This document shows, one piece after another, positions 1-64,000 of a stretch of 64,000 nt of DNA. The stretch comes from Actinomycetes bacterium (lineage in GTDB: Bacteria; Actinomycetota; Acidimicrobiia; Acidimicrobiales; Microtrichaceae), in NCBI GenBank assembly GCA_024222295.1, contig JAAEPF010000002.1, positions 186,001 through 250,000 of the forward strand. The letters run 5' to 3'. The notes under the pieces are model-generated. The model was not told the origin of the DNA, did no database searches, and saw nothing but the letters and a program-made list of their open reading frames with translations. Numbering within the stretch: position 1 is the stretch's first letter; every line of letters begins with the position of its first letter. Both the position numbers and the translations under genes were made by a program.

Positions 1-1
1 C

Positions 2-640
2 TCGCACTTCTGTGAAGTGTTCTTCACCGATGCACGGATCCCCGGAGATGCCTTGCTGGGCGGAGAGGGTGAAGGATGGCGGCTGGCCACGCTGACCCTC
101 GGCAATGAGCGGGTCACGTTGTCCCACGGTGGCCTGCTCTGGGGCATGGGCCCCACGGGCGAAGAAGTGCTCGACGCCGCCATCGCGTTGGCCCGGTCGG
201 GTGTGCGCAGCGACGGCGCTCCCAACGCGATGGCCGATCCGCGGTTGCGCCAGCAGTTCGCCCGGCTCTACACCGACGCCTTCATCCTCGACCGACTCGC
301 CGAGAAGGTCCGCGCAGTCGCTGAGCGCGAAGGCCGGCCCGGTCCGGAGGCATCGCTCGAGAAGCTGCTCTCGGACCAGCACGGCCAGCGCCTCTACGAG
401 CTCCTGTTCGATCTCGGCGGTCCGGCCTCGATGCTTGCGGGCGGTGACAGCACATGGCCGGGGGCGGTTTCGGAGATCGCCCCCGAGCCTCTGGGCGCGG
501 GCCTGGGCGCCAGACACCAGAACCCGTGGCCCTGGGGTGCGTTGTTCTCTCGGGCCCTGACCATCGGCGGCGGCACGACCCAGGTGCAACGCAACATCAT
601 CGCCGAGCGCCTGCTGGGCCTTCCCCGCGAGCCGAGGTGA
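2..640 (+). CDS. Acyl-CoA dehydrogenase, C-terminal part (5' end outside window)
   Basis: The frame is open from the first bases, so the gene begins upstream and only about the last 212 residues are present. The fragment starts SHFCEVFFTDARIP, which matches the conserved strand and loop of the acyl-CoA dehydrogenase middle domain. It continues into an all-helical C-terminal domain and ends with GGGTTQVQRNIIAERLLG, the conserved FAD-contacting and tetramer segment of the family. These flavoenzymes introduce the alpha-beta double bond into acyl-CoA thioesters in fatty-acid or related acid catabolism. The next gene is a crotonase-family protein on the same strand 57 nt downstream, consistent with a small acyl-CoA catabolic operon. 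The substrate cannot be told from this fragment. Confidence 0.9.
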   Translation, partial: SHFCEVFFTDARIPGDALLGGEGEGWRLATLTLGNERVTLSHGGLLWGMGPTGEEVLDAAIALARSGVRSDGAPNAMADPRLRQQFARLYTDAFILDRLAEKVRAVAEREGRPGPEASLEKLLSDQHGQRLYELLFDLGGPASMLAGGDSTWPGAVSEIAPEPLGAGLGARHQNPWPWGALFSRALTIGGGTTQVQRNIIAERLLGLPREPR

Positions 641-697
641 CCCGGCCAGCCCGGTGGCAGCGCGACCGCACATGAGACCGTCAATGGAGACTCAGCC

Positions 698-1534
698 ATG
701 ACTGCACACGAACAACCGATCGAGTACCACGACTGGTCGACGCTGCGCTTCGAGCGGCTCGGAGGGGACACTCCGGAGGACCCCGGCGTGCTCGTAGTCA
801 CCATCGAACGTGCGGGCAGCGACCTGAACGCGGTCGACGAGGCTCTTCACGGCGAGTTGGCCGCCCTTTTCCGTCGGCTGCGCCGCGAGCGCACGGCCCG
901 AGCCGTGGTGTTGACCGGTTCCGGACGGGCATTCTGCGCGGGTGGCGACTTCGAGTGGTTCGAGACGCTCCGCTCGGTGGAGGTGCTCGATGAGCTACGC
1001 CTCGACGCCCGCCAGATCATCTGGGACCTGCTCGACGTCGAGGTGCCGATCGTGTGTGGCCTCAATGGCCACGCCATGGGCCTCGGAGCCTCGATCGCCC
1101 TCCTGTCGGACCTGGTGGTGATGGCCGACTCCGCACGGATCGGTGATCCGCACGTGAGTGTGGGCCTCGTGGCCGGTGACGGTGGCACGGTGATCTGGCC
1201 CGCCGCGGTCGGCCCGGCAAAGGCCAAGGAGCACCTGCTGCTCGGCGACCCGCTCGACGCCGAGTCGGCCGAGCGGGTCGGGCTGGTCAACCGCGTGGTG
1301 CCTGCGGGTGACGTGCTGGAGGAGTCCCTGGCGCTGGCGAAGCGCCTTGCAGCGCAACCGCCATTGGCCGTTCGCTACACGAAGCTGGCGGTCAACCAGC
1401 AGCTCCGCGCGGCGTTGCTGGCATCGTTCGACACCTCCACGGCGCTGGAGCTCACCACATTCCAGTCCGCCGACCACGCCGAGGCGGTCGACGCGATGCG
1501 CAACAAGCGCACCCCCCGCTTCGAGGGCCGCTGA
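698..1534 (+). CDS. Enoyl-CoA hydratase/isomerase (crotonase) family protein
   Basis: A 278-residue crotonase-fold protein. Both oxyanion-hole segments are visible: GSGRAFCAGGDFEW (about residues 74-87) and LNGHAMGLGASIALLSD (about 122-138). In classical enoyl-CoA hydratases the following helix carries the first catalytic glutamate in a PE motif. Here the equivalent reads DPHVSVGL, with His at about 152, while the second glutamate position (KEHLLLGD, about 178) is kept. The reaction may therefore not be simple hydration; isomerase, hydrolase or other crotonase chemistry is possible. GGAG lies about 13 nt before the ATG. It follows an acyl-CoA dehydrogenase, suggesting acyl-CoA catabolism. Confidence 0.85.
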   Translation: MTAHEQPIEYHDWSTLRFERLGGDTPEDPGVLVVTIERAGSDLNAVDEALHGELAALFRRLRRERTARAVVLTGSGRAFCAGGDFEWFETLRSVEVLDELRLDARQIIWDLLDVEVPIVCGLNGHAMGLGASIALLSDLVVMADSARIGDPHVSVGLVAGDGGTVIWPAAVGPAKAKEHLLLGDPLDAESAERVGLVNRVVPAGDVLEESLALAKRLAAQPPLAVRYTKLAVNQQLRAALLASFDTSTALELTTFQSADHAEAVDAMRNKRTPRFEGR

Positions 1535-1541
1535 CAGCGCT

Positions 1542-1630
1542 GTGCACCGCCACTCGAGTTTGTTTCCCGAGTAGCTCCGCGTCGATGCGACGCTGAATCA
1601 CTCGGGAAACGAACTTGAGTGGTCCAGCAC
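1542..1630. repeat. Symmetric palindromic element, copy 1
   Basis: This 89-nt element in the 311-nt gap before gatC can fold into one long hairpin. GTGC (1542-1545) pairs with GCAC (1627-1630). After a 5x5 internal loop, a 22-bp stem (1551-1572 with 1600-1621, two G-U pairs, no mismatch) leads to a 6x6 loop and an inner hairpin GCGTCG-ATG-CGACGC (1579-1593). A second copy with identical spacing and compensatory base changes lies at 32836-32930. There is no U tract, so it is not an ordinary terminator. I see nothing else in the rest of this gap except a possible gatC promoter. A non-autonomous mobile element, a REP-like sequence or a structured RNA are all possible. Confidence 0.8.
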
Positions 1631-1829
1631 GAGTCGAGCCTCCACCTCGTAGCGTCTCTCATCGAGCGCATCCACCAGACGGGTGCCCACGAGCACGGTC
1701 GCGGCGAGCGAGACAGATCGAGGCCATCCAGCACGGTGCGTCCGCCGCGTCGGACTTCCACACCGTCCAGCCCGAATAAGCGGGCCACGCCCGGAATCTA
1801 CCGCTGAGGCCACACGGCACCATCGGCGG

Positions 1830-1835
1830 TACGAT
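1830..1835 (+). promoter_or_regulatory. Candidate -10 box of gatCAB
   Basis: TACGAT lies 10 nt before the gatC ATG. If used, the transcript would start only a few bases before the start codon. No clear -35 hexamer is visible. Confidence 0.35.
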
Positions 1836-1845
1836 CACCGGCGCC

Positions 1846-2169
1846 ATGAGCGAACCAAACACCCAAGACGGACCCTCGATCACCGAGGCCGAGGTGGCCA
1901 AGGTGGCGAAGCTCGCACGCCTGTCCCTCAGCTCCGAGGAGCTCGACCGCTTCACACACCAGCTGGCCGACATCCTGGGCCACGCCGCCGACATGGAGGC
2001 GTTCGACCTGGACGACGTCGAGCCGATGGCGCGCCCCATCCCGCTGGCCAACGTGATGCGGGCCGACGAGCCCGCCACACCGCTCGACCGTGCAGAGGTG
2101 CTCGCCTCGGCGCCTGTGGTGGAGGACCACCAGTTCCGGGTTCCGCCGTCGTTCGGGGAGGAGTCGTGA
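1846..2169 (+). CDS. gatC: Aspartyl/glutamyl-tRNA amidotransferase subunit C
   Basis: A 107-residue protein with the usual GatC pattern: the N-terminal helix ITEAEVAKVAKLARLSLS, then helical residues and an extended C-terminal tail with the typical MRADEP segment (LANVMRADEPATPLDRAEVL, about residues 66-85). GatC is the small structural subunit that wraps GatA and GatB in the GatCAB complex. That complex converts Glu-tRNA(Gln), and often Asp-tRNA(Asn), to the correctly amidated form. Its stop overlaps the gatA start (GTGA), so the operon order is gatC-gatA-gatB with tight translational coupling. The window also carries a GluRS gene and tRNA-Gln, the other parts of this route. Confidence 0.95.
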   Translation: MSEPNTQDGPSITEAEVAKVAKLARLSLSSEELDRFTHQLADILGHAADMEAFDLDDVEPMARPIPLANVMRADEPATPLDRAEVLASAPVVEDHQFRVPPSFGEES

Positions 2170-3641
2170 GCGGCGTGCCGAGCGGACTCGCATCTGCTGT
2201 CGACATCGTCGCAGCAGTGCGTGCCGGCGAGACGACTGCGACCGATGTGCTCGAGGAACACCTCGAGCGCATCTCCGAAGACGAAGACACGGTCAATGCC
2301 TTCAACCTCGTCACCGAGGAGGCGGCCCGGGCCGCGGCCGAGCGGGTCGATGCCGCGGTCGCCGCCGGAGACGACCCCGGTGTGCTGGCCGGAGTGCCGG
2401 TCGCTCTGAAGGACAACCTGTGCACCAGAGGGGTGCCGACGACATGCTCGTCGAGGATCCTCGAGGGTTGGGTGCCGCCCTATGACGCCACCGTCGTGCA
2501 GCGCCTGGCGGAGGAGGGTGCGCTGATGGTTGGCAAGACCAACATGGACGAGTTCGCCATGGGCTCCTCCACGGAGAACTCGGCTTTCGGCCCCACCCGC
2601 AACCCACACGACACCGACAGGGTGCCGGGTGGATCCTCGGGCGGGTCCGCGGCGGCGGTCACAGCCGGCTTCGCCGGTCTGTCACTCGGCTCGGACACCG
2701 GCGGCTCGATCCGCCAGCCTGCGTCGCTGTGCGGGGTCGTGGGCATGAAGCCCACCTATGGCCTCGTGTCGCGACTCGGCCTGATCGCGTTCGGCAGCTC
2801 GCTCGACCAGATCGGCCCGTTCGCCCGCAGCGTCGCCGACGCAGCGTTGCTGCTCGAGGCCATCGGCGGACACGACGTGGGGGACTCCACGTCGCTGCCC
2901 AACGCAGTGCCGGACCTCTCCGGCCAGCTGGATGCCGGCGTTGACGGCATGCGTGTCGGCCTCATCACCGAGATGATGGGTGAGGGCATCGAGGCCGACG
3001 TCGTTGCGCGGACCCGCGCAGCTGCAGAGGCGCTGACCGCTGCCGGCGCCACGGTCGAGGAAGTCTCCGTTCCGGCGGTCACCCTCGGCCTCTCGGCCTA
3101 CTACCTCGTGGCACCTGCCGAGGCGTCCTCCAACCTCGCCCGCTACGACGGTGTGCGATACGGCAACCGGGTGGACGGGCCGACCACAGGCGAGATGATG
3201 GAGGCGACCCGGACCGCCGGCTTCGGCGACGAGGTGAAGCGTCGCATCATGCTCGGCACCTATGCCCTCTCAGCGGGCTACTACGACGCCTTCTACGGCA
3301 AGGCTCTGAAGGTTCGCACGCTCACCCGCAACGACTTCGACGCCGCATACGAGAGCTTCGACCTGCTCCTGTCGCCCACCGCGCCGAGCACGGCGTTCGC
3401 CCTTGGTGACAAGACCGAGGATCCACTGGCGATGTACATGAACGACCTCTGCACGATCCCTTCCAACCTGGCAGGGCATCCCGCGATCTCGGTGCCGTTC
3501 GGCACCGGCGACGACGGCCTGCCAGTGGGCGTGCAGGTGCTGGCACCGGCGCTCGGCGAGGTGCCCATGTTCCGGGCGGCCCGGGTTCTGGAGGCGGCGG
3601 CGAACGATGAAGCAGCCGCCAGCGCGGGAGGTGCGTCGTGA
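2166..3641 (+). CDS. gatA: Glu-tRNA(Gln)/Asp-tRNA(Asn) amidotransferase subunit A
   Basis: The amidase-signature subunit, 491 residues. It hydrolyses glutamine and passes ammonia to GatB. The Ser-cisSer-Lys triad is visible: Lys82 in VALKDN, Ser157 in PGGSSGGSAAAV and Ser181 in SDTGGSIRQPA. I chose the GTG at 2166 because it overlaps the gatC stop, and homology to GatA N-termini begins there (helix SAVDIVAAVRAGETTATDV). The open frame extends much further upstream, but that part runs across gatC in another frame and has no GatA character. The stop overlaps the gatB start. Confidence 0.95.
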   Translation: MSGVPSGLASAVDIVAAVRAGETTATDVLEEHLERISEDEDTVNAFNLVTEEAARAAAERVDAAVAAGDDPGVLAGVPVALKDNLCTRGVPTTCSSRILEGWVPPYDATVVQRLAEEGALMVGKTNMDEFAMGSSTENSAFGPTRNPHDTDRVPGGSSGGSAAAVTAGFAGLSLGSDTGGSIRQPASLCGVVGMKPTYGLVSRLGLIAFGSSLDQIGPFARSVADAALLLEAIGGHDVGDSTSLPNAVPDLSGQLDAGVDGMRVGLITEMMGEGIEADVVARTRAAAEALTAAGATVEEVSVPAVTLGLSAYYLVAPAEASSNLARYDGVRYGNRVDGPTTGEMMEATRTAGFGDEVKRRIMLGTYALSAGYYDAFYGKALKVRTLTRNDFDAAYESFDLLLSPTAPSTAFALGDKTEDPLAMYMNDLCTIPSNLAGHPAISVPFGTGDDGLPVGVQVLAPALGEVPMFRAARVLEAAANDEAAASAGGAS

Positions 3642-5056
3642 GCATCGACCTCGACAAGTGGGAGATGGTGATCGGCCTCGAGGTGCACGCCGAGCTAGCC
3701 ACACGCACGAAGCTGTTCTCGTCGGCCGCCAACGAGTTCGGCGGCGACCCCAACACCAACATCGACCCGTTCACGCTCGGGCTGCCGGGCTCGCTGCCGG
3801 TGCTCAACGAGCAGGCGGTGGAGCTGGCCATAAGGGTGGGTCTGGCCCTCGGCAGCACCGTGTCGCCGAGCACCTTCGCGCGGAAGAACTACTTCTACCC
3901 GGACCTGCCGAAGGACTACCAGATCTCCCAGTTCGACCGTCCGATCGACGTCGGCGGCTCCCTCGAGCTGCCCTCGGGCAAGGTGATCGGCATCGAGCGG
4001 GCCCACCTCGAGGAGGACACCGGCAAGTCGACCCACGTCGGCGGTGGCGGTCGCATCCACGACGCCGGGCATTCCACGATCGACTACAACCGCGCCGGCG
4101 TGCCGCTGCTCGAGATCGTCGGTAGGCCCGACATCCGCAACGCCGAGGAAGCGAAGGCGTACGTGACCGAGCTGCGGGCGATCCTCGTGGCGGTGGGTGC
4201 GTCCGACGGCAAGATGGAAGAGGGCTCGTTGCGGGTCGACTGCAACGTGTCGGTGCGGCGCCGTGGCGAAGAGGAGCTCGGGACGCGCTGCGAGATCAAG
4301 AATGTCAACTCCCTGCGCAGCCTCGGCCGCGCCATCGAGTACGAGGCGGCTCGCCAGGTCGACCTGATCGAGGCGGGGGACCGGGTGCAACAGCAGACCC
4401 GGCACTGGAATGAGGACGACGGCCGTACCCACAAGCTGCGTTCCAAGGAGGAGGCCGACGACTACCGGTACTTTCCGGAGCCGGACCTGGTTGAGGTCGA
4501 CCCCGGCCAGGAGTGGATCGACCGGGTGGCCGCCGCGCTGCCGGTGCTCCCTGCGGCTCGCCGCCACAGGCTTGCGGAGGCCACCGGTGCAGAACTCGAA
4601 CAGACCGCGCTGGTCGTGGAGCGCGGGCTGGAGGAGCTGTGCCTGGCCGCGATCGAGGCTGGGGCTGATCCCGTCCGCACTCTCACCCACGCACAACACA
4701 ATCTGTCCGATGAGAGGGCAATCGGGCTCGACCCGGCGATGCTGGCGAAGCTCGTCGGCATGGAACTCGACGGCGCCCTGACCGCTACGCAGGCCAAGAC
4801 GGTGCTGGCCGAGATGGTCGACGGGGGAACCGACCCGGAGGCGATTGCCGCCGACAAGGGGTTCGAGGCGATGGACTCCTCTGAGCTCGAGGGGATCGTG
4901 GACGGCCTGATCGAGTCCAACCCCGATGAGTGGCAGCGCTTCTGTGACGGCGACACCAAGGTGACCGGCTTCTTCGTCGGCCAGGTGATGAAGGCCACGA
5001 AGGGCCAGGCCGACGGCAAGGCTGTCAACAAGCTGCTCAACGACCGCAAGGGCTGA
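3638..5056 (+). CDS. gatB: Glu-tRNA(Gln)/Asp-tRNA(Asn) amidotransferase subunit B
   Basis: A 472-residue GatB, the kinase and transamidase subunit that phosphorylates the misacylated tRNA and binds its 3' end. It starts with the family signature WEMVIGLEVHAEL. Further signatures are YFYPDLPKDYQISQ (about residues 86-99), the cradle motif HLEEDTGKSTH (about 120-130), DYNRAGVPLLEIV, and a helical YqeY-type tail in the last 150 residues. The GTG start overlaps the gatA stop as GTGA. It is the third and last gene of gatCAB; the TauE-type gene follows 25 nt later and may be read through. Confidence 0.96.
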   Translation: MSIDLDKWEMVIGLEVHAELATRTKLFSSAANEFGGDPNTNIDPFTLGLPGSLPVLNEQAVELAIRVGLALGSTVSPSTFARKNYFYPDLPKDYQISQFDRPIDVGGSLELPSGKVIGIERAHLEEDTGKSTHVGGGGRIHDAGHSTIDYNRAGVPLLEIVGRPDIRNAEEAKAYVTELRAILVAVGASDGKMEEGSLRVDCNVSVRRRGEEELGTRCEIKNVNSLRSLGRAIEYEAARQVDLIEAGDRVQQQTRHWNEDDGRTHKLRSKEEADDYRYFPEPDLVEVDPGQEWIDRVAAALPVLPAARRHRLAEATGAELEQTALVVERGLEELCLAAIEAGADPVRTLTHAQHNLSDERAIGLDPAMLAKLVGMELDGALTATQAKTVLAEMVDGGTDPEAIAADKGFEAMDSSELEGIVDGLIESNPDEWQRFCDGDTKVTGFFVGQVMKATKGQADGKAVNKLLNDRKG

Positions 5057-5081
5057 AGGGCAGCACCCGCCTGCACCTCCC

Positions 5082-5819
5082 ATGACCCCCTCTGTAGGTG
5101 CGCTCGTGGTGGTGGCTGTCGCCGTGTTCACCGGCGCGGCGCTCAATGCGCTGTCGGGGTTCGGGTTCGCCCTGGTGACGGTGCCGATCATGGCTCTGGT
5201 GGTTGGCCCCAAGGAGGCGGTGGTGCTGTCAGCCATCGTCGGGTTGCTGTCCAACTCCGGGGTGGCCATCCGCTACCGCGACGACACCGACCGGCCGATG
5301 GCGGGGCGCCTGCTGGCGGGGTCGATGGTCGGCATGCCGCTCGGATTGCTGGTGCTCGATGCCGTGCCCGAGGATCCGCTCAAGGTTGCCATCGCCGTCG
5401 TCGTGCTGCTGACTGCCGCCGCCCTCGCTTCGGGCTGGACCCCACCGCCGCCCAACCGTGCCGCGGATGTGGGCGCCGGATTCCTGAGCGGTGTGCTCAA
5501 TACCTCGATCGGCATCAGTGGGCCGCCCGTGGTCCTGCTGCTGCAGGCTCACAAGGTGACCAAAGGGCCGTTCCGGGCCACCACAGCGACGCTGTTCGCC
5601 GTTGCCGGAGTTGTGGCCCTGGTGCTGTTCGGCATCGCCGGCCAGTACAACCGCTCGGTGCTGGTGGCAGCGGCTGTCGCCCTCCCTGCCTGGCCGCTCG
5701 GGTGGCTAGTGGGTGCCGCCGTGCACCGACGGGTGCCCGAGGAGCGCTTCCGGGTACTGGTGCTGGTGCTGATAGTCGTGACTGCGTCGCTCACGCTGGG
5801 CGGGGCCATCCGGGGCTGA
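5082..5819 (+). CDS. TauE/SafE family membrane transporter
   Basis: A very hydrophobic 245-residue protein with about seven to eight membrane segments. It shows the internal repeat of the TauE/SafE (sulfite/organosulfonate exporter) family: N-terminal GAALNALSGFGFALVTVPIM and a second half with FLSGVLNTSIGISGPPVVLL. Family members move small anions such as sulfite, sulfonates or sulfoacetate out of the cell, but the substrate cannot be predicted here and no sulfur genes adjoin. It lies 25 nt after gatB, probably as a bystander in the same transcript. The start is the ATG at 5082; no strong ribosome-binding site is seen. Confidence 0.85.
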   Translation: MTPSVGALVVVAVAVFTGAALNALSGFGFALVTVPIMALVVGPKEAVVLSAIVGLLSNSGVAIRYRDDTDRPMAGRLLAGSMVGMPLGLLVLDAVPEDPLKVAIAVVVLLTAAALASGWTPPPPNRAADVGAGFLSGVLNTSIGISGPPVVLLLQAHKVTKGPFRATTATLFAVAGVVALVLFGIAGQYNRSVLVAAAVALPAWPLGWLVGAAVHRRVPEERFRVLVLVLIVVTASLTLGGAIRG

Positions 5820-5939
5820 CGCACAGGGCGATTCCCCCAGTTGGCCGCTGGCGACTCGCGTCGACCCAGGGGGGCGTCCTACCATGGTTGCAGGGCAGCT
5901 CGGGGCTTACAGCTGCCGCAACGGGTTCCGAGGACTGAC

Positions 5940-6509
5940 ATGAGGGCGATGACACAGGGGAAGGCACGGGTACTGAAGCTGGCTTCGGCTGTGGTGGCCA
6001 CCGTGGTGCTGGCCAGCGCATGTGGCGGCGGTGGCACCCAGGAGATAGCCGGCGTTGATGAAGGCCTCGACGGACCCTTGCCGACCGCGCCCAGCGGTGC
6101 CGGTGGCGCGTCTGACGTGTTCACCGGTGATGTCGACGTCAACGACCTGATCCGTCGCATCGAGGCGCTCAACGAGGAATCCGACCTCTGCACCCTGCTC
6201 ACGGGCCAGGCGATGGCCGACCTCACCACCGCCGACATCAACCTTGCGAGCATCGCCTCCAACCCTGCTGCTGCGAGCCAGCTGTTCTCGTCGCTGGAGC
6301 GGGTATTCGCCCACATGATCGTGATTGCACCGGCGGAGGCCGTACCGCCGCTGACGACCCTGCAGGCCGTCTGGGCCGGCATGTCCGACATCGACATCCG
6401 TGCCGCCGATGCAGAGGCGACGGCTTCGCGGCTGCTGGCCAGTCCGGAGACGCAGGCCGCCAACGACGAGCTGGGCGAATGGGTGTCCGCCAACTGCGGA
6501 CCTGTCTAG
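5940..6509 (+). CDS. Putative lipoprotein of unknown function
   Basis: From the ATG at 5940 the protein is 189 residues. It has a basic N-terminus (MRAMTQGKARVLK), a hydrophobic stretch and the lipobox-like sequence VLASACGGGG, suggesting lipid attachment at Cys near residue 25. The mature part is acidic and mostly helical, with conserved-looking Cys pairs only at DLCTLL and ANCGPV, which could form one disulfide. I recognise no domain. The frame stays open upstream to about 5841, but that stretch is proline/arginine rich and would bury the signal peptide. The protein probably sits on the outer face of the membrane. Confidence 0.7.
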   Translation: MRAMTQGKARVLKLASAVVATVVLASACGGGGTQEIAGVDEGLDGPLPTAPSGAGGASDVFTGDVDVNDLIRRIEALNEESDLCTLLTGQAMADLTTADINLASIASNPAAASQLFSSLERVFAHMIVIAPAEAVPPLTTLQAVWAGMSDIDIRAADAEATASRLLASPETQAANDELGEWVSANCGPV

Positions 6510-6562
6510 AGCCTGCAGTACCGCTGCTGCGATTTCGTGCTCTGGTGGCGGCTGTGAGGCCG

Positions 6563-6568
6563 TAGCTT
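6563..6568 (+). promoter_or_regulatory. -10 box, leaderless start of the Eis-like gene
   Basis: TAGCTT ends 7 nt before the ATG at 6576 and there is no Shine-Dalgarno sequence. Transcription would start at or next to the A of the ATG. Confidence 0.5.
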
Positions 6569-6575
6569 GTCGGCC

Positions 6576-7811
6576 ATGGCGCTAGAGGTTCGCGAGATCA
6601 CCGAGGTCGACGACCTGCGCACAGCAGCGCGGACCGACCTGTTCTCGTTCGGCCGGGTCTTCGACGAGGGCTTCTTCGAGGAGACACTCGAGCTGCGGCG
6701 CACCACCACCTCGTACCTCGCCGAGATCGACGGCTCTCCCGCAGGTTCGTGCCTGGTGCACCCGTTCGACATCACACTGCCGGGAGGGACCTCGGTAGGC
6801 CTGTCGGGCATCGGAGATGTGGGCGTGCTGCCCTCGCACCGGCGCCGTGGCGTGCTCAGCACGATGATGGACCGGATGCTCGCGGATGGCGCTGCGGCGG
6901 GTCATGTGGCTGCCGGGCTGTATGCGAGCGAGCCGACCATCTATGGCCGTTTCGGCTTCGGTGCTGCCACGAGGGAGCTCAAGGTACGTATCGACACCCG
7001 GCGGGCTGCGATGCGTGCGGGTGCCCCGGTGGCCGACGGCGGCGTCGAGGTGATCCACCCCGAGGACCGCATCGACGTGCTGGAGCCGATTCATCGCAAG
7101 GCCATCACCCGTCGTCCGGGTGAGGTGTCGCGCAACCTGCAGCGCTGGATGCACCGGCTCGGGGGGTACGAGCATGAGCAGGGCAACCTGATGTGCCTGG
7201 CCCACCGCTCGCCGGCGGGCGGGTTGGATGCCTACGCGCTCTACGTCGTGCGTGCCGACTGGCGACCATCGGGCCCCGAGCACGAGCTGGAAGTGGTGGA
7301 GCTCTTCGGCCTCGACGCGGGAGCCGAGTTGGCGATGTGGCAGGCGGTGCTCCAGCTCGACCTGATCCGCACCGTTGTCGCCTGGATCCCGGGCGACGGG
7401 TTGCTGTTCGACGTGCTGGCGGACCGATGGGCCCCGGACAGCGTGGGTCAACATGACGGCCTGTGGTTGCGCCTGCTCGATGTGCCCGCCGCGCTGGCAG
7501 GGCGCACCTACCGCACGCAGACCGAGCTGGTCATCGACGTGGTCGACCACCGGCAACCATCCGGTGCGACCACCGCGGGCACCTGGCGGTTGGTCACGGA
7601 CGCGTCGGGGGCTGGTCGCATCGAGCGCAGCACGCAGGAGCCTGACCTGCGCCTGGGAGTGGCGGAGCTCGGGTCGGTCGTACTCGGCGGTGGTTCGCTT
7701 GCACGGTTGTCGGAGGCGGGTCGCGTCGAGGAGCTGGCCGATGGGGCGCTGCAGCGCGCCGATGCGGCGTTCGGTTGGTGGCCGTCGCCGTGGATCACGG
7801 AGTTCTTCTGA
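6576..7811 (+). CDS. Eis-like GNAT N-acetyltransferase
   Basis: A 411-residue protein with the architecture of the mycobacterial Eis family: two tandem GNAT folds followed by an SCP2-like domain. The first GNAT domain holds the acetyl-CoA loop VGVLPSHRRRGVLSTMM. It is followed by ASEPTIYGRFGFGAA, whose Tyr corresponds to the Eis general acid. The protein ends WITEFF, giving the terminal Phe carboxylate that acts as general base in Eis enzymes. Family members acetylate amines such as aminoglycosides or protein lysines; the natural substrate here is unknown. The ATG at 6576 is preferred over an in-frame TTG at 6567 because of the -10 spacing. Confidence 0.85.
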   Translation: MALEVREITEVDDLRTAARTDLFSFGRVFDEGFFEETLELRRTTTSYLAEIDGSPAGSCLVHPFDITLPGGTSVGLSGIGDVGVLPSHRRRGVLSTMMDRMLADGAAAGHVAAGLYASEPTIYGRFGFGAATRELKVRIDTRRAAMRAGAPVADGGVEVIHPEDRIDVLEPIHRKAITRRPGEVSRNLQRWMHRLGGYEHEQGNLMCLAHRSPAGGLDAYALYVVRADWRPSGPEHELEVVELFGLDAGAELAMWQAVLQLDLIRTVVAWIPGDGLLFDVLADRWAPDSVGQHDGLWLRLLDVPAALAGRTYRTQTELVIDVVDHRQPSGATTAGTWRLVTDASGAGRIERSTQEPDLRLGVAELGSVVLGGGSLARLSEAGRVEELADGALQRADAAFGWWPSPWITEFF

Positions 7812-7824
7812 CGGGCCGACCCGC

Positions 7825-9195
7825 TCAAGGGGTGGCGGGTGGCAAGCCGCTGCCCATGTGCAGCCAGCGGTCAGTGCGGTAGCGAACTCCCAGCAGAACG
7901 ACCCGCGACGCCATGAAGGCGATCAGCAGCAGCCACAGCCCCCTCAGGTCGACCGCCGGCCTGGAGATGATCGCGGCGCCCAGTGCCATCACGCCGAGCG
8001 AGCCGACCATGGCGACCGCCAGGTAGCGCTGGTCACCAGCTCCCACGAGGATCCCGTCGAGGGCGAAGGCCACGCCGTTGAGGGGCTGGCTCAGCCCCAC
8101 CCACCACAGCCCGGCCACGAGGAGGTCGAGCACCGCTTCGTCGTCTGTGAACCAGCCCGCGATCACCGGGCTGAACACGGCGGTGATCCCGCCGAGCAGG
8201 GCTCCGCAACCGACCGACCACACGATGATCCGGCGCGAGGTCACCCGGGCCAGCACGGCATCGTGCGCACCGAGGGCCTTGGCGACGAGTGACTGGGCGG
8301 CTGCCTCGAGGGCATCGAGCACGTAGGCGAGGGCCGCCCAGACCTGGAACCCCACCTGGAATGCCGCCAGGGCAACCGTTCCCTTGCGGGCCGCCAGCGC
8401 AACGGTGATCGTGAGCGACGCGCGCAGCGCCACGGTGCGGATGAACAGATCGCGACCCACGACCGCGAGCGAGCGGATCCGGCCGCCGTCGGGTGCCAGC
8501 TGGACCGATCGTCGCCTCGCCATGCGAACCACGATCACGCTGTAGGCGACCGCGGCGACGATCTTTGCGATCACGGTGCCCCAGGCCGCGCCAGCGATTC
8601 CCTGGTCGAGAGCCAGAACGAGCGTCATCGTGAGCACCACGTTGAGGGTGTTGGTGGACACTGCCACCACGAGGGGGGTGCGCGTGTCGAGGTGGCCCCT
8701 CAGTGCGCCGGTGCCGGCCATGGCTAGGGTGACCGCCGGCAGCCCCCAGAGGCTCACGAGCAGGTAGGTGCGCGCCGAGTCGACAACCTCCTCGGTGGCA
8801 CCGAACAGACCGAGCAGCCAGTCCGCGAGCACCGCCAGGAGCAGCGCGACCGCGACGCCCAGACCGATGCCCAGCCACAGACCCTGCACCGATTGCTTCG
8901 CGGCCTCGTCGGGCTGGCCGGCGCCGAGCAGGCGGGCGACCGTGGCGGCGGTGCCGAAGGTGAGAAAGATGAGCATGCCGGTGGCGAAGAGCAGCACGGC
9001 GCTGGCCACGGCCAGGCCGCCGAGCGCCTCGGTGCCGATGCGGCCCACGATCGCGGTGTCGGCCAACAGGTAGAGCGGCTCGGACGCGAGTGTGAGCACC
9101 GCCGGTCCGGCCAGGGCCCAGATCTGGCGGTCGAGTGGGCGCTGGGCCCGGTCGCCTTCTGGGGCTGCACTGTCGACCACACCCAACTCTGCCAC
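7825..9195 (-). CDS. MATE family efflux transporter (DinF-like)
   Basis: A 456-residue polytopic membrane protein with about twelve membrane helices in two homologous halves. The N-terminus is ALAGPAVLTLASEPLYLLAD followed by TAIVGRIGTEALGGLAVAS, the MATE helix 1-2 signature of the DinF branch. The second half repeats it loosely (QVGFQVWAALAYVLDALEAA). MATE proteins export cationic drugs or metabolites in exchange for H+ or Na+. It converges on the Eis-like gene, with only 13 nt between their ends, and diverges from a small membrane-protein gene. The ATG at 9195 gives a sensible short cytoplasmic N-terminus. Confidence 0.9.
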   Translation of the reverse strand: MAELGVVDSAAPEGDRAQRPLDRQIWALAGPAVLTLASEPLYLLADTAIVGRIGTEALGGLAVASAVLLFATGMLIFLTFGTAATVARLLGAGQPDEAAKQSVQGLWLGIGLGVAVALLLAVLADWLLGLFGATEEVVDSARTYLLVSLWGLPAVTLAMAGTGALRGHLDTRTPLVVAVSTNTLNVVLTMTLVLALDQGIAGAAWGTVIAKIVAAVAYSVIVVRMARRRSVQLAPDGGRIRSLAVVGRDLFIRTVALRASLTITVALAARKGTVALAAFQVGFQVWAALAYVLDALEAAAQSLVAKALGAHDAVLARVTSRRIIVWSVGCGALLGGITAVFSPVIAGWFTDDEAVLDLLVAGLWWVGLSQPLNGVAFALDGILVGAGDQRYLAVAMVGSLGVMALGAAIISRPAVDLRGLWLLLIAFMASRVVLLGVRYRTDRWLHMGSGLPPATP

Positions 9196-9291
9196 TGCAG
9201 CGGTGCCGACCTGCGACTCGGCTCAGGAACCGACACACCCGCCTGTGGTCGGGTACCCCCCTGGCCGGTGCTGGTGTGGTGGAGTGGGGGA

Positions 9292-9705
9292 ATGGGTCGG
9301 GGCGGCAGGCGCAAACGCTCAACGGTGATCATCATCGTGTTGCTGCTGGTGCTGGTCGTCGCCGGCGCAGTGGGTGCCAAGATGTACGCCGACAGTTCCG
9401 CCACCGAGCAGGTGGACGAGCGGGTCACCGAACTCGAGGAGATGTTCGCGGGCGCAACCCAGGAGGACTTCCTGGCATTCAACTCGGGTCGATCGGTCCC
9501 CGGCAGCGTTGCCCAGCAGTCCGCCGACGCGGAGGACTTCGTGAGCGTCGACGCCCGCGCTGGTCGCGCCGTGGTGCGTTTCCAGCCGAAGGGCTGGTGG
9601 GCCGGGTTCACCGAGCGATGCATCGTGGTGCTCGTGAGCGACGCGGGCGCGGAGTTCCTCACCCCCAAGACCGCTTGCGTGCGCGTCGACCCCGACGCCT
9701 TCTGA
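9292..9705 (+). CDS. Small single-pass membrane protein, unknown
   Basis: From the ATG at 9292, which is preceded by a GGAG-like site, the protein is 137 residues. A basic start ([11 protein letters not shown]) leads into one hydrophobic helix ([18 protein letters not shown]), then an extracytoplasmic domain of about 100 residues with two cysteines (ERCIVVL and KTACVRV). The charge pattern gives an N-in, C-out orientation. I do not recognise the domain. It lies 88 nt before ilvD on the same strand but has no obvious link to amino-acid synthesis. Confidence 0.65.
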
Positions 9706-9781
9706 CGCTCCTGCCAACCGATTCCCGGAGGTGGCGGCGAGCGGGGCGGGTTCGGGATCGCCTCGGGCGGGGGAGCGGTCG

Positions 9782-9787
9782 TACGCT
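9782..9787 (+). promoter_or_regulatory. -10 box, leaderless start of ilvD
   Basis: TACGCT ends 6 nt before the ilvD ATG and no ribosome-binding site is present, so ilvD probably has its own leaderless promoter. Confidence 0.5.
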
Positions 9788-9793
9788 GTGGCC

Positions 9794-11479
9794 ATGAGCG
9801 ACACCCCCCAGATGAAGCCGCGGTCCACCGACGTCACCGAGGGCCCGTCGAAGGCACCAGCGCGGGCGATGCTGCGTGCGATCGGCATGACCGACGACGA
9901 CTGGGACAAGCCGCAGGTGGGCGTGGCCTCCAGCTGGAACGAGGTGACGCCCTGCAACATGCCACTCGACCGCCTGGCAGCGAAGGCCAAGGACGGCGTG
10001 CGATCCGCCGGCGGCTTCCCGATCGAGTTCAATACGATCGCTGTGTCCGACGGTATCTCGATGGGCCACGAGGGAATGCGCGCCAGCCTCGTCAGTCGCG
10101 AGGTCATCGCCGACTCGGTGGAGACGGTTATGCACGCCGAGCGAATGGACGCGATGGTCACCTTCGCGGGCTGCGACAAGTCGCTGCCCGGGATGATGAT
10201 GGCTGCTGCTCGACTCAATCTGCCGACGGTCTTCCTCTACGGGGGCTCCAAGCTGCCCGGCAACCACAACGGCCAGGTGCTCGACATCGTGTCGGTGTTC
10301 GAGGCCGTCGGCGCGCACGCGCTCGGTGCGATCGACGACGAGGAACTGGGCGCGATCGAACGCGAGGCATGCCCGACCATCGGTGCGTGTGCGGGCATGT
10401 TCACGGCCAACACGATGGCTTCGGTTGGCGAAGCGCTCGGGCTGTCGCTGCCCGGTTCCGCCTCCGCTCCGGCGGTCGACCGCCGGCGCGACGACTATGC
10501 CCACGCTTCAGGTGTCGCGGTCATCAACCTGCTCCGCGAGGGCATCCGGCCGCGCCACATCATCACGAAGGGCTCGCTGGAGAACGCCATCGCGGTCGTG
10601 ATGGCCCTCGGTGGAAGCACCAACGCCGTGCTCCACCTGCTCGCGATAGCGGCCGAGGCCGAGGTCGACCTGCAGCTGGAGGACTTCAACAAGGTTGCGG
10701 CGAGGGTTCCGCACCTTGCCGATACCAAGCCCCATGGCAAGTACCACATGCTCGACGTGGACCGAATCGGGGGCGTGCCCGTGGTGATGCAGATGCTCGC
10801 CGAGGAAGGGGTGCTGCACACCGACGAGATCACGGTTACCGGCCGCACCGTGGCGGAGAACCTGGAGATGGTGAAGCCGCCGGCACCGGACGGCGAGGTC
10901 GTCCACAACTTCGACGAGCCGATCAACGCCGTGGGCGGACTCGCGATCCTGCGCGGCTCGCTCGCTCCCAACGGTGGCGTCGTGAAGGTGGCCGGGATCG
11001 ACTTCGACCACTTCGAGGGTCCGGCCCGCGTGTTCGACGGCGAGGACGCGGCGATGGAGGCTGTGCTGGGCGGTCGCATCAATGCCGGCGACGTGGTCGT
11101 GATCCGATACGAAGGGCCCAAGGGCGGACCGGGAATGCGCGAGATGCTCGCCATCACCGGTGCCATGAAGGGCGCGGGGCGCGGTGGCGACTCGGCGCTG
11201 ATCACCGACGGGCGCTTCTCCGGTGGCACCCACGGGTTCTGCATCGGCCACGTGTCGCCCGAAGCTGTCGACAACGGCCCGATCGCGCTGGTCGAGGAGG
11301 GCGACCGCATCCGCATCGACGTGACGGATCACACCATCGACCTGCTTGTTGACGACGCCACCCTCGAGGCGCGACTCGCGAACCTGAAGCACCCCGAGCC
11401 GCGATACACCAAAGGAGTGCTGGCGAAGTACGCGGCGCTGGCACAGGGCGCCGACGTCGGCGCCATCACCCGGGCCTGA
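9794..11479 (+). CDS. ilvD: Dihydroxy-acid dehydratase
   Basis: Catalyses the third common step of valine and isoleucine synthesis, dehydrating 2,3-dihydroxy acids to 2-keto acids. It is 561 residues, the usual size for IlvD. The iron-sulfur ligands of the family are visible in [21 protein letters not shown] and [15 protein letters not shown]. The C-terminal half contains [13 protein letters not shown] and [13 protein letters not shown], typical of the IlvD/Edd fold. The ATG at 9794 matches the IlvD N-terminus ([11 protein letters not shown] follows) and sits just after a -10 box. ilvB, ilvN and ilvC follow on the same strand after a Nudix gene. Confidence 0.96.
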
Positions 11480-11500
11480 GCGGGCAGCGGAGCGGCGGTC

Positions 11501-11998
11501 TTGGCTGCCGGCGAACCGGTCGAGGTGTTGGCAGCCGACGGCTCGGTGCAACGCGTCGTGACCCGTTCGGAGATGCGGGCCAACCGGCTGCGCCACCGCT
11601 GCACGTTCGTGATCGTGCGGTCCAGCGTCGGGCAGGTCCTGGTGCACCGACGCAGCGATCACAAGGATCTCTGGCCGGGCCGGTGGGACCTGTGCGTGGG
11701 TGGCGTGGTGACTGCTGGGGAGGACTGGGAACACGCAGCTGTGCGCGAGTTGGCCGAGGAGGTCGGCGTCGTTGTGCGACCCGGGGACCTCGACTACCTG
11801 GGTGAGGCGAGCTTCACCGATGACGACGTGGACGAACTGGCACGGATCTGGACCGTCACCCACGACGGACCCTTCGAGTTCGCCGACGGCGAGGTGGTCG
11901 AGGCGCGGTTCGTCAGCCGCGCGGAACTGGAGGCGATGATGGCTCGGCTGGAGTTCGTCGCAGACTCGGCTGCGCTGGCGGCGCCACTGCTGGTGTGA
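11501..11998 (+). CDS. Nudix hydrolase, YfcD-like
   Basis: A 165-residue protein with a complete Nudix box: GVVTAGEDWEHAAVRELAEE followed by VGV (about residues 68-90), which matches G-x5-E-x7-REUxEExGU. The N-terminal segment VTRSEMRANRLRHRCTFVIV is typical of the YfcD/IPP-isomerase-like branch. These enzymes cleave a nucleoside diphosphate linked to another group; the substrate is not predictable. It starts at a TTG 21 nt after ilvD; a GTG at 11525 is a possible alternative. It ends just before the ilvB leader region. A role in the ilv pathway is not implied. Confidence 0.8.
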   Translation: MAAGEPVEVLAADGSVQRVVTRSEMRANRLRHRCTFVIVRSSVGQVLVHRRSDHKDLWPGRWDLCVGGVVTAGEDWEHAAVRELAEEVGVVVRPGDLDYLGEASFTDDDVDELARIWTVTHDGPFEFADGEVVEARFVSRAELEAMMARLEFVADSAALAAPLLV

Positions 11999-12043
11999 GC
12001 GAAGTGGTTGGCAGAGCGCCGGCCGTTGGGGCAGACTGGTGCG

Positions 12044-12079
12044 GTGCGTGAAACGACCGAGCTTGTAGTAGGCGCCTGA
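12044..12079 (+). CDS. Leader peptide of ilvB attenuator
   Basis: The small frame GTG CGT GAA ACG ACC GAG CTT GTA GTA GGC GCC TGA encodes an 11-residue peptide, (M/V)RETTELVVGA, with Leu-Val-Val near its end. The stop codon lies in a small hairpin GCGCC-TGA-GGCGC, and a strong intrinsic terminator follows 32 nt later. A weak -10 box (CAGACT, 12032-12037) would place the transcript start at the GTG. This is the layout of branched-chain amino acid attenuation: stalling at scarce Leu/Val codons would favour an antiterminator. It is short, so the call rests on position and codon content. Confidence 0.6.
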   Translation: MRETTELVVGA

Positions 12080-12111
12080 GGCGCAGACCGGTCCACTTCC
12101 CGCGTTGCGCC

Positions 12112-12143
12112 ACGACCTCCTTCGGGAGGTCGTTCCGGTTTTC
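12112..12143 (+). terminator. Attenuator terminator before ilvB
   Basis: ACGACCTCC-TTCG-GGAGGTCGT (12112-12133) is a perfect 9-bp hairpin with a stable UUCG tetraloop, followed by TCCGGTTTTC. GTTGCGCC just upstream (12104-12111) can pair with GGCGCAAC downstream (about 12149-12156), which could give a competing fold. It lies about 75 nt before the ilvB ATG, after the leader peptide. Confidence 0.75.
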
Positions 12144-12217
12144 CGGCCCGGCGCAACACAGCCCGGGCGGCGTCCGAGCAAGCCACACCCCAACCCGAGC
12201 ACACAGGAACACGACAA

Positions 12218-13993
12218 ATGACCACGAACGGCGGCGCTGCACTCATCAAGGCCCTCGAGATGGAGGGCGTCGACACGATCTTCGGACTGCCCGGCGGGGC
12301 GATCCTGCCGGTGTACGACCCGATCATCGACAGCCCGATTCGCCACATCCTCGTGCGCCATGAACAGGGCGCCGGGCACATGGCCGAGGGCTACGCCCAC
12401 TCCACGGGCCGCCCCGGCGTCGCGATGGTCACCTCTGGGCCAGCCGCCACGAACATCGTCACGCCGCTCTGTGATGCGTTCATGGACTCGGTGCCGATGG
12501 TGGTCATCACAGGCCAGGTCGGCACGCCGAGCATCGGCACCGACGCATTCCAGGAGTGCGACACCGTCGGGATCACCCGCAGCGTCACCAAGCACAACGA
12601 GCTCGTCACGCGTGCCGAGGACATCCCGATGGTGATCCGCCAGGCGTTCCACATCGCCACCACCGGCCGCCCGGGACCGGTGCTGGTCGACATTCCCAAG
12701 GACATCGTCGATCCGAAGAACCCGGCCGCGCACTTCGAGTGGTACTGGCCCACCGACGACGAGGTCGCGGCGAGCCTGCCCGGCTACAAGCCCACGCTCA
12801 AGGGGCATCCCCGCAAGATCCGCGAGGCAGCTGAGCTGATGCTCAAGGCCGACAAACCGGTCATCTATGCCGGCGGCGGCATCCTCAAGGCCCGCGCTGC
12901 CGAGTCGCTGCTGGAACTGGCGGAGCTGTCGGACATCCCGGTCGTGACCACGCTGATGGCCCGCGGAGCCTTTCCTGATGACCACGAACTGTGCCTCGGC
13001 ATGCCCGGCATGCATGGCAACTACACCGCGGTCACCTCGATGCAGCAGTCGGACCTGCTGATCGCCCTCGGCAGCAGGTTCGATGACCGCATAACCGGCC
13101 GGCTCGATGGCTTTGCCCCCGATGCCAAGGTCATCCACGTCGACATCGACCCGGCCGAGCTGGGCAAGGTGCGTCGCCCCGATGTGCCGATCGTGGGTGA
13201 CTGCCGGCTGGTGATCGACGAGCTCACCAAGGTGCTGCGCGCCCAGCTCGACAAGGACGGCGTCGACTGGCCCGACCGCAAGCCATGGCGGTCCCGGATC
13301 TCTGGCTGGCAGGAGAAGTACCCGCTCACCTACGAGCAGTCGGAGCCTGGGGAGCTCCTCAAGCCTCAGTACGTGCTGGAGCAGATCCGCGCGCGGGCAC
13401 CCGAGGACTGCATCGTCGCTTCGGGTGTCGGCCAGCACCAGATGTGGACTTCGCAGTACTGGCAGTTCAGGCACCCCTACACGTGGATCAATTCCGGCGG
13501 GCTCGGCACCATGGGCTTCTCGGTGCCGGCTGCCATCGGCGCGAAGGCGGGGCGCCCCGACCGGATGGTCTGGGCGATCGACGGCGACGGCTGCTTCCAG
13601 ATGACCGCCCAGGAGCTGGTCACGGCCGCCACCGAACGCATCCCGGTGAAGATCGCGATCCTCAACAACGCGTACCTCGGCATGGTGCGCCAGTGGCAGG
13701 AGATGTTCTACGAGGAGCGCTACTCCGAGGTGTACCTGTCACCCGACCTGCCGGACTACGTGAAGTGGGCCGAGGCGATGGGGTGCGTGGCGTTGCGTGT
13801 CGAGTCGCCCGAAGAGGTCGGCCCGGCGATCGACAAGGCAAACCAGATCAACGACCGACCGGTGGTCATCGAGTTTCGGACCGACGCATCCGAGAAGGTG
13901 TTCCCAATGGTCCCGGCCGGCCTCACCAACGACAACATCGTGGTCGATCCCACCCAGTCCGGTACCGGCACCGATGACGGAGGTGCCCAGTGA
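12218..13993 (+). CDS. ilvB: Acetolactate synthase, large (catalytic) subunit
   Basis: A 591-residue thiamine-diphosphate enzyme that makes acetolactate from pyruvate, or acetohydroxybutyrate from pyruvate and 2-ketobutyrate. This is the first common step to valine, leucine and isoleucine. The catalytic glutamate lies in [14 protein letters not shown] (near residue 50). The FAD/middle domain contains GMHGNYTAV and [11 protein letters not shown]. The ThDP/Mg motif starts at [15 protein letters not shown] and continues into [14 protein letters not shown]. The ATG at 12218 has AGGAA about 9 nt upstream. It is translationally coupled to ilvN (GTGA overlap), preceded by an attenuator, and ilvC follows. 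Confidence 0.96.
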
Positions 13994-14517
13994 GCCCCGA
14001 AGCCCGCCACCAGGTCCTGTCGGTCCTGGTCGAGAACCGGTCCGGTGTGCTGGCGAGGATCGCCGGCCTGTTCGCCCGCCGTGGCTACAACATCTACTCC
14101 CTGGCGGTTGCACCTACCGACGACGACCGGTTCAGCCGCATCACGATCGTGGTCGATGTCGAGTCGGCGCCCCTGGAGCAGATCGTCAAGCAGCTCAACA
14201 AGCTGGTCAACGTGATCAAGATCTCCGAGCTGGATCCGCGGGACTCGATCGAGCGCGAGTTGATGCTCCTCACAGTCAAAGCCGCCCCGGGCTCGCGCGG
14301 CGAGATCCTGGAGCTCGTCGGGCTCTTCGACGCCGACGTGATCGACGTGGGTGCCGACGAGCTCACGGTGAGCCTGGATGACGTGCCGGGCCGCCTCGAT
14401 GACCTCGAGGCGCTGCTGCGCCCGTACGGAATCGTCGACATCCAGCGCACCGGCCGTGTTGCCTTGCCCCGCCTGGAGCGAAGCGCGGGTGCGCCGGGCC
14501 TCCGCTCGGCCGGCTGA
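13990..14517 (+). CDS. ilvN: Acetolactate synthase, small (regulatory) subunit
   Basis: A 175-residue partner of IlvB that raises its activity and confers feedback inhibition, usually by valine. An N-terminal ACT domain is evident ([20 protein letters not shown], then [16 protein letters not shown], about residues 7-45). A second ACT-like region follows, beginning about residue 80 ([10 protein letters not shown]). Its GTG overlaps the ilvB stop. The length fits the long actinobacterial IlvN/IlvH form. Confidence 0.95.
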
Positions 14518-14588
14518 CCCTCACCGAGACCGCCGGTGCCCGCCCCGCCATTTTCGTCATCTACCCCCGACTCAGGGAGAATTGCCCC

Positions 14589-15617
14589 ATGGCAAACGTG
14601 TACTACGAAAAGGACGCTGACGCGTCGATCATCGCCGGCCGCAAAGTGGCGATCCTGGGCTACGGCTCACAGGGTCACGCCCATGCGCTGAACCTGAAGG
14701 AGTCCGGCGTGGATGTGCGTGTGGGCCTCCGCGCGGGCTCCTCGTCGGCGGCCAAGGCCTCTGAGGCGGGCCTGGCGGTCACCGATGTCGCTACGGCCAC
14801 CGCCGAAGCCGACCTCATCATGATGCTGCTGCCCGACACCGAGATCGGCCCGGTCTACGAGGCGGATGTGGCACCCAACCTCAGCGATGGCGACGCCTTG
14901 TTCTTCGCCCACGGGTTCAACGTGCGCTTCGGCTACGTGAAGGCCCCCGCCGGGGTCGATGTGGCCATGGTCGCTCCCAAGGGGCCGGGTCACCTCGTGC
15001 GGCGCACCTACACCGAGGGTGGGGGCGTGCCCTGCCTGATCGCCGTGTCCCAGGACGCCACGGGCAACGCCAAGGCGCTGGCGCTCAGCTACGCGGACGC
15101 GATCGGCGGCACGCGTGCCGGCGTTCTGGAGACCACGTTCGAAGAAGAGACCGAGACCGACCTCTTCGGGGAGCAGGTCGTGCTGTGTGGCGGGCTGTCC
15201 GCCCTGGTGCAGGCCGGTTTCGAGACCTTGGTCGAGGCCGGGTACCAGCCCGAGTCGGCCTACTTCGAGTGCCTGCACGAGCTGAAGCTGATCGTGGACC
15301 TCATGTACGAGCAGGGCATCTCGGGCATGCGCTACTCGATCTCGACCACCGCCGAGTACGGAGACCTCACCCGCGGGCCGCGGATCGTCAACGACGAGAC
15401 CAAGGCCGAGATGAAGCGGATCCTCGACGAGATCCGCTCCGGGCAGTTCGCTGAGGAGTTCATCGGCGAGGTGCGCTCCGGTGGCTCGAACTTCGAAGAT
15501 CTCCGTGACGCAGGCAAGCAGCACCAGGTCGAGCAGGTCGGCACCGGCTTGCGCGACATGATGCCGTGGATCTCGGCGGGCAAGACCAAGGTCGAGGACA
15601 TCTCCGGCGGCGACTGA
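14589..15617 (+). CDS. ilvC: Ketol-acid reductoisomerase (class I)
   Basis: A 342-residue enzyme that isomerises and reduces acetolactate or acetohydroxybutyrate with NADPH and Mg. The Rossmann motif [20 protein letters not shown] is near residues 23-42. The following GLRAGSSS, with Arg and Ser in the phosphate-binding loop, points to [26 protein letters not shown] and the acidic metal-site region [13 protein letters not shown] are all present. GGGAG before ATG 14589 is a good ribosome-binding site. It lies 71 nt after ilvN with no terminator visible, so ilvBNC is probably one operon. Confidence 0.96.
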
Positions 15618-15640
15618 GCTGCAGTCCCGTCCTGTTCGTG

Positions 15641-15665
15641 CTGCATCAAGCCATGCGTGATGCAG
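15641..15665. other. Hairpin between ilvC and the homoserine-kinase-like gene
   Basis: CTGCATCA and TGATGCAG form a perfect 8-bp inverted repeat with a 9-nt loop. There is no U tract. It could protect the 3' end of the ilvC message or mark its end, if the next gene starts at 15701. Confidence 0.4.
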
Positions 15666-15687
15666 CGGCAACAAAGCACAACGCGCG

Positions 15688-15693
15688 TACCCT
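15688..15693 (+). promoter_or_regulatory. -10 box before the homoserine-kinase-like gene
   Basis: TACCCT ends 7 nt before the GTG at 15701, the same spacing seen before other apparently leaderless genes here. It supports GTG 15701 over the ATG at 15653. Confidence 0.4.
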
Positions 15694-15700
15694 CGAAAGG

Positions 15701-16573
15701 GTGCTGGTAAGCGCTCCTGCGTCGTCGGCCAACCTCGGGCCGGGGTTCGACTGCCTGGCCATCGCGCTCGGCATCCCGTTCTGGCTCGATGCCCGTGATC
15801 CCGGTGACGAGCCGCAGGACCCACCGCAGCTTCCGCAGTCGGTCCTTGAGGGCGATGATCCGGTCCCGATGCTGGCGGCCGAGGCGAGCCACCCCGCTGC
15901 GCTGGCCTTCGAGGCGGCGGGCGGCGCTGCGGGCAGTTCGCTCTGGTGGCGCAGCACGATTCCGCCCGGCCGCGGGCAGGGCTTCTCGGGTGCTTCCCGC
16001 GTCGCCGGGGCGTTCGCTGCGTTCAGGCTTGCGGGGGTGCCGCCGGACAGAGCCCGCCGGGCGGCGCGCAACGTGGCCGCCGAACTCGAAGGGCATCCCG
16101 ACAACGCTGCTGCCAGTGCGCTCGGTGCCCTCAGCGTTTCCGCCGGCGACACCGACGTGCGGCTCGATGTGCCGGGCGGCGTGGAGGTTGCACTCTGGTG
16201 GCCCGACGAGAGCCAGGGCACCGACGCATCGCGACAGGCGCTGGCCGAGGTGGTCGAGCTCACCGATGCCACACACAACGTGAGTCGGGCCGCCCTGTGG
16301 GTTGCAGCGATCGCCACGGGCGACCTGGCAGCACTGCGGTGGGCCAGCGAGGACCGACTCCACCAGCAGGCCCGCCTCGACGCCATGGCGCAGTCGGCCG
16401 CCGCGCTGGAGGCGTTCCTCGACGACGGGTCGGTGTGGGCCGCATGGCTGTCGGGTTCCGGCCCGACCGTGGCAGCACTCGTTCCGGCCGGCTACCAGGT
16501 GCCCGCAGGCCTGCCGGAGGGTCGCACCGCGGTGGTGGCGATCGACACCGAAGGAGTCCGCGAAGCCAACTGA
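15701..16573 (+). CDS. thrB: Homoserine kinase-like GHMP kinase
   Basis: From the GTG at 15701 the protein is 290 residues and starts (V)LVSAPASSANLGPGFDCLA, the usual homoserine kinase N-terminus. ELEGHPDNAAASALGALS (about residue 130) is the second signature. The GHMP phosphate loop normally reads PxxxGLGSSA; here it is PPGRGQGFSGASR, so the Ser-Ser pair is altered. The C-terminus keeps WLSGSGPTVAALV, the GHMP glycine-rich motif 3. Homoserine kinase makes O-phosphohomoserine for threonine synthesis. No hom or thrC lies nearby; the neighbour metY also uses an activated homoserine. An alternative start is ATG 15653. The family is sure, the exact substrate less so. Confidence 0.75.
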   Translation: MLVSAPASSANLGPGFDCLAIALGIPFWLDARDPGDEPQDPPQLPQSVLEGDDPVPMLAAEASHPAALAFEAAGGAAGSSLWWRSTIPPGRGQGFSGASRVAGAFAAFRLAGVPPDRARRAARNVAAELEGHPDNAAASALGALSVSAGDTDVRLDVPGGVEVALWWPDESQGTDASRQALAEVVELTDATHNVSRAALWVAAIATGDLAALRWASEDRLHQQARLDAMAQSAAALEAFLDDGSVWAAWLSGSGPTVAALVPAGYQVPAGLPEGRTAVVAIDTEGVREAN

Positions 16574-16586
16574 GCTCGCCACTCGC

Positions 16587-16689
16587 TATTCTCTTCCGGC
16601 TACCGAGCCGCTGCCTCGCACAGCGGCCGACAACTGGCCCGCAGGGCCGTTGCAGCACCGACAGGCCACAGGGCCGTTACAGGAGAGAC
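16587..16689 (+). promoter_or_regulatory. Structured metY leader with direct repeats
   Basis: A possible -10 box TATTCT (16587-16592) is followed by about 90 nt of untranslated leader. It contains a perfect hairpin GCCGCTG-CCTCGCA-CAGCGGC (16607-16627), then CCGACAAC, a second hairpin GGCCC-GCA-GGGCC (16636-16648), and a 14-nt direct repeat CAGGGCCGTT(G/A)CAG at 16642-16655 and 16669-16682. The second repeat ends at the ribosome-binding site AGGAGAG. It looks like a regulatory RNA or operator for methionine control, but does not match the SAM-I or SAM-IV consensus as I know it. Confidence 0.5.
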
Positions 16690-17997
16690 ATGAGCGACAA
16701 CTGGGGCTTCGAAACCCGCCAGATCCACGCAGGCCAGGTGCCCGACTCCGAGACGAGCGCCCGTGCCGTACCGATCTACCAGACGACGGCCTACACGTTC
16801 CGCGACACCCAGCACGCAGCCGACCTGTTCGGACTGGCGGAGATGGGCAACATCTACACGCGGATCATGAACCCCACCCAGGGCGTGGTCGAGGCCCGTA
16901 TCTCGGCACTCGAAGGGGCGACCGAGACCGCGGTGGGCATTCCCGGGTCGCTGCTGGTCTCCTCGGGTCAGGCCGCTGAGACGATGGCGATCCTCAATCT
17001 CGCCGAGTCGGGCAGCCACATCGTCAGTTCAGCGGCCCTCTACGGCGGCACCTACAACCTGTTCCACTACACGCTGCCCAAGATGGGAATCGAGTGCACG
17101 TTCGTCGAGGACCCCGACGACATGGATGAGTGGGCCGCCGCGATCCAGCCCAACACCAAGGCCCTCTATGGCGAGTCGATCGGCAACCCGAAGAACGACA
17201 TCCTCGACATCTCGGCGGTGGCCGACCTCGCACACGCCAACGGCATCCCCCTCATCGTCGACAACACCGTCGGCACGCCGTACCTCTGCAATCCGCTTGC
17301 GCACGGCGCCGACATCGTGGTGCATTCGGCCACGAAGTTCATCGGTGGCCACGGGACTGCGATCGCCGGGCTGATCGTCGACGGTGGCACGTTCGACTTC
17401 TCCGAGGGCGACAAGTACCCGATGTTCACCGAACCCGACCCGAGCTACCACGGGCTCGCCTACTGGCCCGCCCTCGGTGCCGGCTCCTATGTGATCAAGG
17501 CACGGGTCCAGCTGCTACGTGACACCGGTCCGGCCGTGTCGCCATTCAACGCGTTCTTGCTGCTGCAGGGGCTTGAGACGCTGTCTCTGCGCATGGAGCG
17601 CCACGTCGCCAACGCGAAGGCCGTCGCGGAGTTCCTCGAGGGTCACGACCAGGTGGAGAGCGTGCAGTACGCGGGTCTCGCGTCCAGCAAGTGGAACGAC
17701 CGCGTGGACAAGTACTGCCCCAAGGGTCCCAGCTCGGTGCCGGCGTTCATCATCAGGGGTGGCCTCGAGGCGGGCAAGAAGTTCGTGGAGGCGCTGGAGT
17801 TGCACAGTCACCTCGCCAACATCGGCGACGTGCGCAGCCTTGTGATCCACCCGGCCTCCACCACCCACAGCCAGCTCACCGCTGACGAGCAGAGCTCCAC
17901 GGGCGTCGACCCGGGCCTCATCCGCCTGTCGGTCGGTCTCGAGAGCGTCGAGGACATCATCGGCGACCTCGAACGAGGCTTCGCCGCCGCGAAGTAG
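16690..17997 (+). CDS. metY: O-acetylhomoserine sulfhydrylase (aminocarboxypropyltransferase)
   Basis: A 435-residue PLP enzyme of the Cys/Met metabolism family that makes homocysteine from O-acetylhomoserine and sulfide. Family features are FETRQIHAGQVPD at the start and YQTTAYTFRD, then NIYTRIMNPTQGVVEARISA (about 57-76). The PLP lysine lies in HSATKFIGGHGTAIAG (about residue 218), and HPASTTHSQL lies near the end. The long insert with SYHGLAYW is typical of MetY rather than MetB/MetC. ATG 16690 has a clear AGGAGAG site. Its leader is structured, suggesting control by methionine or SAM status. Confidence 0.92.
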   Translation: MSDNWGFETRQIHAGQVPDSETSARAVPIYQTTAYTFRDTQHAADLFGLAEMGNIYTRIMNPTQGVVEARISALEGATETAVGIPGSLLVSSGQAAETMAILNLAESGSHIVSSAALYGGTYNLFHYTLPKMGIECTFVEDPDDMDEWAAAIQPNTKALYGESIGNPKNDILDISAVADLAHANGIPLIVDNTVGTPYLCNPLAHGADIVVHSATKFIGGHGTAIAGLIVDGGTFDFSEGDKYPMFTEPDPSYHGLAYWPALGAGSYVIKARVQLLRDTGPAVSPFNAFLLLQGLETLSLRMERHVANAKAVAEFLEGHDQVESVQYAGLASSKWNDRVDKYCPKGPSSVPAFIIRGGLEAGKKFVEALELHSHLANIGDVRSLVIHPASTTHSQLTADEQSSTGVDPGLIRLSVGLESVEDIIGDLERGFAAAK

Positions 17998-18026
17998 CGT
18001 CTGGACCCGGGCCGCCTGCAAACCCC

Positions 18027-18746
18027 ATGACCGCGAAACCACTGCCGCGTCCGCACACCGCTCCGGGCAACGGCGAGTGGTTTCCGGTCTGGGGGGTGCG
18101 CATGAACACGCCGCAGCTGGTGCTCGAGCCGTTGCGCGAGAACCGCTACGACGAGGCTTGCGCCCTCGTCGAGCGAGGCATCCACGACCCCGACTGGATG
18201 CCCTTCGAAGTGCCGTTCACAGATGCCCCCTCGCCGAGACGGGAACTGGACGCGGTGGGTTTCTGGCTGTCGTGCTGGGCGGGAGTGTCACAGCACGGAT
18301 GGCGGCTGCCGTTCGCCGTGCTGTGCGGCGGCGCACTGGTCGGTGTGCAGGACATAGCGGCATCGGGTTGGGTCGAGAGCCGCACGGTCGCGACCGGCTC
18401 ATGGTTGGGGCGCGAACACCAGGGCCGGGGACTCGGCCGAGAGATGCGCGCTGCGGTGCTGCACCTGGCACTGGGGCACCTCGGGGCCGAGCGCGCGGAG
18501 TCGTGCGCCTTCGAGGACAACACCGCCTCGCGCCGCGTGAGTGAGGTCCTGGGCTACCGAGAGGCAGGCCTGCGTACCGCGGATCGCCGCGGTGAGCCCG
18601 CTGTGCAGGTCACCTTTGCGATCGACCGTGACGACTGGCCCGCCTCGGCGGCCGCAGCAATCGAGGTGGGGGTCCACGGTGTCGACGACCGCGTGCTGGC
18701 CCAGCTCGGAGCAACGCTGCCGAACTCAGGAGTCGATACGGACTGA
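18027..18746 (+). CDS. GNAT acetyltransferase, RimJ/RimL type
   Basis: A 239-residue GNAT protein. The acetyl-CoA site is GSWLGREHQGRGLGREMRAA (about 131-150), with Q/RxxGxG/A as RGLGRE. FEDNTASRRVSEVLGY downstream is the usual RimJ/RimL motif. The actinobacterial members I know resemble ribosomal-protein or antibiotic N-acetyltransferases; the substrate here is unknown. An in-frame ATG at 18102 has a strong GGGGGG site, but the preceding residues (EWFPVWGVRMNTPQL) look like the family's N-terminal strand, so the longer form is kept. Its last bases overlap the convergent small gene by 21 nt. Confidence 0.78.
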   Translation: MTAKPLPRPHTAPGNGEWFPVWGVRMNTPQLVLEPLRENRYDEACALVERGIHDPDWMPFEVPFTDAPSPRRELDAVGFWLSCWAGVSQHGWRLPFAVLCGGALVGVQDIAASGWVESRTVATGSWLGREHQGRGLGREMRAAVLHLALGHLGAERAESCAFEDNTASRRVSEVLGYREAGLRTADRRGEPAVQVTFAIDRDDWPASAAAAIEVGVHGVDDRVLAQLGATLPNSGVDTD

Positions 18747-19010
18747 CGGGGCGCCGTCGGCGACAGTGAGCGTTGCCGGCATGCCGATCAGCTCCACCGG
18801 CTCTCCCAGCCATGTCGGAGCGGTCAGCGCCATGGTCTCGCTGCGGTGCTCGCCGCTTGTGATCGTCAGCTCCAGCGCTGTGGTGGTACCGCCGTCGGTC
18901 GGCAGGTCATCGGCGTTGACCACGAAGACGTCGTAGGCGCCATCGGGCAGGGGAGGTGGCCGGTCATCGTCGGACGGTGCCGAACGGGGGTCGTCGCCGG
19001 GCCCGCTCAC
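18726..19010 (-). CDS. Small hypothetical protein
   Basis: A 94-residue frame beginning MSGPGDDPRSAPSDDDRPPP, an acidic proline-rich lead-in. A compact part of alternating hydrophobic strands follows (GAYDVFVVNADDLP, TALELTITSG, ATLTVADG), suggesting a small beta domain. Codon usage looks like that of real genes here. I recognise no family. It lies between the GNAT gene (convergent, 21-nt overlap) and the acyl-CoA ligase (same strand, 43 nt upstream of this start), so it may be the last gene of that transcript. Confidence 0.55.
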   Translation of the reverse strand: MSGPGDDPRSAPSDDDRPPPLPDGAYDVFVVNADDLPTDGGTTTALELTITSGEHRSETMALTAPTWLGEPVELIGMPATLTVADGAPSVRIDS

Positions 19011-19053
19011 GGCGCGTGGTTGGGGTTGTCCAACTGCGGGCCGACCGGAGTCT

Positions 19054-20784
19054 TCACATGGTCTCCGCGAAGCTCACGGCGCCCTCACCGCGCAGCACGT
19101 TCTTGAGCAGCTTGCCGGAGGCGTTGCGTGGAAGCTTGCCGTCCCAGCGCTGGATGTAGGTGGGCACCTTGAACTCGGCCAGCGCCTCGCGGACCCACCC
19201 GCGGATGTCGTCATCGCTGGCCGTGGAGCCTTCACCCATCTCGAGCACGGCCTTCACTTCCTCGCCGAGCTCGGCGTGCGGTACCCCCACCACCGCAGCA
19301 TCCGCGATCTCGGGGTGCTCCACGAGCCGGTTCTCGATCTCCACGCAGTACACGTTCTCGCCGCCGCGGATCAGCATGTCCTTTGCGCGGTCGGTGATGA
19401 ACAGGTAGCCGTCGGAGTCGAGGTGGCCCACGTCGCCGGTGTGCAGCCAGCCGTCGCGGATCGTGTCCGCCGTGGCCTCGGGGTTGTCCCAGTAGCCGGC
19501 CATGATGATCGGCCCGCGGATGAGCACCTCACCGGTCTCCCCGGGCCCCAGGTGCTTGCCGGTGGGATCACCGATCGCGAGGTCGACCACTGGCATCGGC
19601 AGCCCGACCGAGTCGACCTTGTCGACCTCGGCGCCCGCGCTGAGGATCGTGGCCACCGAGGAGGACTCGGTGAGTCCGTAGGCGTTGGAGGTCGACTTCA
19701 CATTGGGGAACGTGTCACGGATGCGGCGCTGCAACTCATCGGCGGACGGCGAGCCCCCGAAGGCGACCGACACGATGGAGCTCAGGTCGTAGTCGCCGCG
19801 TGCGGGATGCTCGGTGGCGCGCCAGATCATCGTTGGCACCGTGGCCCAGATGCCCACGCCCTCGTCCTCGATGAGCCTGAACACATTGTCGGGATCGAAG
19901 CGACCCTCGGGGATCACGAGCTTCATGCCACCCATGAACCCGACCACGAGCGTCGAGTGGCAGCCGGACACGTGGAACAGTGGCGACGTGAGCAGCGATA
20001 CCGGCTGGTCGCCGCCGCCCACCGACGCATCCGGGTTGGTCATCGCTGCGAGCGTGAGGCTGAACACGGTGTTCTGGAGGTTGGCGACCATGTTGGCGTG
20101 GGTGCTGATGGCCCCCTTCGGGCGCCCGGTGGTGCCCGAGGTGTAGAAGATGACCGCCGGGTCGGACTCGGCGATCTCCGTGGTGGGGAATCCGGGGGAA
20201 CCGGTAGCCCCTTCGCTGACGGCGTCGTCGAAGCGCAGGAGTCGGGGGCCCTCGTCGCCCGCGTCGAAGCTGTCGGGGTTGGCGTCGACCAGCAGCACGT
20301 GTTCGAGGTCGGGTGCGGCATCCAGGTCTGCGGTGATTCGGTCGAACCGCTTCGCGTCGGCCACCAAGACCTTCGCCCCGCTGTGTTGGAGCCCGTAGAG
20401 GATCTCGTCGGTGTTCCACCATCCGTTGAGGCCGACGAGCACTGCTCCCATGTCGACTGCGGCCCAGAACGTGGCGCACCACTGGGGATTGTTCTGGCTG
20501 AGCACGGCGACTCGGTCGCCCTTGGTGAGCCCGTTGGCGGCGAACCAGGCCGACAGCGCGTTGACATCTTCGAGGAACTCCGCGTATGTCTGGCGCCTCT
20601 CGCCGTAGACCACGAACTCCTTGTCGGCGTGCGCGGCGCCGAACACCTCGCTGATGAATCGCAGGTTGGGGAAACGGTCCTTGAACACCTTCATGGGCTT
20701 GCCGTCGATCTCGTCGGTGGTCACCACTTCGAACGCCCCGCCAGGCCCCGTCAACTCGTCACGAACCTTCGCTGCATCAGCCAT
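19054..20784 (-). CDS. Acyl-CoA synthetase (AMP-forming, class I adenylate-forming enzyme)
   Basis: A 576-residue ANL-superfamily ligase that activates a carboxylic acid to its acyl-AMP and then the CoA thioester. The P-loop-like A3 motif is FYTSGTTGRPKGAISTH (about residue 203). NAYGLTESSS is the A5 motif and DGWLHTGDVGHLDSDGYLFI the A7/A8 region. The C-terminal catalytic lysine is in LPRNASGKLLKNVLR. The ATG at 20784 has an upstream GGGACGGGAG site on this strand; the frame continues upstream without ligase character. Fatty acids are the likely substrate class, but this is not fixed by the sequence. Confidence 0.9.
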   Translation of the reverse strand: MADAAKVRDELTGPGGAFEVVTTDEIDGKPMKVFKDRFPNLRFISEVFGAAHADKEFVVYGERRQTYAEFLEDVNALSAWFAANGLTKGDRVAVLSQNNPQWCATFWAAVDMGAVLVGLNGWWNTDEILYGLQHSGAKVLVADAKRFDRITADLDAAPDLEHVLLVDANPDSFDAGDEGPRLLRFDDAVSEGATGSPGFPTTEIAESDPAVIFYTSGTTGRPKGAISTHANMVANLQNTVFSLTLAAMTNPDASVGGGDQPVSLLTSPLFHVSGCHSTLVVGFMGGMKLVIPEGRFDPDNVFRLIEDEGVGIWATVPTMIWRATEHPARGDYDLSSIVSVAFGGSPSADELQRRIRDTFPNVKSTSNAYGLTESSSVATILSAGAEVDKVDSVGLPMPVVDLAIGDPTGKHLGPGETGEVLIRGPIIMAGYWDNPEATADTIRDGWLHTGDVGHLDSDGYLFITDRAKDMLIRGGENVYCVEIENRLVEHPEIADAAVVGVPHAELGEEVKAVLEMGEGSTASDDDIRGWVREALAEFKVPTYIQRWDGKLPRNASGKLLKNVLRGEGAVSFAETM

Positions 20785-20937
20785 CTCGGCTCCCGTCCCT
20801 TCTGGCGCCCCGCGCCGTCGGGGCAGTATCGCAGTCCCCGGCAATGCCGCGCGTCCAAAGCGTCCGTTGCGTGATCTCGGGTGGCAACGTGCGCTCCGTG
20901 GAGCAGATCCACATTCCCTGACCGGGCAGCCCGCGTG

Positions 20938-23345
<2,408 letters not shown>

Positions 23346-23349
<4 letters not shown>

Positions 23350-25361
23350 CCGTGGCGGGTCCGGAGGTGACCCCCTACGGCTCGTGGCCGTCACCGCTCA
23401 CTGCCTCGTTGGCCACCTCCGGTGGGTTGCGATTCGGTTCCCTGGCCGTCGGCCATGACGCGGCCGGCGAGCCGATCGTGTGGTCCGCACAGATGTCGGG
23501 TGGATTGATGCGGGTCCACCGCAGCAATGCCAGAGCGCCCGGTGAGGTGGTGAAGCAGGTCACCTCGGCGCGCAGCCGGGTCAACGAGTACGGCGGGGGA
23601 GCGCTGTGGTGCCACGGCGCGACCCTGTTCTGGGTGGAGGACGACGACCAGTGCATCCGCCGTCTCGCGCCGGACGACGACTCGCCGGTGTTGCTCACCC
23701 GTCCCGGGCCTGCGGAGAGGTCCACCCGTTGGGCAGCCGGCGTGGTGGGTCCGGATGGTCGGTGGATGGTGGTCGAACGCGAGGTGCACCTCGCGGAGGA
23801 CGGGACCCCCCTCGACGAGGCGCTGAACGACCTGGCCTGGCTTCCCACGGATGGGTCTGCGGATCCGGTGTCCCTGGTGGGCGGCGCCGACTTCAGTGGC
23901 GCGCCGGTGGTCTCACCCGATGGCCAGCACCTCGCCTGGCTGCAGTGGAACCACCCAGACATGCCCTGGGACGCCGCGGAGCTGTGGGCAGCGCGACTCA
24001 AGGTTGGCGACACGAGCGCTGCGCTCGTCGGCCCCCGGCGTGTGGCCGGCGGATCGTCGGTGGCCGCGTGTCTTCCGCTGTGGTCCCCACTGGGGACGCT
24101 CTGGTGGTGCGACGACCGAGAGGACGCGTGGTTGCTGCGTAGCGCCGCAGCACCCGGGCTGCCGCCTGCCGGCTCGGGTGACGGTGCCGCCGCGGTGCGC
24201 TCGACTGAGGCCGACGTGGGCGAACCCCGCTGGGTTTCGGGCGGTGGCCGCTACGGATTCGTGGGCGACGATGTGGTGCTGGTGGAGACCGTGCTGGGCC
24301 TGGACAGGATCGTGCGGCTTCCCGGTGCCGCGGCCGGTCGGGCAACCGGCGAGCCGGTTGAGGCGCCGGCGGGCGGGTTGCCCTCGACCACATGGGTGCA
24401 GCAGCTGGTCGCCTCCGGTGACACGGTGGCCGTCGTGGCCGGTCGGCCAACCGATCCGACCTCTGTGCTCGTGGGCTCACAGCCAGCAGACGGAGCCGGA
24501 TGGGCCGACCTCGGAACGACTCGCTGGCCCACACCCGTGGAGTCGATCTCCACCCCGGAACCGATCACGTTCCCCACGGGCGCCGACGGCTCGCAGGCCG
24601 TCGCCCACGGGATCTTCTACGCACCGCGTCTCCAAGGCCACGAGGGCCCGCCGGGAGAGGCGCCGCCATTGGTGGTGAGGATCCATGGTGGCCCGACCGG
24701 GTACGCGTTCACGGAGCTGTCGCCCTCGATCCAGTTCTGGACCACCCGCGGGTTCGCCGTCGTCGAGGTCAACTACAGGGGATCCGCGGGCTTCGGTCGG
24801 GGATACCGGAGGCTGCTGGACGGCGGCTGGGGGGAGGTCGAGGTGCAGGACTGCATCGCAGCAGCCGAGCACTTGGCGGGCACCGGCCGTGTGGACCCCG
24901 CCCGTTGTGTGATCCGGGGTGGCTCCGCCGGCGGCTTCACCGCGCTCGAGGCGGTTTGTGCCCCCGCGACGAGGTCGGGATTCCACTTCGCGGCTGCAAC
25001 CACCCTGTATGGGGTCACCGACCTGATGGCCCTGGCGGGCGACACCCACAAGTTCGAATCGCGCTACCTCGATGGGCTGGTCGGGCCGCTCCCGCAGACC
25101 AGGGACCGTTATGAGGCCCGCAGCCCGATCCAGCACCCCGAACGCATTTCTGTGCCCGTTCTGGTGCTCCAGGGGCTCGAGGACCGTGTCGTGCCCCCTG
25201 AACAGGCCGAAGTGCTGGTTGCGGCGCTCGAGGCCAACGGCATCGACCACGAGTACCGGGCCTACGAGGGTGAGGGCCACGGCTTCCGCAATCCGTCGAC
25301 GGTGGTCGACGCTCTCGAGGCCGAACTGGCCTTCTACACCCGGGTCCTGGCACTCGGCTGA
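23346..25361 (+). CDS. S9 family (prolyl oligopeptidase-like) serine peptidase
   Basis: A 671-residue cytoplasmic enzyme with an N-terminal seven-bladed propeller (about residues 20-400) and a C-terminal alpha/beta-hydrolase domain. The nucleophile is in [15 protein letters not shown], the acid in [14 protein letters not shown] and the histidine in [22 protein letters not shown] and [13 protein letters not shown] are typical of dipeptidyl/acylaminoacyl peptidases of this group. No signal peptide is seen. The ATG at 23346 overlaps the upstream aminotransferase stop, so the two genes are co-transcribed. The substrate is presumably oligopeptides. Confidence 0.88.
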
Positions 25362-25430
25362 CCGCACCCGGGCGAAATCGGTGCCGCTTCCGGCTGGCTG
25401 CCCGCGGGTCCGCCGCGCCACGATGGTGCA

Positions 25431-26993
25431 ATGCGAGTACTTGTCACAGAGGTGATCGCCGAGGGCGGCCTCCAGCGCCTGCGCGATGCGGGTCACGAAG
25501 TCGATGTACGCACGGGCCTCAGTCCCGAGGAGCTGGTCGACGCCGTGGTGGGCGCCAACGCCCTGATCATCCGCTCCGCCACCCAGGTGACAGCAGAGGT
25601 GCTGGCCGCGGGCGCCGACCTGATCGTGGTCGGCCGGGCCGGAATCGGACTCGACAACGTGGATGTCGCCGCAGCCACCGAACAGGGCGTGATGGTGGTC
25701 AATGCGCCGCAGTCCAACACGCTGTCAGCGGCTGAGCACACGATGGCGTTGCTGCTGGCCCAGGCGCGCAACGTGGCCCAGGCCCATGCGGCGCTCAAGG
25801 ACGGGCGCTGGGAACGGTCCAAGTGGACCGGCGTGGAGCTGTCCGACAAGACGCTCGGCATCATCGGGCTCGGGCGCATCGGCAAGCTCGTGGCACAGCG
25901 TGCCATGGCGTTCGGAATGAACCTCGTTGCCTACGACCCGTTCGTGAGCGAGGAGCGGGCCCGCCAACTCAACGTTCAGCTGCTGAGCCTCAACGACGTG
26001 ATGGCACGTAGCGACTTCATCACGCTGCACCTTGCCAAGACCCCTGAGACAACCGGATTGATCGATGCGGAGTTGCTGGCCAAGGCCAAGCCGGGCCTGC
26101 GGATTGTCAACGTTGCCCGAGGTGGGATCGTCGACGAGGCCGACCTGGCCGCAGCGATCGAGGCCGGCACGATCGCCGGTGCCGCACTCGACGTGTTCGA
26201 CTCCGAACCGACCACCGAGTCGCCGCTGTTCGACCTCGACGAGGTCGTGGTGACGCCCCACCTCGGTGCCTCTACCGAAGAGGCCCAGGACAAGGCAGGC
26301 GACACGATCGCCGACATGGTGGAACTCGCGCTCGCAGGCGACTTCGTGCCGTTTGCGGTCAACGTGTCCGCAGCCGAAGCATCCGAGACAGTGCGCCCGT
26401 ACCTGCCGCTCGCCGAGCAGCTGGGGCGCATCTTCGCGGGGCTCTGCGGTGAATGCTCGACCACGATCGACCTCGAGTACCAGGGCCACATCGCGGAGTA
26501 CGACACGCGGATTCTCACGCTGTCCGTGCTGAAGGGCTTTTTCGGCGCGATCAGTGGAGAGCCCGTGAGCTACGTCAACGCTCCGACAGTTGCCGAGGAA
26601 CAGGGCATCGAGGTGCGCCCCACGGCCACCACGACCGCCCGCGACTACGTCAACCTCGTGAGCATCCGTGGCGGCGGCCACGCCATTGCAGGCACCCTTG
26701 TGGGGCTCAACTCGAAGCCGTCGATCGTGATGATCGACGACCACGACATCGACGTGCCGCCATCGGATCACCTCGTGATCGTGCGCAACGACGACCGTCC
26801 CGGGATGATCGGCTCGGTCGGAGCGGTTCTCGGCGATGCCGGGGTCAACATCGACGACATGGCGGTGGGTTCGTCGCCGGAGGGCGCCAAGGCGCTGATG
26901 GTGATGGCGACTGACCGCACCGTGCAGGATTCGGTGGCGGAGGCGCTCCGCGGGACCGAGGGGATCACCTCTGTGGCGGTCGTGGGTGGCTGA
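25431..26993 (+). CDS. serA: D-3-phosphoglycerate dehydrogenase
   Basis: A 520-residue enzyme for the first step of serine synthesis (3-phosphoglycerate to 3-phosphohydroxypyruvate, NAD-dependent). It is the long form found in actinobacteria. The catalytic and NAD domains contain VGRAGIGLDNVDVAAATEQG, LGIIGLGRIGKLVAQRA and ARGGIVDEADLAAAIEAG, with His in TPHLGASTEEAQDKAG. An intervening allosteric (ASB) domain spans about 318-445, and a C-terminal ACT domain (DHLVIVRNDDRPGMIGSVG, about 445-520) is the usual serine-sensing site. It starts at ATG 25431, 69 nt after the peptidase gene. Confidence 0.95.
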   Translation: MRVLVTEVIAEGGLQRLRDAGHEVDVRTGLSPEELVDAVVGANALIIRSATQVTAEVLAAGADLIVVGRAGIGLDNVDVAAATEQGVMVVNAPQSNTLSAAEHTMALLLAQARNVAQAHAALKDGRWERSKWTGVELSDKTLGIIGLGRIGKLVAQRAMAFGMNLVAYDPFVSEERARQLNVQLLSLNDVMARSDFITLHLAKTPETTGLIDAELLAKAKPGLRIVNVARGGIVDEADLAAAIEAGTIAGAALDVFDSEPTTESPLFDLDEVVVTPHLGASTEEAQDKAGDTIADMVELALAGDFVPFAVNVSAAEASETVRPYLPLAEQLGRIFAGLCGECSTTIDLEYQGHIAEYDTRILTLSVLKGFFGAISGEPVSYVNAPTVAEEQGIEVRPTATTTARDYVNLVSIRGGGHAIAGTLVGLNSKPSIVMIDDHDIDVPPSDHLVIVRNDDRPGMIGSVGAVLGDAGVNIDDMAVGSSPEGAKALMVMATDRTVQDSVAEALRGTEGITSVAVVGG

Positions 26994-27097
26994 GCAATAG
27001 GATTTGCAGACCGCGGTGCGCAGGGCTGGGCCGGGGTGGAGTCAGGGTGACACTTGGGGGCGAACAAGTGCGAGTAGGTGCGTGCAAGCACAGGTCG

Positions 27098-27679
27098 ATG
27101 GGTAGGTGGCTGGTGGCCTTGGTCGCCGCCCTCGCTCTCGTCGGCGTGTCCTGTCAGCCGCCGTCACCGACGCCGGCCTCACAGGCGCGTAGTTGCACGG
27201 TGGGAGTGGTGGGGGACTCGCTGGCAGTCGGCTCCGGCCCCTTCTGGCAGCAGGCCTTCTCGGCTCGCGGCTGCAACCTGGCGTTCGTGAATGCCCGGGG
27301 TGGTCGACCGACGTCCGAGGGCGTGGCCGTGGTGGAGATGCTCGCCGCCGCGGGCCAGTTGCCCGACATCCTGGTCGTTGCCCTCGGCACCAATGACCGC
27401 ATCGACCCCCGGCACTTCGGGCCGAAGGTCCAGCGCATCATGCGCCTCGCCCAGAACCGACCCGTGGTGTGGGTCAACGTCGACAAGCCATTGGTGGAGG
27501 TCACGCTCAACTTCACCCTCAACGTGGCAAAGCTCATGTACCCCAACCTCTGGGTGTACGACTGGAATGCGTTCGCGGATCGGGCGCCCCAGATCCGTCT
27601 CGAGGACAACATCCACCTGACCGAGGGTGGCTACAACCTCCGCGCCGCGCTGATCGCCTGGTACGTCACCGGCCGCTGA
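27098..27679 (+). CDS. SGNH/GDSL-type hydrolase, predicted lipoprotein
   Basis: From ATG 27098 the protein is 193 residues. The signal peptide MGRWLVALVAALALVGVSC ends in a good lipobox (VGVSC). The SGNH blocks are present: VVGDSLAVGSG with the nucleophile Ser, then VNARGGRPT, ALGTNDRID with the oxyanion Asn, and EDNIHLTEGGY carrying the Asp/His dyad. It is likely a surface esterase or deacetylase acting on envelope polysaccharide or lipid, by analogy with OatA-type SGNH domains. GTG starts at 27047 or 27071 are possible but put extra residues before the signal. A TAGGAT box at 26998-27003 may be its promoter. It converges on the beta-propeller gene (10 nt apart). Confidence 0.75.
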   Translation: MGRWLVALVAALALVGVSCQPPSPTPASQARSCTVGVVGDSLAVGSGPFWQQAFSARGCNLAFVNARGGRPTSEGVAVVEMLAAAGQLPDILVVALGTNDRIDPRHFGPKVQRIMRLAQNRPVVWVNVDKPLVEVTLNFTLNVAKLMYPNLWVYDWNAFADRAPQIRLEDNIHLTEGGYNLRAALIAWYVTGR

Positions 27680-27689
27680 CGGCCGAGCG

Positions 27690-29834
27690 TCAGTCGAAGG
27701 CGACGAACGTGGCCGCGGTCGGGGAGTCTGCGTTCCACAGGCCCAGCATGTCGGGGCTCAGGGTCCAGAGGTCGCGGTCCACCACCATCGAGCGCATGAT
27801 GTTGGAGCCGGAGAGATCGGCGCCGATCGTGTCATGGAACAGCTCGGCAACCGGCTCCAGGGCATCGTCGCGGACCGCCAGCACGACCGCCGCGCTGCTG
27901 GGTTGCGCGATCGTGACCTCTTCACAACCGGCACCTGCCGGGCATTCCTCGACGCCGAAGCCGTACCGCTCGAGTGGGAAGACCGCCTGGCCCGCCACCG
28001 GATCCCAGGTGAACGCGTGGGGATCATTGCCCACCGGGCTGTAGGCGTCCTGCACCACCCACTTGTCCACCTCGGTTGGGTTCGAGGGATCCGAAACGTC
28101 GAAAAGGGATGCCTTGAACCCCGTGTCCAGACCTTCCTCGGTCGCCTCGCGGCCGATGCCGAGCAGGAGTCCGTCGCCGACGGGGTGCATGTACTCGGAA
28201 AACCCGGTGATCTTGAGCTCACCCAACGCGGTGGGAGCAGTGGGGTCGGACAGGTCGATCGCATAGAGGGGGTCCGTCTGGCGGAACGTGACCACATAGG
28301 CCATGTCGCCGATGAACCGCACCGATTGCACGCGTTCGCCGATGCCTAGATCCTCCACATGGCCGATCTCGACCAGCGTGCCCGACTCGTCGGACCTCAG
28401 CACCGCGAGCCGGCCTTCGGTCGCCGGGATCGGCGCATCCGCGCCACCGTCAGGGGCGGGCTCGCTCTGGGCGGCGACCGGGGGGCCTTCCTCGAGGGCG
28501 ACCGGTGGCTCCGCGAAGAGAACGTCATTCTCGAGTGTCACGTCGTTTCGCGCCGCGGCCATGTCTTCGGTGGTCGTGACGATCCGCAGGTCTGCGTCGG
28601 ACTCCGACAGCGAGTACTGGTTGAGCGGCATCCCGGGCACCAGGCCGGACCCGGTGTATGAGGCGGGCTCGCCAGCCGGGGTGCCGAACCGGTGCACGAA
28701 GGTGGTCGGTCCGGACTCGCCCCAGCCCGTGCTGGTGACATACATCGCCTCGGGAGATGCGTAGACGATGTCCGCCGACCCGCTCACGGTGGCCGGGGCC
28801 AGATCGGCCAGGTCCTCATCGATCGTGAGTACCGTGACGGTCTCCGGCTGCGCGACCGGGATCCCGCGGCCGGCGAGCCCTGCCGTCTCCGCCTCGGTCG
28901 GCAGCGGAGTCGCCGTCACGTCACCGCACGTCCCGATGCTGGAAACCGTGCCACCACTGGCCATCCGCGGGAGGACGTCGTCGGGCCCGATGGAGGCGAT
29001 GACCTCGTCGAATGCCTCTTGCATCTCTTCGGGCCGGGAGAGGTCAACCGTTGACTCGGCTGCCCACACGTCCTGCATGAACGGCATCGCCGAGCGCAGT
29101 ACGACCCTCACGGTGCCGTCGACCATGCGGCTGGACACGAGTGACCCTTCGACGGTCACCGTCTCGACCAACTCGGGCGTGTCCCCGGCCAGGTCGACGC
29201 GCATGATCTGCACGCCGTTGGGAAACGGGCTCGGCATCTCCGTCGAGTCCACGAGCGGGTCTCCCTGCCAGACGGGCAGCAGCAGGACCACTTCGTCACC
29301 ACGCAGGAACATCTCCGCTCCGCCGGCACCACTGGAGCCGATCCCCAGCTGTGCGTCGACTTCAGGGGAGCCGTCGAGGTTGACCACTCTCAGCTGCCCT
29401 CGCGTGAGTGCCACGATCCTGGAGCCGTCGGTCTTGACGATGTCTCCCTCGTCGACAGCCGCTTCCTGCAGGTTGGTGCCGGCCACGACCTCGCCGGCGC
29501 CACCGCGTCCCGCCGGAGCGGTGGTCGCCGCCCCCGACTCCTGTGCTTCGTCGGCCAGGGCTCCGTCGGCTTCGGCGGCCAGGGCCTCGATCTCCTCGCC
29601 GGCGAGCGCGAACCCGGAGACATTGGAGCGGGCCAACTCAGCCTGGTGCTGCGTGATGTCGACCAGTTGGTCACAGCTCAGGTCGGTCAGCAGTCCCGCG
29701 GCGCCCTCGCCTTGGCCGAGGCCTACGGGCGGGTCACCGTCGTCAGTGCAAGCAGATGCGAGCAACGCCAACGCCGCTACCACGGCGAGAGCCAATGCGC
29801 TGCGCTCGCTGCTGGGTCGGGTGTTGGGTGACAT
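27690..29834 (-). CDS. Secreted beta-propeller lipoprotein (PF09826-type)
   Basis: A 714-residue protein with signal peptide and lipobox (ALALLASACTDDG, Cys near 29). After a helical and low-complexity lead-in, the motif AAVDEGDIVKTDGSRIVAL (about residues 123-141) marks the start of the Beta_propel family, a WD40-like propeller found in secreted prokaryotic proteins. Repeated strands follow (for example VQSVRFIGDMAYVVTFRQ, and FEP-like turns). Two Cys pairs late in the protein (EECPAGAGCEE) may be disulfides. The function is unknown. ATG 29834 has GGGAGG upstream on this strand. A CCCGTGC/GCACGGG hairpin (29851-29870) lies in its 5' leader. Confidence 0.82.
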   Translation of the reverse strand: MSPNTRPSSERSALALAVVAALALLASACTDDGDPPVGLGQGEGAAGLLTDLSCDQLVDITQHQAELARSNVSGFALAGEEIEALAAEADGALADEAQESGAATTAPAGRGGAGEVVAGTNLQEAAVDEGDIVKTDGSRIVALTRGQLRVVNLDGSPEVDAQLGIGSSGAGGAEMFLRGDEVVLLLPVWQGDPLVDSTEMPSPFPNGVQIMRVDLAGDTPELVETVTVEGSLVSSRMVDGTVRVVLRSAMPFMQDVWAAESTVDLSRPEEMQEAFDEVIASIGPDDVLPRMASGGTVSSIGTCGDVTATPLPTEAETAGLAGRGIPVAQPETVTVLTIDEDLADLAPATVSGSADIVYASPEAMYVTSTGWGESGPTTFVHRFGTPAGEPASYTGSGLVPGMPLNQYSLSESDADLRIVTTTEDMAAARNDVTLENDVLFAEPPVALEEGPPVAAQSEPAPDGGADAPIPATEGRLAVLRSDESGTLVEIGHVEDLGIGERVQSVRFIGDMAYVVTFRQTDPLYAIDLSDPTAPTALGELKITGFSEYMHPVGDGLLLGIGREATEEGLDTGFKASLFDVSDPSNPTEVDKWVVQDAYSPVGNDPHAFTWDPVAGQAVFPLERYGFGVEECPAGAGCEEVTIAQPSSAAVVLAVRDDALEPVAELFHDTIGADLSGSNIMRSMVVDRDLWTLSPDMLGLWNADSPTAATFVAFD

Positions 29835-29850
29835 GACGACCTCCCGTCGC

Positions 29851-29870
29851 CCCGTGCGGCATTGCACGGG
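29851..29870. other. Hairpin in the leader of the beta-propeller gene
   Basis: A perfect 7-bp inverted repeat CCCGTGC-GGCATT-GCACGGG sits 16 nt from the start codon, just outside the ribosome-binding site. The rest of 29871-29977, up to the leuD stop, shows nothing clear. Confidence 0.4.
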
Positions 29871-29977
29871 TCTGGATTTGCAGTCTCAAGTCTTCCGACG
29901 CACCGAGTGACGATTCGGTTCCCGTTTCAGCGGATTTCCCCGACGCCGCGTTGCCGGCCGCCGCAGCGACCCGGCAG

Positions 29978-30586
29978 TCAGGCGTTGTGCTCGATGTCGA
30001 GCTTCTTCATCCAGTCGGGACGGTGGGTTTCGTGGTGGCCGATCGCGTCGGCGTACTGCATCGTGAGCGCGATGTCGTCCAGCCCGTTGAGGAATCGGTG
30101 CTGGATCGCATCATCGAGCGGGAACGGCTCCAGGAAGTCGATTGCCTGGGCCTCCACGGTGCGGGTCTCGATGTCGACCACGATCTCGAGGTCGGGGTCG
30201 CGCTGCACTGCCTCCATGAGGGTGCGGGCGCCCTCGGGGGACAGCTGAACGGGCACGAGCCCGTTCTTGGTGGAGTTGTTGCGGAAGATGTCGCCGAACT
30301 TGGCCGAGATGACCACCCGGAACCCGTACTGGTGAAGCGCCCATACCGCGTGCTCACGGCTGGAACCGGTGCCGAACTGCGGCCCGGCGATCAGGATGTT
30401 GGCGCCCGCGTGCTCTTGCTTGTTGAGCACGAAGTCGCGGTCGTCGCGCCACTCCGCGAACAGGCCCGCCTCGAACCCGGTCCGCTCGACGCGCTTGAGC
30501 CAGTCCGACGGAATGATCTGGTCGGTGTCGACATCGGAGCGGTCGAGGGGGACCGCCGTGCCGGTGATGATCTCCACGGCTTCCAT
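29978..30586 (-). CDS. leuD: 3-isopropylmalate dehydratase small subunit
   Basis: A 202-residue small (swivel-domain) subunit of isopropylmalate isomerase. It begins with ITGTAVPLDRSDVDTDQIIP, typical of LeuD, and carries GPQFGTGSSREHAVWAL (about residue 70), the substrate-contacting loop. It also contains ISAKFGDIFRNNSTKNGLVP. With LeuC it isomerises 2- to 3-isopropylmalate. By family knowledge the same complex handles citramalate and methylcitraconate steps when CimA is present, as it is here. The start overlaps the leuC stop (TGATG). Confidence 0.96.
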   Translation of the reverse strand: MEAVEIITGTAVPLDRSDVDTDQIIPSDWLKRVERTGFEAGLFAEWRDDRDFVLNKQEHAGANILIAGPQFGTGSSREHAVWALHQYGFRVVISAKFGDIFRNNSTKNGLVPVQLSPEGARTLMEAVQRDPDLEIVVDIETRTVEAQAIDFLEPFPLDDAIQHRFLNGLDDIALTMQYADAIGHHETHRPDWMKKLDIEHNA

Positions 30587-31998
30587 CAGAGTGCCTCCGG
30601 GGTGGCGAAGTGGCCGGCGAGTGCGCTCGCCGCGGCGACGGCCGGGGATACGAGGTGGGTGCGGCCGCCGCGGCCCTGGCGGCCCTCGAAGTTGCGGTTC
30701 GATGTGCTGGCGGACCGCTCGCCCGGTTGGAGCTTGTCGGGGTTCATGGCCAGGCACATGGAGCAACCGGGTTCGCGCCAGTCGAAACCGGCGTCGGTGA
30801 ACACCTTGTCGAGGCCTTCGGCGACGGCCTGGTCCTTCACGGCGAAGCTGCCGGGAACGATGAACGTTCGTACGCCGCTCGCGACCCTGCGACCGCTGTC
30901 GCGGATCACGTCGGCCGCCGCACGCAGGTCTTCGATGCGCGAGTTGGTGCAGGAGCCGATGAAGATCGTGTCGACGGCCACGTCGGTCATCGGCTGTCCG
31001 GCGGTGAGGTCCATGTACTCCAGTGCCCGCTCGGCAGCTGTTCGCTCCACCTCGTCGTCGAAGTCCTCGGGGGAGGGGACCGTGCCGGTGATCGGGATCA
31101 CCTGGCCCGGGTTGGTGCCCCAGGATATGTGCGGCTCGATGGCTGCGGCGTCGAGGGTGATCTCCTTGTCGAACGTGGCTCCCTCGTCGGTGTGCAGGGT
31201 CTTCCAGTCGGCCACTGCCTCGTCCCACAGGTCGCCGGCGGGTGCCTCCTGGCGGCCCTTCAGGTACTCAAAGGTCTTCTCGTCGGGGGCGATGAGGCCG
31301 GCCTTGGCGCCGAGTTCGATCGACATGTTGCACACGGTCATGCGGCCTTCCATCGAGAGGGCTTCGATGGCTGATCCCCGGTACTCGGCGATGTAGCCCA
31401 TCCCCCCCGAGGTGCCGAGCTCGCCGAGTACGGCGAGGATGATGTCCTTGGCGCTCACACCGGGGCGCAGCTCGCCCTCCACGTTGACCGCCAGGGTCTT
31501 CGGCTTGGCCTGGTGAAGTGTCTGGGTGGCGAGCACGTGCTCGACCTCGCTGGTGCCGATGCCGAACGCGATCGCACCGAACGCGCCATGGGTGGCTGTG
31601 TGGGAATCGCCGCACACGACGGTCATGCCGGGCAGGGTGCGGCCCTGCTCCGGCGCCATCACGTGCACGATGCCCTGGCCCGGGTTGCCCATCTCGAAGT
31701 TCACGATGCCGAATTCGCTGGTGTTGGCCCGCAGTGTCTCGATCTGCTTGCGGCTGACCGGGTCGGCGATGGGCTGGTCGATGTCGGCGGTGGGGACGTT
31801 GTGGTCCTCGGTGGCGACGGTGAGGTCGGGGCGCCGGACGCCCCGGCCCGACATGCGCAGCCCGTCGAACGCCTGGGGAGATGTGACCTCGTGCACGAGG
31901 TGCAGGTCGATGTAGAGCAGGTCGGGTTCGCCTTCTGCTGACCGCACCACGTGGCGGTCCCAGACCTTCTCTACGAGGGTGCGTGGACTCTCTGTCAC
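30586..31998 (-). CDS. leuC: 3-isopropylmalate dehydratase large subunit
   Basis: A 470-residue aconitase-family protein holding the 4Fe-4S cluster. The ligands are in [14 protein letters not shown] and [20 protein letters not shown]. Other signatures are [19 protein letters not shown] and TPHQ-type N-terminal residues ([17 protein letters not shown]). The ATG at 31998 faces the IclR-family gene across a gap of about 97 nt containing a palindromic operator, so leuCD is probably controlled by that regulator. leuD follows with overlapping start and stop. Confidence 0.96.
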
Positions 31999-32058
31999 TG
32001 CTTCTCCATCTGGGGTTCGGGGGTTCCGGGCAAGTCTGTTCGACCGATCCGTTCGCAG

Positions 32059-32086
32059 TTGACAATCTCAATATATGAGATACAGT
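32059..32086 (+). promoter_or_regulatory. Promoter of the IclR-type regulator, overlapping an operator
   Basis: TTGACA (32059-32064) and TACAGT (32081-32086) with a 16-nt spacer form a good sigma70-type promoter. A palindrome ATCTCA-ATATA-TGAGAT (32065-32081) fills the spacer. On the opposite strand TATATT (32075-32070) could be the leuC -10. Binding at the palindrome would block both promoters. Confidence 0.6.
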
Positions 32087-32095
32087 TCTCAACCA

Positions 32096-32767
32096 ATGGA
32101 ACCCACTGTAAGCGGCGTCGGGGTGCTCGACAAGTCGGTGCTCGTGCTCAACGCCATCGCCGACAGGAAGCTCACCCTCGTGGAACTGGTCGAAGCAACC
32201 GGGCTCACCCGCGCAACTGCGCACCGCCTGGCGAGCGCCCTGGAAGCACACGGACTGCTGCGCCGCACGGTCGACGGCCGCTTCGCCCTCGGGCTGCACC
32301 TGCTCGCCCTCGGGCGCGAGGCCGCCGTGCAGTTCCCCCTTGCCGAGCGGGCCCGGCCGGCCATGGAGGAGCTGCGCGACCGCACGGGCGAATCCGTGCA
32401 GCTGTATGTGGTCGACGGGGACAGCCGGGTGTGCGTGGCGGCGCTCGAGTCGCCCCACGGCTTGCGCACGATCGTGCCCGTTGGGGCCGCCCTCTCGCTC
32501 GACGTCGGCTCGGCGGGGCATGTCCTCACCGGCACGGGCCTCGGCGAGCTCGGGTGGGTCGAGTCGCTCGGAGAGCGCGAGCCCGGAGTCGCGAGCGTGT
32601 CCGCTCCCATCTGTGACGCCGACGGCGCGGTGGTCGCCGCGATCTCGGTCTCGGGGCCGATCGACCGGATGGGCTCCTCACCTGGCCGTCATCACGGCCC
32701 GGCAGTGATCGAAGCGGCGGTCGCGGTCAAAGACGCCGCATCCGCTGCCCGACCAACCGGCACCTGA
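32096..32767 (+). CDS. IclR-family transcriptional regulator (LtbR/NdgR-like)
   Basis: A 223-residue regulator with an N-terminal winged helix (VLNAIADRKLTLVELVEATG, then LTRATAHRLASALEAHGLL, about residues 17-55) and a C-terminal IclR effector domain. The position, divergent from leuCD, matches the LtbR/NdgR regulators of Corynebacterium and Streptomyces, which repress leuCD/leuB and other amino-acid genes. I prefer ATG 32096, because the promoter's -10 ends at 32086 and an upstream ATG (32075) lies inside the promoter. The transcript is then essentially leaderless. Confidence 0.85.
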   Translation: MEPTVSGVGVLDKSVLVLNAIADRKLTLVELVEATGLTRATAHRLASALEAHGLLRRTVDGRFALGLHLLALGREAAVQFPLAERARPAMEELRDRTGESVQLYVVDGDSRVCVAALESPHGLRTIVPVGAALSLDVGSAGHVLTGTGLGELGWVESLGEREPGVASVSAPICDADGAVVAAISVSGPIDRMGSSPGRHHGPAVIEAAVAVKDAASAARPTGT

Positions 32768-32808
32768 GGACTCGCTGTCGCGGGGCGGGCTACGCCAAGT
32801 GCGCGGGC

Positions 32809-32840
32809 CACCACGGTCGCGTGTCACCACGATCGCGTGT
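32809..32840. repeat. Two tandem 16-bp repeats next to palindromic element copy 2
   Basis: CACCACGGTCGCGTGT (32809-32824) is followed at once by CACCACGATCGCGTGT (32825-32840), one mismatch in 16. The second unit runs into the outer stem of the palindromic element. Confidence 0.6.
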
Positions 32841-32930
32841 GCCGAGTCACTCAGCCTCTCTTCCCGAGTGGTCAGGCGTCGTATCGACGCGGGGTCACTT
32901 CGGAAACCAGGCTGAGTGGCCCAGCACACG
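32836..32930. repeat. Symmetric palindromic element, copy 2
   Basis: It has the same plan and spacing as the element at 1542-1630. CGTGTGC (32836-32842) pairs with GCACACG (32924-32930). A 5x5 loop, a 22-nt arm pair (32848-32869 with 32897-32918), a 6x6 loop and an inner hairpin GCGTCG-TAT-CGACGC (32876-32890) follow. Four arm positions are mismatched, but at three others both partners changed together relative to copy 1 (A-T to G-C, G-C to C-G, T-A to C-G), and a fourth pair went from G-U to A-U. It lies between the IclR gene and rsgA, which ends 43 nt further on. Confidence 0.8.
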
Positions 32931-32972
32931 GAGGTGCGAGCGCTGGGCCGGCCGCGGCGGGTGCACCCTGGT

Positions 32973-34073
32973 TCAGCGGCGGGGGCGGCCGCGGTGAGCG
33001 GCGGCGCGGCGGCGTGAGCGCTGGTTGTCCTCGCGCTTCACTTCGCGTTCCTGTTCCTCGGCCTCTGCCTCCAGCCGTTCGACTTCCTCCACCAGCAAGT
33101 GCCACGTGTCGAGGCGATCCTGTGCGACCTGCCCATCGGCGACGGCGGCGAGGATGCCGCATCCGGGCTCGCTCGTGTGGGTGCAGTCGTTGAAGCGGCA
33201 CTGCTGCGCGAAGGGGGCCAGGTCGGCGAATGCGCGCTCGAGGCCTTCGTCGCTGTGCCAGAGCCCCACGCCGCGGATTCCCGGGGTGTCGATCAGCCAG
33301 CGGTTGCGGGTCAGTTCCAGCATCTGGCCCGCGGTGGTGGTGTGGCGCCCCCGCAGGTCTCCCTCACGCACTTCGGCGGTCAGCTGCACGCCCTGTGCCG
33401 CCAGCGCGTTCGCAAGGGTCGACTTGCCGGCCCCTGATGCACCCAGCAGCACGGCCACGGTGCCACGGGGCAGGTAGGAGTCGAGTTCGGTGGTGCCATC
33501 TTGTGAGCTGACCGACACGACCGTGACCGGAGCGCCCGGCGCGAACCTCTGGGCCTCGGCACGTTCGCTTGCCGCGGCCGTCTCGTCGACGAGGTCTGCC
33601 TTGGTCAGCACGACCACCGGCTCGGCGCCGCTCTCCCAGGCCAGCACCATCTCGCGCGCCAGTCTGGCCGTGTTGACCCCGGAGTCCAGTGCCTGCAGCA
33701 CCAGAACCACGCGCATGTTGGCGGCGAGTGCCTTGGCGTTGACCGCAACGTCGTCTCGAGCCGCTCCCGGAGCCCGGCGCTCGAACACGGTCTGCCGCGC
33801 CAGGATCTTCTCGACCCGCCCCGCCTCTTCGTCGAGCGCGCACACGTCTCCCACGACGACGCGCCGCACTGCCTTGGCCGCCACCACCAACTGCTCGTCG
33901 CCGGGCTCGGTGGCCACCGTGATGCCGCCCTTGTCGATTCGTACGACGCGAACCGGCACCAAGCCATCAGCGCCGGCGCCGGACTCGTTCCACGCCCGCT
34001 CCCAGTGGGCATCCCACGCCGGGGGGCGCGAGTCGCCCGGCGCTGGGTTCGACACCTCGGTGGACTCCGGCAT
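32973..34073 (-). CDS. rsgA: Ribosome small subunit-dependent GTPase A
   Basis: A circularly permuted GTPase of 366 residues that helps mature the 30S subunit. An N-terminal OB-fold (about 38-95) is followed by the GTPase motifs in permuted order: G4 TKAD (157-160), G1 GASGAGKST (211-219) and G3 DTPG (262-265). A C-terminal zinc site follows, with Cys292, Cys297, His299 and Cys305 (CRFNDCTHTSEPGC). The tail is basic and lysine/arginine rich. ATG 34073 is chosen; the frame runs further upstream, across the divergent ppx start, without RsgA character. Confidence 0.93.
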   Translation of the reverse strand: MPESTEVSNPAPGDSRPPAWDAHWERAWNESGAGADGLVPVRVVRIDKGGITVATEPGDEQLVVAAKAVRRVVVGDVCALDEEAGRVEKILARQTVFERRAPGAARDDVAVNAKALAANMRVVLVLQALDSGVNTARLAREMVLAWESGAEPVVVLTKADLVDETAAASERAEAQRFAPGAPVTVVSVSSQDGTTELDSYLPRGTVAVLLGASGAGKSTLANALAAQGVQLTAEVREGDLRGRHTTTAGQMLELTRNRWLIDTPGIRGVGLWHSDEGLERAFADLAPFAQQCRFNDCTHTSEPGCGILAAVADGQVAQDRLDTWHLLVEEVERLEAEAEEQEREVKREDNQRSRRRAAAHRGRPRR

Positions 34074-34129
34074 GCGGTCCAATGCTGCCACGGTCGGTGT
34101 CGGCGCGCGGGGTGCTCCGTCTGCGCTCC

Positions 34130-34135
34130 TAGGGT
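34130..34135 (+). promoter_or_regulatory. -10 box, leaderless start of ppx
   Basis: TAGGGT ends 6 nt before the GTG at 34142; no ribosome-binding site is present. Confidence 0.5.
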
Positions 34136-34141
34136 TGAGTC

Positions 34142-35728
34142 GTGGACCCGACCGGCCATGAACCACCGCAAGCGCCAACGGCGCTGGCCGCAATCGACAT
34201 CGGCACCAACTCGGTGCACATGGTGGTGGCCAGGGTCGTGTCCCGCGAGCGGTTCGAGGTCCTGACCCGTCACAAGGAGATGGTCCGCCTCGGCTCCGGC
34301 GAGGGCGACATGAAGCACCTCGAGCCCGACGCCATCGACAGGGGTGTGGCGGCGTTGCGCCGCTGCCAGGAGATAGCCCGCGGATTCGATGCCGAAGTGG
34401 TAGCGGTGGCCACCTCGGCCGTGCGTGAGGCAGCCAACCGCGACGAGTTCCTGCAGCGCGCCGAGCGCGACGCGGGCGTGTCGGTCAGCGTGATCTCGGG
34501 CGTCGAGGAGGCGCGGCTGATCCAGCTCGGGGTGCTGCAGTCGCTGCCCGTCTATGACCGCCAGCTGGTCTTGATCGATGTGGGCGGCGGTTCCACCGAG
34601 GTGTTGTTCGGGCTCGGCGCCGACGTGCGCTACGCCCGGTCGCTCAAGCTCGGTTCGCTGCGCATGACGCGGCGGTTCTTCCCCGGCGGCAAGGTCGAAG
34701 GCAACGCGGTGCAGCGGTGTAGGAAGTTCATCCGGGCGCGGCTGGCCCCGATGCTGCACGAGGCCGGCGGGCTCTCCCATGAGGTGGCGGTGGCATCTTC
34801 GGGCACGGCCGAAGCCCTCGCGGTGACAGCCATAGCGCGCAAGGGTGGCGACGTGCCCTCAGAGATGAACGGCGAGGTGATCAGCCGCAAGGCCCTCGGC
34901 AAGGTGATTGCGGACCTCGCCGGTGCGGAGACCACCGAGCAGCGGCGCAAGCTCCCCGGCGTGGACGCCGCCCGCGCTGACATCTTGCTCGGCGGCGCCA
35001 TCGTGCTCGAGCAACTCTGCGATGCGTTCGAGATCACCGAGCTCACGATCTCGGGGAACGCGTTGCGAGAGGGAGTGCTGCTCGACGCGCTGGCGAGGCA
35101 GGTGGGCTCGGGCCTGCACCATCTCTCCGACCTCCGGCGGGCGTCGGTCATACATGTGCTGGGCGCGTGCGACGACGACCCCGAACATGCCTTTCAGGTG
35201 GCACGCCTTGCCCTGCAGTTGCACGACCTTCTGGCGGCGCGCCTCGGCCTCGATGATGCTGACCGTGAACTCCTGGAGGCAGCAGCGCTGCTCAGCAACG
35301 TGGGGCTGTTCATCAGCCACAGCGCGCACCACAAGCACAGCTACTACGTGATCCGGAACTCCGAGCATCTGAGCGGGTTCACCGACAACGAGAAGGAATT
35401 GATCGCACAGGTCGCCCGGTACCACCGCAAGAGCGCGCCGTCGGAGGAGAAGCACGATCTGTTTGCCGCGCTCGCCGAGGACGACCGTCGCCGGGTGCGG
35501 GCCATGGCCGGGCTGTTGCGGGTGGCGATCGCGCTCGACCGCAACCACGACGGTGGTGTGAAGTTCGTGACTCTCGGCGAGCGAGACGGCACGACGGTGC
35601 TGCGGCTGCGCGCCGATGGCGACCGTGAGCTCGAACTCGAGGTCTTCACCGCCACTGACCGAAAGGGCTTGCTCGAATCGATGCTGGGCCAGCCCGTGAC
35701 GGTGGAGGTGGCCGCCCACGCGGACTGA
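34142..35728 (+). CDS. ppx: Exopolyphosphatase / pppGpp phosphohydrolase (Ppx/GppA)
   Basis: A 528-residue protein of the ASKHA fold. The phosphate loops are AAIDIGTNSVHMVVA (residues 16-30) and LIDVGGGSTEVLFG (about 143-156), and the activating ATSAVREAAN lies between them. Residues from about 330 form an HD-like C-terminal domain (LLSNVGLFISHSAHHKHSYY). Family members degrade polyphosphate or convert pppGpp to ppGpp; the longer form with an HD domain is common for Ppx. The GTG start follows a -10 box by 6 nt. It diverges from rsgA. Confidence 0.9.
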   Translation: MDPTGHEPPQAPTALAAIDIGTNSVHMVVARVVSRERFEVLTRHKEMVRLGSGEGDMKHLEPDAIDRGVAALRRCQEIARGFDAEVVAVATSAVREAANRDEFLQRAERDAGVSVSVISGVEEARLIQLGVLQSLPVYDRQLVLIDVGGGSTEVLFGLGADVRYARSLKLGSLRMTRRFFPGGKVEGNAVQRCRKFIRARLAPMLHEAGGLSHEVAVASSGTAEALAVTAIARKGGDVPSEMNGEVISRKALGKVIADLAGAETTEQRRKLPGVDAARADILLGGAIVLEQLCDAFEITELTISGNALREGVLLDALARQVGSGLHHLSDLRRASVIHVLGACDDDPEHAFQVARLALQLHDLLAARLGLDDADRELLEAAALLSNVGLFISHSAHHKHSYYVIRNSEHLSGFTDNEKELIAQVARYHRKSAPSEEKHDLFAALAEDDRRRVRAMAGLLRVAIALDRNHDGGVKFVTLGERDGTTVLRLRADGDRELELEVFTATDRKGLLESMLGQPVTVEVAAHAD

Positions 35729-35746
35729 CCGCCGCCAGCCCCCGGC

Positions 35747-36130
35747 TCAGTTGTCGCGGTTGGCGATCTGCTCGAGCAGGTCGACCATCTTCTCCTCGTT
35801 GGTGGGCTCGGAGTCGTCCTCACCCCTCGAGCGGCGCTCGTTGAGCTTGTTGATGGGCATCACCACCAGGAGGTAGATGGCGAAGGCCGTGAGCAGGAAG
35901 GTGATCAGCGCGGACACTATGGCGCCCCAGAAGATCTCGGCACCGCCGATCTCGAACGTCATCAAGGCGAGATTGTCGACGCTGCCTGGCAGGATTGCGC
36001 CGACGATCGGGTTGATCAGGCCTTCGACCAGCGAGTCGATGACCAAGCCGAAGCTGGCACCGATGACGATACCGACCGCCATGTCGACGGCGTTGCCCCG
36101 CGTGATGAACTCCTTGAACCCCTTGATCAT
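35747..36130 (-). CDS. mscL: Large-conductance mechanosensitive channel
   Basis: A 127-residue MscL. It has an N-terminal amphipathic helix (MIKGFKEFITRGNAVDM), TM1 with AVGIVIGASFGLVIDSLVEG, a short periplasmic loop and TM2 (GAIVSALITFLLTAFAIYLL). The C-terminal cytoplasmic helix ends in KMVDLLEQIANRDN. It forms a pentameric pressure-release valve in the inner membrane. The length is usual for the family. It is convergent with ppx (18 nt between stops); greA lies 47 nt upstream on the same strand. Confidence 0.96.
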   Translation of the reverse strand: MIKGFKEFITRGNAVDMAVGIVIGASFGLVIDSLVEGLINPIVGAILPGSVDNLALMTFEIGGAEIFWGAIVSALITFLLTAFAIYLLVVMPINKLNERRSRGEDDSEPTNEEKMVDLLEQIANRDN

Positions 36131-36177
36131 GACGGCCCTCCTATGAGCGGCCGGCTGGGACCCGGACTGGCGGAGCC

Positions 36178-36645
36178 TCAGTCGACCTGGGTGATATCCA
36201 CGGTCTGATCGTTGCCGTGGGCCGCGAACGTTACCGTGTCGCCGGCCTTGTGGCCCATCAGCGCCGCGCCGAGCGGCGACTGCGGCGATACCACGTCGAG
36301 GTCGTCGTGGCGCTCCTCGATCGAGCCGACCAGATACTTCTCGATCTCGTCATCGTCGTCACCCTCGTAGCGGATCGACACCACCGATCCCACGATCACC
36401 TCGTGGGACTCGGCTCGCTCCACCACGACTGCGTTCTCGAGCGTGTTGGCGATCGTGGCGATGCGGGATTCCATCTTGGCCTTCTCGTCCTTGGCCGCGT
36501 GGTACTCGGCGTTCTCCTTGAGGTCGCCGTGTTCGCGTGCCCGTTCGATCCGGTCCGCCAGGTCGATCCGCCCGTGGGTGCGCAACTCCTCGAGTTCTGC
36601 GACGAGTCGGTCATGCGCTGCCTGGGAGAGTTCGTGCTCAGCCAT
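36178..36645 (-). CDS. greA: Transcription elongation factor GreA
   Basis: A 155-residue GreA: an N-terminal antiparallel coiled coil with the conserved acidic tip region (RIERAREHGDLKENAEYHAA, about residues 33-52) and a C-terminal FKBP-like domain with SPLGAALMGHKAGDTV. It inserts into the RNA polymerase secondary channel and stimulates cleavage of backtracked RNA. ATG 36645 follows the -10 box TATCCT by 8 nt. It diverges from the cobalamin-riboswitch operon. Confidence 0.94.
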   Translation of the reverse strand: MAEHELSQAAHDRLVAELEELRTHGRIDLADRIERAREHGDLKENAEYHAAKDEKAKMESRIATIANTLENAVVVERAESHEVIVGSVVSIRYEGDDDDEIEKYLVGSIEERHDDLDVVSPQSPLGAALMGHKAGDTVTFAAHGNDQTVDITQVD

Positions 36646-36653
36646 GGCGAGTG

Positions 36654-36659
36654 AGGATA
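36654..36659 (-). promoter_or_regulatory. -10 box, leaderless start of greA
   Basis: On the minus strand TATCCT ends 8 nt before the greA ATG (36645), with no ribosome-binding site. Confidence 0.5.
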
Positions 36660-36739
36660 CAGGCGCCACAACGGACTCAGGAGCCTGCTGACCCGCCGGA
36701 CGCGGCACCACTTGCCTGTGTCGGCGCCGGATGGTCGAA

Positions 36740-36880
36740 TGGCTGGCAAAACAAGTCCCCACGCGCAGGGAAGCCGGTCGAAGTCCGGCGCTGTCCCGCA
36801 ACCGTAGACACGGCGGTCACCTCGGCCGTCCACTGTGAGCCGGAACGCTGGGCGGGGGACCGCAGCTTCGAACACCGTCC
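36740..36880 (+). promoter_or_regulatory. Cobalamin riboswitch (B12 element) of the ECF operon
   Basis: The core at 36768-36805 starts GGGAAGCCGGTCGAAGTCCG and continues with CGCTGTCCCGCAACCGT. This is the conserved J3/4-P4 region of cobalamin riboswitches (GGGAA..GGTG.AA.TCC..GC.G.CCCGCAAC.GT). The second block GAGCCGGAACGCTGGGCGG (36837-36855) fits the B12-box side. A possible promoter is TTGCCT about 17 nt before TCGAAT near 36713-36741. The boundaries are approximate. It controls the next five genes. Confidence 0.92.
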
Positions 36881-36924
36881 GTCGTGGATTACGGACGTCG
36901 AAGCCCGAGGGTCCGCTGCCGGGA

Positions 36925-36951
36925 CTCCCGGGCGCTCGACGCCCAGGAGGA
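36925..36951 (+). promoter_or_regulatory. RBS-sequestering hairpin, expression platform of the riboswitch
   Basis: CTCCCGGGCG and CGCCCAGGAG, separated by CTCGA, form a 10-bp stem with one C-A mismatch that hides the GGAG of the ribosome-binding site just before ATG 36955. Upstream GAGGGTCC can pair with GGGACTC, which shares the CTCC of this stem, giving a competing fold. Control is therefore probably at translation initiation. Confidence 0.65.
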
Positions 36952-36954
36952 GAC

Positions 36955-38430
36955 ATGAACCCAGCCGACCGTCGTGGCGACAATGCCGTGCACCTGCGGG
37001 TCGTGAGTGTGCGCAGAGCGCACCTGCGCACGGCCGTGGTGCTCGTGCTGGTTTCGGCGTTGTCGGTATTCGCCACCCCTGCGGTCGGCGCAGCCGCGGC
37101 CGGTCCTGCGGAGGCTGCCATCGCCTGGCTGGACGCCGAGGTGGCCGCCAACTCCGGGTCACTGCCGGGACCTGGTTCGTCGGAACCCGACTGGGGTCTG
37201 ACTGCTGACGCCGCCCTGGCGCGCATTGCCGGCGGGCGTGGCACCGAGGCGCCCACGGTTGCGCTGGCGCAAGCCCTCTCCGATGCCCTCGCCGACTACT
37301 CGACATGGGACGGCCTTGGCAGCGAGTTCGCCGGGGTCCGTACGTCGGGTGCGCTGGCCAAGGTGCTGCTCGTTGCCACTTCCGCGGGTCTGGCCACTGA
37401 CGACGTCGACGGAGTGGACCTCGAAGCGGAGTTGCGCGGCCTGATGCAGGGCATGGGGCCACAGACAGGCCGGTTCTCGGACCGCAATCCATACGGGCCC
37501 GACAACAGCAACGGCTTCGATCAGGCGTGGGCGATGCTCGCCCTCGCCGCCAATGGCGAGGTGCCGGCGGCGAGCGTGGCGTTCCTGCTGTCCCAGCAGT
37601 GCCCGGGCGGGGGCTTCCCGCTCCTCTACGACGACGGTGGCTGCGACTCCGACGAAGACAGCCATCCGGATGCGAGCGCGCTGGCGGTCCAGGTGCTCCT
37701 CGTGGTGGAGCGCACCCCAGAGGTACGCCAGGCATTGCAGGACGTGCTCGGTCGCCTGCTCGGCGAGCAGCTGCCAGACGGCTCCTTTCGTGGCGCTCCC
37801 CCCACCGAGGTGTCCAATGCCAACAGCACGGGCCTCGCCGCCCAGGCACTGAGGGGAGCGGGTCAGCTCGAAGCGGCCGACCGTGCAGCGGCATGGGTCG
37901 GGTCGATACAGGTGGGCGAGACCCACGCAGGCACGCCGGCCGTCGCTGAATCGGGGGCGATTGCATACGAGCCGGCGAAGTTCGACGGCGCGCTGGTCGG
38001 TGGCATCCCTGGCCAGCAGCGCGACCAGTGGCGCCGCGCCACCACCCAGGGCCTGCTCGCGCTCGACGTCGGGCTGTTCGTGCCCGCGGCCGACGAGGCG
38101 CCGGTGAACCCGACGCCCACCACCTCCACCACGACCACCACGACCACGACCGACACCTCCACCACGTCGAGCACATCCGCGGTGCCTCCCACAGCAGCCC
38201 CGACGACAGCCCCCACCACCCAGCCGTCGGCCTCGACCAGTGGGCCGGATCCGGCCGTCGCGGGCGCGCAGGCGGATGGTGGTGCAGCGGATACTCCATT
38301 GGCCGCCACCGGCGCCGACGGCGGCGTGCTGGGAGCCAGCGGCGCAGGAATGGTCGTCGTAGGCGCCGCTGCGGTCTGGCTGAGCATCAGGACCCGCAGG
38401 CCCGGGCGTGAGGCATGGCACTGGAGCTGA
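36955..38430 (+). CDS. Wall-anchored alpha/alpha-barrel (prenyltransferase/transcobalamin-N-like) protein
   Basis: A 491-residue surface protein. A signal peptide covers about residues 1-45 (AVVLVLVSALSVFATPAVGA). Residues 45-375 are helical repeats of the terpene-cyclase/prenyltransferase type, the fold shared with the N-terminal domain of eukaryotic intrinsic factor and transcobalamin (for example NSNGFDQAWAMLALAANGEV, QQCPGGGFPLLYDDGG, TTQGLLALDVG). A Thr/Pro-rich linker (about 380-435) then leads to LAATG (about 449-453), a hydrophobic helix and a basic tail, a sorting signal of the LAxTG type used by class E sortases. The position under a cobalamin riboswitch suggests extracellular B12 capture. 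The next gene overlaps it by 16 nt. Confidence 0.8.
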   Translation: MNPADRRGDNAVHLRVVSVRRAHLRTAVVLVLVSALSVFATPAVGAAAAGPAEAAIAWLDAEVAANSGSLPGPGSSEPDWGLTADAALARIAGGRGTEAPTVALAQALSDALADYSTWDGLGSEFAGVRTSGALAKVLLVATSAGLATDDVDGVDLEAELRGLMQGMGPQTGRFSDRNPYGPDNSNGFDQAWAMLALAANGEVPAASVAFLLSQQCPGGGFPLLYDDGGCDSDEDSHPDASALAVQVLLVVERTPEVRQALQDVLGRLLGEQLPDGSFRGAPPTEVSNANSTGLAAQALRGAGQLEAADRAAAWVGSIQVGETHAGTPAVAESGAIAYEPAKFDGALVGGIPGQQRDQWRRATTQGLLALDVGLFVPAADEAPVNPTPTTSTTTTTTTTDTSTTSSTSAVPPTAAPTTAPTTQPSASTSGPDPAVAGAQADGGAADTPLAATGADGGVLGASGAGMVVVGAAAVWLSIRTRRPGREAWHWS

Positions 38431-39362
38431 CGTCGCCCGCTCGGCGACTGGCACGCCACCTCGTGCCGGCGGTAGCCGGCGCGTGCCTTGTGGCTGCGTT
38501 CGCTCTGGCGCCCGGGGCCAGGTCCGCAGCAGCACCGCGCTCCGGTCCCGATGGGCCATGTCCTGACTCCCGCGGGGTCACGGTTGTGGTCGACTTCCAG
38601 GATCAGGGTCGTGGCGTACAGGTGGGGTGCGCGCCCGGATCGCCGGAGGACGGGTTCGCCGCGCTCCTCGAGGCAGGCTTCGCGGTGCAAGGAGTCGTGA
38701 CCCAGTCGGGCTTCGTGTGCCGGATAGACGACTACCCGGGCCCCGCTGAGGAACTATGCATCGCGACACCCCCGGCAACGGCCTACTGGTCGTACTGGTC
38801 GGCCGATCGCGGTGGGCCCTGGACCTACAGCGACGTGGGCGCCGCTGCACGCACGCCGGGCCAGGGCACGGTCGAAGGCTGGTCGTTCTCGCGTGACGGG
38901 GGAGTCGGCGACGCGCCGCCTCCGCGCAGCGTGACGGCATGGTCGACACCCTCCACGACCAGGGCCGCCAAGACCACGGCCACCACGACCACGGTCGCCC
39001 CGGCGCCGACACCCGCTGCGAGCATCGCATCGGCGACCACGGTCGCTCCCGCTGCACCGGCACCGGCACCCACCGCACCGCCGACCACCGATTCTCCGGT
39101 TGGCGCATCGAGCACCGTTGCGACCACGGCGCCACCCACCACCAGCGGGGCGACGACGACAACCGAGCCGTTGTCGCCCCCCGAAGAGGCGACATCCACG
39201 GTCGAGCTGGTGGACAGCGGCGGTTCAGGCCTCGCACCTGCGGTCGGCACGGCCGTCGGCATCGCGGTGATCGGCGCCGTCGGCGCGGGTGCAGTGGTCC
39301 TCAACAGACGCAGGTTCGCCACAGGCGTGGCCCCGGGTGGGAGTGGCGGGCCCGCCGGCTGA
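38415..39362 (+). CDS. Membrane-anchored DUF4430/transcobalamin-C-like protein
   Basis: A 315-residue protein: signal peptide (about 1-38), a compact domain (about 45-160), a long Thr/Ala/Pro linker (about 170-255) and a C-terminal membrane helix with a basic end (VLNRRRF). The domain contains GPCPDSRGVTVVVDF, DGFAALLEAGFAV, two Cys pairs, and YWSYWSADRGGPWTYSDVGA, which resembles the transcobalamin C-terminal (DUF4430) fold with its YW motif. A paralogue at 42993-43499 shares the PCPDS.GVTVVVDF, YWSYW and VEGW motifs. Together with the previous protein it would supply both halves of a transcobalamin-like B12 binder. The ATG at 38415 overlaps the upstream gene. Its stop overlaps the next start. 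Confidence 0.75.
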   Translation: MALELTSPARRLARHLVPAVAGACLVAAFALAPGARSAAAPRSGPDGPCPDSRGVTVVVDFQDQGRGVQVGCAPGSPEDGFAALLEAGFAVQGVVTQSGFVCRIDDYPGPAEELCIATPPATAYWSYWSADRGGPWTYSDVGAAARTPGQGTVEGWSFSRDGGVGDAPPPRSVTAWSTPSTTRAAKTTATTTTVAPAPTPAASIASATTVAPAAPAPAPTAPPTTDSPVGASSTVATTAPPTTSGATTTTEPLSPPEEATSTVELVDSGGSGLAPAVGTAVGIAVIGAVGAGAVVLNRRRFATGVAPGGSGGPAG

Positions 39363-40498
39363 TGACGGTCGTCGACTCCCGCCCCACAGGAGCGAAACAG
39401 GTCGATGCCCGCGCCCCCCGACGCCTGCCGCGGGCACTGCACCCCGCCGCCTGGTGGATCTGGGCGCTCGGCATGGCCACCGCCGCCAGCCGCACCACCA
39501 ATCTGCTGCTGCTCGGCCTGATCCTCGCAGTGGTGTCGTTCGTGGTGAGTGCCCGGCGCACCGCTGCCCCTTGGGCGCGCGGCTTCGTCTACTACCTGTA
39601 CATGGCGCTGTTCATCGTGGGGCTACGGGTGCTGTTCCGCGTGGTGTTCGACGCCGGCGCCGGCACCACGCTGTTGTTCACCCTGCCGGAGATACCCCTG
39701 CCCGAGGCGGCCGCCGGGATCACCATCGGAGGGGCAGTCACCCTCGAGGCGATCATGGCCGCTCTGCGCGACGGGCTGCGGCTGGCCACACTCATCATCT
39801 GCCTCGGTGCAGCCAACGTGCTTGCCAACCCGAAGCGGTTGCTGGCTTCGGTGCCCGGCGCGCTGCACCAGTTGGCCGTGGCGGTCACCGTTGCGCTCTC
39901 GGTGGCACCGCAACTGGTCGAGTCGGCGCAGCGGATCCAGCGTGCCCGCAGGCTGCGCGGCGATACCGGCCGCCGCACCCATGTGCTGCGCGACATCGTG
40001 GTGCCCGTGGCCACCGACGCCCTTGATCGGTCGCTGCTGCTGGCCGCGTCGATGGACTCCCGTGGCCACGGCCGCCGCGCCTCGGTTGCCAGCGGTTCGG
40101 CCCGGGCGGCAGGGCTGGCCGTGCTGGCCGGACTCGTGGGGGTGTGCATCGGCACCTACGGCACGCTCGACACGACCGTGCCGAGGTTGCTTGGCCTGCC
40201 CATGCTGTTCGGCGGACTGGCCGTGGCAGCCGTGGGCTTCTGGCTGGGTGGCCGCAAGGTCCAGCGCAGCCGCTACCGCCCGGAGCCGTGGGGTCTGGCG
40301 GAGTGGGGCGTATCGCTCTGTGGGGTCGCGGTGGCGGCGTCGATGGTGTGGCTGGCAGGTGCTGACCCGCTGGCCCTCAACCCGTCGGTGGCCGACCTCG
40401 CCTGGCCCGGGTTGCCGCTGGCCGGCGCGCTGGCGGTGTCCATCGGGCTGCTACCCGGTTTCGTTGCGCCGCCGGTGGAGTTGGAGTCGCCAGCATGA
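39362..40498 (+). CDS. ECF transporter T component (EcfT/CbiQ family)
   Basis: A 378-residue membrane protein with about seven to eight helices. The two cytoplasmic coupling helices carry the family's Ala-Arg-Gly-type motifs: RIQRARRLRGDTG (about residue 195) and LLAASMDSRGHGRR (about 230). These contact the ATPase grooves. It is longer than typical EcfT, with extra helices at the C-terminus. The ATG at 39362 overlaps the upstream stop (TGATG) and its own stop overlaps the next start (ATGA). The operon suggests cobalamin as the cargo. Confidence 0.88.
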   Translation: MTVVDSRPTGAKQVDARAPRRLPRALHPAAWWIWALGMATAASRTTNLLLLGLILAVVSFVVSARRTAAPWARGFVYYLYMALFIVGLRVLFRVVFDAGAGTTLLFTLPEIPLPEAAAGITIGGAVTLEAIMAALRDGLRLATLIICLGAANVLANPKRLLASVPGALHQLAVAVTVALSVAPQLVESAQRIQRARRLRGDTGRRTHVLRDIVVPVATDALDRSLLLAASMDSRGHGRRASVASGSARAAGLAVLAGLVGVCIGTYGTLDTTVPRLLGLPMLFGGLAVAAVGFWLGGRKVQRSRYRPEPWGLAEWGVSLCGVAVAASMVWLAGADPLALNPSVADLAWPGLPLAGALAVSIGLLPGFVAPPVELESPA

Positions 40499-42144
40499 GC
40501 GCGCCGGTCATCCATTTCGACAACGTGTCGGTCACGTATCCCGACAGCTCCACTCCCACGCTGAGCGGAGTCGACCTGGAGATCGGCGAGGGCGAACTCT
40601 GCGTCGTGATCGGCCACACCGGTTCCGGCAAGTCCACGCTGCTCGGCGCCATCAACGGCCTGGTACCGCACTTCACCGGCGGCACGCTCGCCGGCACGGT
40701 CTCCGTTGAGGGACGCCCGACGTCGCACAACCCGCCACGGGATCTCGCAGACGTGGTCGGGGCGGTGGGTCAGGACCCACTCGCGGGCTTCGTGACCGAT
40801 GTGGTCGAGGACGAGCTCGCCTATGCGATGGAGCAGCTCGCCGTGGCACCCGACGTGATGCGCAAGCGGGTCGAGGAGACACTCGACCTGCTGGGGATCG
40901 CGGAGCTGCGGCGCCGCGCGTTGGCGGACCTGTCCGGCGGCCAGCAGCAGCGTGTGGCCATCGGATCGGTTCTCACCCCCCAACCGCGAATCCTGGTTCT
41001 CGACGAGCCCACCTCTGCGCTCGACCCCACCGCCGCCGAGGAGGTGCTCGCCGCCATCACGCGTCTGGTGCACGACCTCGGCGTGACGGTGGTGATGGCC
41101 GAGCACCGCCTCGAACGGGTAGTGCAGTATGCGGACCGGATCGTGCGGGTGCACCGCGACGGCACCGTGGCGGACGGCTCTCCGGGCGAGATGCTCACCG
41201 AGACCTCGCTGGTGCCGCCGGTGGTCGGCCTCGGCAACTTGGCCGGCTGGAACCCGGTGCCGCTGTCGGTGCGAGACGCACGGCGGCTGGCCCCGCCGTT
41301 GCGCGACTCCCTCGCTGCGGCGCATCCCGCGGGGCCGCCACCGAGGGTGCGGCCGGCCCGCGCTCCGGTCGGTCTGTCGGCCCGGGACGTGACCGTGAGG
41401 CGCGGCTCCACCGTGGCGGTGCGCCAGGCGAGCTTCGAACTCGGAGCCGGAGTCACTGCGCTCATGGGGCGCAACGGATCGGGCAAGTCGTCTCTGTTAT
41501 GGGCGCTGCAGGGGTCGCTGCAGCGTGCTGCGGGATCGGTCGTGGTCGGCGGCTCGGACCCGGCATCGCTCGGTCCTTCCGAAGCGCGCTCACTGGTGGG
41601 TCTGGTGCCTCAGAGTCCGGCCGACCTGCTCTACCTGACCACGGTGGAGGGGGAGTGCTCCCGAGCCGACTCGGAGGCGGGAGCGGAGCCGGGCACCTGC
41701 TTGGCGCTCCTCGCCCGACTGGTCGAGGCGGTCGACGCATCAGTCAACCCGCGTGACCTGTCCGAAGGGCAACGGCTCGCAGTGGCGCTGGCCGTGCAGC
41801 TCACCGCGGGGCCCGCCGTGCTGCTGCTCGACGAGCCGACGCGGGGGCTCGACTACGGCGCAAAGGCAAGGCTGGGGGCCTACCTCTCGAGCCTCGCTGA
41901 CAGGGCCCATCCGGTCATGGTGGCGACGCACGACGTGGAGTTCGTGGCCGAGTGGGCGGACCGGGTCGTCGTGATGGCCGAGGGGGAGGTGGTGGCCGAT
42001 GGCCCCACATCCGAAGTGGTGGTTGCTTCCGCCGCCTTCGCCCCGCAGGTGGCGAAGGTGCTCGGTCCGCAGCCCTGGATGACGGTCCGCCAGGTTGCCT
42101 CAGCCCTCGGCGTCGGCAGCCCGCCTGCCGGAGTCCCGTCGTGA
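40495..42144 (+). CDS. ECF transporter fused ATPase (A1-A2)
   Basis: A 549-residue protein with two ABC ATPase domains in one chain. Domain 1 (about 4-240): Walker A GHTGSGKST, signature LSGGQQQR, Walker B ILVLDEPTSALD. Domain 2 (about 295-525): Walker A GRNGSGKSS, a degenerate signature LSEGQRLA, Walker B VLLLDEPTRGLD. This is the fused EcfA-EcfA' arrangement that powers ECF importers. The second signature motif departs from LSGGQ, so the two sites may differ in activity. It is coupled by 4-nt overlaps on both sides to the T and S genes. Confidence 0.92.
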   Translation: MSAPVIHFDNVSVTYPDSSTPTLSGVDLEIGEGELCVVIGHTGSGKSTLLGAINGLVPHFTGGTLAGTVSVEGRPTSHNPPRDLADVVGAVGQDPLAGFVTDVVEDELAYAMEQLAVAPDVMRKRVEETLDLLGIAELRRRALADLSGGQQQRVAIGSVLTPQPRILVLDEPTSALDPTAAEEVLAAITRLVHDLGVTVVMAEHRLERVVQYADRIVRVHRDGTVADGSPGEMLTETSLVPPVVGLGNLAGWNPVPLSVRDARRLAPPLRDSLAAAHPAGPPPRVRPARAPVGLSARDVTVRRGSTVAVRQASFELGAGVTALMGRNGSGKSSLLWALQGSLQRAAGSVVVGGSDPASLGPSEARSLVGLVPQSPADLLYLTTVEGECSRADSEAGAEPGTCLALLARLVEAVDASVNPRDLSEGQRLAVALAVQLTAGPAVLLLDEPTRGLDYGAKARLGAYLSSLADRAHPVMVATHDVEFVAEWADRVVVMAEGEVVADGPTSEVVVASAAFAPQVAKVLGPQPWMTVRQVASALGVGSPPAGVPS

Positions 42145-42974
42145 CGGCGATCCACCGCCAGGGTGGGTCGGCGCTGGGCCTGCGCCCCCGGTCTGCTGCG
42201 GCGCTGGGTGTGACCGCGCTGGCAGGCCTGATGATGTTCCTGTGGCCGCTGTTCGTGAACCCGGGCACGGGTCCTACCCACGGCACCGATGGCCCACTCG
42301 TGTTCGTGGTGATACTGCCCCTGCTGATCGCCATCGTGCTGGCAGAGGTGGCTGACGGCGGGATCGACACCAAGGCGATCGCGATGCTCGGCGTGCTCTC
42401 GGCGATTGGCGCGGCCCTGCGCCCGGTAGGCGCCGGCGTGGCCGGCATCGAGACCGTGTTCTTCATGCTGGTGCTCGCCGGAAGGGTCTATGGCCCCGGC
42501 TTCGGCTTCGTGCTCGGCAACACCACGTTGTTCGCGTCGGCGCTGCTGACCGGGGGTGTGGGTCCCTGGTTGCCGTTCCAGATGCTTGCGGCGGGTTGGG
42601 CGGGCCTGGGCGCCGGCCTGCTGCCCGGGCGGGTCAAGGGGCGCTGGGAACTTGCGATGCTGGCTGCCTACGGGGCGTTCTGTGCCTATGCCTACGGCTT
42701 CCTGCTCAACATCTGGTTCTGGCCCTGGGCGATCGGTTCGGACACCGACTTGAGCTTCGTGGCCGGCGACGCCGTGCTCGAGAACCTGCACCGGTTCTTC
42801 CTGTTCACCGTTGCGAGCTCCACGCTCGGTTGGGACACGGGGCGGGCGATCACCAACGTGGTGGCGATCCTGGTGCTCGGCCCGTCCGTTCTGCTGGTGC
42901 TGCGCCGGGCGCACCACAAGGCCGCCTTCGAGGTCCCGACCCGCTTCGTTGGTGCTGAATCACCGTCACGGTGA
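42141..42974 (+). CDS. ECF transporter substrate-binding S component, probably for cobalamin
   Basis: A 277-residue protein with about six membrane helices, the size of an S component plus a short N-terminal lead. AALRPVGAGVAGIETVFFML and AGRVYGPGFGFVLGNTTLF (about residues 92-130) match an actinobacterial ECF S family that I associate with CbrT-like B12 transporters. No cobalamin-synthesis genes are nearby. The GTG start overlaps the ATPase stop. The last codons (RFVGAESPSR) are encoded by the left arm of a perfect palindrome. Confidence 0.8.
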   Translation: MTAIHRQGGSALGLRPRSAAALGVTALAGLMMFLWPLFVNPGTGPTHGTDGPLVFVVILPLLIAIVLAEVADGGIDTKAIAMLGVLSAIGAALRPVGAGVAGIETVFFMLVLAGRVYGPGFGFVLGNTTLFASALLTGGVGPWLPFQMLAAGWAGLGAGLLPGRVKGRWELAMLAAYGAFCAYAYGFLLNIWFWPWAIGSDTDLSFVAGDAVLENLHRFFLFTVASSTLGWDTGRAITNVVAILVLGPSVLLVLRRAHHKAAFEVPTRFVGAESPSR

Positions 42975-42986
42975 TTCAGCACCAAC
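42948..42986. terminator. Perfect 19-bp palindrome at the convergent junction
   Basis: GTTGGTGCTGAATCACCGT, one C, then its exact reverse complement. It spans the stop of the S-component gene and lies 6 nt from the stop of the opposite lipoprotein gene. It has no U tract on either strand, but the stem is very stable and would form in both transcripts, so a bidirectional terminator or 3'-end stabiliser is likely. Confidence 0.75.
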
Positions 42987-42992
42987 AGAGCA

Positions 42993-43499
42993 CTACTGCA
43001 GTGGGTCGCCGTCGGGGCCGAGGCGGGGGCCATCGGACACGAAGCCCTGTGCCCATGCCCAACCCTCGACCGTGCCCTCGACCAGCGGGCCATCAGACGG
43101 GCCGGTCGGGGCGAAGTCCCATGCGCCGGCCGTGCTGGGCGCACGCCAGTAGGACCAGTAGCCGTCGGTCAGCCAGCAGTAGGGATAGCCCTCGACCGGC
43201 AGGCCCTCGAGCGTGCAGACGGTGCCCGGCTCGGCGTTGGCAGCGTTGGTGTTGATGGCGAGCCCTATTGCCAGCAGCGCGGCGAGGCCGCTCTCCTGGG
43301 GACCGATGGCGCAGCGCACGAGCTGCTCGTCGCTGAGGTCGGCGGTGAAGTCGACCACCACGGTGACTCCCGAGGAGTCGGGGCACGGCCCGTCGGTGTA
43401 GGTGGGGCCGCCGCCACCACCGGGTGCGGGTGCCACGCATGCGGATGCGACGGCTGCCACTGCGGCGAGGCCGCCGATGGCGAGTTGACGGAGTTTCAT
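42993..43499 (-). CDS. Lipoprotein paralogue of the DUF4430-like B12 operon protein
   Basis: A 168-residue protein with signal peptide and lipobox (MKLRQLAIGG, then VASACVAP, Cys near 21). The mature domain repeats the features of the protein at 38415-39362: GPCPDSSGVTVVVDF, CAIGPQESGLAALLAIGLAI, two Cys pairs, YCWLTDGYWSYWRAPS and VEGTVEGWAWAQG. It lacks the long linker and membrane helix, so it would sit on the membrane through the lipid. It has its own cobalamin riboswitch and converges on the ECF operon. I infer a B12-binding role. ATG 43499 is chosen because the signal peptide starts there. Confidence 0.8.
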   Translation of the reverse strand: MKLRQLAIGGLAAVAAVASACVAPAPGGGGGPTYTDGPCPDSSGVTVVVDFTADLSDEQLVRCAIGPQESGLAALLAIGLAINTNAANAEPGTVCTLEGLPVEGYPYCWLTDGYWSYWRAPSTAGAWDFAPTGPSDGPLVEGTVEGWAWAQGFVSDGPRLGPDGDPLQ

Positions 43500-43569
43500 G
43501 TTTGCCTTTGGGTCCGGGACCTGATCGGGATCCCGTCCCGAGGGCTCCACTGCGCGGCGCCGTCGGTGC

Positions 43570-43731
43570 GAGCTCACGATCCGCAGTCCTCGACGGATGT
43601 CTGAGCGACACTCCACGTCGGGCATTCCGACTCGTGGCGGCCGGAGCCGCCACCCACGGTTGCGGGACAGTGCCGGATTCAGACCGGCTTTCCCCTTCGT
43701 GGAGCGTGTCCGCAACGGTGCCGTCGCGGAC
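43570..43731 (-). promoter_or_regulatory. Second cobalamin riboswitch, minus strand
   Basis: Read on the minus strand, 43695-43658 gives GGGGAAAGCCGGTCTGAATC followed by CGGCACTGTCCCGCAACC, the conserved cobalamin-riboswitch core. Downstream comes GAGTCGGAATGCCCGACG (about 43634-43617), close to the B12-box partner. A GGGATCCC-containing stem near 43540-43515 may be the expression platform. It precedes the lipoprotein gene at 43499. The ends are approximate. Confidence 0.9.
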
Positions 43732-43737
43732 GGTGCG

Positions 43738-43766
43738 ACCATAACCAGTCCGGGGCGGCTGGGCAA
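43738..43766 (-). promoter_or_regulatory. Promoter of the minus-strand riboswitch transcript
   Basis: On the minus strand TTGCCC (43766-43761) and TATGGT (43743-43738) are separated by 17 nt. Transcription would start near 43731, giving a leader of about 230 nt that contains the riboswitch. Confidence 0.55.
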
Positions 43767-43808
43767 CCGGGTCGGCAAAGTGGATGCAGGCACCGATGGG
43801 CAATGGCC

Positions 43809-43814
43809 TAGGAT
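43809..43814 (+). promoter_or_regulatory. -10 box of the leuB leader transcript
   Basis: TAGGAT ends 7 nt before the ATG of the leader peptide at 43822, so the leader peptide would be translated from a leaderless RNA. No convincing -35 is visible. Confidence 0.5.
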
Positions 43815-43821
43815 GGGCGAG

Positions 43822-43881
43822 ATGTCATGCCTCGAAGGCCACCGGGAGCGCCGCAGCGAAGCGGTAGTGATCATTCGGTAG
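43822..43881 (+). CDS. Leader peptide of the leuB attenuator
   Basis: A 19-codon frame encoding MSCLEGHRERRSEAVVIIR, with Val-Val-Ile-Ile just before the end. A 9-bp stem with two G-U pairs (43881-43889 with 43896-43904) starts at the stop codon and an intrinsic terminator follows. Stalling at Val/Ile codons when these amino acids are scarce would change folding and let polymerase reach leuB-ilvE-cimA. The peptide has no other visible function. Confidence 0.7.
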   Translation: MSCLEGHRERRSEAVVIIR

Positions 43882-43935
43882 CGCGCGTCGATCCCGGCGT
43901 GCGCTTGTAACCGTCCCTCGGGGCGGTTTTCTTTT
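43881..43935 (+). terminator. leuB attenuator: pause hairpin and terminator
   Basis: The first hairpin is GCGCGCGTC-GATCCC-GGCGTGCGC (43881-43904). The second is ACCGTCCC-TC-GGGGCGGT (43910-43927), followed by TTTCTTTT, a standard intrinsic terminator. It lies 52 nt before the leuB ATG and directly after the leader peptide. Confidence 0.8.
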
Positions 43936-43987
43936 GTCCCGGCGGCCTTTGGGCCCGAACCCCAACAACACGAGCACAGGAACAGCA

Positions 43988-44986
43988 ATGACCCACAAGA
44001 TCGGCGTCATCGGAGGCGACGGAATCGGCCCCGAAGTGGTCGCGGAGGCACTCAAGGTGCTTGACGCGACGGGAGTTGGCGTGGAGCTGACCGACTACGA
44101 CCTCGGTGCACACCGCTACCTCGAGGACGGAACCGTGCTGCCCGACGACACCCTCGAAGAGTGGCGTGGCCTCGACGCGATCCTGCTCGGGGCCGTGGGC
44201 GACCCGGCTCCCGGTGTGGCCGCGCCCCCGGGGCTGGTCGAGCGCGGGATCCTGCTGAAGATGCGCTTCGGCATGGACCAGTACATCAACCTGCGTCCGT
44301 TCCGCCTCACCGACAAGGTCGACTTCGAGGTAATCCGGGAGAACACCGAGGGCACCTATGCCGGCGAGGGCGGCTTCCTGCGAAAGGGCACGCCGCACGA
44401 GATCGCCACCCAGGGGTCGGTCAACACCCGCATGGGCGTGGAGCGCTGCATACGCTTCGCCTTCGAGCGGGCCATGGGTACCGAGCGCCGCCAACTGCAC
44501 CTGGTCCACAAGAAGAACGTGCTCACCTTCGCCGGTGACCTGTGGCAGCGCACCTTCGACGAGGTGGCAGGCGACTACCCGGACGTAGCCACCGGCTACG
44601 ACCACATCGACGCGGCATGCATCCACTTCGTGGAGCGGCCCGAGCGCTACGACGTGATCGTGACCGACAACCTCTTCGGCGACATCCTCACCGACCTCGG
44701 TGGAGCTGTGGCCGGCGGGGTGGGCTTCGCAGCTTCGGCCAATCTCAATCCTGCCCGCACGGGGCCCAGCATGTTCGAGCCGGTGCACGGCACCGCCCCC
44801 GACATCGTGGGTGAGAACAAGGCCAACCCGACCGCCGCCATCGTGTCGCTGGGGCTGATGCTCGAGCACCTCGGCGAGGCCGAGGCGGCGGCGGCGGTAG
44901 CCACTGCATGTGACCAGCCCGAGCGCTTCGCGGGCACGACCAGCGAAATCGGCGACACGATCGCGAAGGCTGTCGCCAACAGCTAG
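43988..44986 (+). CDS. leuB: 3-isopropylmalate dehydrogenase
   Basis: A 332-residue NAD-dependent oxidative decarboxylase of leucine synthesis; with CimA present it also serves the citramalate route to isoleucine. It begins IGVIGGDGIGPEVVAEALKV. Substrate residues lie in LLKMRFGMDQYINLRPFRL and IRENTEGTYAGEGG, metal-site aspartates in DNLFGDILTDLGG, and the NAD loop is HGTAPDIVGENKANPTA. The length fits the shorter actinobacterial/archaeal LeuB type. It is the first gene after the attenuator. Confidence 0.95.
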   Translation: MTHKIGVIGGDGIGPEVVAEALKVLDATGVGVELTDYDLGAHRYLEDGTVLPDDTLEEWRGLDAILLGAVGDPAPGVAAPPGLVERGILLKMRFGMDQYINLRPFRLTDKVDFEVIRENTEGTYAGEGGFLRKGTPHEIATQGSVNTRMGVERCIRFAFERAMGTERRQLHLVHKKNVLTFAGDLWQRTFDEVAGDYPDVATGYDHIDAACIHFVERPERYDVIVTDNLFGDILTDLGGAVAGGVGFAASANLNPARTGPSMFEPVHGTAPDIVGENKANPTAAIVSLGLMLEHLGEAEAAAAVATACDQPERFAGTTSEIGDTIAKAVANS

Positions 44987-45075
44987 ACAGACCAACAGGA
45001 TCGCCACGGGCAGGCTCTGCCGGTGGCCACAACTGAGACGGCCGCAGCGGAGCAGGGCCCCGCCTGGCGGAGGAG

Positions 45076-45106
45076 GTGGGCGTGGTGCACAGCACCGAAT
45101 GCCCAC
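45076..45106 (+). other. Hairpin just upstream of ilvE
   Basis: GTGGGC-GT-GGTGC-ACA-GCACC-GAAT-GCCCAC folds into a stem with an internal loop, ending 17 nt before the ilvE ATG and next to its ribosome-binding site (GGGAAAGGAA). It may set ilvE translation or separate it from leuB. Confidence 0.4.
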
Positions 45107-45123
45107 CGGGAAAGGAACAGACA

Positions 45124-46038
45124 ATGCCGATCGAACCGACGAACAACATCTGGATGAACGGGGAGTTGGTTCCCTGGGAGCAGGCGACGACCCACGTGCT
45201 GTCGCACACCTTGCACTACGGCACGGGCGTGTTCGAGGGCATTCGTGCCTACGAGACTGCGGACGGCCCGGGCATCTTCAGGCTCACAGAGCACATGCAG
45301 CGCCTTCACGACTCGGCGCAGATCATGATGATGGACTTGCCCTACACCGTGGAGGAGTTGGTCGAAGGCGCCAAGCAGGTCGTGCGCGACTCGGGGCTGC
45401 AGAGCTGCTACATCCGCCCGATCGCCTACTTCGGATACGGCGAGATGGGCCTCAACACGTTGCCGTGTGAGGTCGACGTGGCCATCGCCTGTTGGCCCTG
45501 GGGCGCCTATCTCGGCGACGACGCCGTCACCAAGGGTGTGAGCATGAAGATCAGCTCGTGGACCCGTCACGACCACAACACGATGCCCCCGGCATCGAAG
45601 ACCACCGGCAACTACGTCAACTCGTCACTCGCCAAGGTCGAGGCTCTGAAGGCCGGCTACGACGAGGCCATCATGCTCAACCCCCAGGGCCTAGTGTCGG
45701 AATGCACCGGTGAGAACATCTTCGTGGCCCGGGGTGGCCGACTCGTCACGCCACCCATCTCGGCGGGTGCGCTGGAAGGCCTGACCCAGGACACGGTCAT
45801 GGCGATCGCGGAGGACCACGGGTTCGAGGTCATCGTGTCCGACCTGGCCCGGTCCGATGTGTACATCGCCGAGGAGATGTTCGTGTGTGGCACTGCGGCC
45901 GAGGTGAGTGCCGTCAACTCGGTTGACCACCGACCCATCCCGTGCCCGGGCCCGATGACCAAGGCGATCGCCGAGGACTACGCCAAGTGCGTGCGGGGTG
46001 AGCTTCCCCGCTACAAGGACTGGGTGGAGCTCGTCTGA
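45124..46038 (+). CDS. ilvE: Branched-chain amino acid aminotransferase
   Basis: A 304-residue class IV (D-amino acid transaminase fold) PLP enzyme performing the last step to Leu, Ile and Val. It contains HTLHYGTGVFEGIRAYET (about 29-46), YIRPIAYFGYGEMGLN, the PLP lysine in PPASKTTGNYVNSSLAK (about residue 160), SECTGENIFV and EMFVCGTAAEVSAV. ATG 45124 has a GGGAAAGGAA site. Its stop overlaps the cimA start (TGATG). Confidence 0.95.
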   Translation: MPIEPTNNIWMNGELVPWEQATTHVLSHTLHYGTGVFEGIRAYETADGPGIFRLTEHMQRLHDSAQIMMMDLPYTVEELVEGAKQVVRDSGLQSCYIRPIAYFGYGEMGLNTLPCEVDVAIACWPWGAYLGDDAVTKGVSMKISSWTRHDHNTMPPASKTTGNYVNSSLAKVEALKAGYDEAIMLNPQGLVSECTGENIFVARGGRLVTPPISAGALEGLTQDTVMAIAEDHGFEVIVSDLARSDVYIAEEMFVCGTAAEVSAVNSVDHRPIPCPGPMTKAIAEDYAKCVRGELPRYKDWVELV

Positions 46039-47720
46039 TGGCTCCTGACGAGTTGGCTGGAGCGGCGGACCTGCCCGACGTGGGCGCGGTGCCGGGCATG
46101 GCCGAGTCGGTGGAGGTCTTCGACACCACGCTTCGAGACGGCGCGCAGTTCGAGGGCATCTCGCTGACCGTCGAGGACAAGCTGCGTGTGGCCGAGCAGC
46201 TCGACTGGCTCGGCGTCGACTGGATCGAGGGCGGCTACCCGCAGGCCAACCCCAAGGATGCCGAGTTCTTTCGCCGCGCCGCCGCGGGTGAGCTCGAACT
46301 GGACACGGCCACCCTGGTGGCTTTCGGCTCCACGCGGCGGGTGGCCGGCAAGGTCGACGAGGACACCACGCTGAAGGCGTTGGTCGAGGCGGGCACATCC
46401 ACCGTGTGCATCGTGGGCAAGAGCTCGGAGTACCACGTGACCGAGGCCTTGCGCACCGATCTCGACGAGGGAGTCGCGATGGTGGGCGACTCGGTGGAGT
46501 TCCTCGCGGGGCAGGGCAAGCGCGTGCTGTTCGACGCCGAACACTTCTTCGACGGCTACAAGGCCAACCCGGCCTTCTCGCTGCGTGTCCTGGAAGCGGC
46601 GGCGATGAACGGCGCCGAGTGTCTCGTGCTCTGTGACACCAACGGTGGCAGCCTGCCCCACGAGGTGCAGCGCATTACCAGCGAAGTCGTGTCGTACTTC
46701 GACGGACTGCGCATCGGCATCCACACGCAGAACGACACCGGCTGCGCTGTTGCCAACACTGTGGCGGCGGTGGTCGGCGGGGCCGGACACATACAGGGCA
46801 CCGTCAACGGCTACGGCGAGCGCACGGGCAACGCCAATCTGATGACGGTCGTGCCCGACCTCACCCTGAAGCTCGGTGTGCGGACGCTGCCGGAGGGGCG
46901 CATCGAGCGGCTCACGGCTGTCAGCCGACACGTCGCCGAGCTCGTGAACCTTCCTCCTCATCCCGCGGACCCGTACGTGGGCACTTCGGCGTTCGCCCAC
47001 AAGGGCGGGCTGCACACGAGCGCCCTCGCCCGCTCGGGTGGCGCATCCTACGAGCACATAGACCCGGCGGTGGTGGGCAACCACACGCGCGTCCTCGTGT
47101 CCGACCTGGGTGGGCGCGCCGGCATGGGCATGAAGGCCAGGGAGTTCGGCGTCGAGCTCGACGACCGTGCCTCGGCGGCACTCTCGGAGCAGGTGGCCGA
47201 GCTTGAGTCCCAGGGGTACGTGTTCGAGGCGGCCGACGCCTCACTCGAGCTTCTCATGCGACGCGCGACGGGTTGGGAGCAGCCATACTTCGACCTCGAG
47301 GCCTACCGGGTGTCGAGCTACCACCGCGAGGGCAACGCGTCGCCGTCGGACACGGTCGACCTCGCCACCGAGGCCACGATCAAGGTCTGGGTGGGCGATG
47401 AGAGGATCGCGGCCGTGGGTGAGGGCAATGGCCCCGTCAACGCGCTTGACGAGGCGCTGCGCGAGGCCCTTGGCAACCACTGGCCGGCGCTGTCGGGAAT
47501 CCACCTCACCGACTTCAGGGTGCGGGTGCTCGACGGCCCGTCGGGGCCAGGAGCTGCCGACACGGCCGCAGTGGTGCGGGTGCTGGTGGAGCACTCCGAC
47601 GGTGAGGACGCGTGGACGACCATCGGCGTGTCTCCCAACGTGATCGAGGCCTCCTGGGAGGCCCTTGTCGACGGCATGGTCTATGGACTGCTGCGCCACG
47701 ACCTCGCCGGGATAGGTTGA
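46038..47720 (+). CDS. cimA: Citramalate synthase
   Basis: A 560-residue enzyme of the LeuA/CimA family. The TIM barrel begins VEVFDTTLRDGAQFEG (about 26-41). FDAEHFFDGYKANP and CDTNGGSLPHEV are typical CimA motifs, as are HTQNDTGCAVANT and NGYGERTGNANLM. A C-terminal LeuA-type dimer/allosteric domain fills about 430-560. CimA joins pyruvate and acetyl-CoA to give citramalate, which LeuCD and LeuB turn into 2-ketobutyrate for isoleucine without threonine. 2-isopropylmalate synthase (LeuA) is the close relative, but the FFDGYK motif and length favour CimA. Confidence 0.9.
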   Translation: MAPDELAGAADLPDVGAVPGMAESVEVFDTTLRDGAQFEGISLTVEDKLRVAEQLDWLGVDWIEGGYPQANPKDAEFFRRAAAGELELDTATLVAFGSTRRVAGKVDEDTTLKALVEAGTSTVCIVGKSSEYHVTEALRTDLDEGVAMVGDSVEFLAGQGKRVLFDAEHFFDGYKANPAFSLRVLEAAAMNGAECLVLCDTNGGSLPHEVQRITSEVVSYFDGLRIGIHTQNDTGCAVANTVAAVVGGAGHIQGTVNGYGERTGNANLMTVVPDLTLKLGVRTLPEGRIERLTAVSRHVAELVNLPPHPADPYVGTSAFAHKGGLHTSALARSGGASYEHIDPAVVGNHTRVLVSDLGGRAGMGMKAREFGVELDDRASAALSEQVAELESQGYVFEAADASLELLMRRATGWEQPYFDLEAYRVSSYHREGNASPSDTVDLATEATIKVWVGDERIAAVGEGNGPVNALDEALREALGNHWPALSGIHLTDFRVRVLDGPSGPGAADTAAVVRVLVEHSDGEDAWTTIGVSPNVIEASWEALVDGMVYGLLRHDLAGIG

Positions 47721-47724
47721 TCCC

Positions 47725-48252
47725 ATGGGTGCCCCCGAGTACGTGCCGGTCGACCGAACGAGGACCCTTCGCTCCTACAGTTCGCCTCCGAGGCGCCCCG
47801 GTTCATGGAAGGCCGACCGACCCGGAGAGGTCGTCGGCCGCCAGCCCGAGGGAGAACGGCTTGGCACGCCCGGCCCCGACCAGGGTTACGCCATCACGCT
47901 GGCCAACCGCCTGAGCGGCGGCCTGAAGCTCACCGATGGGGAACACGAGGCCGACGTGCTGGCAGGTGGGGCGGCCATTGCGATGAAGCGATCCGGTCTG
48001 TTCGGGCGCGGGCCGATGCTCGCAGATGTCGAGGCGGCGCTGACCCCGTGGGGCTACTTCGATGCAGCAGCACCAGATGACCTGGTGGCTGTTCGACGCT
48101 CGATGTTCGAGGAGATCCACCACGCGCACCACTACGTCGCGCGAAGGGCTTTGGTCGACTCGGTTCCCGGAGAGTTGCTCACCCAGAGCCTTGATGACAT
48201 AGAGGTCGCCTATGCCGAGGGCTGGAGGGACTGTCTCGACCTCGAAGCCTGA
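47725..48252 (+). CDS. Conserved-looking hypothetical protein
   Basis: A 175-residue protein with a basic, proline-rich N-terminus (about 1-50). A domain follows with GYAITLANRLSGGLKL, ADVLAGGAAIAMKRSGLFGR, LADVEAALTPWGYF and a His-rich helix FEEIHHAHHYVARRAL. It reminds me of an uncharacterised actinobacterial family, but I know no function. The HHAHH cluster could bind metal. It starts 4 nt after cimA, so it is probably the last gene of the leuB-ilvE-cimA transcript. Confidence 0.65.
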   Translation: MGAPEYVPVDRTRTLRSYSSPPRRPGSWKADRPGEVVGRQPEGERLGTPGPDQGYAITLANRLSGGLKLTDGEHEADVLAGGAAIAMKRSGLFGRGPMLADVEAALTPWGYFDAAAPDDLVAVRRSMFEEIHHAHHYVARRALVDSVPGELLTQSLDDIEVAYAEGWRDCLDLEA

Positions 48253-48285
48253 TCGGGCCGCACTCCATGGTCCGGGCGTTCGGGG

Positions 48286-49209
48286 TCAGGCCGTGATCTC
48301 GACCTGGGTGCCGACCGGCAACTGGTCATAGAGGAGTTCCACGACCTCGTTGGGCATGCGCACACAGCCATTGGACGCGGCCTGGCCGATCAGATCAGGT
48401 CGCGACGTGCCATGCATGGCGATCACCGGCACTCCGTCGCTGAACCGGTCCAGCTGCTCGCTGTAGACATTGAGCGGCAACATCCGGGTGCCGTAGGCGG
48501 CGCTGGGAGTCCGGTCGCTCTTGTCGGTGATGTAGAACCGGCCGGTGGGCGTGCGGCGGCTGTCGTTGCCGATCACCACGAGCGTCTCGGCGATCGCCTC
48601 GCTGCCCTTGTATGCGACCAGCCGGCGCTCGCTGAGATCGAGCTCGACGCGGTAGTCGTGCTGGCTGAGGTCGACCTGTGAGGTGTCGATGTAGCCGCGG
48701 GTGCCGTTGGGTCGCACCGGGATCATCACCTCGGCCCAATTGCCTCGCTGCTCGGTGACGAGCATCGAGAACGGCTGGCTGAACGGCGGCGACGACGGGT
48801 TCGAGAACTCCCATCCGAACGGTGTCCTGTAGCGGCCGACGATTGGCAGGTCGGGGTTGGGGAGCGCCTTGGCGTCGGGGAACTCGGCCGCACTCGCCGG
48901 CAGTTCGGGGGCTTCCCACACGATGGCGGGCTCGAGGGCCTCCCAGTCGGGTGGCGGCGCCTCCCACACGATGACGTTGTCGACTCCCGGCTTGGCGGTT
49001 GCCACCTGGCTCACCGCAGCCGGTCGTGTCTCCGGCATGGTGGTCGAGGTGGCCGTCGTCTCGGTGGTGGCCCGCCGCGGTGAGTCCAGGGTCGTGGAGC
49101 TCGGGGCGCTGCTGCTCCGGTCGAACAGGAACCACGCGCCGGTGATCACGAGTACCGCGAGTGCTCCTGCGGCGATGCCGACGAAGGGCTTGGGGCGCTT
49201 GTCGTCCAT
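48286..49209 (-). CDS. L,D-transpeptidase (YkuD domain), copy A
   Basis: A 307-residue envelope enzyme: one N-terminal membrane anchor (AAGALAVLVITGAWFLF), a Ser/Thr-rich stretch, an SH3-like region (about 115-185, with SMLVTEQRGNWAEVMIPV) and a C-terminal YkuD domain. The catalytic motif is HGTSRPDLIGQAASNGCVRM, with nucleophile Cys; the usual SHGC is SNGC here. Such enzymes make 3-3 cross-links in peptidoglycan or attach proteins. A close paralogue lies immediately upstream on the same strand. The ATG at 49209 has an AGGCGAGG site. Confidence 0.9.
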   Translation of the reverse strand: MDDKRPKPFVGIAAGALAVLVITGAWFLFDRSSSAPSSTTLDSPRRATTETTATSTTMPETRPAAVSQVATAKPGVDNVIVWEAPPPDWEALEPAIVWEAPELPASAAEFPDAKALPNPDLPIVGRYRTPFGWEFSNPSSPPFSQPFSMLVTEQRGNWAEVMIPVRPNGTRGYIDTSQVDLSQHDYRVELDLSERRLVAYKGSEAIAETLVVIGNDSRRTPTGRFYITDKSDRTPSAAYGTRMLPLNVYSEQLDRFSDGVPVIAMHGTSRPDLIGQAASNGCVRMPNEVVELLYDQLPVGTQVEITA

Positions 49210-49227
49210 CCTCGCCTCCGTTGCGGC

Positions 49228-50343
49228 CTAGGCCCTTATCTCGACCTGGGTGCCGACCGGCAACTGGTCGTAGAGGAGCTCCACGACCTCATTGGGCATG
49301 CGCACACAACCGTTGGACTCGGCCTGTCCGATCAGTGAGGGGTCGCTGGTCCCGTGCATGGCGATCACCGGCACGCCGTCGTCCTCACCGAAGCGGTCCA
49401 GCTGCTCGCTGTAGCCATTGAGCGGCAACATGTGTGACCCGTAGAAGCTGCTCGGCGTCTCGTCGGTCTTGTCGGTCACGTAGAAGCGCCCCGTGGGTGT
49501 GCGGGTGGCGTCCTTGCCGATGACAACCAGCGTGTCCATGATCACGTCGTTGCCCTGGTATGCAACGAGTTGGCGGTCGCTGAGGTCGAGCTCGACGCGG
49601 TAGTCGTGTTGGCTGAGGTCGACCTGTGAGGTGTCGATGTAGCCGCGGGTGCCGTTGGGCCGCACCGGCATCAAGACCTCGGCCCAGTCGCCGCGCTGCT
49701 CTGTGACCAGCATCGTGAACGGCTGGTCGAACGGCGTCGGATTGGAGAACTCCCATCCGGTCGGAGTCTTGTAGCGACCTTCGATCCGGTAGTCCTCGCG
49801 GGGTAGTGCAGCCCGGTCGAACTCCTCCTGGCTGGCGGGCAGCTCCGGCGCCTCCCACATCACCGCGGGCCCCATCGTGTCCCAGCCGATCGGTGGCTGT
49901 TGGTCGACCACGACCGTGGAGACATCGGGCTTGGCGGTTGCCACCTGGCTCACCAGCGCCGGGCGGACCTGGGGGTCTGTGCTCGGAGCGGGAGCGGCGC
50001 TGGTGACGGTCGTGGTCGGCGCGTTGGCCGGTTCATCGCTGCGAACGAACAGCAACCACCCGAGCAGGGCGAGCACCGCCACGACGGCAGCAGCGGCGAC
50101 CACCCTGTTGCGGTCAAGACCGGCGGCTGCTGCTTCGGCCGCGGGATCCTCGGGCTGCTCGGACCCTTCGATGTCGTCAGCGGAATCGCTGCCACCGCGA
50201 CGTCTGCGGACAACTGCGGCGGCCGCCATCTCGGCGACACCGGCCTTCGTGTGCGTACCGGCGTCGCTGTCCTCGGGGTCGGGTCCGTCCTGGGGGACGT
50301 TTTCATCCTCGGAATCGGTTCCAGAATCGTCTTCGGGGGGCAT
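49228..50343 (-). CDS. L,D-transpeptidase (YkuD domain), copy B
   Basis: A 371-residue paralogue of the gene downstream. A longer acidic cytoplasmic tail (about 1-75, rich in Asp/Glu, with a VVRRRRGG patch) precedes one membrane helix (VVAAAAVVAVLALLGWLLFV). The same SQVATAKP segment, SH3-like region and YkuD domain follow, with HGTSDPSLIGQAESNGCVRM. The 3' parts of the two genes are nearly identical at DNA level, indicating a recent tandem duplication or gene conversion. The start codon has an upstream GGAG. The genes are 18 nt apart. Confidence 0.9.
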   Translation of the reverse strand: MPPEDDSGTDSEDENVPQDGPDPEDSDAGTHTKAGVAEMAAAAVVRRRRGGSDSADDIEGSEQPEDPAAEAAAAGLDRNRVVAAAAVVAVLALLGWLLFVRSDEPANAPTTTVTSAAPAPSTDPQVRPALVSQVATAKPDVSTVVVDQQPPIGWDTMGPAVMWEAPELPASQEEFDRAALPREDYRIEGRYKTPTGWEFSNPTPFDQPFTMLVTEQRGDWAEVLMPVRPNGTRGYIDTSQVDLSQHDYRVELDLSDRQLVAYQGNDVIMDTLVVIGKDATRTPTGRFYVTDKTDETPSSFYGSHMLPLNGYSEQLDRFGEDDGVPVIAMHGTSDPSLIGQAESNGCVRMPNEVVELLYDQLPVGTQVEIRA

Positions 50344-50573
50344 GGTTGGCGTTGTCTCCAGGAAGGACGCGTGAAATGCGTCGCCTCAAGGCTATTGCCA
50401 CAGCGGAACCCGGCCCAGCAGGTGAATCTTCCCAGCCTGAGAACCTCAGCAGGTGGGCATGGGCCGGGCTTGTCCCATCGGCGATCAGAGGGCGGTGCGG
50501 GCGCAACCCACGGTCCCTCACGTCGGGGGCGTCGCTCATCTCCCCGGCTCACTTGGGTCCGCCCGGCTTTGGG

Positions 50574-50579
50574 TAGCCT
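50574..50579 (+). promoter_or_regulatory. -10 box, leaderless start of gltX
   Basis: TAGCCT ends 7 nt before the GTG at 50587. The 243-nt gap to the divergent transpeptidase gene shows nothing else clear. Confidence 0.5.
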
Positions 50580-50586
50580 TCCTGCG

Positions 50587-51987
50587 GTGTCCGATCCGAT
50601 CCGAGTCCGATTCGCCCCTGCACCCACCGGCTACCTGCACCTCGGCAGCGCCCGAACGGCGCTGTTCAACTGGATGGCAGCGCGCCAGATGGGTGGTCAG
50701 TTCCTGCTGCGGATCGAGGACACCGATGTCGAACGCTCGCAGCAGGAGATGATCGACGTGATCCTGGTGGCGTTGTCGTGGATGGGCCTCGACTGGGATG
50801 GCCCGGTCGTGCGCCAGTCCGAGTTCGCCGATGCGCATCGCCAGGCCGTGGACCAGCTCGTTCTGGATGGCCACGCCTACTGGTCCACCCCGGTCCCGGA
50901 GGGCGAGCGTGACCGCACCGGTGGCAAGGCCTGGGACCCGGCCGACCGTGACCGCGACCTGGGTCCCGGTGACGGCAGGGCCGTGCGATTCAAGGTGCCC
51001 GACTCGGGCAGCGTGGCCTGGCACGACCTGATCCGCGGCGAGGTGAGCTTCGAGAACGAGAACCTCGAGGATTTCGTGGTGGCCCGGGCCGACGGCTCGC
51101 CCACCTTCTTCCTGGCCAATTGCGTCGACGATCACGAGATGGGCGTCACCCATGTGATCCGTGGGGAGGACCTGCTCAACGTCACACCCAAGCAGCTGCT
51201 GTTGCGGTCCGCCCTCGGCTATCCGGGCCAGCCCACCCAGGCTCACCTTCCGCTGATCGTCAACGAACAGCGCAAGAAGCTGTCCAAGCGACGCGATGAC
51301 GTGTCGCTGCTCGACTACCGCGAGCGGGGATTCCTGCCCGACGCCATGTTCAACTATCTGGCATTGCTCGGCTGGGGTCCGCCCGACGGGGTCGAGGTCC
51401 GCACCGATGCCCGCACCCATTTTCCGTCGCTGTTCGCGGTGGCCGACATCAACTCGTCGCCTGCTGCGTTCGACCCGAAGAAGCTGCTTCACGTCAACGC
51501 CGAGCACCTGAGGGCCCACTCGGTGGACGAGTTCGCCGAGCTCTCACGACCGTTCATCATGGAAGCACCGTGGGCCGACCGATACGACTCCAAGGTGTTC
51601 ACCGAGATGGCACCCGAGGTGCAGACCCGGGTGGAGACACTCGCGGAGGTGCCCGGCTACGTCGATTTCCTGTTCCTCGAGGCCCCCGAGATCGTGGAGG
51701 CCGACTGGAACAAGGCGATGGTGCCAGACGCTCCGGCGTGGCTGGATGCGGTGATCGAGGGCCTGGCCGAATGGGAATTCGATTCGGAGACCCTGCACGA
51801 GCGAACCTTCGCCCTGGCCGAGGAGCTGGGCGCCAATCGCCGCAAGTTCCAGGCGCCGATCCGCGTCGCCCTGACCGGGCGGCGCGTGGGTCCGCCGCTG
51901 TTCGAGTCGATGGCCCTGCTCGGCCGCGACGAGGTCCTGGCGCGCCTGCGGGTGGCCCGTGAGCGCCTCGGTGAGTCCGACGGCTGA
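50587..51987 (+). CDS. gltX: Glutamyl-tRNA synthetase (probably non-discriminating)
   Basis: A 466-residue class I synthetase. The HIGH-type motif is HLGS (residues 18-21, in PAPTGYLHLGSARTALFNW). LLRIEDTDVERS follows, and the KMSKS-type motif is KKLSKRR near residue 230. The C-terminal half is the helical anticodon-binding cage. Because the organism has GatCAB and tRNA-Gln lies just downstream, this enzyme probably charges both tRNA-Glu and tRNA-Gln with Glu (inference). GTG 50587 is chosen from the -10 spacing and the N-terminal homology; the frame is open far upstream without meaning. The next gene overlaps by 29 nt. Confidence 0.93.
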   Translation: MSDPIRVRFAPAPTGYLHLGSARTALFNWMAARQMGGQFLLRIEDTDVERSQQEMIDVILVALSWMGLDWDGPVVRQSEFADAHRQAVDQLVLDGHAYWSTPVPEGERDRTGGKAWDPADRDRDLGPGDGRAVRFKVPDSGSVAWHDLIRGEVSFENENLEDFVVARADGSPTFFLANCVDDHEMGVTHVIRGEDLLNVTPKQLLLRSALGYPGQPTQAHLPLIVNEQRKKLSKRRDDVSLLDYRERGFLPDAMFNYLALLGWGPPDGVEVRTDARTHFPSLFAVADINSSPAAFDPKKLLHVNAEHLRAHSVDEFAELSRPFIMEAPWADRYDSKVFTEMAPEVQTRVETLAEVPGYVDFLFLEAPEIVEADWNKAMVPDAPAWLDAVIEGLAEWEFDSETLHERTFALAEELGANRRKFQAPIRVALTGRRVGPPLFESMALLGRDEVLARLRVARERLGESDG

Positions 51988-52603
51988 CAAGCCCGCTCCC
52001 GGGGCTGTGCGAAAGCGGCACTGGCTGCGCTGGACCGTTCTCGGGTCGGGCGCGCTCGCTGCCGCGTACCTGCTCTGGACGGTGCTGACGGTCGTGTTCG
52101 CGGCGGGGGAGGACAACCGTGGGACCACCGACGCGATCGTGGTTCTGGGCGCAGCCCAGTACGACGGAACTCCCTCTCCGGTGTTGCAGACCCGCCTCGA
52201 TCACGCACTCGAGTTGTACGAGCAGGGCGTGGCGCCCGAGATCGTGCTGACCGGCTCGAAGCAGGAGGCCGACCGGTTCACCGAGGCCTACGCCGGGTTC
52301 ACCTATCTGCTCGGCCGAGGAGTGCCCGAAGACGCCATGGCAGTGGTGACCGATGGGACATCCACGTACGAATCGCTGGCTGCGACCGCTCGCGTGCTCG
52401 AAAGGGAGGGATCCGACGCCGTGACGCTCGTATCCGACGGCTTTCACAACAGGCGCCTGCAGGGCATCGCGTCGGAACTGGGGCTGACAGCAGAGGTTTC
52501 CCCGAGCAGTTCCGGCCTGACGGTGGACCGGGTGGCGAGGGAGTCCGCCGTGGTGGCCGTGGGGGAGCTGATCGGGTTCCGCCGCCTGCAACGATTTTCC
52601 TAG
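51959..52603 (+). CDS. YdcF/DUF218 family membrane protein
   Basis: A 214-residue protein: a basic N-terminal tail, one membrane helix (GSGALAAAYLLWTVLTVVF, about 28-46) and a DUF218 domain. Family signatures are DAIVVLGAAQYDGTPSPVLQ, LDHALELYEQGVAPEIVLTG and DGTSTYESLAAT. E. coli YdcF binds SAM, and SanA is linked to envelope integrity, but the function here is unknown. The GTG start lies inside the gltX end (29-nt overlap), implying coupling with gltX. Confidence 0.85.
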   Translation: MSASVSPTADKPAPGAVRKRHWLRWTVLGSGALAAAYLLWTVLTVVFAAGEDNRGTTDAIVVLGAAQYDGTPSPVLQTRLDHALELYEQGVAPEIVLTGSKQEADRFTEAYAGFTYLLGRGVPEDAMAVVTDGTSTYESLAATARVLEREGSDAVTLVSDGFHNRRLQGIASELGLTAEVSPSSSGLTVDRVARESAVVAVGELIGFRRLQRFS

Positions 52604-52655
52604 GTTCTGGCACGATCGGGTATCGTGACCCGGCGCCCTTTGGCAGCATCACCTT

Positions 52656-52727
52656 TCGGGGGTGGTGTAATAGGCAACACAGCTGGTTCTGGTCCAGTCG
52701 TTGGGGGTTCGAGTCCTCCCCCCCGAG
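52656..52727 (+). tRNA. tRNA-Gln (anticodon CTG)
   Basis: A full cloverleaf can be drawn: acceptor TCGGGGG (52656-52662) with CCCCCGA (52720-52726), D stem GTGT/ACAC, anticodon stem GCTGG/CCAGT with loop TTCTGGT (anticodon CTG at 52889-minus-200, i.e. 52689-52691), and T stem GGGGG/CCTCC with loop TTCGAGT. The discriminator is G and the CCA end is not encoded. It reads CAG codons. It follows gltX and the YdcF gene and precedes tRNA-Glu. Confidence 0.93.
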
Positions 52728-52770
52728 CGCAACAAGATCGCCGCCGTCTAGCGATGGTGGGCGTGACCAA

Positions 52771-52843
52771 GCCCCCATCGTCTAGCGGCCTAGGACACCA
52801 CCCTCTCAAGGTGGCGGCACGGGTTCGAATCCCGTTGGGGGTG
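52771..52843 (+). tRNA. tRNA-Glu (anticodon CTC)
   Basis: The cloverleaf has acceptor GCCCCCA (52771-52777) with TGGGGGT (52836-52842), D stem GTCT/GGAC, anticodon stem CCACC/GGTGG with loop CTCTCAA (anticodon CTC at 52805-52807), and T stem ACGGG/CCCGT with loop TTCGAAT. The discriminator is G and no CCA is encoded. It reads GAG codons. A terminator follows directly. Confidence 0.95.
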
Positions 52844-52849
52844 CGCACC

Positions 52850-52882
52850 GAAAGCCCTGCAATCGCAGGGCTTTCGCCATTT
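52850..52882 (+). terminator. Intrinsic terminator of the tRNA pair
   Basis: GAAAGCCCTGC-AATC-GCAGGGCTTTC is a perfect 11-bp hairpin (52850-52875) followed by GCCATTT. It ends the gltX/tRNA transcript. From there to 53045 I see no gene. Confidence 0.85.
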
Positions 52883-53045
52883 CAACGTCGCGCATTGGTC
52901 GTTCCGCGCTGTCCTCGCCACGTCTTGTTGGGCGCGTCCTGTGACTGCTCGATGATGTCGCAGTGCTGTGGAGCGCATGGGGCAGCTGGATGACCGGAGA
53001 TCGACGGGCAGTCGGGTGGCGCGGGGGAGTGTGGGTGGGGGCGGG

Positions 53046-55484
53046 TCAGCCGGTGGAGGCGGCGCGGGCGCCGCGGAGCAGCTCGCTCGTCTGGTCGGCG
53101 TTCAGCGGCCTGGCGAAGAGGTAGCCCTGGGCCAGGTCACAGCCGAGCATCTCCAGGGCATAGCGCTGGTCCTCGGTCTCCACGCCTTCGGCCACCACGC
53201 CCATGCCGAGGGTGTGGGCCAGTTGGGTGATGGCGCCGACCAGCGAGTTGCCGGTGGGGGTCTCGACCTCGTCCACGAACTGGCGGTCGACCTTGAGGGT
53301 GTCCAGGGGGAACTTCTGGAGGTGTGACAGCGACGAATGACCGGTGCCGAAGTCGTCGAGCGCGAGGGCGACGCCGAGGTTGCGGATCTGGGCGAGCCGG
53401 CGGGCCGCCATCACCGGGTCCTGCATGAGGGCACTCTCGGTGATCTCGAGGGTCAGCCGGGCCGGGTTCATGTTGGTGGCGTGCAGGATCTCCGCGATGC
53501 GGTGGGTCAGCCTGTCATCGAGCAGCTGGCGGGGCGCGAGGTTCACCGACACTGACGGTGCCCAGTCCTCACCCACCATTTCCTGCCATTGCCCGGCCTC
53601 GGCACACGCCACTTCGAGAACGTGCTCACCGATCTCGTCGATCAGGTCTGATTCCTCGGCGAGTGGAATGAACTGCAGTGGCAACAGCAGGCCCTGTTCG
53701 GGGTGGTGCCAACGCACGAGGGCTTCGAGGGAACGGATGGCTCCCGTGTGCGTCTCGACCACTGGCTGGTAGTGCACCACCAGTTCGCCACGTGCTGCAG
53801 CGCCGCGCAGCCTCGAGGCCACCTCCAGTCGACGGACGGCCTCGTCGTGCATCTCCTCCACGTAGGTCATGAAGCGGTTGCGGCCCTCCTGCTTGGCCAC
53901 GTACATGGCCAGCTCCGCGTTTCGGATCAGGTCTTCGGTCGAGGCCTGCGCCGCCCCGTAGGCGATGCCAATGCAGGCATCGGCAGACATCGACCGTCCG
54001 GCGACGGTGATGGGCTCACCGAGCGCTGACAGGATTCGTCGGGCCACCTCCTCGGCATCCGCGCGCTCGGCGAAGCGGCGCACGAGTACGGCGAACTCGT
54101 CACCGCCGAGCCGGGCGACAGTGTCCTGCGTGCGCACGCAGTCGCGCAGCCGTCTGGCCACCTCCACGAGCATCTCGTTGCCGGCGGAGTGGCCGAGGCT
54201 GTCGTTGACGGTCTTGAACGAGTCGAGCTCCACGAAGAGCACTGCGAGGCGGTCCTCGGGGAGAGTCATCGATTGCGCTGCCTCATCCACCCGACGCCTG
54301 AACAGTGCACGGTTCGCCAGGCCCGTGAGCTCGTCGTGTGTCGCCTGGTGCTCCAGTTCGGCCTGCAGGGCCCTCTTCGCGGTCACATCCCTGAAGCTCC
54401 AGACCCGCCCGATGGTGCGGCCGTCGAGGCGCTGGGGCCGGCTGTCGCGTTCAATCACCCGTCCGTCCAGGAACTCGATCACGTCATGGCTCTCCTGTTC
54501 GGGGTTGTCATAGAGGGCGGCTGCCTTGGACATGAACGCCTCGGGGTCGATCACGTGGCGGGACACGTGGTTGCGCATTGCGAGCGCCGAATGCGAGTCG
54601 ATGACGTCGGGGGGCATGTTCCACATCTCGACGAAGCGCTCGTTGTAGCCGGTCACTGCCCCCGACAGGTTCACGGCCAAGACTCCTTCGGCGGTGGCGT
54701 CGAGCGTCGCGGCGAGCAACGAGTTGGTGTGGCGCACGTCCTCTTCGGCCCGCGCCCGTCGGCTCACATCGTGGATCGACACGACAATCGCCTCGACGGT
54801 CGGGTCGTCGAGCAGGTTCGCGAGCTCGAGCTGCGTGGCGAGACTGGAGCCATCGGCACACGTCAGGGTGACGTCCACATGGCGGCGCAACCCCTCGCGT
54901 GTGTCCCCCGGTGACATCTGGCTGAGCACGTCTTCGATGGCCTGCGCGTCGGCGCCCTTGGCGAGCACGCTCAGCGGCCGACCTTCCAGCCATTCCTGGT
55001 CGACCCCGAACGCGCGTGTGAGCGCTGCCGAACTCGAGGTGACAGTGCCGTTCGCATCGAGAAGCAGAGTGGGTGGTGCGGCGTTCTGCAGGATCACCCG
55101 GAAGCGCTCGGTGTGGTCGCCTGCCAGTTCCCACCTGCGGCGTTCGGTGAGATCCCGCAGAACCATGAGGATGCTGTCGCCGACCGGGGTGCCCACCAGT
55201 TCGACGGTGTGCCAGCCGTCGGCTGCCCTGACCCGCAGCTCGATGGGCGTGCCCACCTTCTTGCCGACGACGCTCTCGAGGGAGGTGAGCGCCACGCCGA
55301 CATCGTCGGGATGCACGAACTCGAGAGCGTTGAGTCCGATCGAACTCTCCAACGTCCGCCCGAACAGGTGCGCCGCAGCCTGGTTGCCCCAGGTGAGGTT
55401 TGCTTCGGAGTCCACGAGGATCACCGCGTCCGGCAGGGCGTCCACCAGTTCGCCAAGCTCTGACGCGGCCCAGGCTTGCTCCAT
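53046..55484 (-). CDS. PAS-GGDEF-EAL cyclic-di-GMP signalling protein
   Basis: An 812-residue soluble protein. Three PAS-like sensor segments lie at about 8-118, 125-245 and 255-370. A diguanylate cyclase domain follows with an intact RLGGDEFAVL and, five residues before it, an RTQD inhibitory-site motif. The EAL phosphodiesterase domain contains SLEALVRWHHPEQG, NLAPRQL, LALDDFGTGHSSL and VVAEGVETEDQ. Both active-site sets look complete, so it may make or degrade c-di-GMP depending on the signal. ATG 55484 is chosen; the frame upstream is proline/arginine rich and overlaps the divergent gene. No heme or flavin ligand is obvious in the PAS segments. Confidence 0.92.
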   Translation of the reverse strand: MEQAWAASELGELVDALPDAVILVDSEANLTWGNQAAAHLFGRTLESSIGLNALEFVHPDDVGVALTSLESVVGKKVGTPIELRVRAADGWHTVELVGTPVGDSILMVLRDLTERRRWELAGDHTERFRVILQNAAPPTLLLDANGTVTSSSAALTRAFGVDQEWLEGRPLSVLAKGADAQAIEDVLSQMSPGDTREGLRRHVDVTLTCADGSSLATQLELANLLDDPTVEAIVVSIHDVSRRARAEEDVRHTNSLLAATLDATAEGVLAVNLSGAVTGYNERFVEMWNMPPDVIDSHSALAMRNHVSRHVIDPEAFMSKAAALYDNPEQESHDVIEFLDGRVIERDSRPQRLDGRTIGRVWSFRDVTAKRALQAELEHQATHDELTGLANRALFRRRVDEAAQSMTLPEDRLAVLFVELDSFKTVNDSLGHSAGNEMLVEVARRLRDCVRTQDTVARLGGDEFAVLVRRFAERADAEEVARRILSALGEPITVAGRSMSADACIGIAYGAAQASTEDLIRNAELAMYVAKQEGRNRFMTYVEEMHDEAVRRLEVASRLRGAAARGELVVHYQPVVETHTGAIRSLEALVRWHHPEQGLLLPLQFIPLAEESDLIDEIGEHVLEVACAEAGQWQEMVGEDWAPSVSVNLAPRQLLDDRLTHRIAEILHATNMNPARLTLEITESALMQDPVMAARRLAQIRNLGVALALDDFGTGHSSLSHLQKFPLDTLKVDRQFVDEVETPTGNSLVGAITQLAHTLGMGVVAEGVETEDQRYALEMLGCDLAQGYLFARPLNADQTSELLRGARAASTG

Positions 55485-55646
55485 TGCACCGCATCGGTAC
55501 CGATTCGAGATGTCCTGAGATACAAATGCGCGTGTTTCTGGATGCGACAACCGCGCCTTCGGAGGAGGTGGGTTTCTGGCGGGAACTCCGTTCGAGTGCT
55601 GGAATGTCGGGACCTGCAGGTGGCGGGCGGACCGGGGGACGGTGTC

Positions 55647-57326
55647 GTGATCGAACTTGGTTCGCCAAATTGGTTGCTGGCGCTCGCTCTGGCGGCACTG
55701 GCAGGAGTGCTCGTATGGCTGCTGAAGCGCTACCTCGGCGGCAAGGCCGTGTGGCGCTACGACCCCAAGGCCGCCTGGCTGCGGGGCTGTGCATTCTTCT
55801 GCGCAGGGTGGGCGATAGCGGCCGCGGCCGGCACGCTCAGCACGATCGCAGACAACCCGCTCGTGTTCGCCGGCCAGGGTTCGGACTGGCTGTGGGTGGC
55901 TTCCACCGCCGTGATCGTGGCGGTCGTCTTCGTCGGCTATTGGATCATCTGGCCGATCGGCACCCAGTCCCACGGTCGCAAGGTCGTGTTCCCCGACACG
56001 ATCGTGTTCGGCCTGCTGTGGGGCCTGACCCAGGGGTTGCTGTTCGCCAGTGCCTGGATCACCCTCAAGCGCATCGTCGACCCCCTCCTCGGCGACGATG
56101 TGGCCGGCGAGATCGTGCTGGCATTGCTCACGATCCTCGTGCTGTCGCTCTACCAGGGCCTCTGGCACGCTCTGTATTGGGACGTGCACGTATCACCCGA
56201 GCACAACGTGATCGACTGGAACACCCGCAAGGTGGCGATCGTCCACAATCCCAACCTGATCCTCACCACGATCTGGGTGACGCACTACGGCAACGTGGGG
56301 CTGTGGGTGCTGGTCGAGACCCTGGCTCTTCTCGGGTCCTGCGTGACGATGCCGTTCCCGACGTTCCGCCGGCCGCTGCCGGCGGATCCGATCGGCCCAG
56401 AGCTGGCGGCACCGACCGACGATCCGGCCGACCTGCACGGCAAGACCGTGGTGATCACCGGCGCTGCCAATGGCATCGGCCGCCGGGTGGCCGCCGGACT
56501 CGCCGCCCGGGGAGCCCGGATCGTCGTGGTCGACGTCGACGGTGAAGGGGCGTCACTCACAGCCGACGAGCTGGCGCGTTCACATGACGTCGACACGCTC
56601 GTCGTCACCGGTGACCTCGGCTCCGCAACCGACGTGCGCCGCATGGCCGCAGAGGTGCTCGAGTCGTGCTCGCGGATCGACGTGCTGATCAACAACGCCG
56701 GGGTGTTCCGACCTGGGTACGCCGAGAACGACGACGGTCATGAGCTCACGATGGCAGTCAATCACCTCGGCTCGTTCCTGTTCACGCAGCTCCTGCTCGA
56801 TCGGCTGGTCACCTCCGGTGCGCGGGTCCTTTTCGTGTCCTCCGACGCCCACCGCCAGGCCAGGGGCATCACCTGGGACGACATGAACTCCACCGCAGCC
56901 TGGAAGGGCAAGACTGTCAACAACAGCGCGGGCTTCGCCGCCTACAACCACTCGAAGCTGGCTCTGACCGCCACAGCCATGGAGCTGGCCGATCGCACGG
57001 CGGACACACCGATGACGGTCAATGTGCTGACTCCCGGGGCGCTGGTACCGACAGGCATATACGACGACCTGACCGGCTGGTTCGCAGCGTTCGTTGCGGT
57101 GCTGCGTCCAGTACTGCGTGACGTCGACAAGGCGTCCATGACGCCTGTGTACCTGGCCTCGTCGCCGGAGGTCGAGGGCGTGACCGGCTGGTACTGGCAG
57201 GACGTGCGGCCCAAGCGAGAGTCGGCTGTGGCTCAGGACCCCGAGGTCCGCCGCCTCCTCTGGGAATGGTCGGTCGACGCAGTCGGCCTCAGCACCGAGG
57301 GCGAGGCTCCAACCCCGCAGGGCTGA
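55647..57326 (+). CDS. Integral membrane domain fused to a short-chain dehydrogenase/reductase
   Basis: From the GTG at 55647 the protein is 559 residues. Residues 1-245 contain about six to seven membrane helices and the histidine-rich stretch WHALYWDVHVSPEHNVIDWN. Residues about 260-545 are a classical SDR: TGAANGIGRRVAAGLAARG (NAD(P) site), NNAGVFRPG, and Tyr-x-x-x-Lys as AAYNHSKLAL, with Ser in LFVSSDAHR. The SDR part resembles retinol/long-chain alcohol dehydrogenase-like enzymes. I know the membrane part only as an uncharacterised actinobacterial protein. The fusion suggests reduction or oxidation of a membrane-borne lipid. It diverges from the GGDEF-EAL gene; WS/DGAT genes follow. Confidence 0.8.
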   Translation: MIELGSPNWLLALALAALAGVLVWLLKRYLGGKAVWRYDPKAAWLRGCAFFCAGWAIAAAAGTLSTIADNPLVFAGQGSDWLWVASTAVIVAVVFVGYWIIWPIGTQSHGRKVVFPDTIVFGLLWGLTQGLLFASAWITLKRIVDPLLGDDVAGEIVLALLTILVLSLYQGLWHALYWDVHVSPEHNVIDWNTRKVAIVHNPNLILTTIWVTHYGNVGLWVLVETLALLGSCVTMPFPTFRRPLPADPIGPELAAPTDDPADLHGKTVVITGAANGIGRRVAAGLAARGARIVVVDVDGEGASLTADELARSHDVDTLVVTGDLGSATDVRRMAAEVLESCSRIDVLINNAGVFRPGYAENDDGHELTMAVNHLGSFLFTQLLLDRLVTSGARVLFVSSDAHRQARGITWDDMNSTAAWKGKTVNNSAGFAAYNHSKLALTATAMELADRTADTPMTVNVLTPGALVPTGIYDDLTGWFAAFVAVLRPVLRDVDKASMTPVYLASSPEVEGVTGWYWQDVRPKRESAVAQDPEVRRLLWEWSVDAVGLSTEGEAPTPQG

Positions 57327-57448
57327 GCAGCAAAATGGCGGGCACACTCACGCCTCGGACGGAGTCGACGAGGGGCGTGGCCCACCGAGCTGTTCGCGAC
57401 CGGATCGGTCGGGCGCGATGTCCGCGTCGGAGCTGGCTTCGGTGTCGA

Positions 57449-58885
57449 TCAGGATTCCGCGTCGGCGTGCTCGGCGCTGGCTGCTTCCAGCTCGCCGAAG
57501 GCATCGAGGATGTCGGCCAGCAGCCCATCCAGACCGGGCACGAGGTCGGGGCAGGCGATGAGCCCGACGTCGAGCCGGCCGTTGTGTGACAGCACGGTCA
57601 CGTTGAGTCCGGAGCCTTCCATCAGCGGGCCGAAAGGGTAGAGGCCCACGACTTCACCGCCTGCCATGTACATGGGCATGTCGGGCCCCGGCACGTTGGA
57701 CACGATCAACGTGTGAGCCGGCGGTGTGCGGTCTGCGATCCCGGCACGGGTCCAGGCCGACATGCCGAACGACAGCACCACCGGCGGGATCAGGTCGACG
57801 AGGTCGCCGAGCATCTCGGGGCCCATCGCCCCCTGGATCGACTTGGCCCCCGAGGCGCTGCGCTGCACGGCCTTGAGCCTCTCCACGGGGTCGTCGAGCT
57901 GCACCGGCAGGTGCACGAACATGTTCGACACCTGGTTGGTCGAGGTGTCGCCGCCCTCGTTGTGCACCGACACGGGCACCGCTGCGACGAGCGGCTCATC
58001 GGGCAGTTCATGGTGTTCGAGAAGAAAGCCGCGCAGCCCGGTTGCCACCGAGGCGAGCACCACGTCGTTGACGGTGACACCGAAGCTGCGCTTCAGCTCC
58101 TTGACTTCCCGCAGGGGTGTGGAACCGAAGGCGACCGCACGGCGGGGTGTGAGCGATGCGTTGATTCGCGTACGGGGTGCTCCGAACGGCGCGGCGTGTT
58201 CCTCACCGGCGCCCCGGCCCGTCACGAATGCGTCCGCTGTGCGCAGGATGGACGATCCGGTGCGCCGGGCGGCACGCAGGGGGCGCATGGGGTCCGAAAT
58301 GCGGTCGGCGGCTGCCTCCAGCACGGTCTCGGTGGTAGTGGGAACACCGAGCGGCTGGCTCGGTGCCGGCTTCGTCGCCTCGCCGCGCTCTGCGGGGGCG
58401 TCGGCGGTGAGGTCGAGGAGGTCGGCCATGATGCCCACCCCCGTGATGCCGTCGATCATCGTGTGGTGCAGCTTCGCCACGAGGGCCGTACCGCCGTCGG
58501 CAAGCCCGTCGGCCCATGCCATCTCCCACAACGGCTTGCTGCGGTCGAGCGGGGTGGAGCAGAACTCGTCGAGGAACGTGCGGAAGTGATGCTCGGGCTG
58601 GCCGTCGAAAGACCGGTGCACCAGGTGGTCGTCGACGTCGAGGTCCGGGTCTTCGACGACCGCTGGATGATCGATGCCCAGAGGCACCTCCACCAGTCGC
58701 TGGCGCAGCGGTGGGAGGTGGTCGAGCCGCGCCAACAGGTAGTGGCGGAACTTCTCAAACGTCAGCTCATCCGGCGAGCTCGAGGGGTCGAGCAGCATCA
58801 GTCCGGTCACGTGCAGATGCTGGTTGGGACCCTCCAGGTAGAGAAACCAGCTGTCCGCCGCCGTGAGTCGCTCAGTGCCTGTCAT
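57449..58885 (-). CDS. Wax ester synthase/diacylglycerol acyltransferase (WS/DGAT), copy A
   Basis: A 478-residue acyltransferase of the bacterial WS/DGAT family, which makes triacylglycerol or wax esters from acyl-CoA at the membrane surface. The active-site motif HHxxxDG is LHHTMIDGITG (about residue 135). The N-terminal ADSWFLYLEGPNQHLHV and the C-terminal NVPGPDMPMYMAG and GSGLNVTVLSHNG are typical. ATG 58885 follows a TACGCT box by 6 nt on this strand; the longer open frame upstream is not conserved-looking. It diverges from a second gene of exactly the same length. Confidence 0.92.
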   Translation of the reverse strand: MTGTERLTAADSWFLYLEGPNQHLHVTGLMLLDPSSSPDELTFEKFRHYLLARLDHLPPLRQRLVEVPLGIDHPAVVEDPDLDVDDHLVHRSFDGQPEHHFRTFLDEFCSTPLDRSKPLWEMAWADGLADGGTALVAKLHHTMIDGITGVGIMADLLDLTADAPAERGEATKPAPSQPLGVPTTTETVLEAAADRISDPMRPLRAARRTGSSILRTADAFVTGRGAGEEHAAPFGAPRTRINASLTPRRAVAFGSTPLREVKELKRSFGVTVNDVVLASVATGLRGFLLEHHELPDEPLVAAVPVSVHNEGGDTSTNQVSNMFVHLPVQLDDPVERLKAVQRSASGAKSIQGAMGPEMLGDLVDLIPPVVLSFGMSAWTRAGIADRTPPAHTLIVSNVPGPDMPMYMAGGEVVGLYPFGPLMEGSGLNVTVLSHNGRLDVGLIACPDLVPGLDGLLADILDAFGELEAASAEHADAES

Positions 58886-58891
58886 GCACTG

Positions 58892-58897
58892 AGCGTA
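58892..58897 (-). promoter_or_regulatory. -10 box, leaderless start of WS/DGAT copy A
   Basis: On the minus strand TACGCT ends 6 nt before the ATG at 58885. On the plus strand TACGAT (58913-58918) may serve the divergent copy B. Confidence 0.5.
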
Positions 58898-58976
58898 CGC
58901 CGGGTCGTTCGGTACGATCGAAGCGACCGCCATTTGGCGGACCAGCCGGGTTGCGGGGAGCCGAACGGGGGACCAC

Positions 58977-60413
58977 GTGCAACGCCTCAGCGGGCTCGAT
59001 GCCAACTTCCTCTACAACGAGACGCCTACCGAGCACATGCACACGCTCAAGCTCGCGGTGCTCGACCCTCCCGAGGGCAAGCAGTTGCCCTGGGACCTCG
59101 TTCGACACGAGGTCGGGCGCCGGATGGCCCATTGGCCTGCGTTCGCCCGCAAGGTGGTTGCGGTTCCCGGTGACCTGAACCACCCGGTCTGGGTGGAGGC
59201 CGGCGAGCCGGATCTCGGCTACCACGTCAGGCGGGCCCGGATACCCGATCCCGGCACACCCCACGAGATGGACCTCGTCGTGGCGCGGCTGGCGGGTTGG
59301 CCGCTGGACCGTCAGCATCCGCTGTGGCAGGTCTGGCTGCTCGAGGGTCGCGCGGATGGCCGCATGGCGGTGCTGGTCAAGGTGCACCACTGCGTGGCCG
59401 ATGGCATCGCAGCCAACGCCCTGCTGGCATCGATCATGTCGACCGATCCCCACGCAGGCCTGCCGGCGGAGACACCCACCCGCGGCAACGAACGGGGCGA
59501 AGAGCTTCTGGGGAGCGAGCGCGACCCCGGATCGCGAGAGCTGCTCGCCCACGCGGCCAAGGATCTTGTGTTCGATGCTCTCCGCGTGCCGGCCACTGCA
59601 CTCGGGCTGCGGGACTCGGTCCGCAAGCGCAGGCGTGCGATGGAGGAACTGGAGGCCGGCGGCGGCGAGATGCCGCCGCGACCGATCCTCGACACTCCGA
59701 AGACCTCGTTCAATCGGGCCATCACCGCGGCTCGCTCAGTGTCGACGTCGACCCTTGCGCTGGCTCCGATGCTGGATGTGAAGAAGCGATCCGGGGTGAC
59801 CCTCAACGACGTGTTGCTCACGATCGTCGGTGGTGCGCTGATGGAGGTGCTGGCCGACAACGGCGAGCGGCCGACGATGTCGTTGACCGCCAGCGTTCCC
59901 GTGTCGTCGGAGCCGCCGCCCGAGCCGGGCCAGCCGCCGCGCCGGTCGGGAAACAAGGTGTCGAACCTGTTCGTGTCGCTCCACACCGAGATCGTCGACC
60001 CGCTGGAGCGCCTCGAGGCTGTGCACGGCTCGATGGTGGGTGCGAAGTCCCTCCACGATGCCACGGGGTCGGACCTGATGGAGACGATGCTGGGCTACAC
60101 GCCACCAAGACCGTATGCGTGGGCGATGCAGCGCTACTCCGGCCTGGACGTGGCAGACCTGCACCGCGCGCCGGTCAATGTGATCGTGTCCAATGTGCCG
60201 GGGCCCCGCGAGCCGCTGTGGGTTGCCGGCGCCCGGCTGGTGGAGTTCTTCTCGGCCGGTCCCGTGCTCGAGGGAATAGCGCTCAATGTGACTGCGTGGT
60301 CCTACATCGACGCGATGGACTTGATGGTGACTGCATGTGCGAGGGCTCTGCCCGAGCCGTCGCGGGTCAGTGAGGGGATGGCCCACCAGCTGGACCTGCT
60401 GACCGACGCGTGA
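58977..60413 (+). CDS. Wax ester synthase/diacylglycerol acyltransferase (WS/DGAT), copy B
   Basis: Also 478 residues. It starts (V)QRLSGLDANFLYNETPTEHM, the usual WS/DGAT N-terminus, and carries VHHCVADGIAANAL as the HHxxxDG site. NVPGPREPLWVAGARLVEFF and EGIALNVTAWSYIDAM lie near the end. It is clearly diverged from copy A, so the two may prefer different acyl acceptors (alcohols versus diacylglycerol), as is common when several copies occur. The GTG at 58977 lies about 60 nt after a TACGAT box. Confidence 0.92.
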   Translation: MQRLSGLDANFLYNETPTEHMHTLKLAVLDPPEGKQLPWDLVRHEVGRRMAHWPAFARKVVAVPGDLNHPVWVEAGEPDLGYHVRRARIPDPGTPHEMDLVVARLAGWPLDRQHPLWQVWLLEGRADGRMAVLVKVHHCVADGIAANALLASIMSTDPHAGLPAETPTRGNERGEELLGSERDPGSRELLAHAAKDLVFDALRVPATALGLRDSVRKRRRAMEELEAGGGEMPPRPILDTPKTSFNRAITAARSVSTSTLALAPMLDVKKRSGVTLNDVLLTIVGGALMEVLADNGERPTMSLTASVPVSSEPPPEPGQPPRRSGNKVSNLFVSLHTEIVDPLERLEAVHGSMVGAKSLHDATGSDLMETMLGYTPPRPYAWAMQRYSGLDVADLHRAPVNVIVSNVPGPREPLWVAGARLVEFFSAGPVLEGIALNVTAWSYIDAMDLMVTACARALPEPSRVSEGMAHQLDLLTDA

Positions 60414-60461
60414 TGTTGCGACCGGTGTCGGACCAGACAGCCCGGTGCCGCACTTGGGTGC

Positions 60462-61064
60462 TCAGTCGAAGAGCCAGGAGCGGATTCGGGTGCGCAGGAT
60501 GTCGATGTTGACTCCCTTGGCGGCGCTGACCCACAGCACGTCGCGCGGTTCGAGGTTGCAGTCGGCAGCCAGTTCCTTGCGCCGCTTGTCGCGCCTGGAC
60601 GACTTCACCTTGTCGTGCTTGGTGGCGATCACCGAGTGCGGGATCGCTTCGTGGCGCACCCAGTCGAGCATTCCGAGGTCGAGCTTCGTGGGGCCGACCT
60701 CGCCGTCCACGAGCACCATCACCATCGCCAGCTGTTCGCGTCCCACCAGGTAGTCCTCGATCATCGGGCCCCAGGTGTCCTTCACGTGGTGGGGCACCTT
60801 GGCGTACCCGTAGCCGGGCAGGTCCACCACGAGCGGTGGCGGCTCCGGGCCTTGATGCACGGCGAAGGCATTGAGCAGCCGGGTGCGGCCGGGAGTCTTG
60901 GACACCTCGGCGAGTTGGCGCTGATTGGCCAGCGCGTTGATGAGTGACGACTTGCCCACATTGGAACGCCCGGCGACCGCCACCTCGCGGGGTGAGTCCG
61001 GCAGGTGCTCGAGGTCGGGGGCCGACGTCACGAAGCGGAGCTGGAGCGGACTGGCTGCACCCAT
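60462..61064 (-). CDS. engB: Ribosome biogenesis GTP-binding protein YihA/EngB
   Basis: A 200-residue TRAFAC GTPase involved in large-subunit assembly. G1 is GRSNVGKSS (residues 32-40), preceded by REVAVA. The switch region has TPGRTRLLN, G3 is DLPGYGYAKV, G4 is TKHDK and G5-like VSAAKG. The length matches EngB. ATG 61064 is chosen; it is 8 nt after the stop of the upstream flavoprotein gene, so the three minus-strand genes from 63762 form an operon. The frame upstream of 61064 is inside that flavoprotein gene. Confidence 0.93.
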   Translation of the reverse strand: MGAASPLQLRFVTSAPDLEHLPDSPREVAVAGRSNVGKSSLINALANQRQLAEVSKTPGRTRLLNAFAVHQGPEPPPLVVDLPGYGYAKVPHHVKDTWGPMIEDYLVGREQLAMVMVLVDGEVGPTKLDLGMLDWVRHEAIPHSVIATKHDKVKSSRRDKRRKELAADCNLEPRDVLWVSAAKGVNIDILRTRIRSWLFD

Positions 61065-61072
61065 CCGCCGGC

Positions 61073-62437
61073 TCAGTTCTTGAGCTGCTTGGCGGCCACT
61101 CCGGCCGCGAAGACCACGGGGTCCCACACCGGCGACATCGGGGGCGCGTAGGACAGGTCGGCCATGGCCAGGTCCCGCACCGACATGCCACACCAGACCG
61201 CCGTGGCGATCGTGTCGATCCGCTTGCCCGCTCCCGGGCCCCCGACGATCTGGCCGCCCAGGACCGTGGCGTCGGCCGGGTCGACCACGAGCTTCACCGC
61301 CACGGGCTCGGCCCCCGGGTAGTAGCCGGCGCGGGTCTTCGAGTTGGCCGTGGCGGCAACCACCTTGCGGCCTATCCGCCCGGCCTCCGCCTCCGAGATG
61401 CCGGTGCGGCCGATCTCCGTGTCGTTGAACTTCGAGATGGCCGTGCCGATCACGCCGGGGAACCTGGCGCTTCCCCCGCCGAGGTTGGTGCCCAGCACGC
61501 GACCCTGCTTGTTGGCGTGGGTGCCGAGCGCAACCACCATCGACTCGCCCGTGATGCGGTGCTTCGACTCCACGCAGTCACCGGCGGCCCAGACTCCGTC
61601 GGTGCGGGTGCGCATGCACTCGTCGACCACGATGCCACCTGCTTCGCCCACGGCGATTCCCGCACTTGCGGCGAGCGCTGAGTTGGCGCGCACGCCGATG
61701 CCGAGCACGGCTACGTCCGCGGGTATCGACTCGCCTCCGGCAACCGCTGCGGTGAGCTTGCCGTCGGTGGTCTCGAATGCCTCGACAGCGGCCCCCAGCC
61801 GGAGGTCGACCCCGCTGGCGCGGATGGAATCGGCGAGCAGGGCGGCCATGTCGGCGTCGAGTGTGGCCACCATCGGGTGGTCGCCCATCTCGGCAATGGT
61901 GACCGACAGCCCGCGGGCACTGAGTGCTTCTGCGACCTCGAGGCCGATGTAGCCGGCGCCGACGATCACGGCGCTGGACGCGCCCTGTTCGATCCGACGG
62001 TCGAGTTCGATGCCGTCGTCGACGGTGCGTAGCTGCATCACCCCGTCGGCGTCGATGCCGGGCAGCGGGGGGGCGATCCCGTTGGCTCCGGTGGCTATGA
62101 CCAGTTCGTCCCAGGCCTCGGTGCGTTCGACGCCGGCTTGGAGATCGACGACGGTCACGGTACGAGCCGCGGTGTCTATGGCCGTCACCTCATGGTGCAC
62201 ATGCACGTCGATGCCGCGTTCGCCGAACTGTTCGGGGGTGCGGGCCACCAGGCGATCCGCAGGCGAGATGATGCCTTCCACGAAGTAGGGGAGACCGCAC
62301 GCGGCATAGGAGGTGCGGGGGCCCCGCTCGAACGCCACGATCTCCACGGAGTCGGCGTCCTTCATGCGACGGAGCTGTGAAGCAGCTGTCATTCCGGCGG
62401 CATCGCCGCCTATGACCACGACCTTGCGGGTTGTCAT
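61073..62437 (-). CDS. FAD-dependent disulfide reductase (CoA-disulfide reductase/NADH oxidase type)
   Basis: A 454-residue flavoprotein. An N-terminal FAD site (VVVIGGDAAGMTAASQLRRM) is followed by RTSYAACGLPYFVEG, whose single Cys (about 46) is the redox centre of the CoA-disulfide reductase/NADH oxidase/Npx group. The NAD(P)H site is AVIVGAGYIGLEVAEAL (about 154-170), and TDGVWAAGDCVES is the second FAD motif. A C-terminal dimerisation domain is present. It probably reduces CoA or low-molecular-weight disulfides, or O2. The ATG overlaps the stop of the upstream hydrolase (ATGA). Confidence 0.9.
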   Translation of the reverse strand: MTTRKVVVIGGDAAGMTAASQLRRMKDADSVEIVAFERGPRTSYAACGLPYFVEGIISPADRLVARTPEQFGERGIDVHVHHEVTAIDTAARTVTVVDLQAGVERTEAWDELVIATGANGIAPPLPGIDADGVMQLRTVDDGIELDRRIEQGASSAVIVGAGYIGLEVAEALSARGLSVTIAEMGDHPMVATLDADMAALLADSIRASGVDLRLGAAVEAFETTDGKLTAAVAGGESIPADVAVLGIGVRANSALAASAGIAVGEAGGIVVDECMRTRTDGVWAAGDCVESKHRITGESMVVALGTHANKQGRVLGTNLGGGSARFPGVIGTAISKFNDTEIGRTGISEAEAGRIGRKVVAATANSKTRAGYYPGAEPVAVKLVVDPADATVLGGQIVGGPGAGKRIDTIATAVWCGMSVRDLAMADLSYAPPMSPVWDPVVFAAGVAAKQLKN

Positions 62438-63762
62438 GCGTTCAGGAACCCGCGGGCATCCAGCTGTTCGTCCACGAACTTCTGGGCCTTGGTCGCCCAC
62501 ATGAACCCGACATGATTGCCCGGGTACCAGCAGATGTCCGGCTGGTCCCAGTGTTCCCACAAGCGGCGTGCCTGGTCGGGCGGTGCCAGACGGTCGCCCA
62601 TGCCCGCGTAGATGGCCCGGGCCGACCTGGGGGTGGCGACGCCCATGGACTCTGGGCACACGACCTGTAGAACCGAGGTGGCAGTGCCGTCCAGAACGTT
62701 GTGCTCGATGGCGCGCATGTGCACGTGGTGTGGTGAGTGGTGCTTGAACATGTCGACGAAGTCGATGACCGGAATGCCGGCCAGCACCAGGTCGACCTCG
62801 CGCTCGAATGCAGCGGTGAGCGCGGTCATGTAGCCCCCGAGTGATACTCCGGTGACACCCACCTTGGTGGGGTTCTGCTCGCGGACCCATGACAGGAGCC
62901 GCCGGACGTCCCACACCGACTGCGACAGGCCGTGCACCGCGTGCATGAGGTCGAAGTTGAGGAACTGCTCCCCGCTGAGCGGGCTCGGGCGCCGGGAACC
63001 GTGTGCGGGCAGTGTGATCGCTGCGATGTTGATGCCGAGCTCGTCGTGGAGGTGCTTGGCGCGAAACGCCATCATGTCGACGAACGGTGTGCCCATGCCG
63101 AACCCGTGGATGCACACGAGCCAGGGTCGGGGCTTGTCCTTGTGGCGAAGCACCCAGGCCGACGCGGTGCGGTTGGCCTCGAATGAGTCCCACCGATCCC
63201 AGCCGGGCAACTCGGTCGGGGGCTCGTAGCCACTCGGCCACCAGATCCGTTCGTAGGCCCTGCCCATGGCCCAACCCTCACTGCTGGCCGGGTGGGTCAG
63301 CGGAGGCGGTTCGCGGTGGTAGGAGCGTGGGTCGTCGAGGTAGCCCTCGGCGGTGAGGCGTTCCCTGGCGAGCGCCAGCTCTGCGCCGACGCGCTGGTAG
63401 TCGCTGCGGCTGGGGAAGCGGTTGGGGCCAACTGCGAGCGCCATGACCGACTCGTCCATGGCCACCTGAGCGACAAGGCCCGGAGTCAGCCGGATGTAAG
63501 GGGTGCCGTCATCGTCCTCGGTCATCCGGGTCCGCATGGTCTCTGTCGCCCAACGGGCGGTCCGCGGCCCGACTGTGGTCAGCCGGGCGAGTGGTTGGCG
63601 GGCGAGGCGCTTCTCGATGCTCCTGAACGTGGAGGTGCTCCTAACGAGCAGGCCGAGTGGCGTCCACCACCGCGGGTCCTCGAGCTCCATTGCGGCTGCT
63701 TCGAACTCGGGCTCGGTGGGTCCGTCGGCGCTCCGAGTTCTCTCGGGCATCGTCGAGGTCAT
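62434..63762 (-). CDS. Alpha/beta hydrolase family protein
   Basis: A 442-residue protein with an N-terminal region of about 200 residues of unknown fold, including WRWWTP-like aromatic residues (ELEDPRWWTPLGLLVR). An alpha/beta-hydrolase domain follows: LVCIHGFGMGTPFVDMM (oxyanion loop), GVTGVSLGGYMTALTAA (GxSxG nucleophile elbow, Ser about 305), and late GNHVGFMWATKAQKF with the probable His. It resembles large actinobacterial esterase/lipase-like proteins; the substrate is unknown. It is the first gene of the minus-strand trio with the flavoprotein and engB. Confidence 0.85.
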   Translation of the reverse strand: MTSTMPERTRSADGPTEPEFEAAAMELEDPRWWTPLGLLVRSTSTFRSIEKRLARQPLARLTTVGPRTARWATETMRTRMTEDDDGTPYIRLTPGLVAQVAMDESVMALAVGPNRFPSRSDYQRVGAELALARERLTAEGYLDDPRSYHREPPPLTHPASSEGWAMGRAYERIWWPSGYEPPTELPGWDRWDSFEANRTASAWVLRHKDKPRPWLVCIHGFGMGTPFVDMMAFRAKHLHDELGINIAAITLPAHGSRRPSPLSGEQFLNFDLMHAVHGLSQSVWDVRRLLSWVREQNPTKVGVTGVSLGGYMTALTAAFEREVDLVLAGIPVIDFVDMFKHHSPHHVHMRAIEHNVLDGTATSVLQVVCPESMGVATPRSARAIYAGMGDRLAPPDQARRLWEHWDQPDICWYPGNHVGFMWATKAQKFVDEQLDARGFLNA

Positions 63763-63957
63763 AACGCCTCCCAGCGGTCAGGTGGCCTCTGCGCTCATGC
63801 AGCGTAGTTGTGGTTGCGGGGCGAAGTGACGGAGGGGCTGCATCGCGCATGTTGGCGAAACCCTGCGGAACCGGATGATTCTCCTGTACCGCCCAATCCG
63901 CATCAGAGCAGTCCTGGTATCGGGCTGGGGCGCCGCGCCTCGGTAGCCTGCGCCTCG
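63763..63957. other. Intergenic region
   Basis: It contains the divergent promoter area for the hydrolase gene and for the frame starting at 63958. The only motif I see is TAGCCT at 63944-63949 on the plus strand, 8 nt before that ATG. Confidence 0.4.
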
Positions 63958-64000
63958 ATGGGCAACCCGCCGGCCGGCCAGGAATCGGTCACGACACAGG
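63958..64000 (+). CDS. Start of a possible gene cut by the window end
   Basis: ATG 63958 begins a frame MGNPPAGQESVTTQ that runs off the window. It is called only because TAGCCT ends 8 nt upstream, the spacing seen at other apparently leaderless starts, and codon usage is GC-rich at third positions. No function can be given from 14 residues. Confidence 0.35.
   Translation, partial: MGNPPAGQESVTTQ

Follow-up and report, generated by a model that had tools for sequence, protein, structure and literature searches.

The gene cluster described here probably encodes a dedicated uptake system for vitamin B12 (cobamides), in which a barrel protein and a small D protein would together form a transcobalamin-like two-part binder that feeds a CbrT-related ECF importer. 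B12 as the substrate is well supported by the cobalamin riboswitches, by the B12-dependent enzymes of the genome in which neither synthesis markers nor a BtuC-type permease were detected, and by the S component related to CbrT.

In the window (the whole stretch of 64,000 nucleotides that was analysed), a cobalamin riboswitch with its 5' leader (36720-36950, plus strand; aptamer core 36768-36861) lies upstream of five overlapping genes on the same strand. The first gene (36955-38430) encodes the barrel protein (B), which has a signal peptide, an alpha/alpha6 barrel (approximately 37102-38080), a Thr/Pro-rich stalk, the sortase-type motif LAATG, a C-terminal transmembrane segment and a basic tail. 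It is followed by D1 (38415-39362), with a signal peptide, a DUF4430-like domain carrying a YWSYW motif (approximately 38538-38930), a stalk and a C-terminal transmembrane segment, by the EcfT transmembrane component (39362-40498), by a fused EcfA-EcfA' double ATPase with two ABC_tran stretches (40495-42144) and by the CbrT-related ECF S component, which starts with GTG (42141-42974). The convergent D2 gene (42993-43499, minus strand), located 18 nt from the S stop codon, encodes a lipoprotein (lipobox-like ASAC) with a DUF4430-like domain and has its own cobalamin riboswitch (43569-43743, minus strand). The sequence between the convergent S and D2 genes contains an 11-bp perfect inverted repeat without a U tract (42956-42978), for which terminator prediction made no call. 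This arrangement of a riboswitch-led operon and a convergent D2 gene under a second riboswitch, put forward in the original prediction, was confirmed. All five operon genes overlap as had been claimed (barrel/D1 16 nt, EcfT/ATPases 4 nt, ATPases/S 4 nt), but the claimed range of 4-16 nt does not cover the start of EcfT, which overlaps D1 by 1 nt.

The RF00174 match of the D2 riboswitch (43600-43743) lies above the Rfam gathering score, with 32.7 bits against 31.5, and RF01482 matches this riboswitch as well (44.9 bits). The operon riboswitch is under this score (RF00174, 28.3 vs 31.5 bits, E 3.4e-4); its core is conserved in the alignment with riboswitches of relatives, and the relatives' riboswitches at the same position pass the gathering score. 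These two were the only cobalamin riboswitches found genome-wide. Using the S component as a query, 567 relatives were obtained, and the best 80 of these 567 loci, all from Actinomycetota, were studied. Riboswitches in the relatives were called with the covariance model, a strict regular expression having missed many. Within the 80 actinobacterial loci (1.39 Mb), 87 of the 88 strong riboswitch matches were located upstream of or inside barrel/D/ECF units, and all of the stand-alone barrel genes (8/8) had their own riboswitch. The B12-linked pattern of the gene cluster is not due to chance.

The gene order B/D/T/A/S was kept in relatives among the best 80 of 567 loci. Of the 346 actinobacterial genomes sampled, 136 carried a relative of S, 69 of them in a strong form. 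D occurred in 64 of the 69 genomes with the strong S and in 1 of the 277 without it (Fisher p 1e-62, uncorrected for phylogeny), locus and genome counts not being independent events because the lineages are related. As expected, homologues of these proteins almost always occur alongside the S family of the window and a cobalamin riboswitch, and the barrel/D/ECF arrangement is found, as judged by homology, in hundreds of related bacteria. A sister clade has the layout DUF4430-T-A-S-barrel with a cobalamin riboswitch; a bona fide DUF4430 fills the slot of D there, beside a related barrel and S, and PF14478 was detected in 63 of the 67 genomes carrying the sister S. Moreover, several lineages scattered over the D tree encode barrel and D in a single chain, in either order: B-D (L020, L026, L027), D-B (L067, L072, L049, L078) and D-B-B (L028, L055). 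It is D2, not D1, that clusters (support 97) with the L025/L026 lipoproteins and with the D domains that L049 and L072 carry in one chain with a barrel, and the position of the D1 gene next to EcfT is conserved in relatives. A coupling of barrel and D is well supported, since the two are conserved neighbours and are fused in both orders.

The ECF complex might also import B12 in the company of barrel and D proteins that are independent binders or scavengers of cobalamin or other cobamides and form no joint sandwich; for example, D alone could feed S and the barrel could take B12 from other carriers. Some S loci, including operons of the form D-T-A-S, have no detectable barrel nearby (e.g. L024, L056, L063 and L071), and some barrel genes are found by themselves under a separate riboswitch. 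Each isolated domain of transcobalamin (TC) can bind cobalamin (Cbl), the alpha and beta domains associating in a Cbl-dependent manner (PMC11107200), and an "additional lipoprotein component of putative cobalamin ECF transporter" is present in a lactobacillus (PMC9963975). However, the fusions in both orders in several lineages and the frequent adjacency of the two genes point to joint work, and we consider independent binding unlikely.

The small D proteins belong to a divergent group. Pfam gave no significant match for either D1 or D2. Both match the NCBIfam family SCO2322_fam (NF040672) at scores under its cut-off of 85 bits, D1 with 31.5 and D2 with 21.2, and they are the only SCO2322-type proteins of the genome. 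PF14478 (DUF4430) had no match anywhere in the genome and touched 1 of 53 members of the D family, at E 0.19 and without reaching the gathering score. In an hhalign comparison, the D family profile aligned in register with PF14478 members over 91 columns (prob 70, E 3.9e-5). A fused barrel-D model was built on the D-B fusion L067, which aligned cleanly, and this confident model predicts the order beta-beta-alpha-beta-beta-beta-beta for D, in agreement with the published strand/helix order of the TC beta-domain (PMC11107200). On account of the hhalign match and the matching secondary-structure order, D is a well-supported candidate for a remote DUF4430 relative. The earlier description of D as DUF4430-like therefore stands as remote homology, although D lies outside PF14478 by HMM. 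In the structure search with the L067 fusion model, the match list was filled by the barrel, and transcobalamin was absent from the 50 VIA matches listed for this model. A direct sequence search of the PDB with the D profile gave no match. The sister-clade DUF4430 profile matched haptocorrin (E 0.09) and the TC beta-domain (E 1.7) weakly, a SUI1 protein being ranked above both, and these matches are hints only.

The alpha/alpha barrel proposed from the sequence was recovered with confidence by AlphaFold2 (pLDDT 96.9), which predicted six helical hairpins, and on this model the alpha6/alpha6 barrel fold is well supported. Bovine transcobalamin (2bb6) was a significant but lower Foldseek match (rank 30, E 4.5e-5). 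In Pfam, the barrel matched SQHop_cyclase_C at a sub-threshold level only; PF01122 did not match the window barrel and gave weak matches in 13 of 59 barrel family members (best E 0.0042, cut-off not reached). An LPxTG/LAxTG motif was found in 26 of the 59 barrel relatives, and the genome encodes two sortases. Conserved positions include D190, N241 and Q316 in the barrel and YWSYW and W96 in D. The best structural matches (Foldseek, VIA) were class II terpene cyclases and alpha/alpha-toroid glycosidases, with cellobiose epimerases and GH76 enzymes among the top-ranked entries, as would be expected if the barrel were an exported surface enzyme (terpene cyclase-like, glycosidase or lyase) linked to B12 by regulation alone. 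Such a function is very improbable, however, since the class II cyclase motif DxDD occurs anywhere in just 2 of the 59 members (the aligned columns read D-x-D-A/S/T/G), and the barrel is fused to the DUF4430-like domain in relatives and tightly linked to riboswitches and ECF genes.

Among the transporter proteins, EcfT matches the CbiQ family PF02361 (30.4 bits, cut-off 25), the fused ATPase contains two ABC domains in one protein with the best NCBIfam matches to the ECF ATPases TIGR04521/TIGR04520, and the S component matches PF12822 (34.4 bits, cut-off 30.7). With EcfT, two ABC ATPases and an S component all present, the set is an ECF transporter by family assignment. The window S profile found no CbrT directly. 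In two steps, through the sister clade, the S family could be linked to CbrT at the profile level: the window S family (A1) aligned with the sister-clade S family (A11; hhalign prob 99.6, E 1.1e-24), which in turn matched chain A of ECF-CbrT 6FNP (E 3.6e-25). CbrT is the proven B12 S component of Lactobacillus delbrueckii ECF-CbrT (PDB 6FNP; PMC5997447). The genome encodes the B12-dependent enzymes MetH, two methylmalonyl-CoA mutase (MCM)-type mutases and IcmF, while the B12-synthesis markers CbiC and CobS and a BtuC-type (FecCD) permease were not found in it; the organism therefore probably imports B12 and is likely to be a B12 auxotroph. A weak B12-binding match (L108) was set aside as MiaB-like on inspection by eye. 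The least probable reading is an ECF importer of cobalt or another metal for B12 synthesis with unrelated surface proteins: EcfT does match the CbiQ cobalt-transport family, and cobalt importers, CbiMNQO among them, can likewise be under the control of cobalamin riboswitches (PMC11477304), but the S component is PF12822/CbrT-related and not CbiM, and neither CbiC nor CobS was detected in the genome, so that cobalt would not serve corrin synthesis.

The original prediction of a split transcobalamin coupled to an ECF importer, which we prefer, was partly supported: the B12 substrate, the barrel fold, the remote DUF4430 kinship and the barrel-D coupling held, whereas the barrel turned out to be structurally nearer to terpene cyclases. 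Cobalamin riboswitches are known to act as OFF switches, and the genes would therefore be expressed when B12 is scarce. The barrel would be held on the cell wall, and D2, as a lipoprotein, and D1, through its transmembrane anchor, on the membrane, all of them acting outside it. We infer the cobalamin binding, the order of events and the hand-over by barrel and D to be as follows: the small D domain would dock cobalamin and the barrel would close on it like the halves of transcobalamin or intrinsic factor; D1, encoded beside EcfT, would deliver it to the CbrT-related S component; and EcfT with the fused ATPases would power the entry of B12, supplying MetH, the methylmalonyl-CoA mutases and IcmF.

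The cluster offers a testable and widespread candidate for a Gram-positive B12 importer. We see an even chance that Actinomycetota possess a surface transcobalamin in two parts, a barrel protein and a separate DUF4430-like protein, which assemble on cobalamin and load a CbrT-type ECF importer, and which Micromonosporaceae apparently also release. Release of a soluble B12-binding pair by some actinomycetes, as this suggests, would have a bearing on B12 competition in soil and water. A role is also proposed for the unnamed conserved SCO2322 family, present in streptomycetes, on which no paper was found in the open-access literature. The same literature yielded no paper on a bacterial transcobalamin, and the pair may be the bacterial counterpart, and possibly the source, of transcobalamin and intrinsic factor. 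If so, the repeated bacterial barrel-D fusions in both orders would show a route to one-chain carriers like intrinsic factor, and the origin of animal B12 carriers may lie in bacteria.

As far as we searched, the proposed system, which would be a variant of ECF-CbrT B12 uptake that additionally uses a surface barrel and D proteins, has not been described before. The "additional lipoprotein component" annotated in Lacticaseibacillus is presumably of the DUF4430 type. Like D, it is a small surface protein annotated with a cobalamin ECF transporter (PMC9963975); no barrel partner was reported there, whereas D falls in the divergent SCO2322-like family. ECF-CbrT of L. delbrueckii (6FNP; PMC5997447) likewise imports B12, the likely substrate here, by an ECF-type complex, and its S component is related, but in the window the genes for T, the fused A-A' and S are joined with those for the surface barrel and D in a single dedicated operon. 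The putative cobalamin ECF modules of acI Actinobacteria are also controlled by cobalamin riboswitches in strains without B12 synthesis, but the available part of that report mentions neither surface proteins nor a link to transcobalamin (PMC5301498). Bacteroides BtuG and BtuH (PMC6143338, PMC8941943), surface lipoproteins that capture B12 before transport, offer an analogy in function and belong to a Gram-negative system. Eukaryotic transcobalamin, intrinsic factor and haptocorrin (PF01122 with a C-terminal DUF4430-type beta-domain) share with the window proteins the alpha/alpha6 barrel and a small domain of the order beta-beta-alpha-beta-beta-beta-beta, as predicted for D. In contrast to these one-chain carriers, the window barrel and D are separate anchored bacterial proteins, the barrel is structurally nearer to terpene cyclases and the cut-offs of PF01122 and PF14478 are not reached, while the fused relatives L027 and L020 have the same domain order as eukaryotic transcobalamin and intrinsic factor.

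The run of five overlapping genes at 36955-42974 encodes a secreted barrel protein (B) with an LAATG motif and a transmembrane tail, D1 with a YWSYW-containing domain and a transmembrane segment at its C-terminal end, EcfT (T), a double ABC ATPase (A-A') and the S component (S). The D2 gene (42993-43499), which is convergent to this run, encodes a lipoprotein with a YW-rich domain as in D1. The ECF parts of the locus were confirmed by Pfam (S by PF12822), and B, D1 and D2 gave no Pfam match above the cut-off. The NCBIfam family SCO2322_fam was found to be a relative of D1 and D2, with a score below the family cut-off. The D2 riboswitch passed the Rfam score; the operon riboswitch scored slightly under it and was clear by E-value and conserved core. 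Neither a third cobalamin riboswitch nor a further D protein was found genome-wide (3.76 Mb, 97% complete). The region where S and the convergent D2 gene meet holds, at the stop codon of S, a perfect 11-bp inverted repeat (42956-42978) with a 1-nt loop and no U tract.

The predicted structure of the window barrel consists of six helical hairpins (mean pLDDT 96.9). Its structural neighbours are alpha/alpha toroids, with terpene cyclases at the top (VIA Z 25) and glycosidases and epimerases next; a significant Foldseek match to bovine transcobalamin (TC) ranked lower. The cyclase DxDD motif is absent from the barrel family, 13 of whose 59 members weakly matched PF01122, the eukaryotic cobalamin-binding family. 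In the predicted structure of an Actinomadura hibisca D-B fusion (pLDDT 93.8, pTM 0.74), the elements of the D part follow the order strand-strand-helix-strand-strand-strand-strand, which is that of the TC beta-domain (PMC11107200). Profile comparison of D with members of PF14478 (DUF4430) gave a probability of 70 and an E-value of 3.9e-5 over 91 columns, and the alignment was in register from the first through the final strand. The four invariant cysteines of D and the two nearly invariant ones of B are fitting for exported proteins.

A search of 84,980 species, one genome each, yielded at least 567 confirmed relatives of S. The best 80 of these loci were all actinobacterial and included Streptomyces, Amycolatopsis, Micromonospora, Nocardioides, Janibacter and Knoellia. 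The order B-D-T-A-S, or variants with extra B and D, recurred in the relatives. Among 346 actinobacterial genomes, D was present in 64 of the 69 with strong S vs 1 of the 277 others, and PF14478 in 63 of the 67 with only the weaker sister S vs 14 of the 279 others, formal p-values being inflated by genome relatedness. The order DUF4430-T-A-S followed by a barrel gene was seen in six of the sister-S loci examined, each with a cobalamin riboswitch above the gathering score. D and DUF4430 thus occupy the same slot beside related S and barrel proteins. In genus g126, including locus L165 (genome G219), S was strong and the D matches were confined to roughly the last 49 (C-terminal) positions of the profile, so that the N-terminal half of these D proteins is divergent or shortened. 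Giant open frames (about 1880-2330 aa) with DUF4430 repeats were found near single-domain DUF4430 genes in other actinobacterial genomes (G401, G440, G456, G465 and G480).

The profile of the window S family did not match CbrT directly in the PDB. The profile A11, built from actinobacterial sister-clade S proteins, matched the window S family (hhalign probability 99.6, E 1.1e-24) and, in the PDB, chain A of the ECF-CbrT structure 6FNP (E 3.6e-25). Taken together, these matches suggest kinship of the window S with CbrT in two steps. ECF-CbrT transports cobalamin and cobinamide (PMC5997447).

A covariance model trained on 25 riboswitch sites of the relatives was run over 1.39 Mb of their loci and gave 88 strong matches, each scoring at least 65 bits. 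Since some of these sites had gone into the model, scores lean towards them; site positions were not preset. Directly upstream of, or within, a barrel/D/ECF unit lay 87 of the 88; the remaining one (L060) is ahead of its operon at a greater distance. All eight stand-alone barrel genes in these loci have a riboswitch of their own, and units without one were in most cases truncated by contig ends. Partial, weaker matches (model positions about 12-83, 38-44 bits) outside the operon (L034 11995-12129, L050 12297-12427, L033 11074-11204, L037 12709-12841, L062 11037-11173 and, on the minus strand, L055 15044-15184) perhaps mark other B12-regulated genes.

Single reading frames fusing the two domains were found as B-D (loci L020, L026 and L027) and D-B (L067, L072, L049 and L078), together with D-B-B fusions (L028 and L055). 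The fused D domains are dispersed over a tree of 105 D domains with 7 changes, at least 3 of which are forced by well-supported branches. The window D2 shares a cluster (support 97) with a further two lipoproteins and the D portions of the L049 and L072 fusions, and D1 groups chiefly with TM-anchored proteins adjoining EcfT. This placement suggests that in the window D2 is the partner of the barrel and D1 that of the importer. In many operons, tandem double barrels with a C-terminal TM replace the single barrel (L033, L034, L036-L039, L041-L043, L050, L051, L053, L057, L065 and L067). In Micromonosporaceae, the anchored pair is preceded by another barrel-plus-D pair that lacks any wall or membrane anchor and in most cases has its own cobalamin riboswitch (L045, L062, L066, L070, L081, L086, L088, L091 and L097); this unanchored pair is possibly released as a soluble B12 binder.

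The host genome encodes MetH, IcmF and two methylmalonyl-CoA-mutase-type proteins. No CbiC, CobS or FecCD/BtuC-type permease was found in the 97% complete draft by searches which gave matches in many control genomes. Three absent markers in such a draft do not prove B12 auxotrophy; their absence makes it likely that the host imports finished cobalamin, for which the window ECF system is the sole candidate found. Under B12 scarcity, riboswitch repression would be relieved, cobalamin would be captured by the wall barrel and the lipoprotein D2, D1 would then hand it to S, and import would be powered by T and A-A'. In TC, cobalamin is bound first by the beta-domain, over which the alpha-domain then closes; the isolated domains bind cobalamin, and their association needs it (PMC11107200). 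By analogy, a split transcobalamin-like binder appears reasonable since the separate TC domains behave in this way.

Riboswitch-preceded ECF modules for cobalamin have been noted in acI actinobacteria (PMC5301498), and a lactobacillus annotation mentions an 'additional lipoprotein component of putative cobalamin ECF transporter' (PMC9963975). Searches of open-access papers turned up no description of the barrel-D pair or of its resemblance to transcobalamin. The window system is not classed with the transcobalamin family, since its proteins match neither PF01122 nor PF14478 and its two domains lie in separate chains. It is regarded here as a new form of ECF-CbrT-type uptake which probably works like transcobalamin.

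Follow-up and report, generated by a model that had tools for sequence, protein, structure and literature searches.

The window (the whole stretch of DNA analysed, 64,000 nucleotides from a member of the family Microtrichaceae, order Acidimicrobiales) contains an ECF transporter operon on the plus strand and, facing it on the minus strand, a stand-alone gene for a short lipoprotein, P0001 (Table 1). The operon starts with an alpha/alpha toroid protein (P0003), followed by a secreted beta-domain protein (P0002, here called beta-1), an EcfT/CbiQ-like protein, a fused double ECF ATPase, and an S component belonging to the PF12822 family, with all neighbouring genes overlapping. The toroid has a weak similarity to squalene cyclases, and no other such toroid was found in the genome. 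The LAxTG motif, present at its C-terminus, is linked to class E sortases, and the genome has two sortase-domain genes; P0003 may be anchored to the cell wall in this manner. The lipoprotein and S-component genes end at 42993 and 42974, respectively, which agrees with the convergent arrangement originally predicted. The perfect inverted repeat between them has an 18-bp stem (42948–42986) that runs into the end of the S-component gene and is not accompanied by a T tract, and it is possibly a bidirectional terminator common to both genes.

Table 1. Features of the lipoprotein gene and the neighbouring ECF operon (positions within the window).
Feature	Position	Strand	Evidence and remarks
Second cobalamin riboswitch core, ahead of ECF operon	36768..36861	plus	RF00174 28.3 bits, E 3.5e-4, below gathering score
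Alpha/alpha toroid protein P0003	36955..38430	plus	From ATG 36955; Thr/Pro-rich stalk, LAATG + helix + Arg tail (sortase-like)
Beta-1 P0002	38415..39362	plus	Secreted beta domain, Thr/Pro stalk, C-terminal membrane helix
EcfT / CbiQ-like	39362..40498	plus	PF02361, E 3.9e-7
Fused double ECF ATPase	40495..42144	plus	Domain matches
ECF S component	42141..42974	plus	PF12822, E 2.7e-8; GTG start, overlaps ATPase stop
Perfect 18-bp inverted repeat, loop of 3	42948..42986		Between the convergent genes; -38.8 kcal/mol, z -10.9
Beta-2 lipoprotein gene P0001	42993..43499	minus	168 aa, ATG at 43499; translation and predicted fold
Signal peptide of P0001, lipobox A-S-A-C21	43437..43499	minus	Residues ending ...AVASAC21
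RF01482 (AdoCbl) match, overlapping RF00174	43569..43719	minus	44.9 bits, below gathering score 50; takes in downstream hairpin
Cobalamin riboswitch aptamer RF00174 of P0001	43600..43743	minus	32.7 bits, cut-off 31.5
Promoter-like TTGCCC-17-TATGGT	43738..43766	minus	8/12 consensus matches, putative

Inspection of P0001 (beta-2) identified a signal peptide with a lipobox cysteine, as is characteristic of bacterial lipoproteins. A two-sequence BLASTP comparison with the operon protein P0002 gave 37% identity over 163 columns (E = 2e-21), bearing out the original prediction that the two proteins have motifs in common, namely DGPCPDS(S/R)GVTVVVDF, YWSYW, and TVEGW. The translation is also in accordance with the prediction that the lipoprotein is without the linker and membrane helix of the operon protein, as the C-terminal helix, stalk, and linker are all absent. 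The lipobox pattern also fired inside the hydrophobic stretch of P0002 and at the first domain cysteine of many short secreted copies, and these matches were judged to be false by their position.

P0001 is preceded by its own cobalamin riboswitch. An independent riboswitch had been anticipated, and the Rfam scan proposed at the time recovers it above the RF00174 gathering score (43743–43600, minus strand; E = 1.5e-4 for the window), with the core at 43694–43658, one base off the previously given 43695–43658. Across the genome (3.76 Mb, 97% complete), RF00174 returned three rows at E up to 1, consisting of the riboswitches of the lipoprotein gene and the operon and a 27-base fragment (E = 0.23), and the only two matches with E < 0.001 are both at this locus. 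The string TTGCCC-17-TATGGT, which had been proposed as the promoter, is indeed present at 43766–43738, but it is weak as a promoter: no promoter was returned when 9 of 12 consensus matches were required, and sites as loose as this one occur 20 times in the 64 kb when both strands are counted together. The expression platform folds no better than shuffled sequences (z = -0.84), and for this reason neither a terminator nor a sequestering mechanism is proposed. In the cobalamin riboswitch family, plentiful AdoCbl is known to lower expression, and AdoCbl would be expected to repress P0001 likewise.

The identity of the P0001 domain was given by its predicted fold, as searches of Pfam, NCBIfam, and PDB sequences failed to provide it by themselves. 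No Pfam family reaches P0001, nor credibly any of 25 aligned beta domains, and no PDB chain credibly matches P0001 by sequence; the link to transcobalamin therefore rests on the fold. The NCBIfam model NF040672 (SCO2322 family) matches all 25 aligned beta domains (best E = 3.8e-20), and P0001 scores 21–22 bits against this family, which is below the cut-off of 85 and leaves it outside the family as defined. An AlphaFold model of the domain, built with 25 sequences, has a mean pLDDT of 90.8. In a Foldseek search of the PDB, rows 1–18 were all transcobalamin, haptocorrin, intrinsic factor, or the bacterial structure 3u7z (E = 0.015 to 0.37), and the first was the isolated human transcobalamin beta domain 5np4, at an E-value of only 0.015. 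The same group filled rows 1–15 of VIA-align (Z 8.8–9.5, rmsd 2.9–3.7, 94–103 residues), separated by a clear gap from row 16 at Z 5.5. The rows from there on (Z up to 5.5), which are binary-toxin translocation components along with ubiquitin-like proteins, were read as having the common beta-grasp arrangement, and nothing was drawn from them. The P0001 model has strands of only two residues at 51–52 and 66–67; in the model of a fused homologue, strands 52–55 and 59–66 follow helix 41–47. Judging from the model, P0001 probably has a transcobalamin-type beta domain (SLBB, beta-grasp). The original prediction was correct in treating the two ligand domains as paralogous, but it recognised neither the transcobalamin beta fold nor the matching toroid in the operon.

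A search of the order for homologues of P0001 found a match in 34 of 298 genomes at E 0.001. The family counts below refer to the 12 family genomes listed; a further 244 genomes of the order were without a match, apparently none of them belonging to the family. Ten of the 12 match P0001, and the short lipid-anchored beta-2 occurs in six, as seven genes (one each in the window, L037, L038, L039, and L040, and two in L043). Four of the six (the window, L037, L038, and L039) have the gene facing the ECF operon convergently; in the other two, L040 and L043, it is located apart from the operon. All seven genes are preceded by a cobalamin-riboswitch-like element, with five above the RF00174 cut-off and the remaining two just below the cut-offs (RF00174, 31.3 of 31.5; RF01689, 33.5 of 36.5). 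A core pattern alone recovered six of these seven riboswitches, and it occurred 77 times in 1.53 Mb of loci against twice in a reversed control. Neither the core pattern nor the Rfam gathering score found a riboswitch ahead of the toroid-beta-ECF operons of the family members L041, L044, and L045, so the riboswitch of the operon is not universal in the family. Since the lipoprotein is missing from six of the 12 genomes, four of which have the operon beta domain, the gene could be regarded as a duplicate of the operon gene that the cell can dispense with and that has no role of its own. We consider this highly improbable, because the lipobox, the domain, and the riboswitch are kept in all seven genes at 38–62% domain identity to P0001; each of the seven proteins also ends 13–17 residues past the domain.

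Two further observations were made among the family loci. L043 has a third cobalamin riboswitch (1323–1478, minus strand) before a different lipoprotein (about 74–1207, minus strand) that is weakly similar to NCBIfam LIC_13355 and is possibly another surface protein under B12 control. In genome G133, L042 encodes a beta domain of the lipoprotein clade (3198–3569, minus strand) with an LPRTG sortase motif and a helix and without a lipobox.

A wider scan, of genome contigs, identified at least 78 loci, nearly all from Actinomycetota, among the best 80 of 153 confirmed stretches, and most of these loci have the toroid and beta domain near EcfT, EcfA, and EcfS. Outside the seven lipoproteins, there are at least 34 additional short beta proteins without a stalk, and within the same best 80 of 153 stretches a riboswitch core lies within 500 bases upstream of nine of them and within 2000 bases of 28. 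Cultivable relatives with a short beta gene as well as a toroid include Kribbella (L119) and Thermomonospora (L070). The short rows L047, L120, and L133 (truncated or misparsed) were excluded from these counts, L057–L059 were dropped as repeats of L037, L038, and L042, and L053 was left out of the alignments. In a tree of 131 rows over 120 columns, in which the bootstrap was not settled, the seven lipoproteins fall in a branch of ten rows (100/100) together with L099, the LPRTG-tailed L042, and L052, which has a very long branch; the lipoproteins are thus not strictly one clade. The beta-2 branch has a PxxGYPxC stretch that is absent from the operon copies. With its own branch and motif, beta-2 might be specialised for a corrinoid different from that of beta-1, such as cobinamide or a cobamide with a different lower ligand. 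This would be a sequence-based reading that we find improbable, as both units are under the same riboswitch family.

The toroid fold was examined in a homologue, the fused protein of L069, whose model has a pLDDT of 92.9 and a modest pTM of 0.72. Its toroid half matches terpene cyclases with Z up to 25.2, corresponding to the alpha/alpha toroid fold, and has a match to PF00432 (Prenyltrans) below the cut-off (E = 5e-5). Neither PDB structure search with the fused model has transcobalamin among the 50 matches listed, as terpene cyclases and glycosidases take up the lists. Among the at least 78 loci, the beta domain and toroid form a single polypeptide, in that order, in L069, L076, and L095 (Pseudonocardiaceae), whose products end with an LAxTG motif, and in L099 (Acidimicrobiales). 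The toroid and beta-1 of L039 also lie in one open frame and were not counted as a fusion, since two hydrophobic stretches, and perhaps an internal start, lie between them. The four fusions suggest that beta-2 more likely works with a toroid than alone, and the position of L099 within the lipoprotein branch means that one of the lipoprotein's close relatives forms a single chain with a toroid.

These fusions bear on the proposal that the lipoprotein binds B12 by itself at the membrane without any part for the toroid, which would act further out along with beta-1. Such independence would be consistent with the lipoprotein gene having a riboswitch of its own, with the location of this gene away from the operon in two genomes (G140 and G236), and with the binding of cobalamin by the isolated human transcobalamin beta domain without the alpha domain (5np4; accessible part of PMC5599065). 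However, the same source attributes the sub-picomolar affinity of full human transcobalamin to both domains (PMC5599065), and L099 and the three Pseudonocardiaceae loci have beta domain and toroid in one polypeptide, so we regard independent binding as unlikely. The original prediction had similarly suggested two anchoring modes for one ligand domain, with capture at two depths of the envelope or, alternatively, a high-affinity shuttle. The riboswitch-linked paralogue, the differing anchors, and the recurrence of the pair in relatives all stand, whereas one free-standing ligand domain acting at two depths is disfavoured by the fusions.

With a toroid bearing a sortase-like tail as the first gene of the operon, the locus can be read as encoding a split binder composed of a toroid (wall), beta-1 (membrane helix), and beta-2 (lipid). 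In the reading that we prefer, with a probability of about 0.6 and based on the structural model, P0001 would supply the lipid-anchored beta domain to a cobalamin binder that resembles a split transcobalamin, includes the toroid, and feeds the ECF importer. The lipoprotein probably helps the cell to catch B12 and pass it to the neighbouring importer. At low intracellular B12, the riboswitch would let P0001 be expressed together with the neighbouring operon, and the beta domain of P0001 would hold cobalamin on the outside of the membrane. The toroid, presumably anchored to the wall, could then close over the bound ligand in the manner of the alpha domain in transcobalamin, and the vitamin would move on to the ECF importer, probably via the membrane-anchored beta-1. 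We infer cobalamin as the ligand, the assembly with the toroid, and the hand-over to the S component, and the order of hand-over and the role of beta-1 are likewise suppositions. An analogy is provided by human transcobalamin, as separately made alpha and beta domains assemble only upon the addition of cobalamin, according to the accessible part of that study (PMC5599065); by this analogy, the lipoprotein may be viewed as the beta half, tethered to the membrane and closed by the toroid. A more elaborate and only tentative version is a transcobalamin in three layers, where a sortase fixes the toroid in the wall, a lipid anchors beta-2, and a helix anchors beta-1. In this version, cobalamin would glue the toroid to a membrane beta domain and be carried from wall to membrane before ECF uptake, and separate B12 riboswitches would control the lipoprotein and the operon. 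As for the need of the host for B12, the genome has four proteins above the cut-off for a B12-binding domain and one partial match to Peripla_BP_2. CbiC, used as a single marker gene, was not found in the genome, and from this one marker the host may be a B12 auxotroph.

The closest known counterpart is the beta domain of transcobalamin, intrinsic factor, and haptocorrin (SLBB superfamily, transcobalamin-like clade; PMC1796856), which the locus resembles in the predicted beta fold, the adjoining alpha/alpha toroid, and the fusions in some relatives. Unlike transcobalamin, the domains here are on separate genes with three anchoring modes, the identity is about 13% with no Pfam match, and the beta domain precedes the alpha domain in the actinobacterial fusions. 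Secreted transcobalamin-like SLBB proteins encoded near CbiO/CbiQ genes have been proposed to scavenge B12, often with a toroid and sometimes with a second SLBB paralogue, in hosts that usually lack B12 synthesis enzymes (Burroughs et al., 2007; accessible part of PMC1796856). The locus shares the secreted SLBB protein, toroid, CbiO/CbiQ-like genes, and second SLBB protein with these Gram-positive operons and, as it fits that proposal, may be considered an actinobacterial form of the system already proposed. In contrast, the hosts named in the accessible part of that paper are low-GC Gram-positives, planctomycetes, and euryarchaea, not actinobacteria, and neither a lipoprotein nor a riboswitch-controlled stand-alone beta domain was found there (PMC1796856). 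ECF-CbrT of Lactobacillus delbrueckii is similar in having an ECF module with an S component and a presumed B12 substrate, but CbrT is itself described as the binder, and the accessible part of the report describes no extracellular transcobalamin-like proteins (PMC5997447). The S component of the Microtrichaceae operon has no match to the solved chains: no PDB chain was found at E up to 1 with its sequence or with a 16-row profile (the alignment omitted L080 along with L053), so a tie to CbrT was not found by sequence. The BtuH surface lipoproteins of Bacteroidetes are also accessory B12-binding lipoproteins encoded in a B12 transport locus, although their binding domain, which has no known structural homologues according to the accessible part of that study, differs in fold from P0001 (PMC8941943). 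The NCBIfam entry for the SCO2322 family (NF040672), below whose cut-off P0001 falls, gives no function.

A search of the open-licence literature found no description of a riboswitch-controlled stand-alone beta lipoprotein and no paper on SCO2322. Within that literature, what appears to be new is the actinobacterial branch, the stand-alone lipid-anchored beta domain preceded by a separate riboswitch, and the repeated occurrence of this beta domain within one family. The analysis suggests a function for the SCO2322 family, which has members in Streptomyces, Micromonospora, Amycolatopsis, and relatives among the loci found. It also makes it possible to test for a split form of the animal B12 carrier, and the locus offers a natural case in which to look for alpha and beta domains that are made separately and assemble upon ligand binding.

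Elsewhere in the window, a plus-strand stretch at 43822–43928 has a short frame that ends with Val-Val-Ile-Ile-Arg-stop (43881) and is followed by a terminator-like hairpin (43909–43928). The genes after the hairpin are presumably leuB and ilvE, and we take the leader to resemble a branched-chain amino acid attenuator. Two adjacent similar ORFs on the minus strand at 48286–50343 presumably encode tandem L,D-transpeptidase-type proteins.
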